Program-made: the position numbers and the translations under genes | Assembly: GCA_012800005.1 (NCBI GenBank) | Contig: JAAZKC010000101.1 | Span: 1 to 38,068 of the forward strand | Direction of reading: 5' to 3' | DNA from: Acholeplasmataceae bacterium | Lineage (GTDB): Bacteria > Bacillota_I > Bacilli_A > Acholeplasmatales > UBA5453 | Length of the DNA: 38,068 nucleotides | Shown: piece by piece, positions 1-38,068 of the stretch | Layout: each line of letters begins with the position of its first letter | Numbering within the stretch: position 1 is the stretch's first letter | Notes under the pieces: generated by a model | Seen by the model: the letters and a program-made list of their open reading frames with translations, nothing else | Told to the model about the DNA's origin: nothing | The model's database searches: none

Positions 1-1
1 A

Positions 2-139
2 CTTAAGATAGAAAAAGTGATGGAAAAAAATCATATTTGGGAAATTAGAAGTATCTATACCCTACTATCTTTGCTTGCAGGCCATGTTATTGGAACGATT
101 TTTGAAAATATTTATTTAATGATTAAAGGGGTAATGTAG
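2..139 (+). CDS. C-terminal fragment of an unidentified protein (5' end outside window)
   Basis: An open frame enters from the left edge and ends at TAG 137-139, giving about 45 residues (LKIEKVMEKNHIWEIR... ending IYLMIKGVM). The last 25 or so residues are rich in L, I, G and F and could be a membrane helix. The frame is absent from the ORF track because its start lies outside the window. It overlaps the 3' end of the convergent yigZ gene by 17 bases. I do not recognise the family. The alternative is a chance open frame, since 45 codons in AT-rich DNA is only moderately convincing. Confidence 0.5.
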   Translation, partial: LKIEKVMEKNHIWEIRSIYTLLSLLAGHVIGTIFENIYLMIKGVM

Positions 140-725
140 TTTCGATTTCCCCAAGATTAGTAACCTCAAATTGATGGTTAAAATAATCTAAAAATTCATT
201 AAGGTTATCATCATTAAGATAAAATGTTACTGTGACATTTTCAGCAAACGAAGTATCTTTAATGGTGGCATTATTATTTAAGTAGTAGTTAATTTTTTCA
301 TAAGAACTATAATCAACGACTATTTCATATAAAGTTCTTAAGGCTTTCTTATAAAAGGAGGCCTTTTTTAAAGCGTCGCTTGGTGCGCCACTATAAGCTC
401 TAATAAGCCCACCTTTACCAAGCATAATACCTCCAAAATACCTTACCACAACGCATAAAACATCATCTAAATTATTTGTAAGTAAAACTTGTAAAATTGG
501 CATACCAGCGGTTCCTGCTGGTTCACCATCATCATTAGATTTTTGAATGTTTTGTTTATCTAAAACATATGCATAACAGTGATGTGTTGCGTTATAATGA
601 AGTTTTTTAATTTTAAGAAGTTCTAAATTAACTTCCTCTATGGTCTTAGTAGGAATTAAATAGGTAATAAACCTAGATTTGTTAATAATAACTTCATCTT
701 CAATTTTATTTTTAAGATAATACAT
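123..725 (-). CDS. yigZ: YigZ / IMPACT family protein
   Basis: This 200-residue protein matches the usual length of the YigZ/YvyE branch of the IMPACT (UPF0029) family. The N-terminal IMPACT domain carries the family motifs DGEPAGTAGMPIL (about residues 66-78) and VVRYFGGIMLGKGGLIRAYS (about 92-111). The C-terminal part is the ferredoxin-like DUF1949 region. Its biochemical role is poorly defined; eukaryotic IMPACT regulates the eIF2-alpha kinase GCN2, and bacterial members are thought to bind RNA or ribosomes. The start ATG (complement 723-725) follows an AGGTGG ribosome binding site. It is transcribed divergently from cca and converges with the partial gene at the left edge. Confidence 0.93.
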   Translation of the reverse strand: MYYLKNKIEDEVIINKSRFITYLIPTKTIEEVNLELLKIKKLHYNATHHCYAYVLDKQNIQKSNDDGEPAGTAGMPILQVLLTNNLDDVLCVVVRYFGGIMLGKGGLIRAYSGAPSDALKKASFYKKALRTLYEIVVDYSSYEKINYYLNNNATIKDTSFAENVTVTFYLNDDNLNEFLDYFNHQFEVTNLGEIETTLPL

Positions 726-783
726 TTTACCACCTAAAAATATTATAACATGGATGTTTTAAGATATAATTATTAATGTTAAA

Positions 784-792
784 TGGTATAAT
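784..792 (+). promoter_or_regulatory. Extended -10 promoter of cca, predicting a leaderless mRNA
   Basis: TGGTATAAT (TG at 784-785, TATAAT at 787-792) fits an extended -10 element. Standard spacing puts +1 at 799, which is exactly the A of the cca ATG. No purine-rich ribosome binding site lies between this box and the ATG. A second TATAAT at 765-770 could give a longer leader. Confidence 0.55.
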
Positions 793-798
793 GATACT

Positions 799-1950
799 AT
801 GGAACTAAATAAGGCAAGATTTATAATAGAAAGATTAAAACAAAATAACTTTGAAGCGTATTATGTCGGTGGTTGTGTAAGAGACCATCTTTTGAAGATG
901 CAAAGTAATGATATCGATATTACTACTAGTGCGAAACCTAGAGATGTTTTAAATCTTTTTAAATCTGTTCCTAGTGGACTTAAATACGGCACTGTAACAG
1001 TAATTGAAAATAATGTTAGAGTTGAGGTTACAACTTACAGAAAAGAAGCTAATTATGAAGATTATAGAAGACCAGAAGAAATAAATTTAGAAGCTTCAAA
1101 GGAAGAAGATGTGAAAAGAAGGGATTTTACGATTAATGGTCTTTTAATGGATGAACACTATAATATTTATGATTATGTTGGTGGAATGAAGGATTTAGAT
1201 GATAAAATCATCAGAGCGATAGGAATTCCTAAAGAACGTTTTAATGAAGATGCGTTAAGATTACTTAGAGCGATGTACTTTCAATCTAAATTAGGTTTTG
1301 AAATAGAAGAAAGAACTTTAAAGGCGATTAAAGAACATAGCGATTTAATTAAGCATTTGCCTAACGAAAGAATTTTAAATGAAATGTTGAAACTGCTTAA
1401 AGGTGATTATCAATTAATGGCATTTAAATCATTAGAACTAACAAATCTACATAAACAATTAGATGGTTTAGAAAAAGGAATAGAATATATTAATAGCCAT
1501 ATAAATGAAAATTTATATACTGACACTTTTTTCACACTATGTTTTTCACTTCATGGTAAAGTTCCTAGTTCTTGGAAGTTTTCTAATGTCCATAAAAATA
1601 GATATAAAAAAGCTTTAAATTTAGTTTTAAAGAAAGAAGAAATTAGTGAGTTAACTTTATATGAAAATGGCCTAGAAATATCTGTTTTGGCAAATAGAGT
1701 GATGTTTTATTTAAACATTAGACCTTTAGAGATTTCTAAAATTAAAGAGATGTATAATAATTTAGAAATTAAGAGTATGACTGATTTAAAAGTTAAGGGT
1801 TCAGATATTTTAAAACTAACAAATAAAAAACAAGGTTCTTGGTTAAGAGAATTACTAGATGAATTAGTAAAAAAGGTCTTAATGAAAGAACTTAAAAATG
1901 ATAAAGAAGAGTTATTATCTTATGTGAGGGAGAAATTAAATGAAAAGTGA
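799..1950 (+). CDS. cca: CCA-adding tRNA nucleotidyltransferase / poly(A) polymerase family
   Basis: This 383-residue cytoplasmic enzyme adds or repairs the 3'-CCA end of tRNAs. The class II nucleotidyltransferase head is clear: YYVGGCVRDHLL (residues 21-32), then SNDIDITTSAKP with the metal-binding DxD. RRDFTINGLLMD and the NEDALRLLRAMYF motif (about 144-156) follow, both typical of the NTP-selecting neck. The C-terminal region is helical, and no HD domain is visible. The ATG at 799 has no ribosome binding site and sits at the predicted transcription start. The 3' end overlaps pulA by 11 bases, so the two are probably co-transcribed. CCA versus poly(A) specificity cannot be settled by eye. 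Confidence 0.93.
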   Translation: MELNKARFIIERLKQNNFEAYYVGGCVRDHLLKMQSNDIDITTSAKPRDVLNLFKSVPSGLKYGTVTVIENNVRVEVTTYRKEANYEDYRRPEEINLEASKEEDVKRRDFTINGLLMDEHYNIYDYVGGMKDLDDKIIRAIGIPKERFNEDALRLLRAMYFQSKLGFEIEERTLKAIKEHSDLIKHLPNERILNEMLKLLKGDYQLMAFKSLELTNLHKQLDGLEKGIEYINSHINENLYTDTFFTLCFSLHGKVPSSWKFSNVHKNRYKKALNLVLKKEEISELTLYENGLEISVLANRVMFYLNIRPLEISKIKEMYNNLEIKSMTDLKVKGSDILKLTNKKQGSWLRELLDELVKKVLMKELKNDKEELLSYVREKLNEK

Positions 1951-4021
1951 GTTTTTTTCCTATTTAGATGGGTTTAATTTAATTACGATTATCGTTCCTA
2001 ATGAAATTAATGGTTATAATAAGAAGTTTAATTTGATTGCGGAAAATGAAACTATTCCTTTAACCATTTTACATATAGAATCATTAGGTTCTGAAACGAA
2101 ATATACAACTGAAGTTAATGAAACAATCTCGCTTAACGAGTCTTATTATGTTAGTGATGAGGAAAGAAGACTTTCATTTTTAAGAATAGGGAAAGTTGTG
2201 AGAACTGAGCTTTTCGATATGATGTATGAGTATGATAAACATGATTTAGGAGCAACTTATACTAAAGAAAAAACCATTTTTAAACTTTGGAGTCCAGTTG
2301 CCAAAGAAATTGAATTAGAACTTGTGTTAACTAATGGAATGAGACAATATATTGATTTAACTTATCATACAAATGGTTTATGGCAAACAGAAATATTTCA
2401 AGATTTAGAAGGTGCTAAATATAGGTATAGAGTTAGAGTTAATGAATGGTTTAAAACAATCACGGATCCTTACGCAATCTCTTCAACCGCGAATGGCACA
2501 TATGCCTATATTGTTAATCCAAATAAGTTTAGAAAATTTGAATATACAATACCTGAATTTAGTGGGAAACGGGTTGATGCGGTCATTTATGAGGCATCTA
2601 TTAGAGATCTAACAAGTTCCCCTACATCAAAGGCAGTTAATAAGGGGAAGTTTGTAGGATTACTAGAAGGGCATAAAGATGAAGGCATTGATTATATTTC
2701 TAAATTGGGAGTTACACATCTTCAATTATTACCAATTTATGATTTTGAAGGTGTTGATGAATTATCACAATTTTCAAGTTATAACTGGGGTTATAATCCA
2801 AGTCAATATAACGTTGTTGAAGGTTCTTTTTCTACGGATCCAAATAATCCATACAAGCGAATTAACGAACTTATTGAGTTAATTGATTATATTCATAAAA
2901 AGGGTATGAGAGTATCTATGGATGTTGTTTATAATCATGTTTATAATATGAAGACATTTCCTTTTGAAAGTTTAGTTCCAGGATATTTTTTCCGCTTTGA
3001 TAGAAGTGGGATTAAAACCCAGTCAAGTGGGTGTGGAAATGATACCGCAAGTGAAAGATTAATGATGCATCACTTTGTGCTACAATCTATTAAACATTGG
3101 ATGAATACATTTAAAATTAGTGCGTTTAGATTTGATTTAATGGGACTTCATGATATAGAATTAATGACAAAGGTAAACATCGTTACGGAAAGTATTGATC
3201 CTCATGTGATGATTTATGGTGAGGGTTGGATAATGGAATCAACTGTACCAAAAGAATTAAGGTCAAATATGAGTAATTCTCAGTTTATGCCTAATATTTC
3301 ATTTTTCAATGATACTTTTAGAGATACGATTAAAGGTGGAACATTTTCTAAAACAATTGGTTATGCATTAGGTGGTAAAGTTAAGAAAAATGATTTATAT
3401 TATTTATTTACTGGAAGCGCGATTGATCGATATAAGTTTTCTAATCCAAGCCAATCTTTAAACTATATAGAATGTCATGATAATCATACATTTTATGATA
3501 GAGCTAAAATATTAAATAAATCTTTAACAGAAGAAGAAATTAAAGATTACGCGGCTTTAGCGATGGCGTTTGTGGTGTTATCTCAAGGGGTTCCATTTAT
3601 TCACGCAGGTCAATCATTTTTAAGAACTAAACAAGGAGTTGAAAACTCTTATAAATCAAGTGATGAAATTAATCAGATTGATTGGAGTTTAAAAGATAAA
3701 CATCAAGATTTAGTTAATACCACAAGAGATTTAATCAAATTAAGAAAACAACATCGTGTTTTCCGATTAGATTCAAACACGAAAATTAAAAAACAAATCA
3801 GAATTCAAACAACTAGCCCAGAAAAAAACACAATCGGGTTTCAATTAACTGATTTAAATAAAACCTTATGTGTTTACTTTAAAAACGATTATGAACACGA
3901 ATTATTAACACCTGGTCCTGATTATGAGTTAATATTTAATAAAGACCATATTACTAGTGGACATGAAAATGATTTAGTTGTGAATAAACCGGGATGTTAT
4001 ATATTTATAAAGGAGGATTAG
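1940..4021 (+). CDS. pulA: Type I pullulanase (GH13 alpha-glucan debranching enzyme)
   Basis: This 693-residue GH13 enzyme hydrolyses alpha-1,6 branches in pullulan, glycogen or limit dextrins. A CBM48-like region (about 90-190, with TIFKLWSPVAKEIELEL) precedes the catalytic barrel. The type I pullulanase signature YNWGYNP lies near 281-287. Conserved GH13 motifs are DVVYNH, FRFDLMG with nucleophile Asp399, YGEGW with acid/base Glu428, and ECHDNHTFYD. There is no signal peptide, so it is probably cytoplasmic and used to mobilise stored or imported glucan. The ATG at 1940 follows GGGAG and overlaps the end of cca. yhaM begins one base after the stop, so cca-pulA-yhaM looks like one operon. Confidence 0.94.
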   Translation: MKSEFFSYLDGFNLITIIVPNEINGYNKKFNLIAENETIPLTILHIESLGSETKYTTEVNETISLNESYYVSDEERRLSFLRIGKVVRTELFDMMYEYDKHDLGATYTKEKTIFKLWSPVAKEIELELVLTNGMRQYIDLTYHTNGLWQTEIFQDLEGAKYRYRVRVNEWFKTITDPYAISSTANGTYAYIVNPNKFRKFEYTIPEFSGKRVDAVIYEASIRDLTSSPTSKAVNKGKFVGLLEGHKDEGIDYISKLGVTHLQLLPIYDFEGVDELSQFSSYNWGYNPSQYNVVEGSFSTDPNNPYKRINELIELIDYIHKKGMRVSMDVVYNHVYNMKTFPFESLVPGYFFRFDRSGIKTQSSGCGNDTASERLMMHHFVLQSIKHWMNTFKISAFRFDLMGLHDIELMTKVNIVTESIDPHVMIYGEGWIMESTVPKELRSNMSNSQFMPNISFFNDTFRDTIKGGTFSKTIGYALGGKVKKNDLYYLFTGSAIDRYKFSNPSQSLNYIECHDNHTFYDRAKILNKSLTEEEIKDYAALAMAFVVLSQGVPFIHAGQSFLRTKQGVENSYKSSDEINQIDWSLKDKHQDLVNTTRDLIKLRKQHRVFRLDSNTKIKKQIRIQTTSPEKNTIGFQLTDLNKTLCVYFKNDYEHELLTPGPDYELIFNKDHITSGHENDLVVNKPGCYIFIKED

Positions 4022-4022
4022 T

Positions 4023-4928
4023 ATGCTTAAAATAGAAGGGAAAATAGAAAGTTTCAATATTGGTGAAGATTTTTCTAATTGTAATATAGTTACTAAAGAT
4101 AACGAAAAGATGAATCTTAAACTCACCAAAGAACAATTAAAAGAGCTTAAACAAGAAAGGGTTTATGTCTTTAACTATGAAGAAATTATGGTAAATGATA
4201 AACTGCAAAATCACGTGATTTCTTTTTTAGAACTTTTTAATTATATTGAAGATCCGATTTTGCTTAAAGAAAAGTTATCTGATTATTATGAGTTTTCCCC
4301 ACTTAGCACAGAAGAAGTTAAAAAAGCTGTTGAGACTTATTTAAATAAGATTAAAAATCCTATTTTAAAAGAAATAACTAAAAAAATATACAAGAAATAT
4401 GAAAAAGGTTTTTACACCTATCCAGCTGCAGTAAGATTTCATCACGCCTATATTGGTGGGCTTGCATATCATACTAAAACAATGCTAGATATCGCAGAAG
4501 GACTTTTAGATGTTTATTCATTTATTAATAGAGATTTAGTCTATTCAGGAATTATTTTACATGATTTATGTAAAGTAGATGAACTATCAGGCTTTGAAGG
4601 TGGAGAATATACAAAAGAAGGTCAATTGATTGGACATTTAGTAATGATTTCTCAAGAGGTAATGATGTTAGCGAAAGAATTAGGTTATGAAAAGAAAGAA
4701 GAAGTTTTAGTTTTAAATCATATCTTGCTTTCTCATCATGGAATTCCTAATTTTGGAGCGGCTAAAAGACCACTAACAGCGGAAGCTTTATTAGTTTGGT
4801 ATGTTGATACAATCGATTCTAAGTTTACTGTTTTAGGAGAAACTTTAGAAAAAATAGAAGAAGGTACATTTACTGAAAGTATTTCAGTTATTGATAAATC
4901 AAAGTTTTATAAGCATAAGGTAAAATAG
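4023..4928 (+). CDS. yhaM: 3'-5' exoribonuclease YhaM family (OB fold + HD domain)
   Basis: This 301-residue protein is close to the length of B. subtilis YhaM (about 314). The N-terminal 80 residues look like an OB-fold nucleic-acid binding domain. The HD phosphohydrolase domain follows, with FHHAYIGGLAYHTKTM (about 138-153), the metal-binding pair His180-Asp181 in HDLCKVDEL, and downstream NHILLSHHG. YhaM trims single-stranded RNA and DNA from the 3' end. The ATG at 4023 is preceded by a strong AAGGAGGATTAGT site that overlaps the end of pulA. A bidirectional hairpin follows the gene. Confidence 0.9.
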   Translation: MLKIEGKIESFNIGEDFSNCNIVTKDNEKMNLKLTKEQLKELKQERVYVFNYEEIMVNDKLQNHVISFLELFNYIEDPILLKEKLSDYYEFSPLSTEEVKKAVETYLNKIKNPILKEITKKIYKKYEKGFYTYPAAVRFHHAYIGGLAYHTKTMLDIAEGLLDVYSFINRDLVYSGIILHDLCKVDELSGFEGGEYTKEGQLIGHLVMISQEVMMLAKELGYEKKEEVLVLNHILLSHHGIPNFGAAKRPLTAEALLVWYVDTIDSKFTVLGETLEKIEEGTFTESISVIDKSKFYKHKVK

Positions 4929-4959
4929 CATGAAAACCTTATTATAAAGGCATTATATG

Positions 4960-4988
4960 AAAAAAGAACTACTCAAGCGAATAGTTCT
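4960..4988 (-). terminator. Intrinsic terminator between yhaM and the large lipoprotein gene
   Basis: AGAACTA (4965-4971) pairs with TAGTTCT (4982-4988) around a 10-base loop. On the minus strand the stem is followed by six U, so it is a good terminator for the lipoprotein gene. On the plus strand the following sequence is CTTATTATTATT, so it may also end the yhaM transcript, though less strongly. Confidence 0.7.
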
Positions 4989-4998
4989 CTTATTATTA

Positions 4999-7863
4999 TT
5001 ATTCAAAAGTTGTAAACCAATCCCCATAAATCTCCATATACATCTCATGTGTACGAGCATATAAGAAAAACTGATTTTCATTTACTGTGACTAAGTTATT
5101 GAAACGTGCTGTATTATCAGTCGTTGCAAACTTAAAGTTTTGTGATAAAAGATATTTATTTAGTAAATGAAGTTTTGTGAAGTTGTTTTCATATTTTGCA
5201 AGAATTGGGTTTAAATAATTTTCTAAAGCTTGTTTAACATTGGTTGGTAACGTTACTGTACCTTCTTCACTATTGGTTTGATAAATATAAATTTTAACTT
5301 GGTTAGCAGAGATTGCATCAGTATCGCTATAAGCATCTAATGCTGGAAGATCATTGCCGTCTTTATCTTTCAAAATAATGTGTTCATAAATTTTATATGC
5401 ATCACTGTCGCGATATTTAATGTCATCATCAATAGTGAACTTAGCACTATGTGCAACAGAACCACCAGTTGTTAAAATTAAATGCCAGCCAAAGTCCGTT
5501 TCTAATAAATCTTCATACAAACTAGGTCTATTGTCTAATTTATTAGTTGGAAAAGATTTATCGATATCATAATATTCCGTTTTAACTTCAGCATAAATTT
5601 CCATAATTCTTTCATAGAATTTATCATCTAATTTAGAACTTTTATCAGGATAATTAGTTTGGTTAGTAGTAGGATTCATTGATTCAAATAAAACTTGAAA
5701 TCCTTCTTTTTTAAAGTCAGCCCATTTACAAGATGGGTCGTTTTTACCTTCTAATGTATTGCAGTTGTCAGGTTTAATTTTAGAACTCTTTTTAAAGTCT
5801 TCTGCAATCGCTCTTAAGCCGTCTGCGATATTAGAATATTGACTTGCCTCATCGTGAACTACTTGCATAAACTCGGTAACCTTACTTCTGTAAGAAGCAC
5901 GTTTTTCTTCTGATAAAGTTTCAAAGAATTCATGTGGTTTATCCGGGTTTTCATCTTCATCCATATCAACATGAATTAAGAAGTGGCTTTGTGATAAACT
6001 AAAATATTGTTCTCTAAGTCTGTTGGCATATAGAGCTAGTTTTTCATAAATTTCTTCACCATAGTGAGCTTCTAAATCTTCTAAATAAAGGTTTTCAACA
6101 TCTGTCTTAATATAAATATTTTCAATCGCCTCGTCAATAGAATTAGCTCTGAATGCTAATTTTAAGAATTTCGCTCTTCCCATTTCTTTTGGAAACCCAC
6201 TTCCTTTAAAGGCGTCGTTAGAGAAATTTCTAATCATATTTTCAATATTAGTTCTATATTCAGCAATTTCTTCATCAGTAACCCTATTTCGATAATCACT
6301 ATTTAATAAAGCCTTACTAACAGCTAAATCCATTGCGGTAGAAACACCTAGTTGTTTTTCAAGCCTTTCATAAAATGTATCAACTTTAATTTCAACATCA
6401 TTAATTTTCGCAACGATGTCTTTTGAAGATTTCTTAGCCATCTTAAATTTTTCATTCCTAAGAATCAAATGAAGTTCTTCATCATAAAATTGTACTTCGG
6501 CTTCATCTAATCTCTTGGTCGCAAGTTCGTTGACATAAGCATCAGTTAATTTAGATTCTTTAATCTTGTGGAAGTATTCTTCTGCATAAGTAGTTAAAAT
6601 AATACCATCATCTTCATAAACTTTAAGTTGGTCTTCATTATTAAGTTGTGCCTTAACATCTTCATTATGATCAGCAAGTTTAAATAAAATATAGTAGTAG
6701 TTACCAAATGATCTTGGTTGTGCAGTAAAGCGAACCCCATCTTCATCGGTAGTTAAAGTATTATATAGATAATTTCTAACTGATGAAAGTTGGTTTCTAG
6801 AACTGATTTTCCAATCATCATACTCTAAAGTGAATAATCCTTTTTCTTCGCCATTGTTAACATATGTAGAATCATCTAATAAACTTTGTAAAGTTGGATA
6901 TAAAGAAACATCAATTTGTTCTTTATATGGATAGGTTTCATTATAGATAACTAATAACATATTAAGTGCTTCATCAATTGTTAACGCTGTATCTGGACCT
7001 TCTAAAATAGGGCGCTCAGGGTTAACTTTGTAATCGTTATAATATAATTTATATTCACTTTCAGTTAACTCTCCAGTACCGTTTTTTTCTTCAAGGTCAA
7101 GTTTTTCTAAGACAGTTAAAGCATAACCTTCAACTATATCAACTCTTGGGTCTGGAATAACATACCACTTTCCAACGTGAGCTTTAATCGAATGTTTTCT
7201 AAGCGTTGCCTCACTTTCGTATAAATTAGAAAATCTTACACTTATATAACTTAAAGGATAGCGTTTCTTAATATTGTTGTCAAAGTAATTACCTAAATCA
7301 ACATCTTTATCAATATAGTTAGTAGAATCGGTATCTAAAACTTCCTCTTCTAATTTTTCACGTGCATAAACTCTTTTGGCAACATCTAATTTATAGTAGT
7401 CTAAAACTTTGTCGTTATGATTATTAAAGTTTTCGCTGTCAATATCAGCTAAAGTAATTGTTACTCCCAACAAACTCATTGCATCAATATAAGATTCAAC
7501 GTTTTTATTAAGCATTGCTTCAGGAATTTCTTTTAATGCATCCATTTCTGTTTGACCAAAGATAGCTTTATTTACGTAATATAAATAGTCATCTTTAAAT
7601 GTTTCTTTATTACTAACTTTTGTTAGTTCATCCTTATATAGAACTTCGTGTAACATTTTTGTTAATGTTTGTGTTCCTGAAAATCTCATTTCTTCGTAAA
7701 GTTCTTTTTCGGTTATTTCAAAGCCGTCAGTAGAAGCGTATACTTTGTCGGTTAGTGAACCGAAAGGAATAGAAGATTTTTTATTTCCACACGCTACTAG
7801 AGTAAGGGTTAAAATTGATAATAGTATAAAACCCCAACTCTTTTTTAATATTTTTTTATTCAC
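4999..7863 (-). CDS. Very large lipoprotein, possibly PrsA/SurA-like foldase
   Basis: The predicted 954-residue precursor begins MNKKILKKSWGFILLS and has a lipobox ending LTLVAC (Cys about residue 25), so it should be an exported, lipid-anchored protein. The track starts it at 8067, but GTG at 7861-7863 is better: AAGGAG lies 8 bases upstream and the signal peptide then begins the protein. The N-terminus after the lipobox (DKVYASTDGFEITEKELYEEM) resembles PrsA/SurA N-termini. Near the C-terminus, ETDFGWHLILTTGG resembles the GxHII end of a parvulin domain, but no complete PpiC domain is clear. A Cys pair (CNTLEGKNDPSC) could form a disulfide. At over three times the size of PrsA, the foldase label is tentative. 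It is monocistronic and divergent from yycJ. Confidence 0.75.
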   Translation of the reverse strand: MNKKILKKSWGFILLSILTLTLVACGNKKSSIPFGSLTDKVYASTDGFEITEKELYEEMRFSGTQTLTKMLHEVLYKDELTKVSNKETFKDDYLYYVNKAIFGQTEMDALKEIPEAMLNKNVESYIDAMSLLGVTITLADIDSENFNNHNDKVLDYYKLDVAKRVYAREKLEEEVLDTDSTNYIDKDVDLGNYFDNNIKKRYPLSYISVRFSNLYESEATLRKHSIKAHVGKWYVIPDPRVDIVEGYALTVLEKLDLEEKNGTGELTESEYKLYYNDYKVNPERPILEGPDTALTIDEALNMLLVIYNETYPYKEQIDVSLYPTLQSLLDDSTYVNNGEEKGLFTLEYDDWKISSRNQLSSVRNYLYNTLTTDEDGVRFTAQPRSFGNYYYILFKLADHNEDVKAQLNNEDQLKVYEDDGIILTTYAEEYFHKIKESKLTDAYVNELATKRLDEAEVQFYDEELHLILRNEKFKMAKKSSKDIVAKINDVEIKVDTFYERLEKQLGVSTAMDLAVSKALLNSDYRNRVTDEEIAEYRTNIENMIRNFSNDAFKGSGFPKEMGRAKFLKLAFRANSIDEAIENIYIKTDVENLYLEDLEAHYGEEIYEKLALYANRLREQYFSLSQSHFLIHVDMDEDENPDKPHEFFETLSEEKRASYRSKVTEFMQVVHDEASQYSNIADGLRAIAEDFKKSSKIKPDNCNTLEGKNDPSCKWADFKKEGFQVLFESMNPTTNQTNYPDKSSKLDDKFYERIMEIYAEVKTEYYDIDKSFPTNKLDNRPSLYEDLLETDFGWHLILTTGGSVAHSAKFTIDDDIKYRDSDAYKIYEHIILKDKDGNDLPALDAYSDTDAISANQVKIYIYQTNSEEGTVTLPTNVKQALENYLNPILAKYENNFTKLHLLNKYLLSQNFKFATTDNTARFNNLVTVNENQFFLYARTHEMYMEIYGDWFTTFE

Positions 7864-7912
7864 TGTTTTCACTCCTTGATTTCTCCTCTTTTTAAAAATT
7901 ACAAGCAATAAT

Positions 7913-7941
7913 AATATAACACAGTTATAAACGGTTTGCAA
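7913..7941 (-). promoter_or_regulatory. Promoter of the large lipoprotein gene
   Basis: Read on the minus strand, -35 TTGCAA (7936-7941) is separated by exactly 17 bases from -10 TATATT (7913-7918). It lies about 50 bases upstream of the chosen GTG start, which also supports that start over the upstream ATG of the track. Confidence 0.65.
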
Positions 7942-8019
7942 TTGTAAATAATGTGCTTTTCTAATTAAGCCTCTTTTAATAATAGCAAAAAAAGAATTAT
8001 TTTTAAAGCCCCAAATGTA

Positions 8020-8028
8020 TGATATAAT
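8020..8028 (+). promoter_or_regulatory. Extended -10 promoter of yycJ
   Basis: TATGATATAAT supplies TG (8020-8021) plus TATAAT (8023-8028). The -35 region is only T-rich. A GGTGATAAA ribosome binding site and the yycJ ATG at 8046 follow. Confidence 0.65.
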
Positions 8029-8045
8029 CATAAAGTGGTGATAAA

Positions 8046-8807
8046 ATGAAGTTTTTAGCAATTGCATCTAGTTCAAAAGGCAACTCAAGTTACTTAGAAA
8101 CTAAGGACATTAAGGCTTTAATTGATGTTGGAATTTCTTATACAAAAATAAAAAAAGCCTTAAAAGAAATTGATGTTAATATAAGTGAGATAACTCATGT
8201 TTTTATTACTCATGAACATAGTGATCATATTAAAGGGCTTAAAATGCTACTTAAACATCATAGTCCTAAAGTTTATTTAACGGAGGGAACCAACTCATAC
8301 CTGAAGTTAGAAAATGCTAATATTATTAAAGCATTAGAGAAAGTAGTCATTAGTGATTTAAGTGTTTTACCAATTCCGCTATCTCATGATGCTAAGGAAG
8401 CTGTTGGATTTGTGCTTGAAAAAGAAAATAAAAGCATTTGTTATATTACTGATACAGGATATATCATTAATGAATTAATTTCTTTGTTAGAAAATCATAC
8501 CCTATATTATTTAGAGAGTAATTATGATCCGTTTACATTACTTCACTCAAAAAGGCCTTACCACCTTAAAAAAAGAATTATTGATGAAAAAGGTCATTTA
8601 TCAAATGAAGAATCTGCTTATTACTTTTCTATTTTAAAAGGTGATAAAACTAAATATTTAATTCATTCTCACATTAGCGAAGAATGTAATACTTTAAAAA
8701 AAATAAAAGAGACCTTTGATACGGTATTAAGAGTTCAAGGCGAAGGGACGGAGTTTAAAAGATATTATGCTTTACCAAATGAAAGCACAGAGTTGATTAT
8801 TTTATGA
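8046..8807 (+). CDS. yycJ: Metallo-beta-lactamase fold hydrolase, YycJ/WalJ family
   Basis: This 253-residue protein is typical for YycJ (WalJ). It begins MKFLAIASSSKGNSSYLE, the hallmark YycJ N-terminus. It carries the metal-binding motif THEHSDH (about 55-61), a further His in PLSHDAKEAVGF, TDTGY as the bridging Asp, and a late His in LIHSHIS. The family is annotated as a 5'-3' DNA exonuclease linked to mismatch repair and, in Bacilli, to the WalRK locus. No walRK genes are next to it here. The 3' end overlaps rlmH by ATGA, as in many Bacillota where yycJ and rlmH are close neighbours. Confidence 0.93.
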   Translation: MKFLAIASSSKGNSSYLETKDIKALIDVGISYTKIKKALKEIDVNISEITHVFITHEHSDHIKGLKMLLKHHSPKVYLTEGTNSYLKLENANIIKALEKVVISDLSVLPIPLSHDAKEAVGFVLEKENKSICYITDTGYIINELISLLENHTLYYLESNYDPFTLLHSKRPYHLKKRIIDEKGHLSNEESAYYFSILKGDKTKYLIHSHISEECNTLKKIKETFDTVLRVQGEGTEFKRYYALPNESTELIIL

Positions 8808-9217
8808 TTATTTTAGCGGTAGGAAAAATTAGAGAAACATTAGAAGAAGAAATTAACTTTTATAAAAAACAAATGCCTAAACTTAAAATAATCGAAATAA
8901 AAGATTCAAATAAAGAAAAAGAAGGAAGACAATTACTTAAATATATGAAAGATAATTATTGTGTTTCTTTATCAATTAAAGGTAAGGCATATGACAGCAT
9001 TTCTTTTTCTAATTTTTTAGAAAAACTAAAGGAAAAGAAAAATTTAACTTTTATTATTGGCGGTTCAGAAGGGTTAAGCGATGAAGTGTTAAAAGAATGT
9101 AGGGAACATATTAGTTTTTCTAAAATGACGTTTCCACATGGATTAATGAGACTGATTTTAGTAGAACAATTATATAGAGCAACTAAAATCAGTGAAAATC
9201 ATCCTTATCATAAGTGA
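8804..9217 (+). CDS. rlmH: 23S rRNA pseudouridine-1915 N3-methyltransferase RlmH
   Basis: This SPOUT-family methyltransferase modifies pseudouridine 1915 in helix 69 of 23S rRNA using S-adenosylmethionine. It is 137 residues long, against about 159 in most species. The core is intact: FIIGGSEGLSDEV (SAM-binding knot, about 83-95), SFSKMTFPHGLMRLILVEQLYRA, and the diagnostic C-terminus NHPYHK. The shortening falls in the N-terminal half, with compact loops. It overlaps yycJ by ATGA, so translation is probably coupled. Confidence 0.95.
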   Translation: MIILAVGKIRETLEEEINFYKKQMPKLKIIEIKDSNKEKEGRQLLKYMKDNYCVSLSIKGKAYDSISFSNFLEKLKEKKNLTFIIGGSEGLSDEVLKECREHISFSKMTFPHGLMRLILVEQLYRATKISENHPYHK

Positions 9218-9226
9218 GGTGTATTT

Positions 9227-10396
9227 ATGATTAAATATGTAATTTGGGATTTCAACGGAACAATTTTGGATGATAAAGAATTATCATTAAACCTTTTAAA
9301 TGAAATTTTAAAAAAACAAGGGAAAAAGCCCGTAGATGAAGAAGCTTATTTAAAACTTTTCGGGTTTCCGATAAAAAAATATTATCTTAAGGCGGGAATT
9401 ACTTTTGAAGAAGAATCATTTGATGATATTGCGAAGTGGTATATCGCAAAATATCAACCTCTTAGCCTTGATTTAAAACTTCATGATGGCGTGGTAGAAA
9501 CACTCATTATTTTAAGAAAAATGGGAATAAAAAATATTTGTCTTTCTGCAAGTCTTCAAAAAAATTTAGAAGAACAACTAAAACACTATGAAATTTATAA
9601 TTATTTTGATTATGTTATTGGAATGGACAATATTAAAACGGAAGGAAAAGAAAAAGTAGGCGCTAGATTTTTAAAAGAACATAAAGTCAACCCTAATGAG
9701 TGTTTATATATTGGGGATACTATTTATGATTATGATGTCGCAAGGAAAATGAGAGTGCGGGCAATCTTATTTAGTGGGGGTCATCAAGCAAAAGAAAGGC
9801 TGCTTAAAAAAACAAAAATAATTATTGATAATATTTATGATATAATATCACTGGTGAATAAAGAACAAAGGAGAAAAAAAGTGAGAAAATTTTTTAAAGA
9901 TTTCGGTAATTTTATCGCGAAAGGAAATGTCCTCGATTTAGCGATAGGGATTATTATAGGAGGCGCATTCAACGCTATTATTAGAAGTGTTGTTAATGAT
10001 TTGTTGATGCCTGTGATTAGTTTAATATTTAGAGCCGATGTTTCTAAAAAGTTTGCTGTTTTAAGAGGAACTGCAGAGTATGTAGCTAATGCTGATACTG
10101 GAGCATTGGAACTAGTTAAATCACCAGATGCAGTATTGCTTTATTGGGGAAATTTCTTACAATCAGTGATAGATTTTCTCATCATTGGTTTAACACTATT
10201 TATTATTATGAGAGTGTTTATGAAATTAAAAGCAAGAAAAGAAGCACATATAGCAGCAATTAAAGCAAAACGTGAAAGTGGAGAACAGTTAACTGAAAAA
10301 GAAGAGGCAGTTCATCCAGAACCAGTTATTCCAGAAGAAATCCTATTATTAAGAGAAATTAGAGATTCACTTAAAAAAGAAGAGGGAAATAAATAA
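9227..10396 (+). CDS. HAD phosphatase fused in frame to MscL (possible two-product gene)
   Basis: One uninterrupted 389-codon frame encodes two unrelated modules. Residues 1-215 are a HAD-superfamily phosphatase: motif I DFNGTILDD (8-16), a CLSAS motif II region, and motif IV IGDTIYDYDVA. This resembles phosphoglycolate-phosphatase-like enzymes with the DxNGT variant. Residues 219-389 are a complete MscL channel. No stop separates them; the linker is NKEQRRKK. A ribosome binding site, a GTG codon and an extended -10 all lie inside the 3' end of the HAD part (see next entries), so MscL may also be made separately. The start ATG follows GAGGTGTATTT, nine bases after rlmH. I infer an operon yycJ-rlmH-HAD(-mscL). 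A true fusion and a lost stop codon remain the two possibilities. Confidence 0.85.
   Translation: MIKYVIWDFNGTILDDKELSLNLLNEILKKQGKKPVDEEAYLKLFGFPIKKYYLKAGITFEEESFDDIAKWYIAKYQPLSLDLKLHDGVVETLIILRKMGIKNICLSASLQKNLEEQLKHYEIYNYFDYVIGMDNIKTEGKEKVGARFLKEHKVNPNECLYIGDTIYDYDVARKMRVRAILFSGGHQAKERLLKKTKIIIDNIYDIISLVNKEQRRKKVRKFFKDFGNFIAKGNVLDLAIGIIIGGAFNAIIRSVVNDLLMPVISLIFRADVSKKFAVLRGTAEYVANADTGALELVKSPDAVLLYWGNFLQSVIDFLIIGLTLFIIMRVFMKLKARKEAHIAAIKAKRESGEQLTEKEEAVHPEPVIPEEILLLREIRDSLKKEEGNK
9838..9846 (+). promoter_or_regulatory. Candidate internal extended -10 promoter for mscL
   Basis: TATGATATAAT (TG 9838-9839, TATAAT 9841-9846) lies inside the HAD coding sequence about 35 bases before the mscL GTG. 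The 11-mer is identical to the yycJ promoter core. A TATAAT in AT-rich coding DNA can arise by chance, so this stays a candidate. Confidence 0.45.
9881..10396 (+). CDS. mscL: Large-conductance mechanosensitive channel MscL (internal start)
   Basis: AAAGGAG (about 9867-9873) lies seven bases before GTG 9881, giving a 171-residue protein starting MRKFFKDFGNFIAKGNVLDLAIG, a normal MscL N-terminus. MscL is a homopentameric pore that opens under membrane tension to release osmolytes. TM1 is GNVLDLAIGIIIGGAFNAIIRSVV, TM2 is WGNFLQSVIDFLIIGLTLFIIMRVFM, and the charged C-terminal helix ends PEEILLLREIRDSLKKE. The periplasmic loop and C-terminal region make it longer than the 136 residues of E. coli MscL. 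A free N-terminal amphipathic helix matters for gating in characterised MscL, which favours internal initiation over an obligatory fusion. It is followed by a terminator. Confidence 0.85.
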   Translation: MRKFFKDFGNFIAKGNVLDLAIGIIIGGAFNAIIRSVVNDLLMPVISLIFRADVSKKFAVLRGTAEYVANADTGALELVKSPDAVLLYWGNFLQSVIDFLIIGLTLFIIMRVFMKLKARKEAHIAAIKAKRESGEQLTEKEEAVHPEPVIPEEILLLREIRDSLKKEEGNK

Positions 10397-10409
10397 AAAC
10401 TACTAAATG

Positions 10410-10442
10410 AAAGAGTGTCTTTGTGGCGCTCTTTTATGTTTT
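10410..10442 (+). terminator. Intrinsic terminator after mscL
   Basis: AAAGAGTGTC pairs with GGCGCTCTTT (10 bp including two G-U pairs) around TTTGT, followed by a T-rich tract (TATGTTTT). It ends 14-40 bases after the mscL stop. Confidence 0.7.
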
Positions 10443-10532
10443 AAAATAAAATATCCAAATATAAATATTTGTATACATTGTGAAAAAAATTGCAACTCTA
10501 AACAAAAAATCGTAGAATACTAGCGTATGGAC

Positions 10533-10549
10533 CCCCACTTTCGAAAATA
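10533..10549 (+). repeat. Left terminal inverted repeat of the IS
   Basis: CCCCACTTTCGAAAATA aligns with the reverse complement of the right end with 13 of 17 identities. Confidence 0.6.
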
Positions 10550-10559
10550 AAAATATGAT

Positions 10560-10602
10560 AATGGCACTTCAGGGCTTAGTAATGTCTTGAAGTGCCATTT
10601 TT
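10560..10602 (+). terminator. Hairpin at the left end of the IS, inward-facing terminator
   Basis: AATGGCACTTCA (10560-10571) is perfectly complementary to TGAAGTGCCATT (10588-10599), a 12-bp stem with a 16-base loop, followed by a T-run to 10602. It faces plus-strand transcription entering from the left, which would otherwise run antisense through the transposase gene. Confidence 0.75.
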
Positions 10603-10623
10603 CGTCTTGCGTATTAAATTAAG

Positions 10624-12333
10624 CTAAAATAATTTTTTTATTTCATCCGCATTTTTAGTAAATTGGTTTAATTTTATTCCGTAATTTTGACTCATTAATT
10701 TTAAATTATCATCAATATAAGTAAGTAAATATTCTTTATTTGATAATTTAAATGCCTGGTATTTTCTTAAAGAATCTACTAGTGATGTTAATGGAATTTT
10801 GTTTTTCATTTTCTTAACTTCAATTACTCTTAATAAAAATAATGCGCTCATACATATTAAGAAATACCCTCTTATTGCTTCCATTTTAGAGTGATAAATT
10901 GGTCTTGTTTCTAGTGTTGTTTTTAAAACTTTAAAAGAATCTTCAATTTGCCAAAGTGCTCTATATGCTTCAACTATTTCAAGAGGTGGAGCCTTAATCT
11001 CGCTTGAAACGAATAAATTAAACCCATCTAACTCGCTATCCTCAATAACTTTTTCATAATCAATACTACGTTCTTTATCGGCGTCCAACTCTTGTCCTAA
11101 ATCATCATACAAAGTCTCTTTAACATATTTACTAGTATGTCCGTAAAGTTCTTTTTTATATCCAGAAGAAGTTTTAATTCTTTTTTCTAACTTACTTAAA
11201 GCCCTATCTCTTTCATATTTTGTCTTTTCTGCATAAGAACGTGACCAATAGGCTATTTGAATTTGTGGAATCTCAACGTCCTTATCTTTATCATCAACAG
11301 TTTTTACTTTAATCTTATCAAAATCATCTATTCTAACCTTATACTTAGCAATTACTTCCTTTTTATCTTTATCTAAAATATCAATATAACCGTTAGGATC
11401 TTTTATCCATTTTTTTACCTCTTCACTAGATCCTCTAACAGATTCAGAAAAAATATAGCCATCACCATCTAAATAAGTCTCTTTAATGTTATCACCAGAA
11501 TTTAAACCTTTATCAGCGATTCTAATGATTTTCCCATTAATATTGTGTTTATCTTTCATCTCTTTAATAACGTCTTTATATAAAGGATATTCAGACTCAT
11601 TACCAGAATACATTTTATAATCAATTGGTATTTTATCTGCGTCTAATAAAAGTGCTAATCCAATAATTGGTTGGTTAGTATTTGATTTACATGGTCCTTT
11701 TTGCATATAGTCATGTGGCTTATCTATCTCAAAGTAAAAGTTCGTGCAGTCAAAATAAACCTTTTTTGTATTACTTCTATATTTTTCACCAAATTTTCTT
11801 CTTAAAATTTCAAATGCTGCTACATCAGCATTATTGCTTCCTAAAGCGAAAATGGCATCATACATTTGATCTTTCGTAAAATTAAAGTCATGATAAAAAG
11901 AATTATACATTGAGTCATATGATTCTAATTTTGAATTAGGATTTAATACTCTAGAGTAAACTAAAAATTCAAAAATTTCTGAAAGTGAATAACGGACATT
12001 TTTTCTTGACATATAAATTATCGCATCAAAATATTTTTTTAAATCTAATTCATTATATAGTTTCTTTAAAGGGAAATAACCTAAGTTTATTAATTTCTTT
12101 TCACCTTCAGGAATTGGATTTGATAAACTATTTTTTCTTCGCTCATTTTCCTCTTTAATCCATTCTTGAAAATGAGCGATAGGATCTACATATTTCTTTT
12201 CAAGTTCATCAAGATATCCTAAAGATTTAAATGTTTTTTGTCTAACGTTTTTAATTTTCGAATCATAAACCGAATCTACAATTGATAAATAAATGCGTCC
12301 ATATTGTGGGGTTCTTTTTAAATAAAGTGCCAT
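10624..12333 (-). CDS. IS1634-type DDE transposase (IS4 superfamily)
   Basis: This 569-residue transposase is full length and uninterrupted. The RNase H-like core shows Asp195 in VYFDCTNFYFE, Asp274 in RIADKGLNSGDN, and Glu464 in YRALWQIEDSFKVLKT. The last is the Y-(2)-R-(3)-E-(6)-K signature of the IS4 group (here YRALWQIE..F.VLK). A long insertion of charged strands separates the second Asp from the Glu, as in IS1634 members. The track begins at 12405, but ATG at 12331-12333 (MALYLKRTPQYGR) is better because AGAGGT precedes it and the promoter lies just upstream. Nothing suggests inactivation. It should cut and paste the element using the flanking inverted repeats. Confidence 0.92.
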   Translation of the reverse strand: MALYLKRTPQYGRIYLSIVDSVYDSKIKNVRQKTFKSLGYLDELEKKYVDPIAHFQEWIKEENERRKNSLSNPIPEGEKKLINLGYFPLKKLYNELDLKKYFDAIIYMSRKNVRYSLSEIFEFLVYSRVLNPNSKLESYDSMYNSFYHDFNFTKDQMYDAIFALGSNNADVAAFEILRRKFGEKYRSNTKKVYFDCTNFYFEIDKPHDYMQKGPCKSNTNQPIIGLALLLDADKIPIDYKMYSGNESEYPLYKDVIKEMKDKHNINGKIIRIADKGLNSGDNIKETYLDGDGYIFSESVRGSSEEVKKWIKDPNGYIDILDKDKKEVIAKYKVRIDDFDKIKVKTVDDKDKDVEIPQIQIAYWSRSYAEKTKYERDRALSKLEKRIKTSSGYKKELYGHTSKYVKETLYDDLGQELDADKERSIDYEKVIEDSELDGFNLFVSSEIKAPPLEIVEAYRALWQIEDSFKVLKTTLETRPIYHSKMEAIRGYFLICMSALFLLRVIEVKKMKNKIPLTSLVDSLRKYQAFKLSNKEYLLTYIDDNLKLMSQNYGIKLNQFTKNADEIKKLF

Positions 12334-12373
12334 GTCTTTTACCTCTTTGTTGTCAAATTTATTGTATATAAAT

Positions 12374-12402
12374 ATTATACAATAATACGCAAGAATATGC
12401 AA
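12374..12402 (-). promoter_or_regulatory. Transposase promoter
   Basis: On the minus strand, -35 TTGCAT (12397-12402), a 17-base spacer and a consensus -10 TATAAT (12374-12379) lie about 40 bases upstream of the transposase ATG. One 10-base repeat AATACGCAAG (12384-12393) falls inside the spacer, so transposase binding there could repress transcription. Confidence 0.7.
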
Positions 12403-12439
12403 CATAAAAGTTAAAAAATATTTTTTTGATTTGACAAAT

Positions 12440-12459
12440 AAAAAAGGCTTAACTAAGCC
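12440..12459 (-). terminator. Hairpin at the right end of the IS, inward-facing terminator
   Basis: On the minus strand GGCTT-AGTT-AAGCC (12459-12446) is followed by six T. The stem is short (5-6 bp), so it is weaker than the left hairpin. It faces transcription entering from the right, which would otherwise increase transposase expression. Confidence 0.5.
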
Positions 12460-12505
12460 ATGATTTTTTAAAAAACGTTAAAATGTTTTCAAAAGGTTTC
12501 TTGCG

Positions 12506-12522
12506 TATTTCCAAAAGACGGG
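12506..12522 (-). repeat. Right terminal inverted repeat of the IS
   Basis: Read on the minus strand, CCCGTCTTTTGGAAATA matches the left end at 13 of 17 positions. Confidence 0.6.
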
Positions 12523-12546
12523 ACACAATTAAATAATTTTAAAAAG

Positions 12547-12579
12547 AAAGGGACTAGTTTTTAAAATAGTCTCTTTTTT
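12547..12579 (+). terminator. Terminator-like hairpin upstream of the aro promoter
   Basis: AAAGGGACTA (12547-12556) pairs with TAGTCTCTTT (12567-12576) with one G-U pair, followed by Ts. It lies before the aro promoter, so it cannot be an attenuator for that start. It more likely closes an upstream transcription unit or insulates the operon from the IS. Confidence 0.6.
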
Positions 12580-12589
12580 CTTCTTTAAA

Positions 12590-12618
12590 TTGTAAAAATA
12601 AGCCCTCTATGATAATAT
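12590..12618 (+). promoter_or_regulatory. Promoter of the aro operon
   Basis: -35 TTGTAA (12590-12595), a 17-base spacer, and -10 TAATAT (12613-12618). The leader to aroF is about 33 bases with AAGGTGA as the ribosome binding site, too short for a T-box or riboswitch. Confidence 0.6.
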
Positions 12619-12657
12619 ATCATTAAATAATTTAATGGTTTTAAAAGGTGAAATGGT

Positions 12658-13671
12658 ATGATTGTTCAAATGAGACATGGAGCGACACAAGCTCAAAGTG
12701 AAAAAGTAATTAATTTTTTAAAAGAAAAAGGCTTTGAAATAAAAGATGTTTCTTCTGATAATGTAATTATCTTTGGAGTTATTGGTGATACAAAATATTT
12801 AAATGCTTCTGATTTAGAAGCGTTTAGTGGTGTTTTTCAAGTTACGAGAATTCAAACTCCTTATAAATTAGTAAGCCGTCAGTTTAAGAGCGAAGATACC
12901 ATTATTCATATTAAGGATGATATTTATATTGGTGAAGGTTATTTTGAAATAATTGCGGGCACTTGTGCAGTTGAAACAAAAGAAATCACAGAAGAAGTGG
13001 CTAAGGCTTTAGTATCTAATGGAGTTAAGATTTTAAGAGGTGGTGCCTTTAAACCTAGAACCTCACCTTATTCTTTTCAAGGTTTAGGAGTTAAAGGACT
13101 AGAAATATTAAATGAAGTAAAGAATAAATATAATTTAGTGGTTGTAAGTGAAATAGTTAATGAAAAAGATATTCCAGCATTCGAAAAATATGTTGATGTT
13201 TATCAAGTAGGTGCTAGAAATATGTATAACTATGAACTATTAAAAGCTTTAGGTAAAAAGACTAAAAAACCGATAATTTTAAAGCGTGGCATAAGCGCGA
13301 CAATTGAAGAATGGTTAATGAGTGCGGAATATATACTAAGTTCTGGAAACCCTAACGTTATTTTATGTGAAAGAGGTATTCGCACCTTTGAAAGATACAC
13401 AAGAAATACACTTGATATTCAAGCGGTGCTTGCGGTTAAAGAGTTATCACACTTACCTGTGATTGTAGATCCATCACATTCAAGTGGAAAATATACAATG
13501 ATTGAAAAATTGTCTTTAGCAAGCCTCGCAGTAGGTGCGGACGGAGTTATGGTTGAAATTCATCCAAATCCTGAGTTTGCCTTATCTGATGGGGCACAAT
13601 CATTAAAATTAGATAAGTTTAGCCATATGGTTAAAGAATTAAACAAATTAAAGAAAGGTTTAAAAAAATGA
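12658..13671 (+). CDS. aroF: 3-deoxy-7-phosphoheptulonate (DAHP) synthase, type I-beta with N-terminal ferredoxin-like domain
   Basis: DAHP synthase condenses phosphoenolpyruvate and erythrose 4-phosphate, the first step of the shikimate pathway. The 337 residues comprise an N-terminal ferredoxin-like (ACT-like) regulatory domain (about 1-67, MIVQMRHGATQAQSEKV) and the barrel, the Thermotoga-type arrangement. Barrel motifs are IIAGTCAVET (usually AGPC; here GTC), LRGGAFKPRTSPYSFQGLG, QVGARNMYNYELLKALG, ILKRGISATIEEWL, ILCERGIRTFE and VIVDPSHSSGK. In Thermotoga the N-terminal domain mediates feedback inhibition by Tyr or Phe; the same is inferred here. It is first in the seven-gene aro operon and overlaps tyrA by ATGA. 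Confidence 0.95.
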   Translation: MIVQMRHGATQAQSEKVINFLKEKGFEIKDVSSDNVIIFGVIGDTKYLNASDLEAFSGVFQVTRIQTPYKLVSRQFKSEDTIIHIKDDIYIGEGYFEIIAGTCAVETKEITEEVAKALVSNGVKILRGGAFKPRTSPYSFQGLGVKGLEILNEVKNKYNLVVVSEIVNEKDIPAFEKYVDVYQVGARNMYNYELLKALGKKTKKPIILKRGISATIEEWLMSAEYILSSGNPNVILCERGIRTFERYTRNTLDIQAVLAVKELSHLPVIVDPSHSSGKYTMIEKLSLASLAVGADGVMVEIHPNPEFALSDGAQSLKLDKFSHMVKELNKLKKGLKK

Positions 13672-14477
13672 TTTTTTTTATTGTTGGGCTTGGGATGATG
13701 GGCTCAAGTTACGCTAAAAAACTCACAGAAAAAGGCTATATTGTTTATGGATATGATAAGTGTGATTCTACAAATAAAGAAGCGTTAGAAAAAGGCTTTG
13801 TTAAGTCAAATAAACTTGAGTGTTTAAGTAAAGCTAATTATATTATTTTATCTTTATATCCAGATGATAATGTTAAATTTTTACATGAACATAAAGCCTT
13901 AATTAATCCTAACGCGTTTATTACTGATATTAGTGGAATAAAGAGTAATATGATTATTAAAATAAAGGAGACTATTGATAACTCTTATATGTCACATCAC
14001 CCTATGGCTGGAAGTGAAATTAAAGGAATTAAAGGAGTTAATCCTAATATTTTTAAAGGTGCTAATTTTCTTATTATTGATGATAATAATAGTGAAGATG
14101 AGATTAACAAACTATTAATTTTAAAAGAAGCGTTAGAATTCGGTAAAGTATCAATTACTTCAAAGGAAATTCATGATGAAATGATTTCTTTCACATCACA
14201 AATGCCACACGCGCTTGCGATAGCTTTAGTGAATAGTGATACTTATAAAGATACTAAATCATTTACTGGAGATAGTTTTAGAGATTTAACACGGATTGCG
14301 AGTATTAATGAATCTTTATGGAGTTTACTATTTTTAAATAATAAAGAAAACTTAGTTAAAGATTTAAATAATTTTAAAAATGAATTAAATAAAATAATTG
14401 ATTCTCTTAATAATGATGATGAAAAAACCTTAAAAGAATTAATGATTAAATCAAAAGAAAAGAGGGATTCTTATTAG
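13668..14477 (+). CDS. tyrA: Prephenate dehydrogenase
   Basis: This 269-residue NAD(P)-dependent enzyme oxidatively decarboxylates prephenate to 4-hydroxyphenylpyruvate for tyrosine synthesis. The Rossmann motif is GLGMMGSSYAKKL (about 7-19). The catalytic-region motifs are DISGIKSNM, HHPMAGSE (about 106-113), FTSQMPHALAIALV, and FTGDSFRDLTRIA. It lacks the C-terminal ACT domain found in many Bacillota TyrA proteins, so feedback control may rest on AroF. The ATG overlaps the aroF stop, and the TAG stop overlaps the proposed AUU start of aroB. Arogenate dehydrogenase activity cannot be excluded by eye. Confidence 0.9.
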   Translation: MIFFIVGLGMMGSSYAKKLTEKGYIVYGYDKCDSTNKEALEKGFVKSNKLECLSKANYIILSLYPDDNVKFLHEHKALINPNAFITDISGIKSNMIIKIKETIDNSYMSHHPMAGSEIKGIKGVNPNIFKGANFLIIDDNNSEDEINKLLILKEALEFGKVSITSKEIHDEMISFTSQMPHALAIALVNSDTYKDTKSFTGDSFRDLTRIASINESLWSLLFLNNKENLVKDLNNFKNELNKIIDSLNNDDEKTLKELMIKSKEKRDSY

Positions 14478-15477
14478 AGTTGAGGTTACATTAAAAGAAT
14501 CTTATAACATCACATTTTCTAAAATAGGAATAGCGTTAAATAAATATAAAGATAAACGCTTATTTTTAATCACGGATGAAAATGTGTATTTTTATTATAA
14601 AAATCATTTAAAAGAAACATTAAAAGAATATAACGTTGACTATATAATTATAAAACCTGGTGAAAAATCTAAAAGCGAAGAAAAATATTTAAAAATAATA
14701 CATGAATTATTAGAAAAACATATTACTAGAAAAGACATTATAGTCGCATTTGGTGGTGGAGTTGTTGGGGATTTAAGTGGGTTTGTCGCAGCGACAATTT
14801 TAAGAGGAGTTTCATTTATTAATATTCCAACTAGTTTACTAGCGATGGTTGATTCAAGTATTGGATCTAAAGTAGGAATTGATACTCACTATGGTAAAAA
14901 CTTACTTGGTGCCTTTAAAAATCCTTTAGAAGTAATTATTGATTTTAATTATTTAAAGACTTTACCAAAAGAAGAGTATAATAATGGGATAGCTGAAGTA
15001 ATAAAATATTATTTAATAGATGATGTTTCTTTATTAGAAGATATTAAGAATAATAATTTAGAAAATATTATTAAAAAATCAATAAAATCTAAAAAAGAAA
15101 TAATTACTAAAGATCCATTTGAAACATATGAAAGAATGTATTTAAATTTTGGGCATACATTCGCTCATGCCATTGAAAGACATTCTAATTATGAAATTCC
15201 TCATGGCTATGCAGTAGCGATGGGAATGGATATTTCAATAAGACTTGGAATATATTTTAATATTACAAATAAAGAAGTTTTAAATAAACTTCATAATTTA
15301 TATAGTTATTATGATTTACCTCTATTTAAAGGGAATATCCAAGAGTTAGTTCCTTATTTAAGTAGTGATAAAAAAGCGCATGCAGATAAAATTAATTTTG
15401 TATTTATAAAAGATGTTGGCACACCTTATATTAAACAAATAGAAAAAGAGGTGTTTTATGAAATATCAAGTTTTTAA
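14473..15477 (+). CDS. aroB: 3-dehydroquinate synthase, apparently with an AUU start codon
   Basis: AroB converts DAHP to 3-dehydroquinate using NAD+ and a divalent metal. Core motifs are AFGGGVVGDLSGFVAATILRG, PTSLLAMVDSSIGSKVGID, GKNLLGAFKNP, and the metal ligands in NFGHTFAHAIE and HGYAVAMGM. The track starts at GTG 14584, but that removes the conserved strand and nucleotide-binding entry (VEVTLKESYNITF... LFLITDENV). The frame stays open back to 14446 and contains no ATG, GTG or TTG before 14584 that keeps these parts. AGAGGG (14461-14466) lies six bases before ATT 14473, which gives 334 residues beginning (M)RVEVTLKESYN, so I chose ATT. It overlaps the tyrA stop and aroA by 20 bases. Confidence 0.85.
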   Translation: MRVEVTLKESYNITFSKIGIALNKYKDKRLFLITDENVYFYYKNHLKETLKEYNVDYIIIKPGEKSKSEEKYLKIIHELLEKHITRKDIIVAFGGGVVGDLSGFVAATILRGVSFINIPTSLLAMVDSSIGSKVGIDTHYGKNLLGAFKNPLEVIIDFNYLKTLPKEEYNNGIAEVIKYYLIDDVSLLEDIKNNNLENIIKKSIKSKKEIITKDPFETYERMYLNFGHTFAHAIERHSNYEIPHGYAVAMGMDISIRLGIYFNITNKEVLNKLHNLYSYYDLPLFKGNIQELVPYLSSDKKAHADKINFVFIKDVGTPYIKQIEKEVFYEISSF

Positions 15478-16726
15478 ATCAGAAATAAATGGAACATTAA
15501 AGATGATTCCTTCTAAATCTTTAACTCATAGAGCTTTAATTTCGGCAGCGCTGGCTAAAGGTGAAAGTATAATTGAAAATCCTTTATATGCCGATGATAC
15601 CTTAAAGACTTTAGAAATTTTAAAAAATCTAGGAGCGAGTTTTTTAACTCACTTAGATTATATTAAAGTTGCGGGAGGAAATATTAAACATTCTAATGTA
15701 GTTTTATTCGCAAAAGAATCAGGCTCGACAATTCGTTTTTTAATTCCTGTGGCTTTACTCACAGAAGAATTAGAACATTTTAGCCTAAGTCCTAGTTTAG
15801 CTAGTAGACCTTTTTTCGTTTATGAACATTTATTTAAAGAACATAATATTCATTTTGAAAAAAAAGGTGAAGATATTTTCGTTAAAGGGCCAATTTATTC
15901 TGGGGATTATAACATTGATGGTAGTATAAGTAGTCAATTTATTAGTGGGTTACTGTTTGTCTTACCTATTTTAGAAGGAGATTCAAAGATTATAGTTAGA
16001 AATAACTTTGAATCAAAAAGCTATGTAGAATTAACGATTAATGTTTTAAAAAAGTTTGGAATAAAAATAAATATGGCTGAAAACATCATTTATATTGAAG
16101 GTGGGCAACAATATAAAAACACTCAATTTACTGTTGAGGGTGATTATTCACAGGCCGCATTTTATCTTGCAAGCGCTGCTTTAGGTGGAAGTGTTACTTT
16201 ACTTGGATTAACTAAAGATTCGCTTCAAGGAGACAAAAAAATATTAGAGTTTTTAAAAGAGTTTGGCGCTAATGTAATTGTTAAAGATAAAGAAGTTACT
16301 GTGGAAAAAGGGGAATGTAGAAAAGTAGATATTGATATTTCTGATACACCTGATTTGGGCCCAATTTTATTTGTGTTAGGGGCTTTAAGCGAAGAAGAGT
16401 TTAAAATAAGCGGAATCGAAAGACTTCGCTATAAAGAATCAGATAGAATAAAAGCGATGTTAGAAAATTTAGATAAAGTAAATGCTAAATATAAATTAGA
16501 AGAAAATATGATTACTTTTTATCCCAGCAAGTTAAAAGGGGGAATAGAAGTGAGTAGTTATAATGATCATAGAATATGTATGGCTTTGACAATTCTAGCA
16601 TCCCATTTAAAGGAAGGATTAATTATTGATGGAATAGAATCAGTTAGTAAAAGTTATCCTACGTTTTTTGAAGATTTTAATATCTTAGGAGGAAAATATG
16701 CAACAGTTAAGAATGAAAATCACTGA
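15458..16726 (+). CDS. aroA: 3-phosphoshikimate 1-carboxyvinyltransferase (EPSP synthase)
   Basis: EPSP synthase transfers the enolpyruvyl group of PEP to shikimate 3-phosphate. At 422 residues it is a normal length. Motifs in order are MIPSKSLTHRALISAALA (about 16-33), ESGSTIRFLIPVALL, DGSISSQFISGLLFVLP, GDYSQAAFYLASAALGG, SDTPDLGPILFVLGALS, ERLRYKESDRIKAM and SYNDHRICMALTI. The first motif resembles the (P)PSKSxxHR form rather than the PGSKSxxNR form of enterobacteria. The ATG follows AAAGAGGTGTTTT within aroB, and the 3' end overlaps the chorismate mutase gene by 29 bases. Confidence 0.95.
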   Translation: MKYQVFKSEINGTLKMIPSKSLTHRALISAALAKGESIIENPLYADDTLKTLEILKNLGASFLTHLDYIKVAGGNIKHSNVVLFAKESGSTIRFLIPVALLTEELEHFSLSPSLASRPFFVYEHLFKEHNIHFEKKGEDIFVKGPIYSGDYNIDGSISSQFISGLLFVLPILEGDSKIIVRNNFESKSYVELTINVLKKFGIKINMAENIIYIEGGQQYKNTQFTVEGDYSQAAFYLASAALGGSVTLLGLTKDSLQGDKKILEFLKEFGANVIVKDKEVTVEKGECRKVDIDISDTPDLGPILFVLGALSEEEFKISGIERLRYKESDRIKAMLENLDKVNAKYKLEENMITFYPSKLKGGIEVSSYNDHRICMALTILASHLKEGLIIDGIESVSKSYPTFFEDFNILGGKYATVKNENH

Positions 16727-16943
16727 AATTGATAGAGAAATCGCTAAATTATTTAATGAAAGATTTAAAGTGGTTAAAGAGATTAAAGAATATAAAAAAC
16801 TACATAATCTTCCTATAACTGATAAAGAAAGAGAAAAAGCCTTATTAAAGGAAAATCTGAAATATATTGATGAGGAGTTTAGTCAGTTTTTCATTATATT
16901 TTATGATGCGTTAATGAATATATCAAAGGAATACCAAAAATGA
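16698..16943 (+). CDS. Monofunctional chorismate mutase, AroQ type
   Basis: This 81-residue all-helical protein rearranges chorismate to prephenate. It shows the AroQ pattern: an N-terminal helix with IDREIAKLFNERFKVVKEIKEYK (Arg, Asp and Lys active-site positions) and a second part with ITDKEREKALLKENLKY. The ATG at 16698 follows TAGGAGGAAAAT and lies inside the aroA coding sequence. Fused versions exist on AroF or PheA elsewhere; here it stands alone, beside tyrA, which uses its product. The stop overlaps aroE by ATGA. Confidence 0.88.
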   Translation: MQQLRMKITEIDREIAKLFNERFKVVKEIKEYKKLHNLPITDKEREKALLKENLKYIDEEFSQFFIIFYDALMNISKEYQK

Positions 16944-17719
16944 AATATGGACTACTTGGCTCTAATATAAGTTATTCTTTGTCAAAAAAACTTCATGAAA
17001 ATATCGCAAAGTTGAATGGTTTTAAAATTAACTATGAAATTATTGATATTAAAGAAGAAAGTTTAAAAACTTATATTAATTATTTATATGAAGGTAAGTA
17101 TAAAGGATATAATGTAACTATTCCTTTTAAACAAAAAATCATTAAATATTTAGATATTTTGAGTCCAGAAGTTAAAATGATTGGATCATGTAATACTATA
17201 GTGGTTAGGGATGGTTTATTATATGGTTATAATACTGATTACTATGGTTTTAAAAAAACCATTGAAATAAATGATATTAAACCTAATACTACTTACATAT
17301 TGGGAACTGGTGGAGCCGCAAGAACGGCGTATAGTTACTTATGTGAAAATGGTTTTGATTGTTTTATAGTTTCAAGAATAAATGAAGAAGACAAATTCTT
17401 TAAGAAACTTATCTATTATGAAGATTTTTATAAAATAAATCATGTGCCTATTTTAATTAACGCAACCCCAGTAGGAACAACTCCTAATTTTGGTTCGCCT
17501 TTAAAAAGTGTTAAGCAAACTTTTGATTTAGTGTTTGATTTAATTTATAATCCTTTAACTACTGAGTTGATGAGTCGTGGCAAAAGAAGTATTAATGGAG
17601 TAACGATGTTAATTTATCAGGCAATAAAGGCAGAAGAAATTTGGCAAGATAAAAAGTTAAAAGAAGATAAAAAAAGTATTAATTATCTAAGGAGTGTTTT
17701 ATATGAACAAATTCGGTAA
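16940..17719 (+). CDS. aroE: Shikimate dehydrogenase
   Basis: AroE reduces 3-dehydroshikimate to shikimate with NADPH. The 259 residues begin MKYGLLGSNISYSLSKKLHENIA, the substrate-binding signature (usually PIxHSLSPxxHN, here SYSLSKKLHE). They continue with YKGYNVTIPFKQKII (catalytic Lys), GSCNTIV, YNTDYYGF (catalytic Asp), and the nucleotide loop ILGTGGAARTAYSYL. The C-terminus has NATPVGTTPN and the usual DLIYNPLTTEL. It overlaps the mutase stop by ATGA and the start region of aroC. Confidence 0.93.
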   Translation: MKYGLLGSNISYSLSKKLHENIAKLNGFKINYEIIDIKEESLKTYINYLYEGKYKGYNVTIPFKQKIIKYLDILSPEVKMIGSCNTIVVRDGLLYGYNTDYYGFKKTIEINDIKPNTTYILGTGGAARTAYSYLCENGFDCFIVSRINEEDKFFKKLIYYEDFYKINHVPILINATPVGTTPNFGSPLKSVKQTFDLVFDLIYNPLTTELMSRGKRSINGVTMLIYQAIKAEEIWQDKKLKEDKKSINYLRSVLYEQIR

Positions 17720-18668
17720 GAAATTCGTTGTTGAGGTTTTTGGAGAATCTCATGGTGAAAGTATCGGTGTTATTGTTGATGGAATGAAGCCAGGGATTAA
17801 AGTTAATTATGATTTAATTAACGCTGATTTAGAAAGAAGAAGACCTAAAAGAGTTGGTGAAACAAAAAGAGTAGAAACTGACTTATATACTATTGAATCA
17901 GGTATCTATGAAGGTATTACTACTGGAACACCTTTATTAGTGCGCATTCCTAATATGAATATTAAATCTAAAGACTATGACTTTAAAGATATGCCACGAC
18001 CTTCTCATACTGATTATGTTAGTATGGTTAAGTATGGTCGTATATATCCTGGTTCTGGCCATTTTTCAGGGCGTATTACCGCAGGGATAGTTGTGGCGGG
18101 ATCGCTAGCTAAAATGATGTTTCCATATGAAATAGAAACTAAATTTTTAAAGGTTGGCAATAAAAAAGATAACGAAGATTTAGATTCATATATTGAAAAA
18201 ATAAGTGCACAAGGTAATTCTGTTGGAGCAATCTTAAAAGTAACAGTAAAAGGAGTTCCTGCGGGATTAGGTGAGCCATTTTTTGACAGTGTTGAATCAG
18301 TTGTTTCAGCTATGTTATATAGCATTCCTTCTGTTAAAGGAGTTTCTTTTGGAGTAGGGTTTAGTGGCATTTCATTATTAGGTAGTGAATATAATGATCC
18401 AATTATTAATGAAAAAGGTGAAACTAAAACTAACAATTCAGGAGGAATTAATGGAGGCATCACAAATGGTAATGATTTAATTATTAATGTCTTTATGCGT
18501 CCAGCATCAAGTATTAGCGTTCCTCAAGAAGTATATAGCTTTAAAACTAAAAGGTTAGAAACATTAGAAATTAAAGGTAGACATGATGCGTTCTTCCAAA
18601 GAAGAGCGGTAGTTGTGGTTGAAAATGCGATAATGATCGCGCTTGCGGATTTGAATTTACGTGTATAA
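17703..18668 (+). CDS. aroC: Chorismate synthase
   Basis: Chorismate synthase removes phosphate from EPSP to give chorismate, using reduced FMN. ATG 17703 was chosen over the track's GTG 17694 because the latter lies within the AAGGAG ribosome binding site. That gives 321 residues, shorter than the usual 350-390. Signature motifs are GESHGESIGVIVDG (about 13-26), ERRRPKRVGETKRVETD, RPSHTDY, GSGHFSGRITAGIVVAGSLA, NSGGINGGITNGNDL and GRHDAFFQRRAVVVVENA. The last is normally RHDPC(V/I)xxRAxPxxEA, so it is somewhat divergent. It is last in the aro cluster and overlaps recG by 8 bases. Confidence 0.93.
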   Translation: MNKFGKKFVVEVFGESHGESIGVIVDGMKPGIKVNYDLINADLERRRPKRVGETKRVETDLYTIESGIYEGITTGTPLLVRIPNMNIKSKDYDFKDMPRPSHTDYVSMVKYGRIYPGSGHFSGRITAGIVVAGSLAKMMFPYEIETKFLKVGNKKDNEDLDSYIEKISAQGNSVGAILKVTVKGVPAGLGEPFFDSVESVVSAMLYSIPSVKGVSFGVGFSGISLLGSEYNDPIINEKGETKTNNSGGINGGITNGNDLIINVFMRPASSISVPQEVYSFKTKRLETLEIKGRHDAFFQRRAVVVVENAIMIALADLNLRV

Positions 18669-20604
18669 GATTAAAGATGTTCCTTATGTAGGACCTAAAA
18701 CTCTATCGATTTTATATAAAGAAGGCATATTTACACCACTTGATATGCTTTTTAGGTTTCCTAAAAAATATGAATCTTTTATTGAAGATTCTTTATTATT
18801 AGCGGTTGATAAAACTATTGTTACAACCACTGGAATTGTTTGTAGCATACCTAAGGTTGTTAATCATAAACCACCACTAAAAAGCTTACAGTTTAATATT
18901 TTAGTAGATAACGAAATTTATAAAGTAGTAGCTTATAGACGGGAGTTTTTAAAAGACCAAATTAAAGAAAACCAAGAAATTCAAGTTAAAGGACAGTTCT
19001 TTAAAAAAAGAAAATTAATAAATGCTTCAAAAGTTAATTTAAAACCACTAAAAAGACAGTTAAAACCAATTTATGATATTGAAGGATTATATGATTCAAA
19101 TATTAGTAAAATTATTGTAAATATTTATAAAAATAAGATGGCTAATGTTTATGAAACCTTACCTAGAAGACTAATTAAAAAACGCGGATTAATGGATAGA
19201 TACGATATGGTTTATGCAATGCATTTTCCAACTCCAGAGACATTAGACCGTGCTTATAAAAGATTAAAATATGAAGAGGCTTTAAACTTTCAAATAAAAA
19301 TAATGACTGAAAGAATAAAGGCGGAAAAGACATATAAAGAACCTAAAAAATATGATTTAGAGAAAGTTAAAGAATTTATTAAAAAGATTCCTTATGAATT
19401 AACTAATGATCAAAAACAAGCGGTTAATGATATTTTCAAAGATTTTAAGAAAAACTATCCAGTTAAAAGATTAATTCAAGGTGATGTTGGAAGCGGGAAA
19501 ACCGTTGTTGTAGGGATTTCCATCTATGGGGCTAAGACTTCTGGATATCAAAGTGCGTTTATGGCACCTACTGAAATATTAGCTAGCCAACACTATGAAA
19601 CATTTATAAGAATGTTTCCTAATTTAAAGGTTGAATTATTAACTTCTTCAACTAAAAATAAAGAAGAAATTAAAGCTCGTGTTTTTAAAGGAGAAGTTGA
19701 TTTATTAATTGGTACACACGCTTTAATTACTGATGATACAGTATTTAAAAATTTAGGTTTTGTAATTATTGATGAACAGCACCGATTTGGAGTTATCGCA
19801 AGAGAAACTTTAGAGAAAAAAGGTACTACTGATATTGTTTACCTAACCGCAACCCCAATTCCTAGAACATTAGCGATAGTGTTATTTGGAGATATGGAAA
19901 TATCTAATATTAAAGAGATGCCAAAGGGAAGAAAAAAAGTTATTACAAGTTATTTTTCTAGTTCACAAAAAGAGGCAATTTATAATCATGTGAAAAAAGA
20001 AATAGATATAGGGAATAATGCTTATTTTGTAGTGCCATCTATTGAATCGGATAGAGGAGAAAATATTAATACTATTTATGAAGAGGTTAAAGATTTATTT
20101 TCTAATGTGTTTTTATTACATGGACAAATGGGTGGTAGTGAAAAACAAGAAATAATGGATGCGTTTAATAATACTAATGGAGCTGTGTTAATCTCAACAA
20201 CCGTTGTTGAAGTTGGTCTTGATATTAAACATGCGACAATAATGGTTATTTTTGATGGGGAATATTTTGGCTTATCTCAACTTCATCAACTTAGAGGTAG
20301 AGTGGGAAGAAGTGATAAGCAAAGCTATTGTTATGTAGTTAGTAATAAAGGCGATATTGAAAGACTTAAGACTTTTGAAAAAGAAGATGATGGTTTTAAA
20401 TTAAGTGAATTTGACTTATTAGATCGTGGTCCTGGAGAGTTTTTAGGAGTAAGGCAAAGTGGAGAAATTGACTTTAAATATGTTGATATAAATAATGACT
20501 ACAACCTTTTACTAACTGCGAAAGAAGATGCTTTAAGTGTTTTAAGAAAGGAAGAAGAATTAGCATATTATCTTAAATATCACACCATCAAAGAAAAAGA
20601 TTAA
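18661..20604 (+). CDS. recG: ATP-dependent DNA helicase RecG
   Basis: RecG remodels stalled forks and branched DNA. The 647 residues match the family (B. subtilis about 680). The N-terminal wedge/OB region spans about 1-230. The helicase domains follow with Walker A GDVGSGKT (274-281), DEQHRFGV (371-378), TATPIPRTLAI, TTVVEVGLD and QLRGRVGRSDKQSYCY. The C-terminal RecG-specific segment includes DLLDRGPGEFLGVRQSG. The start is GTG 18661 inside the end of aroC, with no clear ribosome binding site, so translation is probably coupled to aroC. Confidence 0.96.
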   Translation: MYKIKDVPYVGPKTLSILYKEGIFTPLDMLFRFPKKYESFIEDSLLLAVDKTIVTTTGIVCSIPKVVNHKPPLKSLQFNILVDNEIYKVVAYRREFLKDQIKENQEIQVKGQFFKKRKLINASKVNLKPLKRQLKPIYDIEGLYDSNISKIIVNIYKNKMANVYETLPRRLIKKRGLMDRYDMVYAMHFPTPETLDRAYKRLKYEEALNFQIKIMTERIKAEKTYKEPKKYDLEKVKEFIKKIPYELTNDQKQAVNDIFKDFKKNYPVKRLIQGDVGSGKTVVVGISIYGAKTSGYQSAFMAPTEILASQHYETFIRMFPNLKVELLTSSTKNKEEIKARVFKGEVDLLIGTHALITDDTVFKNLGFVIIDEQHRFGVIARETLEKKGTTDIVYLTATPIPRTLAIVLFGDMEISNIKEMPKGRKKVITSYFSSSQKEAIYNHVKKEIDIGNNAYFVVPSIESDRGENINTIYEEVKDLFSNVFLLHGQMGGSEKQEIMDAFNNTNGAVLISTTVVEVGLDIKHATIMVIFDGEYFGLSQLHQLRGRVGRSDKQSYCYVVSNKGDIERLKTFEKEDDGFKLSEFDLLDRGPGEFLGVRQSGEIDFKYVDINNDYNLLLTAKEDALSVLRKEEELAYYLKYHTIKEKD

Positions 20605-20609
20605 AAGTG

Positions 20610-20618
20610 TGTTATAAT
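20610..20618 (+). promoter_or_regulatory. Extended -10 promoter of plsX
   Basis: TGTTATAAT (TG 20610-20611, TATAAT 20613-20618) lies just after the recG stop. GAGGTGAT (about 20630-20637) precedes the plsX ATG, leaving a short leader. Confidence 0.55.
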
Positions 20619-20640
20619 AATAAAACTTTGAGGTGATTAT

Positions 20641-21657
20641 ATGATTAAAATTGCATTAGACGCAATGGGCGGAGATTTTGGCCCAGAAGTAACGATTAAA
20701 GGAGCTATGGAAGCTATAAAGGCATATGATGATTTAGAATTATATGTTTATGGTGATGAAAAAAAGATTAAGCCATACTTAACAAGCACAGAAAGAATCA
20801 CAATTATTCAAACTGATAAAGTTATTGATATGGGTGAAACTGATCCAATTAGAGTAATTAGAAATCAACGTGATTCATCAATGGTTATGGCTTTACAAAG
20901 TGTTAAAGATGGAGTAACTGATGGGGTTGTTTCTGCAGGTCCTACTCAAGCTTTAATCGTTGGAGCACATTTAGTTATTAGAAGAATGAAGGGAATGCAT
21001 AGAGTTGCGTTAGCTCCAATTATTCCTTCTTTTGATAGAAAAGGAAAAATTTTATTAGATGTTGGTGCGAATGTTGAACTTAGAGCGGAACACATCTTAG
21101 AGCTTGCGACTTTCGCAAGTGTTGTTGCTAAAAGTTATCTCCAAAGAGAAAATCCAACAGTAGGTCTTATTAATATTGGTGTTGAAAAGGGTAAAGGTAG
21201 ACAATTAGATAATGAATCTTATGAATTATTAGAAAAAAGCCCACACTTTACTTTTGTTGGAAATGTTGAAGCTAATGATATTTTAACAAATGATGCAGAT
21301 GTGTTAATTAATGATGGATTTACTGGAAATATTGTCTTAAAAACTATGGAAGGTTCAATGAAGACAATTGGAAAAATATTAAAACAAGAAATAAGTTCAT
21401 CTCTTGGCGGTAAAATTGGTTATTTATTTATGAAAAAGAATTTAAACCGCTTTAAGAAAAGATTTGATCCAAATGAAGTTGGTGGAGCGATGATTTTTGG
21501 AATTAATCATCCAGTTATTAAAGCTCACGGAGCTTCCAATAGTAAAGCTATTTTTAGCGCGATTGGTCAAGCAAGAACATTTATTAAAAATGATGTTGTT
21601 GGTGAGGCAGCGAAATTATTAAAGGAAATTAAGATAGAAAGTGAAGAAAATAATTGA
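20641..21657 (+). CDS. plsX: Phosphate acyltransferase PlsX
   Basis: PlsX makes acyl-phosphate from acyl-ACP (or is fed by fatty-acid kinase) for PlsY in phospholipid synthesis. The 338 residues start MIKIALDAMGGDFGPEVTIKGAMEA, the family signature. They contain GAHLVIRRMKGMHRVALAPIIP, LLDVGANVELRAEHILE and NDGFTGNIVLKTMEG, and the C-terminal FGINHPVIKAHGASN. It is a peripheral membrane protein. It overlaps rnc by 17 bases. The usual intervening fabD, fabG and acpP genes are absent. Confidence 0.96.
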   Translation: MIKIALDAMGGDFGPEVTIKGAMEAIKAYDDLELYVYGDEKKIKPYLTSTERITIIQTDKVIDMGETDPIRVIRNQRDSSMVMALQSVKDGVTDGVVSAGPTQALIVGAHLVIRRMKGMHRVALAPIIPSFDRKGKILLDVGANVELRAEHILELATFASVVAKSYLQRENPTVGLINIGVEKGKGRQLDNESYELLEKSPHFTFVGNVEANDILTNDADVLINDGFTGNIVLKTMEGSMKTIGKILKQEISSSLGGKIGYLFMKKNLNRFKKRFDPNEVGGAMIFGINHPVIKAHGASNSKAIFSAIGQARTFIKNDVVGEAAKLLKEIKIESEENN

Positions 21658-22306
21658 ATTAGAGAAAAAACTAAATCTAGAGTTTAATGATAGAAATATT
21701 CTAATTAAGGCAATGACACACTCTAGTTATTCTAATGAACATAATTTAGAAAGTAATGAAAGATTAGAATTTTTAGGGGATGCAGTGATTGGTTTTTTAA
21801 TGGGGGAATATTTATTTAATCAAGGCTTAAAGACAGAAGGAAAAATGACTAAAAGAAGAGCTGAATTGGTTTGTGAAGAAGCATTAACGTTATACGCAAA
21901 AAAACTTAATTTAAAGAGTTATTTAATTCTTGGAAAGGGCTCTATTCAATTAGGTGATAGAAACAATCCTTCAATTATTGCGGATGCGTTTGAGGCACTT
22001 TTTGGTGCGATTTATTTAGACCAAGGTTTTCATAAAACAAAAGAAATGTTTTATAATTTAGTAATTCCTTATGTTAAAAATGTTAGAATAAAAGACTTTA
22101 AATCTACACTTCAAGAATTTGTTCAAACAGATAGAAAAAACGTTTCTTATCATTTAGAAGAAGAAAAAGGACCAAGCCATGATAAAACATTTAAAGTGAG
22201 TGTAAGAATGGATAATATTATTTTAGGAGTTGGCATTGCTAAAACAAAAAAAGAAGCTGAACAAAAAGCGGCTGAAATTGCCCTTTCAATTTTAGCGAAG
22301 GAGTAA
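21641..22306 (+). CDS. rnc: Ribonuclease III
   Basis: RNase III cleaves double-stranded RNA and matures rRNA precursors. The 221 residues contain the signature NERLEFLGDAVIGFLMGEYLF (about 39-59), with Glu and Asp metal ligands. A second acidic region is ADAFEALFGAIYLD, and a C-terminal dsRNA-binding domain (about 150-220) includes TFKVSVRM and AKTKKEAEQKAAEIAL. The start is GTG 21641 inside plsX, with a weak ribosome binding site, so coupling is likely. dnaD follows after 4 bases. Confidence 0.96.
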   Translation: MKKIIELEKKLNLEFNDRNILIKAMTHSSYSNEHNLESNERLEFLGDAVIGFLMGEYLFNQGLKTEGKMTKRRAELVCEEALTLYAKKLNLKSYLILGKGSIQLGDRNNPSIIADAFEALFGAIYLDQGFHKTKEMFYNLVIPYVKNVRIKDFKSTLQEFVQTDRKNVSYHLEEEKGPSHDKTFKVSVRMDNIILGVGIAKTKKEAEQKAAEIALSILAKE

Positions 22307-22310
22307 GAAT

Positions 22311-22925
22311 ATGTTAGAAAAAATATTTGAAGAAGGGTTACTCGATTACCAAAAATTATTATTAAGATTTTATTTAAAGTTAGAACTTACTCATGAAGAA
22401 TACATTATTTTACTTCATCTTTTTTCGCTTGCGGAAAAGAAACGCTATAACTTATCAACCCTCAGTTTAGCGAGAATGAGTGGTTTTAAACAAACTCAAG
22501 TTGGAGAAATTATTAACTCTTTATTTGAAAAAAATATTATTAATATTGAACTGGAAAAAAGAGAAGATAAAATGGGGGAAACATTTAAATTAACGCCATT
22601 TTTTCTAAAGATTTCAGAAATCTTTGAACGTGAACTTGAAGAAGAAAAAGAAGCGGAAAACTTATCAGATATTGAGGCTATTATTGAAAAAATTGAAGAA
22701 CTTCAAGGAAGGTCTTTAAGTTTTAATCATTTAGAAATGGTAAGACAATGGTTTAGTGAAAATTATAAGAAAAAAGAAATCGAAGAAGCGATTAAAATAA
22801 CTATTTCTCATAAAAGAAAATCAATTAACTATGTTGACAGGGTTTTAAGAAGTGAAATATCATTAGAGGCTAGTTCAATCGATGAAGAAACAGAAAAAGC
22901 ATTAAGAAGATTGGTAGGAAAATGA
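22311..22925 (+). CDS. dnaD: DnaD replication initiation protein
   Basis: DnaD is a Bacillota/Mollicutes primosome protein that helps load the replicative helicase at oriC and at restart sites with DnaB and DnaI. The 204 residues show an N-terminal winged-helix domain (about 1-100, with LARMSGFKQTQVGEIINSLFEK). After a charged linker comes the C-terminal DnaD/DnaB homology 2 domain (about 120-190, FNHLEMVRQWFSENYKKKEIEEAIK... YVDRVLR). The ATG at 22311 has an AAGGAG site. It overlaps nth by ATGA; the dnaD-nth pairing is common in Bacillota. Confidence 0.92.
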   Translation: MLEKIFEEGLLDYQKLLLRFYLKLELTHEEYIILLHLFSLAEKKRYNLSTLSLARMSGFKQTQVGEIINSLFEKNIINIELEKREDKMGETFKLTPFFLKISEIFERELEEEKEAENLSDIEAIIEKIEELQGRSLSFNHLEMVRQWFSENYKKKEIEEAIKITISHKRKSINYVDRVLRSEISLEASSIDEETEKALRRLVGK

Positions 22926-23554
22926 GCATAAAAAGTAAAAAAATAATAGAAGCATTAGACAGTTTATTTCCTAACGCAAAAATAGAACTAACACATAAAA
23001 ATACTTATGAATTAATAATCGCAGTTATTTTGTCGGCTCAAACTACTGATGTAAGTGTTAATAAAGTAACGCCTAAACTATTTAAAAAATATCCTAATAT
23101 TGATACCTTATCTAAAGCAAATATAGAAGATGTGATAAAAATTATTAAAAGTATTGGTCTTTATAGAACAAAGGCTAAAAATATTATTTTAATGGCTAAT
23201 CAAGTAAAAGATAATTTTAATGGAGAAATTCCTAACACAAGAACTGACTTAGAAAGTTTAGCTGGTGTTGGAAGAAAGACTGCGAATGTAGTTTTAGCGA
23301 ACGCTTTTGATAAAGATGTGATAGCGGTAGATACGCATATACACAGAATATCTATAAGATTGGGAATTGCTAAAAAGACTGCAAATGCTAGAGAAGTAGA
23401 AGAAAGTTTATATAAGTTTTTCCCCAAAGAAAACTATTTAAAATTACATCATCAATTAATCTTTTTTGGAAGATATCATTGTTTAGCTAGAAATCCAAAG
23501 TGTTTAAATTGCCCTTTGTATGACATTTGTGTATATGAAAATAAAATGGCTTAA
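22922..23554 (+). CDS. nth: Endonuclease III (DNA glycosylase/AP lyase)
   Basis: Nth removes oxidised pyrimidines and cleaves abasic sites. The 210 residues contain the helix-hairpin-helix LESLAGVGRKTANVVLANAF with the catalytic Lys, and VDTHIHRISIRLG with the catalytic Asp about 18 residues later. The [4Fe-4S] cluster motif C-x6-C-x2-C-x5-C (CLARNPKCLNCPLYDIC) is near the C-terminus. All expected residues are present. It is last in the plsX-rnc-dnaD-nth run and is followed by a terminator. Confidence 0.96.
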   Translation: MSIKSKKIIEALDSLFPNAKIELTHKNTYELIIAVILSAQTTDVSVNKVTPKLFKKYPNIDTLSKANIEDVIKIIKSIGLYRTKAKNIILMANQVKDNFNGEIPNTRTDLESLAGVGRKTANVVLANAFDKDVIAVDTHIHRISIRLGIAKKTANAREVEESLYKFFPKENYLKLHHQLIFFGRYHCLARNPKCLNCPLYDICVYENKMA

Positions 23555-23574
23555 AATCGAGATAAAATACACTC

Positions 23575-23598
23575 ACACCCTTTTAGGGTGTTTTTTTT
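23575..23598 (+). terminator. Intrinsic terminator after nth
   Basis: ACACCC (23575-23580) pairs with GGGTGT (23586-23591), followed by a T-run to 23598. Confidence 0.75.
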
Positions 23599-23620
23599 CT
23601 CAAAAAAAATTTTGAGAAAA
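23595..23620. terminator. Second perfect hairpin immediately after the nth terminator
   Basis: TTTTCTCAAAA (23595-23605) is perfectly complementary to TTTTGAGAAAA (23610-23620) around AAAA. This 11-bp, AT-rich stem reuses the T-run of the first terminator. It could be a backup terminator or a protein-binding dyad upstream of the regulator gene. Confidence 0.55.
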
Positions 23621-23690
23621 CCGCTAGACCTTTTAAAATGAAGTTGCAAACCTAATTTTGTAAATATAAAAAAGAAAGGAAGGAGATATA

Positions 23691-24899
23691 ATGTATAAAA
23701 AGAATACATATTTGCTTGATAAAATTAGGCAAAAAGTAAGAAAAGATTTACAAACACAAAGTAAATTAGGTCCAACCATAAAACAAAGAAGAAAGGAGAA
23801 AGATTTAACACTTAGTCAACTAAGTGAAAAATATGAGGTTTCAATTTCATATATTTCTAAGGTTGAAAACGATTTGATAAAACCTAATATTGATTATATT
23901 AATCCAATGTTAGCGGGTCTTGGAATTAATGAAGAAATTTTTAAACTTAGTGAAGAAATGGATAAGTGGTATAAATTGGCAATTGAATATCATATTGATA
24001 AAAAAAACAATAGGAAAGTTTTATATGATTTTGCTAATGAAAGAAAAGATTTTCAAGCTAAATTAATTCTTTTTAGTTTACTAGTGAAAGAAAATAATTT
24101 TAAAAAAGCTACAAAACTTTTAGATGCTTTAATTTATAGCATTGATCAAATGACACCGATTGAGTTAGGATTATTTGTGTTTTCTTTAGTAGAATATGAA
24201 ATTAATGGTGGAAACATTATTTCTGCATCACAAATCTTTGCGGAAATGAATTCTACTTATTTAGTTTGTTCAGGGCTTAAATTATGGGCTTTTAAAATTG
24301 CTTTTGAAATTAGTAAGTATCACTCTTCACTACAACAGTATGAAAGCATTTATCATGAGTATAATAAAAAATTACTTAAACATAACATGCTTGATGTAAT
24401 AATCAGAAACAGAGAAATATTTAACGGTCAACAAATATTTAGTAGCCCACTTTTACTAGAAGAATGTCTTGATGAAGAGATGAAAAAAAACTATCGGGTT
24501 TCTTTAATTCTTCACGAAGAATATGAGACTTTTTTAAAACTTAAAGAAGAATACGATTTAGCTCAAGTTTTATATGAAGAGATAGTTTTAAAGAAAAAGC
24601 CTAAATATGAAAAAATTATTTTTGAGCCTAATTTATTTGAAGAGACTTTGTTAGAATATTTCAAGATGAAATATGAAAAAGGCAAAGAAAGTTATTTTTT
24701 AAGAGAAATTGTGTTTTCTAAAAATGAAGTTAGTCAACATCATTACGTTTCTTTATTTTTCGCAAAAAGATTAATAAAATTACTTTCAAGTAAAAACAGG
24801 TATAAAGAATGTTGTTTGATTTTAGAAAGATTAAAAGAAATCGAAAGAAATAAAAATAAAACAATGAATTTTTTAAAGAATTTAAGTTTTTCCCTATAA
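23691..24899 (+). CDS. XRE-family regulator with long helical C-terminal domain (possibly RRNPP/TPR-like)
   Basis: This 402-residue protein has an N-terminal XRE helix-turn-helix (about 27-78: TIKQRRKEKDLTLSQLSEKYEVSISYISKVENDLIKPN). About 320 residues follow that look entirely helical, with paired-helix spacing suggesting TPR-like repeats (for example FKKATKLLDALIYSIDQM and YKECCLILERLKEIERN). HTH plus TPR and about 400 residues resembles peptide-sensing RRNPP regulators such as NprR or AimR, but I cannot assign a family by eye. The start has the strong site AAGGAAGGAGATATA. It stands alone after a double terminator, followed by a 344-bp gap with tiny ORFs and then a secreted protein. A cytoplasmic transcription regulator is the safe call; peptide sensing is inference. 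Confidence 0.8.
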   Translation: MYKKNTYLLDKIRQKVRKDLQTQSKLGPTIKQRRKEKDLTLSQLSEKYEVSISYISKVENDLIKPNIDYINPMLAGLGINEEIFKLSEEMDKWYKLAIEYHIDKKNNRKVLYDFANERKDFQAKLILFSLLVKENNFKKATKLLDALIYSIDQMTPIELGLFVFSLVEYEINGGNIISASQIFAEMNSTYLVCSGLKLWAFKIAFEISKYHSSLQQYESIYHEYNKKLLKHNMLDVIIRNREIFNGQQIFSSPLLLEECLDEEMKKNYRVSLILHEEYETFLKLKEEYDLAQVLYEEIVLKKKPKYEKIIFEPNLFEETLLEYFKMKYEKGKESYFLREIVFSKNEVSQHHYVSLFFAKRLIKLLSSKNRYKECCLILERLKEIERNKNKTMNFLKNLSFSL

Positions 24900-24991
24900 G
24901 ATTGATTTTTTACGATATAATGGTTTGCAAATAATTGCCAATAAAGTCTTGCTTTGATTAAATTATACTTAGGGTATAGGAAGGTAAAAGT

Positions 24992-25036
24992 ATGAAAAGA
25001 CTTATGCAATTATTTAATGTCATAATAGATTATTAA
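24992..25036 (+). CDS. Micro-ORF 1, 14 residues (MKRLMQLFNVIIDY)
   Basis: GGAAGG lies nine bases before the ATG, a strong ribosome binding site for so short a frame. The peptide is mildly cationic at the N-terminus and then hydrophobic. It lies in the 344-bp gap between the HTH regulator and the Ig-like protein. It could be a leader or signal peptide, or a remnant of a decayed gene. No family recognised. Confidence 0.3.
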   Translation: MKRLMQLFNVIIDY

Positions 25037-25039
25037 TTA

Positions 25040-25108
25040 ATGATTCTTGCAATCATTTTTTCGTCGTTCCTGACCGCTTTATTATATATTTTGAGTACTT
25101 CGTTTTAA
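25040..25108 (+). CDS. Micro-ORF 2, 22-residue hydrophobic peptide
   Basis: MILAIIFSSFLTALLYILSTSF begins four bases after the stop of micro-ORF 1 and in the same frame, so it may be translated by coupling. It is a single hydrophobic segment, close in size to the short hydrophobic peptides that pair with Rgg-type regulators and also to small membrane toxins. It has no strong ribosome binding site of its own. Confidence 0.3.
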   Translation: MILAIIFSSFLTALLYILSTSF

Positions 25109-25123
25109 GGAAGGTTGATTTAA

Positions 25124-25165
25124 ATGAACATAGAATTTAAATTATTTATTAAAAAAATATATTAA
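25124..25165 (+). CDS. Micro-ORF 3, 13 residues (MNIEFKLFIKKIY)
   Basis: AAGGAAGG lies eight bases before the ATG, again a strong site for a very short frame. It is in the same reading frame as micro-ORFs 1 and 2. It may be a leader peptide or a chance feature. Confidence 0.25.
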   Translation: MNIEFKLFIKKIY

Positions 25166-25243
25166 ATATATTACCGGCGAGTGATGTCTTTTCTTTTTAA
25201 AGTAAAAAAGATTTATTTTTGTATATATCAAATGGGTGATAGT

Positions 25244-26602
25244 ATGAGAAAAATGATTATTTTATTGTTAGGACTTTTGTTTTTACCCTTAAATATTAAG
25301 GCTAGTGAGTCCATTTTTATCTTTGGTTATGATTATATTGAAGTGCCTTATAAAGCGGATTTAAACCCTTATTTTGACCTTGTTTACAACAGTATTAGAT
25401 TAAAAGATGGCTACTTTGATCCTAATTTTAGGGTTGAAGATGAAAACGATGGTTATTTTAAAAGTGTTATTAATTCTAATAGGCTAAGGACTTATAAGTT
25501 AAAATATAAGGCATATGCTCCTAAATACTATAAAGAAGAAACAAGGTTTGTCGAGTTTAGAATTGTTGATAAAGAACCACCAATAATTACCCACAGCGAA
25601 GAAATTATTTATTTGTTAGAGGGGGTTAAGCCAAATTATGAAACGTATATTACAGCTAGTGATAATGAAACTTTAAGTAAAGACCTTAAAATAGAAGTAA
25701 ATGATTTTAATGTTGATTATAAAAATATTGGGACATATGAAGTCATTTATACAATTATCGATAATAGTAATAATAGAACTATCCATATTGAAAATGTTCA
25801 TGTATTAGATAAAATAAAACCAATTATTATAGAGACTGAGTTAAACAAAATTCAGTTAGGAGAGCCTTTTTATATTGAAGATCATTTTATAGTTACAGAT
25901 AATTATGATAAGCATCCTCATGTTAGCTATGAGATTTTAGGTGATATAAATGATGTTGGTTATATCACTATAAATGTTACTGTAACTGATAAATCAGGTA
26001 ATACCAGCAATAGTTCTAAAAGGGTTTTAATTGTCGATGAAATTCTTCCAACACTTATATTAACTAAAAGTAAAATAGAAATAGATGTTTTAAGTGAACC
26101 TCTAGATTTAACTTTATTTATTGGTGAAATCGGCAAAAATTTAATGGTAGAAGACGTTATTATTATAGAAGACATTTTATATGATAAAGTTGGAGTTTAT
26201 GAAGTCATTTATCTACTTAAAGATAGACATGGAAATAAAACAACAGAAAAGTTAACAGTAAAAGTTTTAGATAAAGAAGCGCCAGTAATAAAAGCGGAAG
26301 ATATTGTTATAGATATTGAAGATGAAATTGACTTAAAGACTGGTGTTTATGTAGAAGATAATTATTCTAAAAATCTAAAAGTAAACATTTATGAAACGAA
26401 TTTTAAACAAGAACCAGGAACATATTATGTGATTTATGAAGTGATTGATGAGGCCGGGAATCATACGTATCATAAAAGAATAATTACCGTAAGGGGAAAA
26501 ACAAAATCACAAGAAATTTATCTTTTTGCAGTTGGTGTGGTAGTGGTTTTAAGTCTAGGAGCACTTGGAATATTTCTCTATAAAAAAAGAAAAACCATTT
26601 AA
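25244..26602 (+). CDS. Secreted, membrane-anchored Ig-like repeat protein (DUF5011/HYR-like)
   Basis: The track starts at 25181, but ATG 25244 is preferred: GGGTGAT precedes it and the protein then begins with a clean signal peptide (MRKMIILLLGLLFLPLNIKAS). The 452 residues carry an N-terminal strand-rich domain and then about four Ig-like repeats of some 70-80 residues. The repeats share DKEPPIIT..., YEVIYTIIDNSNN, VTDKSGNTSN, YEVIYLLKDRHGN and YVIYEVIDEAGN. This is the DUF5011/HYR pattern of bacterial surface proteins. A C-terminal transmembrane helix (YLFAVGVVVVLSLGALGIFLY) ends in KKRKTI; no LPxTG motif precedes it. Function unknown; adhesion or a structural surface role is inferred. It may be controlled by the upstream regulator. 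Confidence 0.85.
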   Translation: MRKMIILLLGLLFLPLNIKASESIFIFGYDYIEVPYKADLNPYFDLVYNSIRLKDGYFDPNFRVEDENDGYFKSVINSNRLRTYKLKYKAYAPKYYKEETRFVEFRIVDKEPPIITHSEEIIYLLEGVKPNYETYITASDNETLSKDLKIEVNDFNVDYKNIGTYEVIYTIIDNSNNRTIHIENVHVLDKIKPIIIETELNKIQLGEPFYIEDHFIVTDNYDKHPHVSYEILGDINDVGYITINVTVTDKSGNTSNSSKRVLIVDEILPTLILTKSKIEIDVLSEPLDLTLFIGEIGKNLMVEDVIIIEDILYDKVGVYEVIYLLKDRHGNKTTEKLTVKVLDKEAPVIKAEDIVIDIEDEIDLKTGVYVEDNYSKNLKVNIYETNFKQEPGTYYVIYEVIDEAGNHTYHKRIITVRGKTKSQEIYLFAVGVVVVLSLGALGIFLYKKRKTI

Positions 26603-26607
26603 ATCTA

Positions 26608-26616
26608 TGATATACT
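26608..26616 (+). promoter_or_regulatory. Extended -10 promoter of dnaE
   Basis: TGATATACT (TG 26608-26609, TATACT 26611-26616) follows the stop of the Ig-like gene by five bases. Standard spacing puts +1 near 26623, leaving a leader of about 12 bases made almost entirely of the ribosome binding site GAGGGAT. Confidence 0.55.
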
Positions 26617-26634
26617 AATTAGTGAGGGATTAGT

Positions 26635-29535
26635 ATGATCGGCGCGTTTGGTTTTTTAAGTGAATACAATTTATTAAAAAGCGTCTTTAGATTGGAAGAT
26701 ATTATTAAGTATGGAAAAAAGGAATATCCCTTTATAGCGCTAAATGACTCTAATAATTTATATGCTTCTTATAAATTATTTAAGAATGCGAATAATTACA
26801 TTATTGGAATGAAATTATCACTTATTGATGATGAGATATTAATTTATGCTTTAAATGAAAAAGGCTATGAAAATTTAAATATTTTATCAACAATGGTAAT
26901 GTTAAATAGTGAACAAAAATTAACACTAGAAGAAATAAAACCTTTTATTGAAGGTCTTTATGTGTTATCATCAGGATTTTATTCTAAAATTAATGATGAT
27001 CTTAAAAATGGTTTTATTAATAGTGCTAAAGAAAGACTAATTTTATATAAAGAAACGTTTCAGTTTTTTTCTATTGGACTTACACTTCAAAACATGGAAG
27101 AAGAAATCATAGTAGCACCAAGATTAAAAAGCCTTTCTGATGAGTTAAAGATAATGTTGTTGCCTCTAAATTATATGTGTTATTTAAAAGAAGACGAAGA
27201 AGTATTTGATGTTTTAACGAAAGTTCAAGATACATTTGATAGACGGGATTTAGATTTATCTTTTTTAACAAAAGAAGAACTTAAAATAAGATATGCTGAT
27301 TATTTGTTTGTGTTTGATAATTTAGAAAAAGTAATACCTTTATTTAAATTTAAATATAAAAAACCTAAATATAGCTTACCATCCTTTAAAGATAGTAATG
27401 AAACTTTAAAAGCATTAGCTTTAAAAGGCTTAAAAGAAAAAAACTTAAATACTATAGAATATATAGAAAGAATGAATAAAGAACTTTCTGTGTTATTTAA
27501 AATGGGTTTTAGTGATTATTTTTTAATCGTTTATGATTTTGTTAAATATGCTAAAGATAATGGTATTTTAGTAGGACCTGGTAGAGGTTCTGCGGCAGGA
27601 AGCTTAGTTTCTTATTTACTTAACATAACTTTAATCGATCCCTTAAAATATGGCCTTCTGTTTGAACGGTTTTTAAATGAAGAAAGACATTCAATGCCAG
27701 ATATTGATCTAGATTTTCCTGATGATAAAAGAGATGAAGTGATTTTATATGTAAAAGAAAAATACGGTCAAAATCATGTCTTATCAATTAATACATTTAG
27801 TCGTTTCGCAAGTCGTTCAGCAATTAGGGATGTGGCTAAAATAAAAGGTTTTAGTCCAATTGAAACTAATCAAATTATTAAGAAAATTGAAGCGGGAGAT
27901 AAACTACCTAAAAATATTTTAGAAGTATTAGAGATTGCGAAAAAGTTTGAAGGTTTGCCTCGTCAAACAGGAACACATGCGGCAGGTATTATTTTAGCGA
28001 AAGAAGATTTAAGATATTACCTTCCAATGCAAAATGGTCCTTTAATGTATCAAACACAGTTTGAACATGAAGACTTAGAAGATATGGGTCTTTTAAAGAT
28101 TGACTTTTTAGGGATTAGAAACTTAACTATTATTGATAAAGTTGTCAAATTAATTAAGAAACATAAAAATATTGAAATTGACTTAGATAATATTCCTTAT
28201 AATTGTAAGAAAACTTATAAGTTATTAGAAGAAGGAGACACTATTGGAATTTTTCAACTTGAAAGTGCTGGAATGAGAGCTGTCTTAAGAAAGTTAAAGC
28301 CTAATTGTTTTAATGATCTTGTGGCAGTATTAGCGTTATATAGACCAGGACCGATGGACAATATTGATGAATATATTGAAAGAAGAAATGGTAAAAAGTT
28401 TACTTATATTGATGATTCATTAAAAGATATTTTAAAAGAAACTTATGGAATTATTATTTATCAAGAACAAATTATGCAGATTGCTCAAAAATTCGCAGGT
28501 TACTCATTAATAGAGGCGGATTTATTAAGAGTTGGGATTTCTAAAAAAGATGAAAAAATTTTAAGTTTAGAAGAGAAAAAATTTATAGAAAAAAGTATAA
28601 AAAATGGTAAAGAAGAAAAACTAGCGAAAAGAATTTATGATTATATTTATAAGTTTGCAAGTTATGGATTTAATAAATCTCATAGTGTTGCTTATGCGAC
28701 AATAAGTTATGAGATGGCTTATTTAAAAGCTAATTATTATGAAATTTTTATGGGAGTGTTGTTATCATATGTTCAAGCTGCAGACTCGCAAACAAGTAGA
28801 TTGATTAAAGAATTAAGAATGAAGGGGTTTGATTGTCTTCCGCCAGACATCAACAAATCTACTAAAGAATATGAGTTTTCAGAAAAAGGCCTTATATATC
28901 CATTAACTGGAATTAAAAACATTGGAACAACCCTCGCAGATAAAATAATTTTAGAACGTGAAAATGGGCCGTTTATTAGTTATGATGATTTTAAAAATAG
29001 GCTTAAAGATTTAAATAAACGAGCAATTGAAGGGCTGATTTTTTCCGGAGCTTTAGACTCTTTTGGGTTAAATAGAAAGACTTTATTTAAAGAAATGGAT
29101 GCGGAGGTTCATTTATATCAAAAAATTGTTAAAGATTTAATTCCCGTTTCTTATAAAGAATACGATGTAGAGACATTAATCTTAAAAGAAAGAGAAGTAT
29201 TAGGTTTTAATTTAGCTCACAGTTTTAAAGATGAGTATGAAGATTTAATTAAGAAACATAACTTAACAAATATTAAAGATTTATCTTTTAATAAAAATCT
29301 TGAACAGACAATTGGCGCAATTAAAAATGTAAAAGTAATAAAAACTAAAAACGATGAAAAAATGGCCTTTTTACTACTTAGTGATGGACATGTGGATTTA
29401 GATATTGTAGTATTTCCAGCGGTATTTAAAAAGTTTGAATCAATCTTAGAAAGAGATAAAAGATGTATAGTTACTATTAAGAATAATTATCAAAAGGATA
29501 GATGGATTTTAGAAAAAATTAAGATTATTGATTAA
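26635..29535 (+). CDS. dnaE: DNA polymerase III alpha subunit, DnaE type, short form with degraded PHP motif
   Basis: This is a C-family replicative polymerase of 966 residues, against about 1,100-1,160 for usual DnaE. The palm is intact: GPGRGSAAGSLVSYLL, the catalytic aspartates in PDIDLDF (Asp356, Asp358 and Asp360), GTHAAGIILA, GIFQLES, ALYRPGPMD, YQEQIMQIAQKFAGYS and FNKSHSVAYA. A helix-hairpin-helix and a short OB fold follow. The N-terminus is MIGAFGFLSEYNLLKS, where active PHP domains have HLHxHSxYSLLDG, so the metal-binding His residues are missing. In Bacillota, DnaE works beside PolC; PolC is not in this window. Terminated by a bidirectional hairpin. Confidence 0.95.
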   Translation: MIGAFGFLSEYNLLKSVFRLEDIIKYGKKEYPFIALNDSNNLYASYKLFKNANNYIIGMKLSLIDDEILIYALNEKGYENLNILSTMVMLNSEQKLTLEEIKPFIEGLYVLSSGFYSKINDDLKNGFINSAKERLILYKETFQFFSIGLTLQNMEEEIIVAPRLKSLSDELKIMLLPLNYMCYLKEDEEVFDVLTKVQDTFDRRDLDLSFLTKEELKIRYADYLFVFDNLEKVIPLFKFKYKKPKYSLPSFKDSNETLKALALKGLKEKNLNTIEYIERMNKELSVLFKMGFSDYFLIVYDFVKYAKDNGILVGPGRGSAAGSLVSYLLNITLIDPLKYGLLFERFLNEERHSMPDIDLDFPDDKRDEVILYVKEKYGQNHVLSINTFSRFASRSAIRDVAKIKGFSPIETNQIIKKIEAGDKLPKNILEVLEIAKKFEGLPRQTGTHAAGIILAKEDLRYYLPMQNGPLMYQTQFEHEDLEDMGLLKIDFLGIRNLTIIDKVVKLIKKHKNIEIDLDNIPYNCKKTYKLLEEGDTIGIFQLESAGMRAVLRKLKPNCFNDLVAVLALYRPGPMDNIDEYIERRNGKKFTYIDDSLKDILKETYGIIIYQEQIMQIAQKFAGYSLIEADLLRVGISKKDEKILSLEEKKFIEKSIKNGKEEKLAKRIYDYIYKFASYGFNKSHSVAYATISYEMAYLKANYYEIFMGVLLSYVQAADSQTSRLIKELRMKGFDCLPPDINKSTKEYEFSEKGLIYPLTGIKNIGTTLADKIILERENGPFISYDDFKNRLKDLNKRAIEGLIFSGALDSFGLNRKTLFKEMDAEVHLYQKIVKDLIPVSYKEYDVETLILKEREVLGFNLAHSFKDEYEDLIKKHNLTNIKDLSFNKNLEQTIGAIKNVKVIKTKNDEKMAFLLLSDGHVDLDIVVFPAVFKKFESILERDKRCIVTIKNNYQKDRWILEKIKIID

Positions 29536-29559
29536 AAAAAGACGGATTTCCCGTCTTTT
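29534..29559. terminator. Bidirectional terminator between dnaE and cax
   Basis: AAAAGACGG (29537-29545) pairs perfectly with CCGTCTTTT (29551-29559) around ATTTC. T-runs follow the stem on both strands. It abuts both stop codons (dnaE at 29535, the exchanger at 29560), so one hairpin serves two convergent genes. Confidence 0.85.
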
Positions 29560-30543
29560 CTATTGAAAGTCTCTTATTATAATATAAACAAAATATCCAA
29601 TATACATTAAAGTTAATAATGCTCCATCAAACCTATTGAGTTTGCCTTTTTTAAAGAAGGCAATCGCTAGTATTATTACTGAACCAATAATTAAGAATAT
29701 TAAATCAAATAAAACATCAGCAGTAAATGTGATTGGAGAAATTAAAGAACTAATTCCTAATACAAATAGTATATTAAAAATATTTGAACCAACGACATTT
29801 CCAACAGCGATGTCGTTTTCTTTTTTGATTGCGGCAACAACGCTTGTGACAAGTTCAGGTAGTGATGTTCCAATACTTACGATAGTTAAACCAACTAGCC
29901 ATTCACTCATTCCAAGTGCCAAAGCAATTTTTCTTGCGTTATCGGTAACTAAAATACCACCTAAAACTATCCCTATTAAACCAAGAAGCACGAATATTAT
30001 AGATTTTGGTCTAGAAAGTGTTGGTTTACTATTTTTTTCTTCTTTTTCAATGTTTGTGTCTAAGGTTTGATTTTTTAAAGCATTTCTAATAGTTATAAAC
30101 ATATAAAGTGAGAAAAAGATAAGTAAAATAAATCCCTCTAATCTAACTAATGCAGGATTACCTTCTAAATGTAGGATATAGACTGCCACAATTAATAGTA
30201 ATGCTGCAATTATTGAATAAGGTAAATCTCTTTTAACAATTTGTTTATCGACAAATATTGGTGAGATTAAAGCACTAATGCCTAAAATTAATAATAAATT
30301 AAAAATATTAGAACCCACAACGTTTCCTAAACTAACATCATCAACATTTTGAAGTGCGCTTGTCACGCTAACTGCTGCTTCTGGTAGACTTGTTCCAAAG
30401 GCAACTACTGTAAGTCCAATAATTAGTGTAGGAACTTTTAAATATTTAGAGATATTACTAGCACCATCTACGAAAAAGTCCGCACCTTTTACTAATAATA
30501 CAAAGCCAACTATTAATAATAAAACGGCTATGAATATTTCCAT
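29560..30543 (-). CDS. Calcium/sodium antiporter, CaCA family (YrbG-like)
   Basis: This 327-residue membrane protein is built from two inverted halves of five helices each. The alpha-repeats are clear: VVAFGTSLPEAAVSVTSAL...LGNVVGSNIFNLLLILG (about 46-90) and IVSIGTSLPELVTSVVAAI...VGNVVGSNIFNILFVLG (about 221-265). The acidic residue in each GTSLPE and the Asn in GSNIFN are the ion-binding positions of Na+/Ca2+ exchangers. A hydrophilic cytoplasmic loop (KNQTLDTNIEKEEKNSKPT) separates the halves. Ca2+ efflux is the likely role. The start overlaps the pfp stop as TAATG, indicating coupled translation, an unusual partner for a glycolytic enzyme. Confidence 0.93.
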   Translation of the reverse strand: MEIFIAVLLLIVGFVLLVKGADFFVDGASNISKYLKVPTLIIGLTVVAFGTSLPEAAVSVTSALQNVDDVSLGNVVGSNIFNLLLILGISALISPIFVDKQIVKRDLPYSIIAALLLIVAVYILHLEGNPALVRLEGFILLIFFSLYMFITIRNALKNQTLDTNIEKEEKNSKPTLSRPKSIIFVLLGLIGIVLGGILVTDNARKIALALGMSEWLVGLTIVSIGTSLPELVTSVVAAIKKENDIAVGNVVGSNIFNILFVLGISSLISPITFTADVLFDLIFLIIGSVIILAIAFFKKGKLNRFDGALLTLMYIGYFVYIIIRDFQ

Positions 30544-31784
30544 TATTTTTTGACTAAAACCTTTTTAAGTTTCGCAAATCTTGGTAGCCCATCTTCAAGT
30601 GGTGCTTTACAGTCACCTTGAATTAAAGGCAAAACATATTCGACATACTCTTGTGTCATACCTTTTCCATGAGGTTTAATCCACTCAAGTGGTACTTTCT
30701 TTTCTGTGTTCGCAACTTTGTGAAGTGGAACATGAATATAATTAATTTTATAAGGTTTATTAGAAACTCTTTCAAAACCAATCATTACATCTGTAGCGCC
30801 ATTTACAGCTGCTTTAACTGCTTCAACACCAGCTTGATAAGCTTCAGTAACATCAACTTTACTTGCTAAGTGTTGGGCACAACGTTGCATTAATGAAAAT
30901 TCAATTCCTCTAACTTTAATGTCAAAACGTTTTTCAACTTCACGAGCTAAAATTTCTGCAGCCCCACCTAGTTGAGCATGACCAAATGAATCAGTAAATA
31001 AATTGCCAAAATGTTCAGGAATATATTTGCCTTCTGCATCTTTAACACCTTCACTAATAACTACGATTGCCTTACCTTTTTTATTAATGATTTTTTCAAT
31101 GTCTTCAAAGAACTCATCATAATCAAAAACCTTTTCAGGTAAATACATTAAATCAGGACCTTGACCCTTTTCAATCGCAAGTTGAGCTGCCGCTGTTAAC
31201 CAACCGGCATTCCTTCCCATAACTTCAACAATAGTACACATTTTAGTATCATACACTGTTGCGTCATGATAAAGTTCCATTAATGTAGTTGCGACATATT
31301 TAGCGGCACTACCAAATCCTGGACAGTGGTCTGTTGCGTATAAGTCATTATCAATAGTTTTAGGAACTCCTACAACTCTACATTCATAATCATGGTCTTG
31401 GAAAAATTTACTAATTTTATTAGCAGTATCCATTGAATCATTACCACCATTATAAAAGAAGTAACGAATGTTGTATTTTTTGAAAACTTCTAATAATTTT
31501 TCATAATCACTTGGATCTTTAGCTAAATCTTTTAATTTATATCTTACTGATCCAATCATTGAAGAAGGGGTTGTTTTAAGTAATTCTAATTCTTTAAGGT
31601 CTTCCTTAGAAATATCATAGAATTCTTCATTTAAAATTCCTTTAATTCCATGTTTAGCTCCGTAAACATGAGTAATACACTCTTGTTTTAAAGCTTCTAA
31701 AAATACTCCTGCAGCACTCGCATTAATAACGCTTGTTGGTCCACCTGATTGACCTAAAATTGCCGCTCCAACTAATTTTTTCAT
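30543..31784 (-). CDS. pfp: Diphosphate-dependent 6-phosphofructokinase
   Basis: This 413-residue enzyme reversibly phosphorylates fructose 6-phosphate using pyrophosphate. Motifs are ILGQSGGPTSVINAS (about 9-23), NGGNDSMDT (112-120) and PKTIDND (141-147). A Lys before TIDND and an acidic or Asn-Asp replacement of the ATP-type GGDGS are the hallmarks of PPi specificity. EVMGRNAGWLTAA is the substrate-binding region. The ATG at 31784 follows GAGGAGTGATTATTT. It is divergent from the ATP-type pfkA, with 184 bases between them, and overlaps the exchanger gene downstream by one base. PPi specificity is predicted from motifs, not proven. Confidence 0.9.
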   Translation of the reverse strand: MKKLVGAAILGQSGGPTSVINASAAGVFLEALKQECITHVYGAKHGIKGILNEEFYDISKEDLKELELLKTTPSSMIGSVRYKLKDLAKDPSDYEKLLEVFKKYNIRYFFYNGGNDSMDTANKISKFFQDHDYECRVVGVPKTIDNDLYATDHCPGFGSAAKYVATTLMELYHDATVYDTKMCTIVEVMGRNAGWLTAAAQLAIEKGQGPDLMYLPEKVFDYDEFFEDIEKIINKKGKAIVVISEGVKDAEGKYIPEHFGNLFTDSFGHAQLGGAAEILAREVEKRFDIKVRGIEFSLMQRCAQHLASKVDVTEAYQAGVEAVKAAVNGATDVMIGFERVSNKPYKINYIHVPLHKVANTEKKVPLEWIKPHGKGMTQEYVEYVLPLIQGDCKAPLEDGLPRFAKLKKVLVKK

Positions 31785-31820
31785 AAATAATCACTCCTCA
31801 TTTTTAATATTAAACATCCT

Positions 31821-31849
31821 TTATAATAATACCACATTATTATAGTAAA
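31821..31849 (-). promoter_or_regulatory. Candidate promoter of pfp
   Basis: On the minus strand, -35 TTTACT (31844-31849), a 17-base spacer, and -10 TTATAA (31821-31826). A competing TATAAT just upstream makes the exact start uncertain. Confidence 0.4.
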
Positions 31850-31932
31850 GTCTTATCACATTTTAAAAAAACAACCGTTTTCATAATAATCTAACAATTT
31901 ATTTACTTTATTTAGATATATTAACGTATCCG

Positions 31933-31941
31933 TGATATAAT
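31933..31941 (+). promoter_or_regulatory. Extended -10 promoter of pfkA
   Basis: TGATATAAT (TG 31933-31934, TATAAT 31936-31941) precedes the strong AGGAGG site (about 31956-31961) and the pfkA ATG at 31969. No convincing -35. Confidence 0.6.
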
Positions 31942-31968
31942 TAAGTTGATATATTAGGAGGTTTCAAT

Positions 31969-32925
31969 ATGAAAATAGCAGTACTCACATCAGGTGGCGA
32001 TGCCCCTGGAATGAATGCGGCAATTAGATCAGTTGTAAGAACTAGTTTATACTATGGAATTGAAGTTTACGTAGTATATGATGGTTATCGTGGTTTGGTT
32101 ACATCTAAATTCAAAAAAGCAGATAGAAATTTAGTAAGTGAAATTTTAACAAGAGGTGGTACTGTTTTAGGTACAGCTAGGATGACTTCATTTGCTGATA
32201 AAGAAATAAGAACTATTGCCATTGATAATTTAAGAAAACAAGGAATAGATTGTTTAATAGTTATTGGTGGGGATGGAACTTTTCGTGGTGCAGCAGCATT
32301 AAATGATGAAGGATTTCCAACTATTGGAATTCCAGCATCAATAGATAATGATATTGGGGGAACTGATTATACAATTGGTTTTCACACAGCACTACAAACA
32401 GTCGTTGAAAATATCGACAAACTCAAAGATACTTCTAGTTCTCACCAAAGAGCAAGTATCGTTGAAACAATGGGAAGACATAATGGGGATTTAGCATTAT
32501 ATGCTGGTTTATCTACTGGTGCTGAATTTATTATTACACCTGAACATCCAATGAATAAAGAAGCGATTATTGAGGCTTTAAAGCGTCATAAAATAGAAGG
32601 AAGAAGAAATGCGATTATCGTTATTACTGAAAACATTTTAGATGTTTATGATCTTGCAAAAGAAATTACTGAAAAAAGTGGGTTCGCTTGTAGAGCAACT
32701 GTTTTAGGTTATGTTCAAAGAGGTGGCTCACCAGTTCCACAAGATAGAATTCTTGCGGGAAGAATGGGGGCTTATGCAGTTGAATTAGCGAAACAAAAGA
32801 TTTCAGGAGTCGCAATTGGAATTCAACATGAAGATATAGTTCACTATCCAATTAAAGAAGCATTCTTGGAAAAAAATAAAAAAACATTAAAAGGATTATT
32901 TGAACTTGCCCCTAAAATAGCTTAA
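31969..32925 (+). CDS. pfkA: ATP-dependent 6-phosphofructokinase
   Basis: This 318-residue enzyme matches bacterial PfkA length. Motifs are LTSGGDAPGMNAAIRSVVR (6-24), GGDGTFRGA (100-108) with the Gly that selects ATP, IPASIDNDIGGTDYTIGF (catalytic Asp126 region), VETMGRHNGDLAL, ITEN, and YVQRGGSPVPQDRILAGRMG. It commits fructose 6-phosphate to glycolysis, and the conserved RG and effector-site residues suggest normal allostery. It faces the PPi-type pfp. The common pfkA-pyk pair is absent; uvrB follows after a 39-base gap. Confidence 0.97.
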   Translation: MKIAVLTSGGDAPGMNAAIRSVVRTSLYYGIEVYVVYDGYRGLVTSKFKKADRNLVSEILTRGGTVLGTARMTSFADKEIRTIAIDNLRKQGIDCLIVIGGDGTFRGAAALNDEGFPTIGIPASIDNDIGGTDYTIGFHTALQTVVENIDKLKDTSSSHQRASIVETMGRHNGDLALYAGLSTGAEFIITPEHPMNKEAIIEALKRHKIEGRRNAIIVITENILDVYDLAKEITEKSGFACRATVLGYVQRGGSPVPQDRILAGRMGAYAVELAKQKISGVAIGIQHEDIVHYPIKEAFLEKNKKTLKGLFELAPKIA

Positions 32926-32964
32926 TTCACATTAAACTTTAATTATTTTAGAAAGAGATAAAGA

Positions 32965-34911
32965 ATGAAGTTTAAATTAAAAGCGCCTTTTAAACCTATG
33001 GGGGATCAAATAAAGGCGATAGAAGTTTTAACTGAAAATTTCAATAAAGGAATAACACACCAAGTCTTACGTGGTGCCACTGGTACTGGTAAGACTTTTA
33101 CAATTGCCAACATCATAAAATCGATGGGCAAAAAAACACTTGTGTTGGCTCATAATAAAACACTTGCGGGGCAATTATATGGTGAGTTAAAGGCTTTTTT
33201 TCCTGAAAATAGAGTTGAATATTTTATTTCATATTATGATTATTATCAACCAGAAGCTTACGTAGTAAAAAGTGATACCTATATTGAAAAGGACGCAAGT
33301 ATTAATGATGAAATTGATGAACTTCGTCATAGCGCTACTGCATCATTACTAGAACGTGATGATGTGATTGTGGTTGCGAGTGTATCATGTATTTATGGAA
33401 TTGGTGATCCGGAAGATTATGAAAAAGGTGTTATTTTTATTAGAAAAAATGATTTATTACCACCAAGAGAACTTCTAAATAGATTGGTTGATTTAACTTA
33501 TAAAAGAAATGATATTGATTTTCAAAGAGGAACATTTAGAGTAAGAGGAGATATTGTTGAAATTATTCCTTCAAACTTTAGAGAAGAAGGAATTAGAATT
33601 GAATTTTTTGGCGATGAAGTTGAAAGAATTAGACGTTTTGATGTGGTTACTGGAAATGTAATTGAGGGAATGGAATTTGTCACAATTTTTCCGGCAACAC
33701 ACTTTATGACTAATAAAGATAAGATGCAAGAATCATTAAGAAGAATAAAAGCGGAGTTAGAAGAAAGAATAAAATACTTTGAACGTGAGAATAAACCTTT
33801 AGAAAAAGAACGAATTCAAATGAGAACGCGTTATGATTTAGAATTATTAGAAGAAATAGGTATTTGTCCTGGCGTTGAAAACTACGCAAGACATATAGCC
33901 TTAAGGGAGGAAGGGGAAACCCCCGCAACTTTGATGGATTTCTTTGGTGATGATTATTTATTAATTATTGATGAATCACACGTTACTTTACCACAGGTTA
34001 GAGGGATGTATAATGGTGATAGGTCAAGAAAACAAACATTAGTGGAGTATGGTTTTAGATTGCCAAGTGCTCTTGATAATAGACCGCTTAGATTTGATGA
34101 ATTTGAATCTAAAATTGATAAAGTTATTTTTCTTTCCGCTACACCAGGAGATTATGAACTTGATAAAAAATATCCATTAGTTGAACAAATTATTAGACCA
34201 ACCTATTTATTAGATCCAGTAGTTGAGGTGAGAAAAACTCACGGCCAAATTGATGATTTATACAGTCAAATAAGAAAAAGAATTGATAAAAATGAGCGTG
34301 TGTTAGTTACTACTTTAACAATTAAAATGAGTGAAGATTTAACTGATTATTATAAAAAATTAGGATTAAAGGTTGCTTATCTTCATAGTGAGATTAAATC
34401 ATTAGAGAGAATTAAAATATTAAGAGAATTAAGATTAGGTGTTTATGATGTTTTAATTGGAATTAATTTATTAAGAGAGGGTCTAGATTTACCAGAGGTT
34501 TCTTTAGTAGTTATCTTGGATGCGGATAAACAGGGATTTTTAAGAAGTGAGCGAAGTTTAATTCAAACAATTGGAAGAGCCGCAAGGAATAAAAATGGGA
34601 AAGTAATAATGTATGCTGATTCTATTAGTGAAGCGATGGAAAAGGCAATTAAGGAAACTGAAAGAAGAAGGTGTATTCAAGATACTTTTAACAAAAAACA
34701 CAACCTAAAACCGGTTACAATAAAAAAAGAAATTAGAGAAGATATTTCAAATAAGATATTTGAAGATATTGAAAGGCCTAATAATAAAAAGGCTTTAAGA
34801 ATCCAAATTAGTGAGGTTGAAAGGTTAATGAAAAATGCGGCTAAAGAACTCGATTTTGAAAAAGCTGCAGAGTATAGAGACTTGCTTTTTGAACTAAAAA
34901 CACTTATTTAG
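32965..34911 (+). CDS. uvrB: Excinuclease ABC subunit B
   Basis: UvrB verifies DNA damage and recruits UvrC in nucleotide excision repair. The 648 residues are full length. Walker A is [10 protein letters not shown] (about 37-46), the beta-hairpin region is [11 protein letters not shown] (91-101), DESH is near 339, and later motifs are [26 protein letters not shown] and QTIGRAARN. The C-terminal UVR motif ([24 protein letters not shown]) binds UvrC. The ribosome binding site AGAAAGAGA is moderate. uvrA is not next to it. Confidence 0.97.
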
Positions 34912-34936
34912 AATGGACTTTATAAATCAAATTAGA

Positions 34937-34942
34937 TATAAT
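34937..34942 (+). promoter_or_regulatory. Candidate -10 box of the cps operon
   Basis: TATAAT in TTAGATATAATATG lies 46 bases before the wzz/cpsC ATG, after the uvrB stop. It has neither an extended TG nor a clear -35, so confidence is limited. Confidence 0.35.
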
Positions 34943-34988
34943 ATGTTAGTAAGTTTATTATTGATAAAATTTAAAGAAGGAGATACTT

Positions 34989-35696
34989 ATGGAAAATAGG
35001 GAAGAAAGAACAATTAGCTTAAATGATTTATTAAGAGCATTTGCTAGGTATTGGTATATAATTGCCTCAACTATTTTGATAGGAGTAATTGTGACTTATG
35101 TTTTAGCATTTCATTTAATAACTCCTAAATATAAGGCATCAGTTGAATTAATGGTTAAAGGAAAACCAGCCTCTACAACAACTGAATATACAACAAGGGA
35201 GGCGTTTTATTATGTAGAACCTGTAGAAAGTCTGTTAAAGTCAGATGTAGTTTTAGAACGCGTATATGAAACAGTTAATAATCCTAATATAGTAGTAACT
35301 CGTGCTCAACTAAAAAATGGGATATCGACATCAAGAGTAACTACGAATTCGATAATTGTTAAAGTTTCTTTTGTTCATCCAGATAAAGAATTAGCAAAAA
35401 TTGTTGTTAATGAGATTTTTAACGCTGCATATGAAATATCAAATGATGATACTTTCCGCATTTCTGAAATTTTAGGAGGAACATTTTTTGATATGCAAAT
35501 GGCCAGTGATGCTAAATATCATTCACCTAATAAAACCCTTTATTTAATTGTCGGATTTTTATTAGGAGGCATTGTTGGTGCTGGAATAGTTTTATTTATT
35601 GATTTGGGAAAAGCAACATACAGAACCAAAGAACAAATCGAAGAAGATTTAGAAGTTGAAGTAATTGGAGTTATTCCAGAATTCGAGGGGGTTTAA
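34989..35696 (+). CDS. Wzz/CpsC-type polysaccharide co-polymerase (tyrosine kinase adaptor)
   Basis: This 235-residue membrane protein has a Wzz domain. TM1 (YWYIIASTILIGVIVTYVLAF, about 23-43) is followed by an extracytoplasmic region and TM2 (TLYLIVGFLLGGIVGAGIVLFI, about 180-201). A short cytoplasmic tail (ATYRTKEQIEEDLEVEVIGVIPEFEGV) resembles the CpsC/YveK segment that activates the kinase. Proteins of this type set capsule or exopolysaccharide chain length and stimulate CpsD. The ATG at 34989 follows GAAGGAGATACTT. It is first of three cps genes. The extracytoplasmic part is short for a Wzz protein. Confidence 0.9.
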   Translation: MENREERTISLNDLLRAFARYWYIIASTILIGVIVTYVLAFHLITPKYKASVELMVKGKPASTTTEYTTREAFYYVEPVESLLKSDVVLERVYETVNNPNIVVTRAQLKNGISTSRVTTNSIIVKVSFVHPDKELAKIVVNEIFNAAYEISNDDTFRISEILGGTFFDMQMASDAKYHSPNKTLYLIVGFLLGGIVGAGIVLFIDLGKATYRTKEQIEEDLEVEVIGVIPEFEGV

Positions 35697-35697
35697 A

Positions 35698-36402
35698 ATG
35701 TTTAAAAAAGAAAAAAAGCACAAAGAAAATTACAACTACATTGAGGTCGAAAGTAATCCTGATTCGCAGGTGTCGCATGCGATGCAAAAATTTGTAGTAA
35801 ATATAGAATTTCTTAATGTTGATAAAAAATATCAAGCTCTACAAATAACATCAACACTTCCAAGTGAAGGAAAAACAACATTAGTTGGTAATTTAGCGTA
35901 TTTATTAACGCAAAAAGGATATAAAACAATTATTATCGATTTAGATTTAAGAAAACCTAAGGTTAATAGAATTTTTGAAAAACCTAATATAGACGGATTA
36001 AATAAATATTTAATTGAAAATGCCAAAAAAGAAGATATAATTGTAAAAACATCTAGGGGAGTAGATTTTATTCCAACGGGACAAATTAGTGGCAGTGTTT
36101 CGGCAATATTGGAATCAGAAAAACTTTCTACTCTCATAGAAGAACTTAAAAAAGATTATGATTATATTTTACTAGACACTCCTCCAATGCAAGTAAACGC
36201 GGATGCATTAATGGCTAGTAAATTAGCTTGTGGGGTGTTATACGTTGTTGCGCAAAACCTGATTAAGAAAAGTTTAATTAAAGAAAGCATAAAAACATTG
36301 AAAAGAAGAAGCATTCCTATTGTAGGGATAGTTTTAACTCAAGTTAAAGCGCCTAAACGTGAAGGTTATTACTATTATTACTACACCAAAGATAATGATT
36401 GA
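35698..36402 (+). CDS. Bacterial tyrosine kinase CpsD/YwqD (BY-kinase)
   Basis: This 234-residue cytoplasmic BY-kinase autophosphorylates its C-terminal tyrosines to control polysaccharide synthesis. ATG 35698 was chosen over the track's 35665 because GAGGGGG precedes it and it lies one base after the wzz stop. Motifs are Walker A PSEGKTT (55-61), Walker A' IIIDLDLRKP (78-87) and Walker B DYILLDTPP (about 155). The tyrosine cluster is six consecutive Tyr (224-229), just before TKDND. Activation by the upstream CpsC-like protein and dephosphorylation by the downstream CpsB are standard for the family. The 3' end overlaps cpsB by 8 bases. Confidence 0.94.
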   Translation: MFKKEKKHKENYNYIEVESNPDSQVSHAMQKFVVNIEFLNVDKKYQALQITSTLPSEGKTTLVGNLAYLLTQKGYKTIIIDLDLRKPKVNRIFEKPNIDGLNKYLIENAKKEDIIVKTSRGVDFIPTGQISGSVSAILESEKLSTLIEELKKDYDYILLDTPPMQVNADALMASKLACGVLYVVAQNLIKKSLIKESIKTLKRRSIPIVGIVLTQVKAPKREGYYYYYYTKDND

Positions 36403-37066
36403 TATTCATAATCATGCTTTATATGGTGTTGATGATGGCGCTAAAACAATAGAAGATTCTATTGCGATGATTAATCAAGCGATGGAAATAGGGATAGAAG
36501 AATTATTTCTAACACCTCATTATAATAGAAAATATAATAAAGTAGATGTTAGTAAAGAATTTAATGAACTAGTTAATATTTTTAAAGATTCTTCTATTAA
36601 ACTTCATTTAGGAAGAGAATATAGATATGACTCTTTAGAACCATTCAAAAAGTTTACAATGGGAAATTCCAATTATATTTTACTGGAGTTTTCTACCATA
36701 ATTCCAGAACCAATTGAAGAAGTTTGTTATAACGTTAATAAAAATGGTTTTATTCCAATTATTGCGCATATTGAAAGATATCACTATTTAACTAAAGAAG
36801 ATTATGATGAAATTAAAGAAGTTGCCTTATTTCAAGTTAATTCTGAGACAGTAATTGGAAAATCTTCCTTCAGAAGAGATAGAAAAATCGTTAAATATTT
36901 ACTTAAAAAAGGATTAGTGGATTTTGTTGCGAGCGATGCACATGATACCATGAACAGAAAAAATACAATGGATAAGGCATACGAGCATATTAATAAAAAA
37001 TATGGGAAAGAAATTGCTTTAGACTTATTTTTAAATAATGCTAAAAAAATCTTAAAACGCACTTGA
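36395..37066 (+). CDS. Protein-tyrosine phosphatase CpsB/YwqE (PHP family)
   Basis: This 223-residue manganese-dependent phosphatase of the PHP fold removes phosphate from the CpsD tyrosine cluster. ATG 36395 (MIDIHNHALYGVDDGAKT) was chosen over the track's 36359 because the PHP motif I (DIHNH) begins at residue 3 in all members. Other metal-binding motifs are FLTPHYN, IIAHIERY and VASDAHDT. There is no clear ribosome binding site; the 8-base overlap with cpsD suggests coupled translation. The stop codon sits in the loop of the terminator hairpin. Confidence 0.93.
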   Translation: MIDIHNHALYGVDDGAKTIEDSIAMINQAMEIGIEELFLTPHYNRKYNKVDVSKEFNELVNIFKDSSIKLHLGREYRYDSLEPFKKFTMGNSNYILLEFSTIIPEPIEEVCYNVNKNGFIPIIAHIERYHYLTKEDYDEIKEVALFQVNSETVIGKSSFRRDRKIVKYLLKKGLVDFVASDAHDTMNRKNTMDKAYEHINKKYGKEIALDLFLNNAKKILKRT

Positions 37067-37081
37067 TTTTAGTGCGTTTTT
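37054..37081 (+). terminator. Terminator at the cpsB stop codon
   Basis: AAAACGCACT (37054-37063) pairs perfectly with AGTGCGTTTT (37071-37080) around TGATTTT. The loop's first three bases are the cpsB stop codon. It would separate the three regulatory cps genes from the following aminotransferase. Confidence 0.8.
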
Positions 37082-37091
37082 CAATTATACA

Positions 37092-37100
37092 TGGTATAAT
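37092..37100 (+). promoter_or_regulatory. Extended -10 promoter of the aminotransferase gene
   Basis: TGGTATAAT (TG 37092-37093, TATAAT 37095-37100) follows the cps terminator, giving a leader of about 13 bases before the ATG at 37120. Confidence 0.55.
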
Positions 37101-37119
37101 TTATAGTAGGTGCATAAGA

Positions 37120-38068
37120 ATGGTAATAGATAACTTAAAGATAGATATCTTGTCTATCTCTAAAGAGGCTAGTTTGCATAAAGAAAAAGATAAAAACGTA
37201 ATAAATGCTACATTAGGTGTTTTATTAGATGAAAAAGGTTCTTTTATGACGATTGATAGCGTAGATGAAGCATTAGAAGATGTTTCTAAAATTGAGTTGA
37301 GAAAATATTTAGCTCAAGATGGTGGTTTTTTATATAAGGAAAATATTTATAATTATTTGTTTAAAGATAAATTAAAGGAAATAAAGAAGCATTTCAATTT
37401 AGTATCTAATTGGTCAAGTGGGGGAAGTGGAGCTTTATCATTAGCCTTTCAAATGCATGAAGGAGTAATTTATATACCTAATATTTCGTGGCCAGAATAT
37501 AATCAAATTGCCAATAATTTAGATAAAGAAATTAAAACATATCCAATGTTTGATAAAGATAATTTTAATTTAAATGGCATTGAAGAAATCTTGAAAAAAG
37601 AACATAAAAACATCCTTTTAATTTTAAATGATCCCGCACATAACCCAACTGGTTATACTATGAACAAGTTAGAATATGAAGAGTTTTTTAAAATTATTAA
37701 TAAATATAATCATGTAAAATTACTAGTAGATATTGCCTATATAGATTTTTCAGATAATTATTTCGAGATGCTAATTCCAATGATAATTAAGTATAAAATT
37801 AATGTGATATTTACGTTTAGTGGTTCCAAATCATATTTGGTTTATGGCGTTAGAATGGGATTACTCATTTATTTTGCGAAAACAAAAGAAGAAAAAGAGG
37901 CTTTTTTGAAAGAAACAAAAAAGATTACTACTAGTACTTTAGGTTCACCAAATAGTTTAAGTATTCTTTTATTAAATGAAATTGTGAAAAGTAAAAAATT
38001 ATATACGGAACAGAAGGCTTTAAAAGAAGTTTTACGCTTAAGGAGCAAACTATTTATTTCTTTAGTTA
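37120..38068 (+). CDS. Class I (fold type I) aminotransferase, 3' end beyond the window
   Basis: This frame is missing from the ORF track because it runs off the right edge; 316 codons are visible. It begins MVIDNLKIDILSISKEASLHKEK. Class I motifs are SGGSGALSLAF (cofactor phosphate region, about 104-114), NDPAHNPTGY with NPTG at 175-178, VDIAYIDFS (pyridine-ring Asp region), and FSGSKSYLVYGVRMG with the PLP Lys at about 237 and Arg shortly after. The pattern (SKSxxxYGxRxG) resembles aspartate and aromatic aminotransferases. It could supply the last transamination to Tyr or Phe that the aro operon lacks, but it could equally be a nucleotide-sugar or aspartate enzyme given the cps neighbours. 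The ATG has a weak site (TAGGTG). Confidence 0.82.
   Translation, partial: MVIDNLKIDILSISKEASLHKEKDKNVINATLGVLLDEKGSFMTIDSVDEALEDVSKIELRKYLAQDGGFLYKENIYNYLFKDKLKEIKKHFNLVSNWSSGGSGALSLAFQMHEGVIYIPNISWPEYNQIANNLDKEIKTYPMFDKDNFNLNGIEEILKKEHKNILLILNDPAHNPTGYTMNKLEYEEFFKIINKYNHVKLLVDIAYIDFSDNYFEMLIPMIIKYKINVIFTFSGSKSYLVYGVRMGLLIYFAKTKEEKEAFLKETKKITTSTLGSPNSLSILLLNEIVKSKKLYTEQKALKEVLRLRSKLFISLV

Follow-up and report, generated by a model that had tools for sequence, protein, structure and literature searches.

A hydrolase frame that runs into mscL in one Acholeplasmataceae genome: most likely a harmless by-product of tight gene packing

When the reading frame of a soluble hydrolase continues without a stop into the channel protein MscL, has a bacterium joined an enzyme to a channel, or has a stop codon simply been lost between two neighboring genes? 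The question is raised by a locus on a contig of an uncultured Acholeplasmataceae bacterium, and the 38,068-nt stretch of DNA that was analyzed is referred to below as the window. The original prediction described a phosphatase frame running unbroken into a full MscL, and the translation bears this out: 389 codons are open from 9227 to 10396 on the forward strand, with no internal stop. Pfam places a full HAD_2 domain at residues 5–181 of this frame (1.9e-29) and MscL at residues 222–383 (6.8e-31, profile positions 1–123 of 123). Stop-codon reassignment is irrelevant as an explanation, because the 389-residue frame contains no stop codon.

The first 218 residues (9227–9880, forward strand) form a HAD-superfamily hydrolase part, HAD_2 and IA-like according to its motifs and the Pfam match. 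Motif I (DFNGT), motif II (LSAS), Lys141 and the GDTxxD motif are intact, and D8, S107, K141 and D164/D168 are invariant in 23 aligned sequences, the pattern that marks the HAD superfamily. The protein resembles the HAD_2/HAD-IA hydrolases (PF13419; phosphoglycolate phosphatase/PpaX-like) in its full-length domain and its motifs II–IV, but motif I of this subfamily reads DxN instead of DxD: in DFNGT (9248–9262 in the window, and in loci L002–L045), N10 is present in 23 of 23 sequences. The second Asp of DxD serves as the general acid/base and is usual in classical HAD phosphatases. Because it is missing, standard phosphatase activity may be absent from the HAD part, to judge by the sequence. 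The earlier label ‘phosphatase’ is unproven with a DxN motif. No NCBIfam HAD equivalog cut-off is reached by this part.

The rest of the frame (9881–10396, forward strand) is a complete MscL of 171 residues, starting from a GTG at 9881–9883 that is also residue 219 of the long frame, and it is the sole MscL match in this genome. It scores 107.6 bits against a Pfam cut-off of 27.4, over profile positions 1–123, and 77.6 against a cut-off of 71 for TIGR00220. As in MscL generally (PF01741/TIGR00220), there is an N-terminal FFKDFGNFIAKGNVLDLAIG, followed by two membrane helices and a C-terminal helix; what differs here is that a longer frame also includes this MscL, as its C-terminal half. The helices predicted from a structure model and the alignment (205–231, 246–268, 308–351 and 370–388) reproduce the MscL layout of an N-terminal amphipathic helix, two membrane helices and a cytoplasmic C-terminal helix. 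Elsewhere, MscL homologues of genus g6 (G053:C69, G084:C57, G499:C28 and others) match in two pieces, residues 1–43 and 85–168, in frames of ~200–276 residues, which suggests a long divergent loop. Just 3′ of mscL in the window lies an IS1634-family transposase gene (10624–12405, reverse strand; NF033559, 293 bits).

Does this MscL have its own means of expression? The ribosome binding site AAAGGAG, the GTG start and the extended −10 element that had been predicted ahead of the MscL part are all present. The ribosome binding site (9867–9873, forward strand) ends 7 nt before the GTG at 9881, and the extended −10 TGATATAAT (9838–9846, forward strand) lies inside the last HAD codons (Y-D-I-I), where it is the probable mscL promoter. 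An identical copy at 8020–8028 on the same strand precedes a metallo-beta-lactamase-fold gene (8046–8807, forward strand; the yycJ of the original prediction) and is probably the promoter of a yycJ-rlmH-HAD(-mscL) operon, in which the second gene encodes an rlmH-like SPOUT methyltransferase (8804–9217, forward strand); both genes are identified by profile matches. On the opposite strand, a 1022-residue open reading frame (4999–8067) has no NCBIfam match at 1e-3 and is conserved in relatives.

Within the window by itself, the count of TGNTATAAT shows no significant excess (8 found, 5.06 expected). The copy at 9838 is meaningful because it is conserved upstream of mscL in relatives and because the full module, consisting of TGATATAAT, 14–34 nt, AGGAG, 4–12 nt and RTG, occurs nine times in the genome and not once in a reversed control. 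In 10 of 12 family members, TGATATAAT sits 21–38 nt upstream of the mscL start. Its first Ile codon is always ATA, which accounts for 11–27% of Ile codons in these loci; with so uncommon a codon, amino-acid conservation alone is not enough to explain the conservation of the element. The family loci L002–L011 thus carry a conserved regulatory element within coding sequence, in the last HAD codons (S/Y-D-I-I). Another copy of the module, L052, is intergenic and has a stretch of 58 nt that is similar to the junction. The mscL gene very probably has its own transcript, with a predicted start near 9853. A transcript from there cannot encode the fusion, for which an mRNA with a more upstream start is required. 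With an unbroken frame on the one hand and an independent MscL start and promoter on the other, the two products that had been proposed for this locus are therefore plausible.

Relatives show how the junction is normally built. Wherever both genes were found within the family, in 12 genomes, HAD adjoins mscL; the same holds for several other genomes of the order, and the two are joined only in the genome studied here (G000). The other 11 family junctions all carry a stop, ending the HAD frame between 21 nt before and 14 nt after the mscL start. Of these 11, six have HAD and mscL in relative frame 2, four in relative frame 1 and one in relative frame 0. The single in-frame case, G009, is a near-fusion, with only a tandem TAA TAG (L002, 2131–2136) and a short spacer between the two genes. 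The nearest relative is only ~55–60% identical.

The search for further fusions was also carried beyond the family. MscL is found in 135 of 160 genomes of the order, and the longest other frame among the matches listed is 276 residues, compared with 392 here. Long ‘open frames’ in G068 and G099 were rejected as fusions since they are read-throughs of stops. A wider sample of 392 genomes, 266 of them MscL-positive, contains no second long MscL frame among the matches listed, and no relative was found in viral contigs. A targeted search of open-licence papers found no natural HAD-MscL fusion. The recurrence in independent or related genomes that characterizes a conserved, Rosetta-stone-type fusion is thus not seen. 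The original prediction had conceded that relatives with separate frames would point to a stop simply lost in this strain; that is essentially what is found, although G009 has the two genes in the same frame with two stops between, and the idea of a functional fusion, known from a single genome at a drift-like frequency, is left unsupported.

How surprising is the missing stop? Twelve random codons of junction composition are free of stops with a chance of 27%. Multiplied by one-third for the frame, this gives ~9% per junction, or about 1 in 12, for being both in frame and stop-free without selection, a rough estimate in which each junction counts as independent of the others and free of constraint. 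The observed frequency of fused junctions, 1 in 12 family members, equals this drift expectation, and therefore no selection is needed.

The junction itself suggests how the stop may have gone. After the conserved HAD end (...YDIISLV), the octapeptide NKEQRRKK leads up to the GTG; it is encoded by the ribosome binding site together with a run of seven A (9874–9880, forward strand). In the alignment of 23 HAD sequences, the tail residues ~211–218 show no conservation in relatives. With one A fewer, HAD would have 218 residues and end in a TGA that overlaps the GTG by 4 nt (GTGA), and the same 4-nt stop/start overlap occurs in four other gene pairs of the window. With one A more, HAD would have 223 residues and stop inside mscL at TTTTTTAA, which is the HAD stop in the close relatives G001 and G003. 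Given these two outcomes and the overlaps elsewhere in the window, the junction most simply goes back to a change of one base, whether of biological or of technical origin.

We consider it probable that the fusion is real, a lineage-specific read-through that arose by drift, yielding mainly free MscL and, as a by-product, the 389-residue protein. In the family, HAD and mscL lie end to end, with the mscL promoter and a ribosome binding site, both conserved, inside the last HAD codons; the HAD tail beyond the last helix would be unconstrained, and its stop would come from whatever the spacer offers. In this lineage, a minor insertion or deletion, for which the A7 tract is the simplest site, would then have brought mscL into frame with HAD and left no stop codon to separate the two. 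From its own promoter and GTG, mscL would still yield the ordinary 171-residue protein, and the longer yycJ-rlmH-HAD-mscL mRNA would additionally give the 389-residue HAD-MscL protein, which may join pentamers as a tolerated minor subunit.

The main rival is that the same one-base event is an artefact of metagenome assembly or a variant within the population, the true or common state being A6 or A8. The familiar 4-nt overlap restored by A6 and the shared stop restored by A8 are in its favor, as is the state of the host genome, an assembly of 1.42 Mb in 167 contigs with 8% estimated contamination. We nevertheless judge it unlikely. No gene is split between frames relative to its homologues in 26.7 kb of aligned window, and no frameshift occurs at the 32 A/T runs of at least 7 in aligned coding DNA, and indel errors are accordingly infrequent along this contig (below ~9% per run by the rule of three). 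Further, the junction occurs once in the assembly, with no alternative version.

Alternatively, the tract could be tuned for slippage: polymerase or ribosome would slip on A7 beside AGGAG, giving a mixture of the 389-residue fusion and HAD alone and so retaining free enzyme. A one-base change in either direction does end HAD within five codons, transcriptional insertions in bacteria climb exponentially with the length of A/T runs (PMC5574713), and for AT-rich symbionts slippage has been suggested as a means of rescuing reading frames (PMC3017870). However, A7 is short for efficient slippage, and the tract is not conserved, since runs of A near the mscL start of relatives reach a length of 3–5 at most, which leaves this reading very unlikely.

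We give very little credence to a selected bifunctional protein, in which HAD tethered to MscL would detect or report membrane tension, or gating would be tuned by mixed pentamers. Both domains are intact and the adjacency of HAD and mscL is conserved. The N terminus of MscL is cytoplasmic, and attachment of HAD at that end is therefore topologically possible. An AlphaFold2 model of the fusion is confident in both domains (mean pLDDT 93.4, pTM 0.80), with helix 205–231 running unbroken across the junction, from the end of HAD to the N-terminal helix of MscL; the input alignment, however, consists of separate HAD and MscL relatives, and since no other sequence spans the junction, the model is no proof of a functional fusion. 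Soluble domains have been joined to MscL by design, as in the structures of an MscL-riboflavin synthase fusion (4y7j/4y7k) and in MscL-sfGFP, which is reported to be functional and to behave like wild type (PMC3302805), whereas the present case is natural, has a different partner and places its soluble domain N-terminally. Against selection stand the restriction to one genome, with separate products in all close relatives, the unconserved linker at ~211–218 and a frequency equal to drift; a selected tethered channel is unsupported. Scarcely credible, too, is the elaboration in which bifunctional subunits and free MscL from the internal promoter form mixed pentamers, with cytoplasmic enzyme load or gating depending on the two transcripts and possibly also on slippage at A7.

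The HAD-MscL fusion is thus most likely a harmless by-product of tight gene packing in one lineage and not a designed enzyme-channel, and its biological effect is likely small. If real, it would offer a natural test of whether MscL can accommodate a bulky soluble partner at its N terminus. The locus would then be a snapshot, too, of the birth of a gene fusion: where genes are closely packed, the tail is free of constraint and the internal promoter is kept, a stop can be lost without loss of the downstream product.
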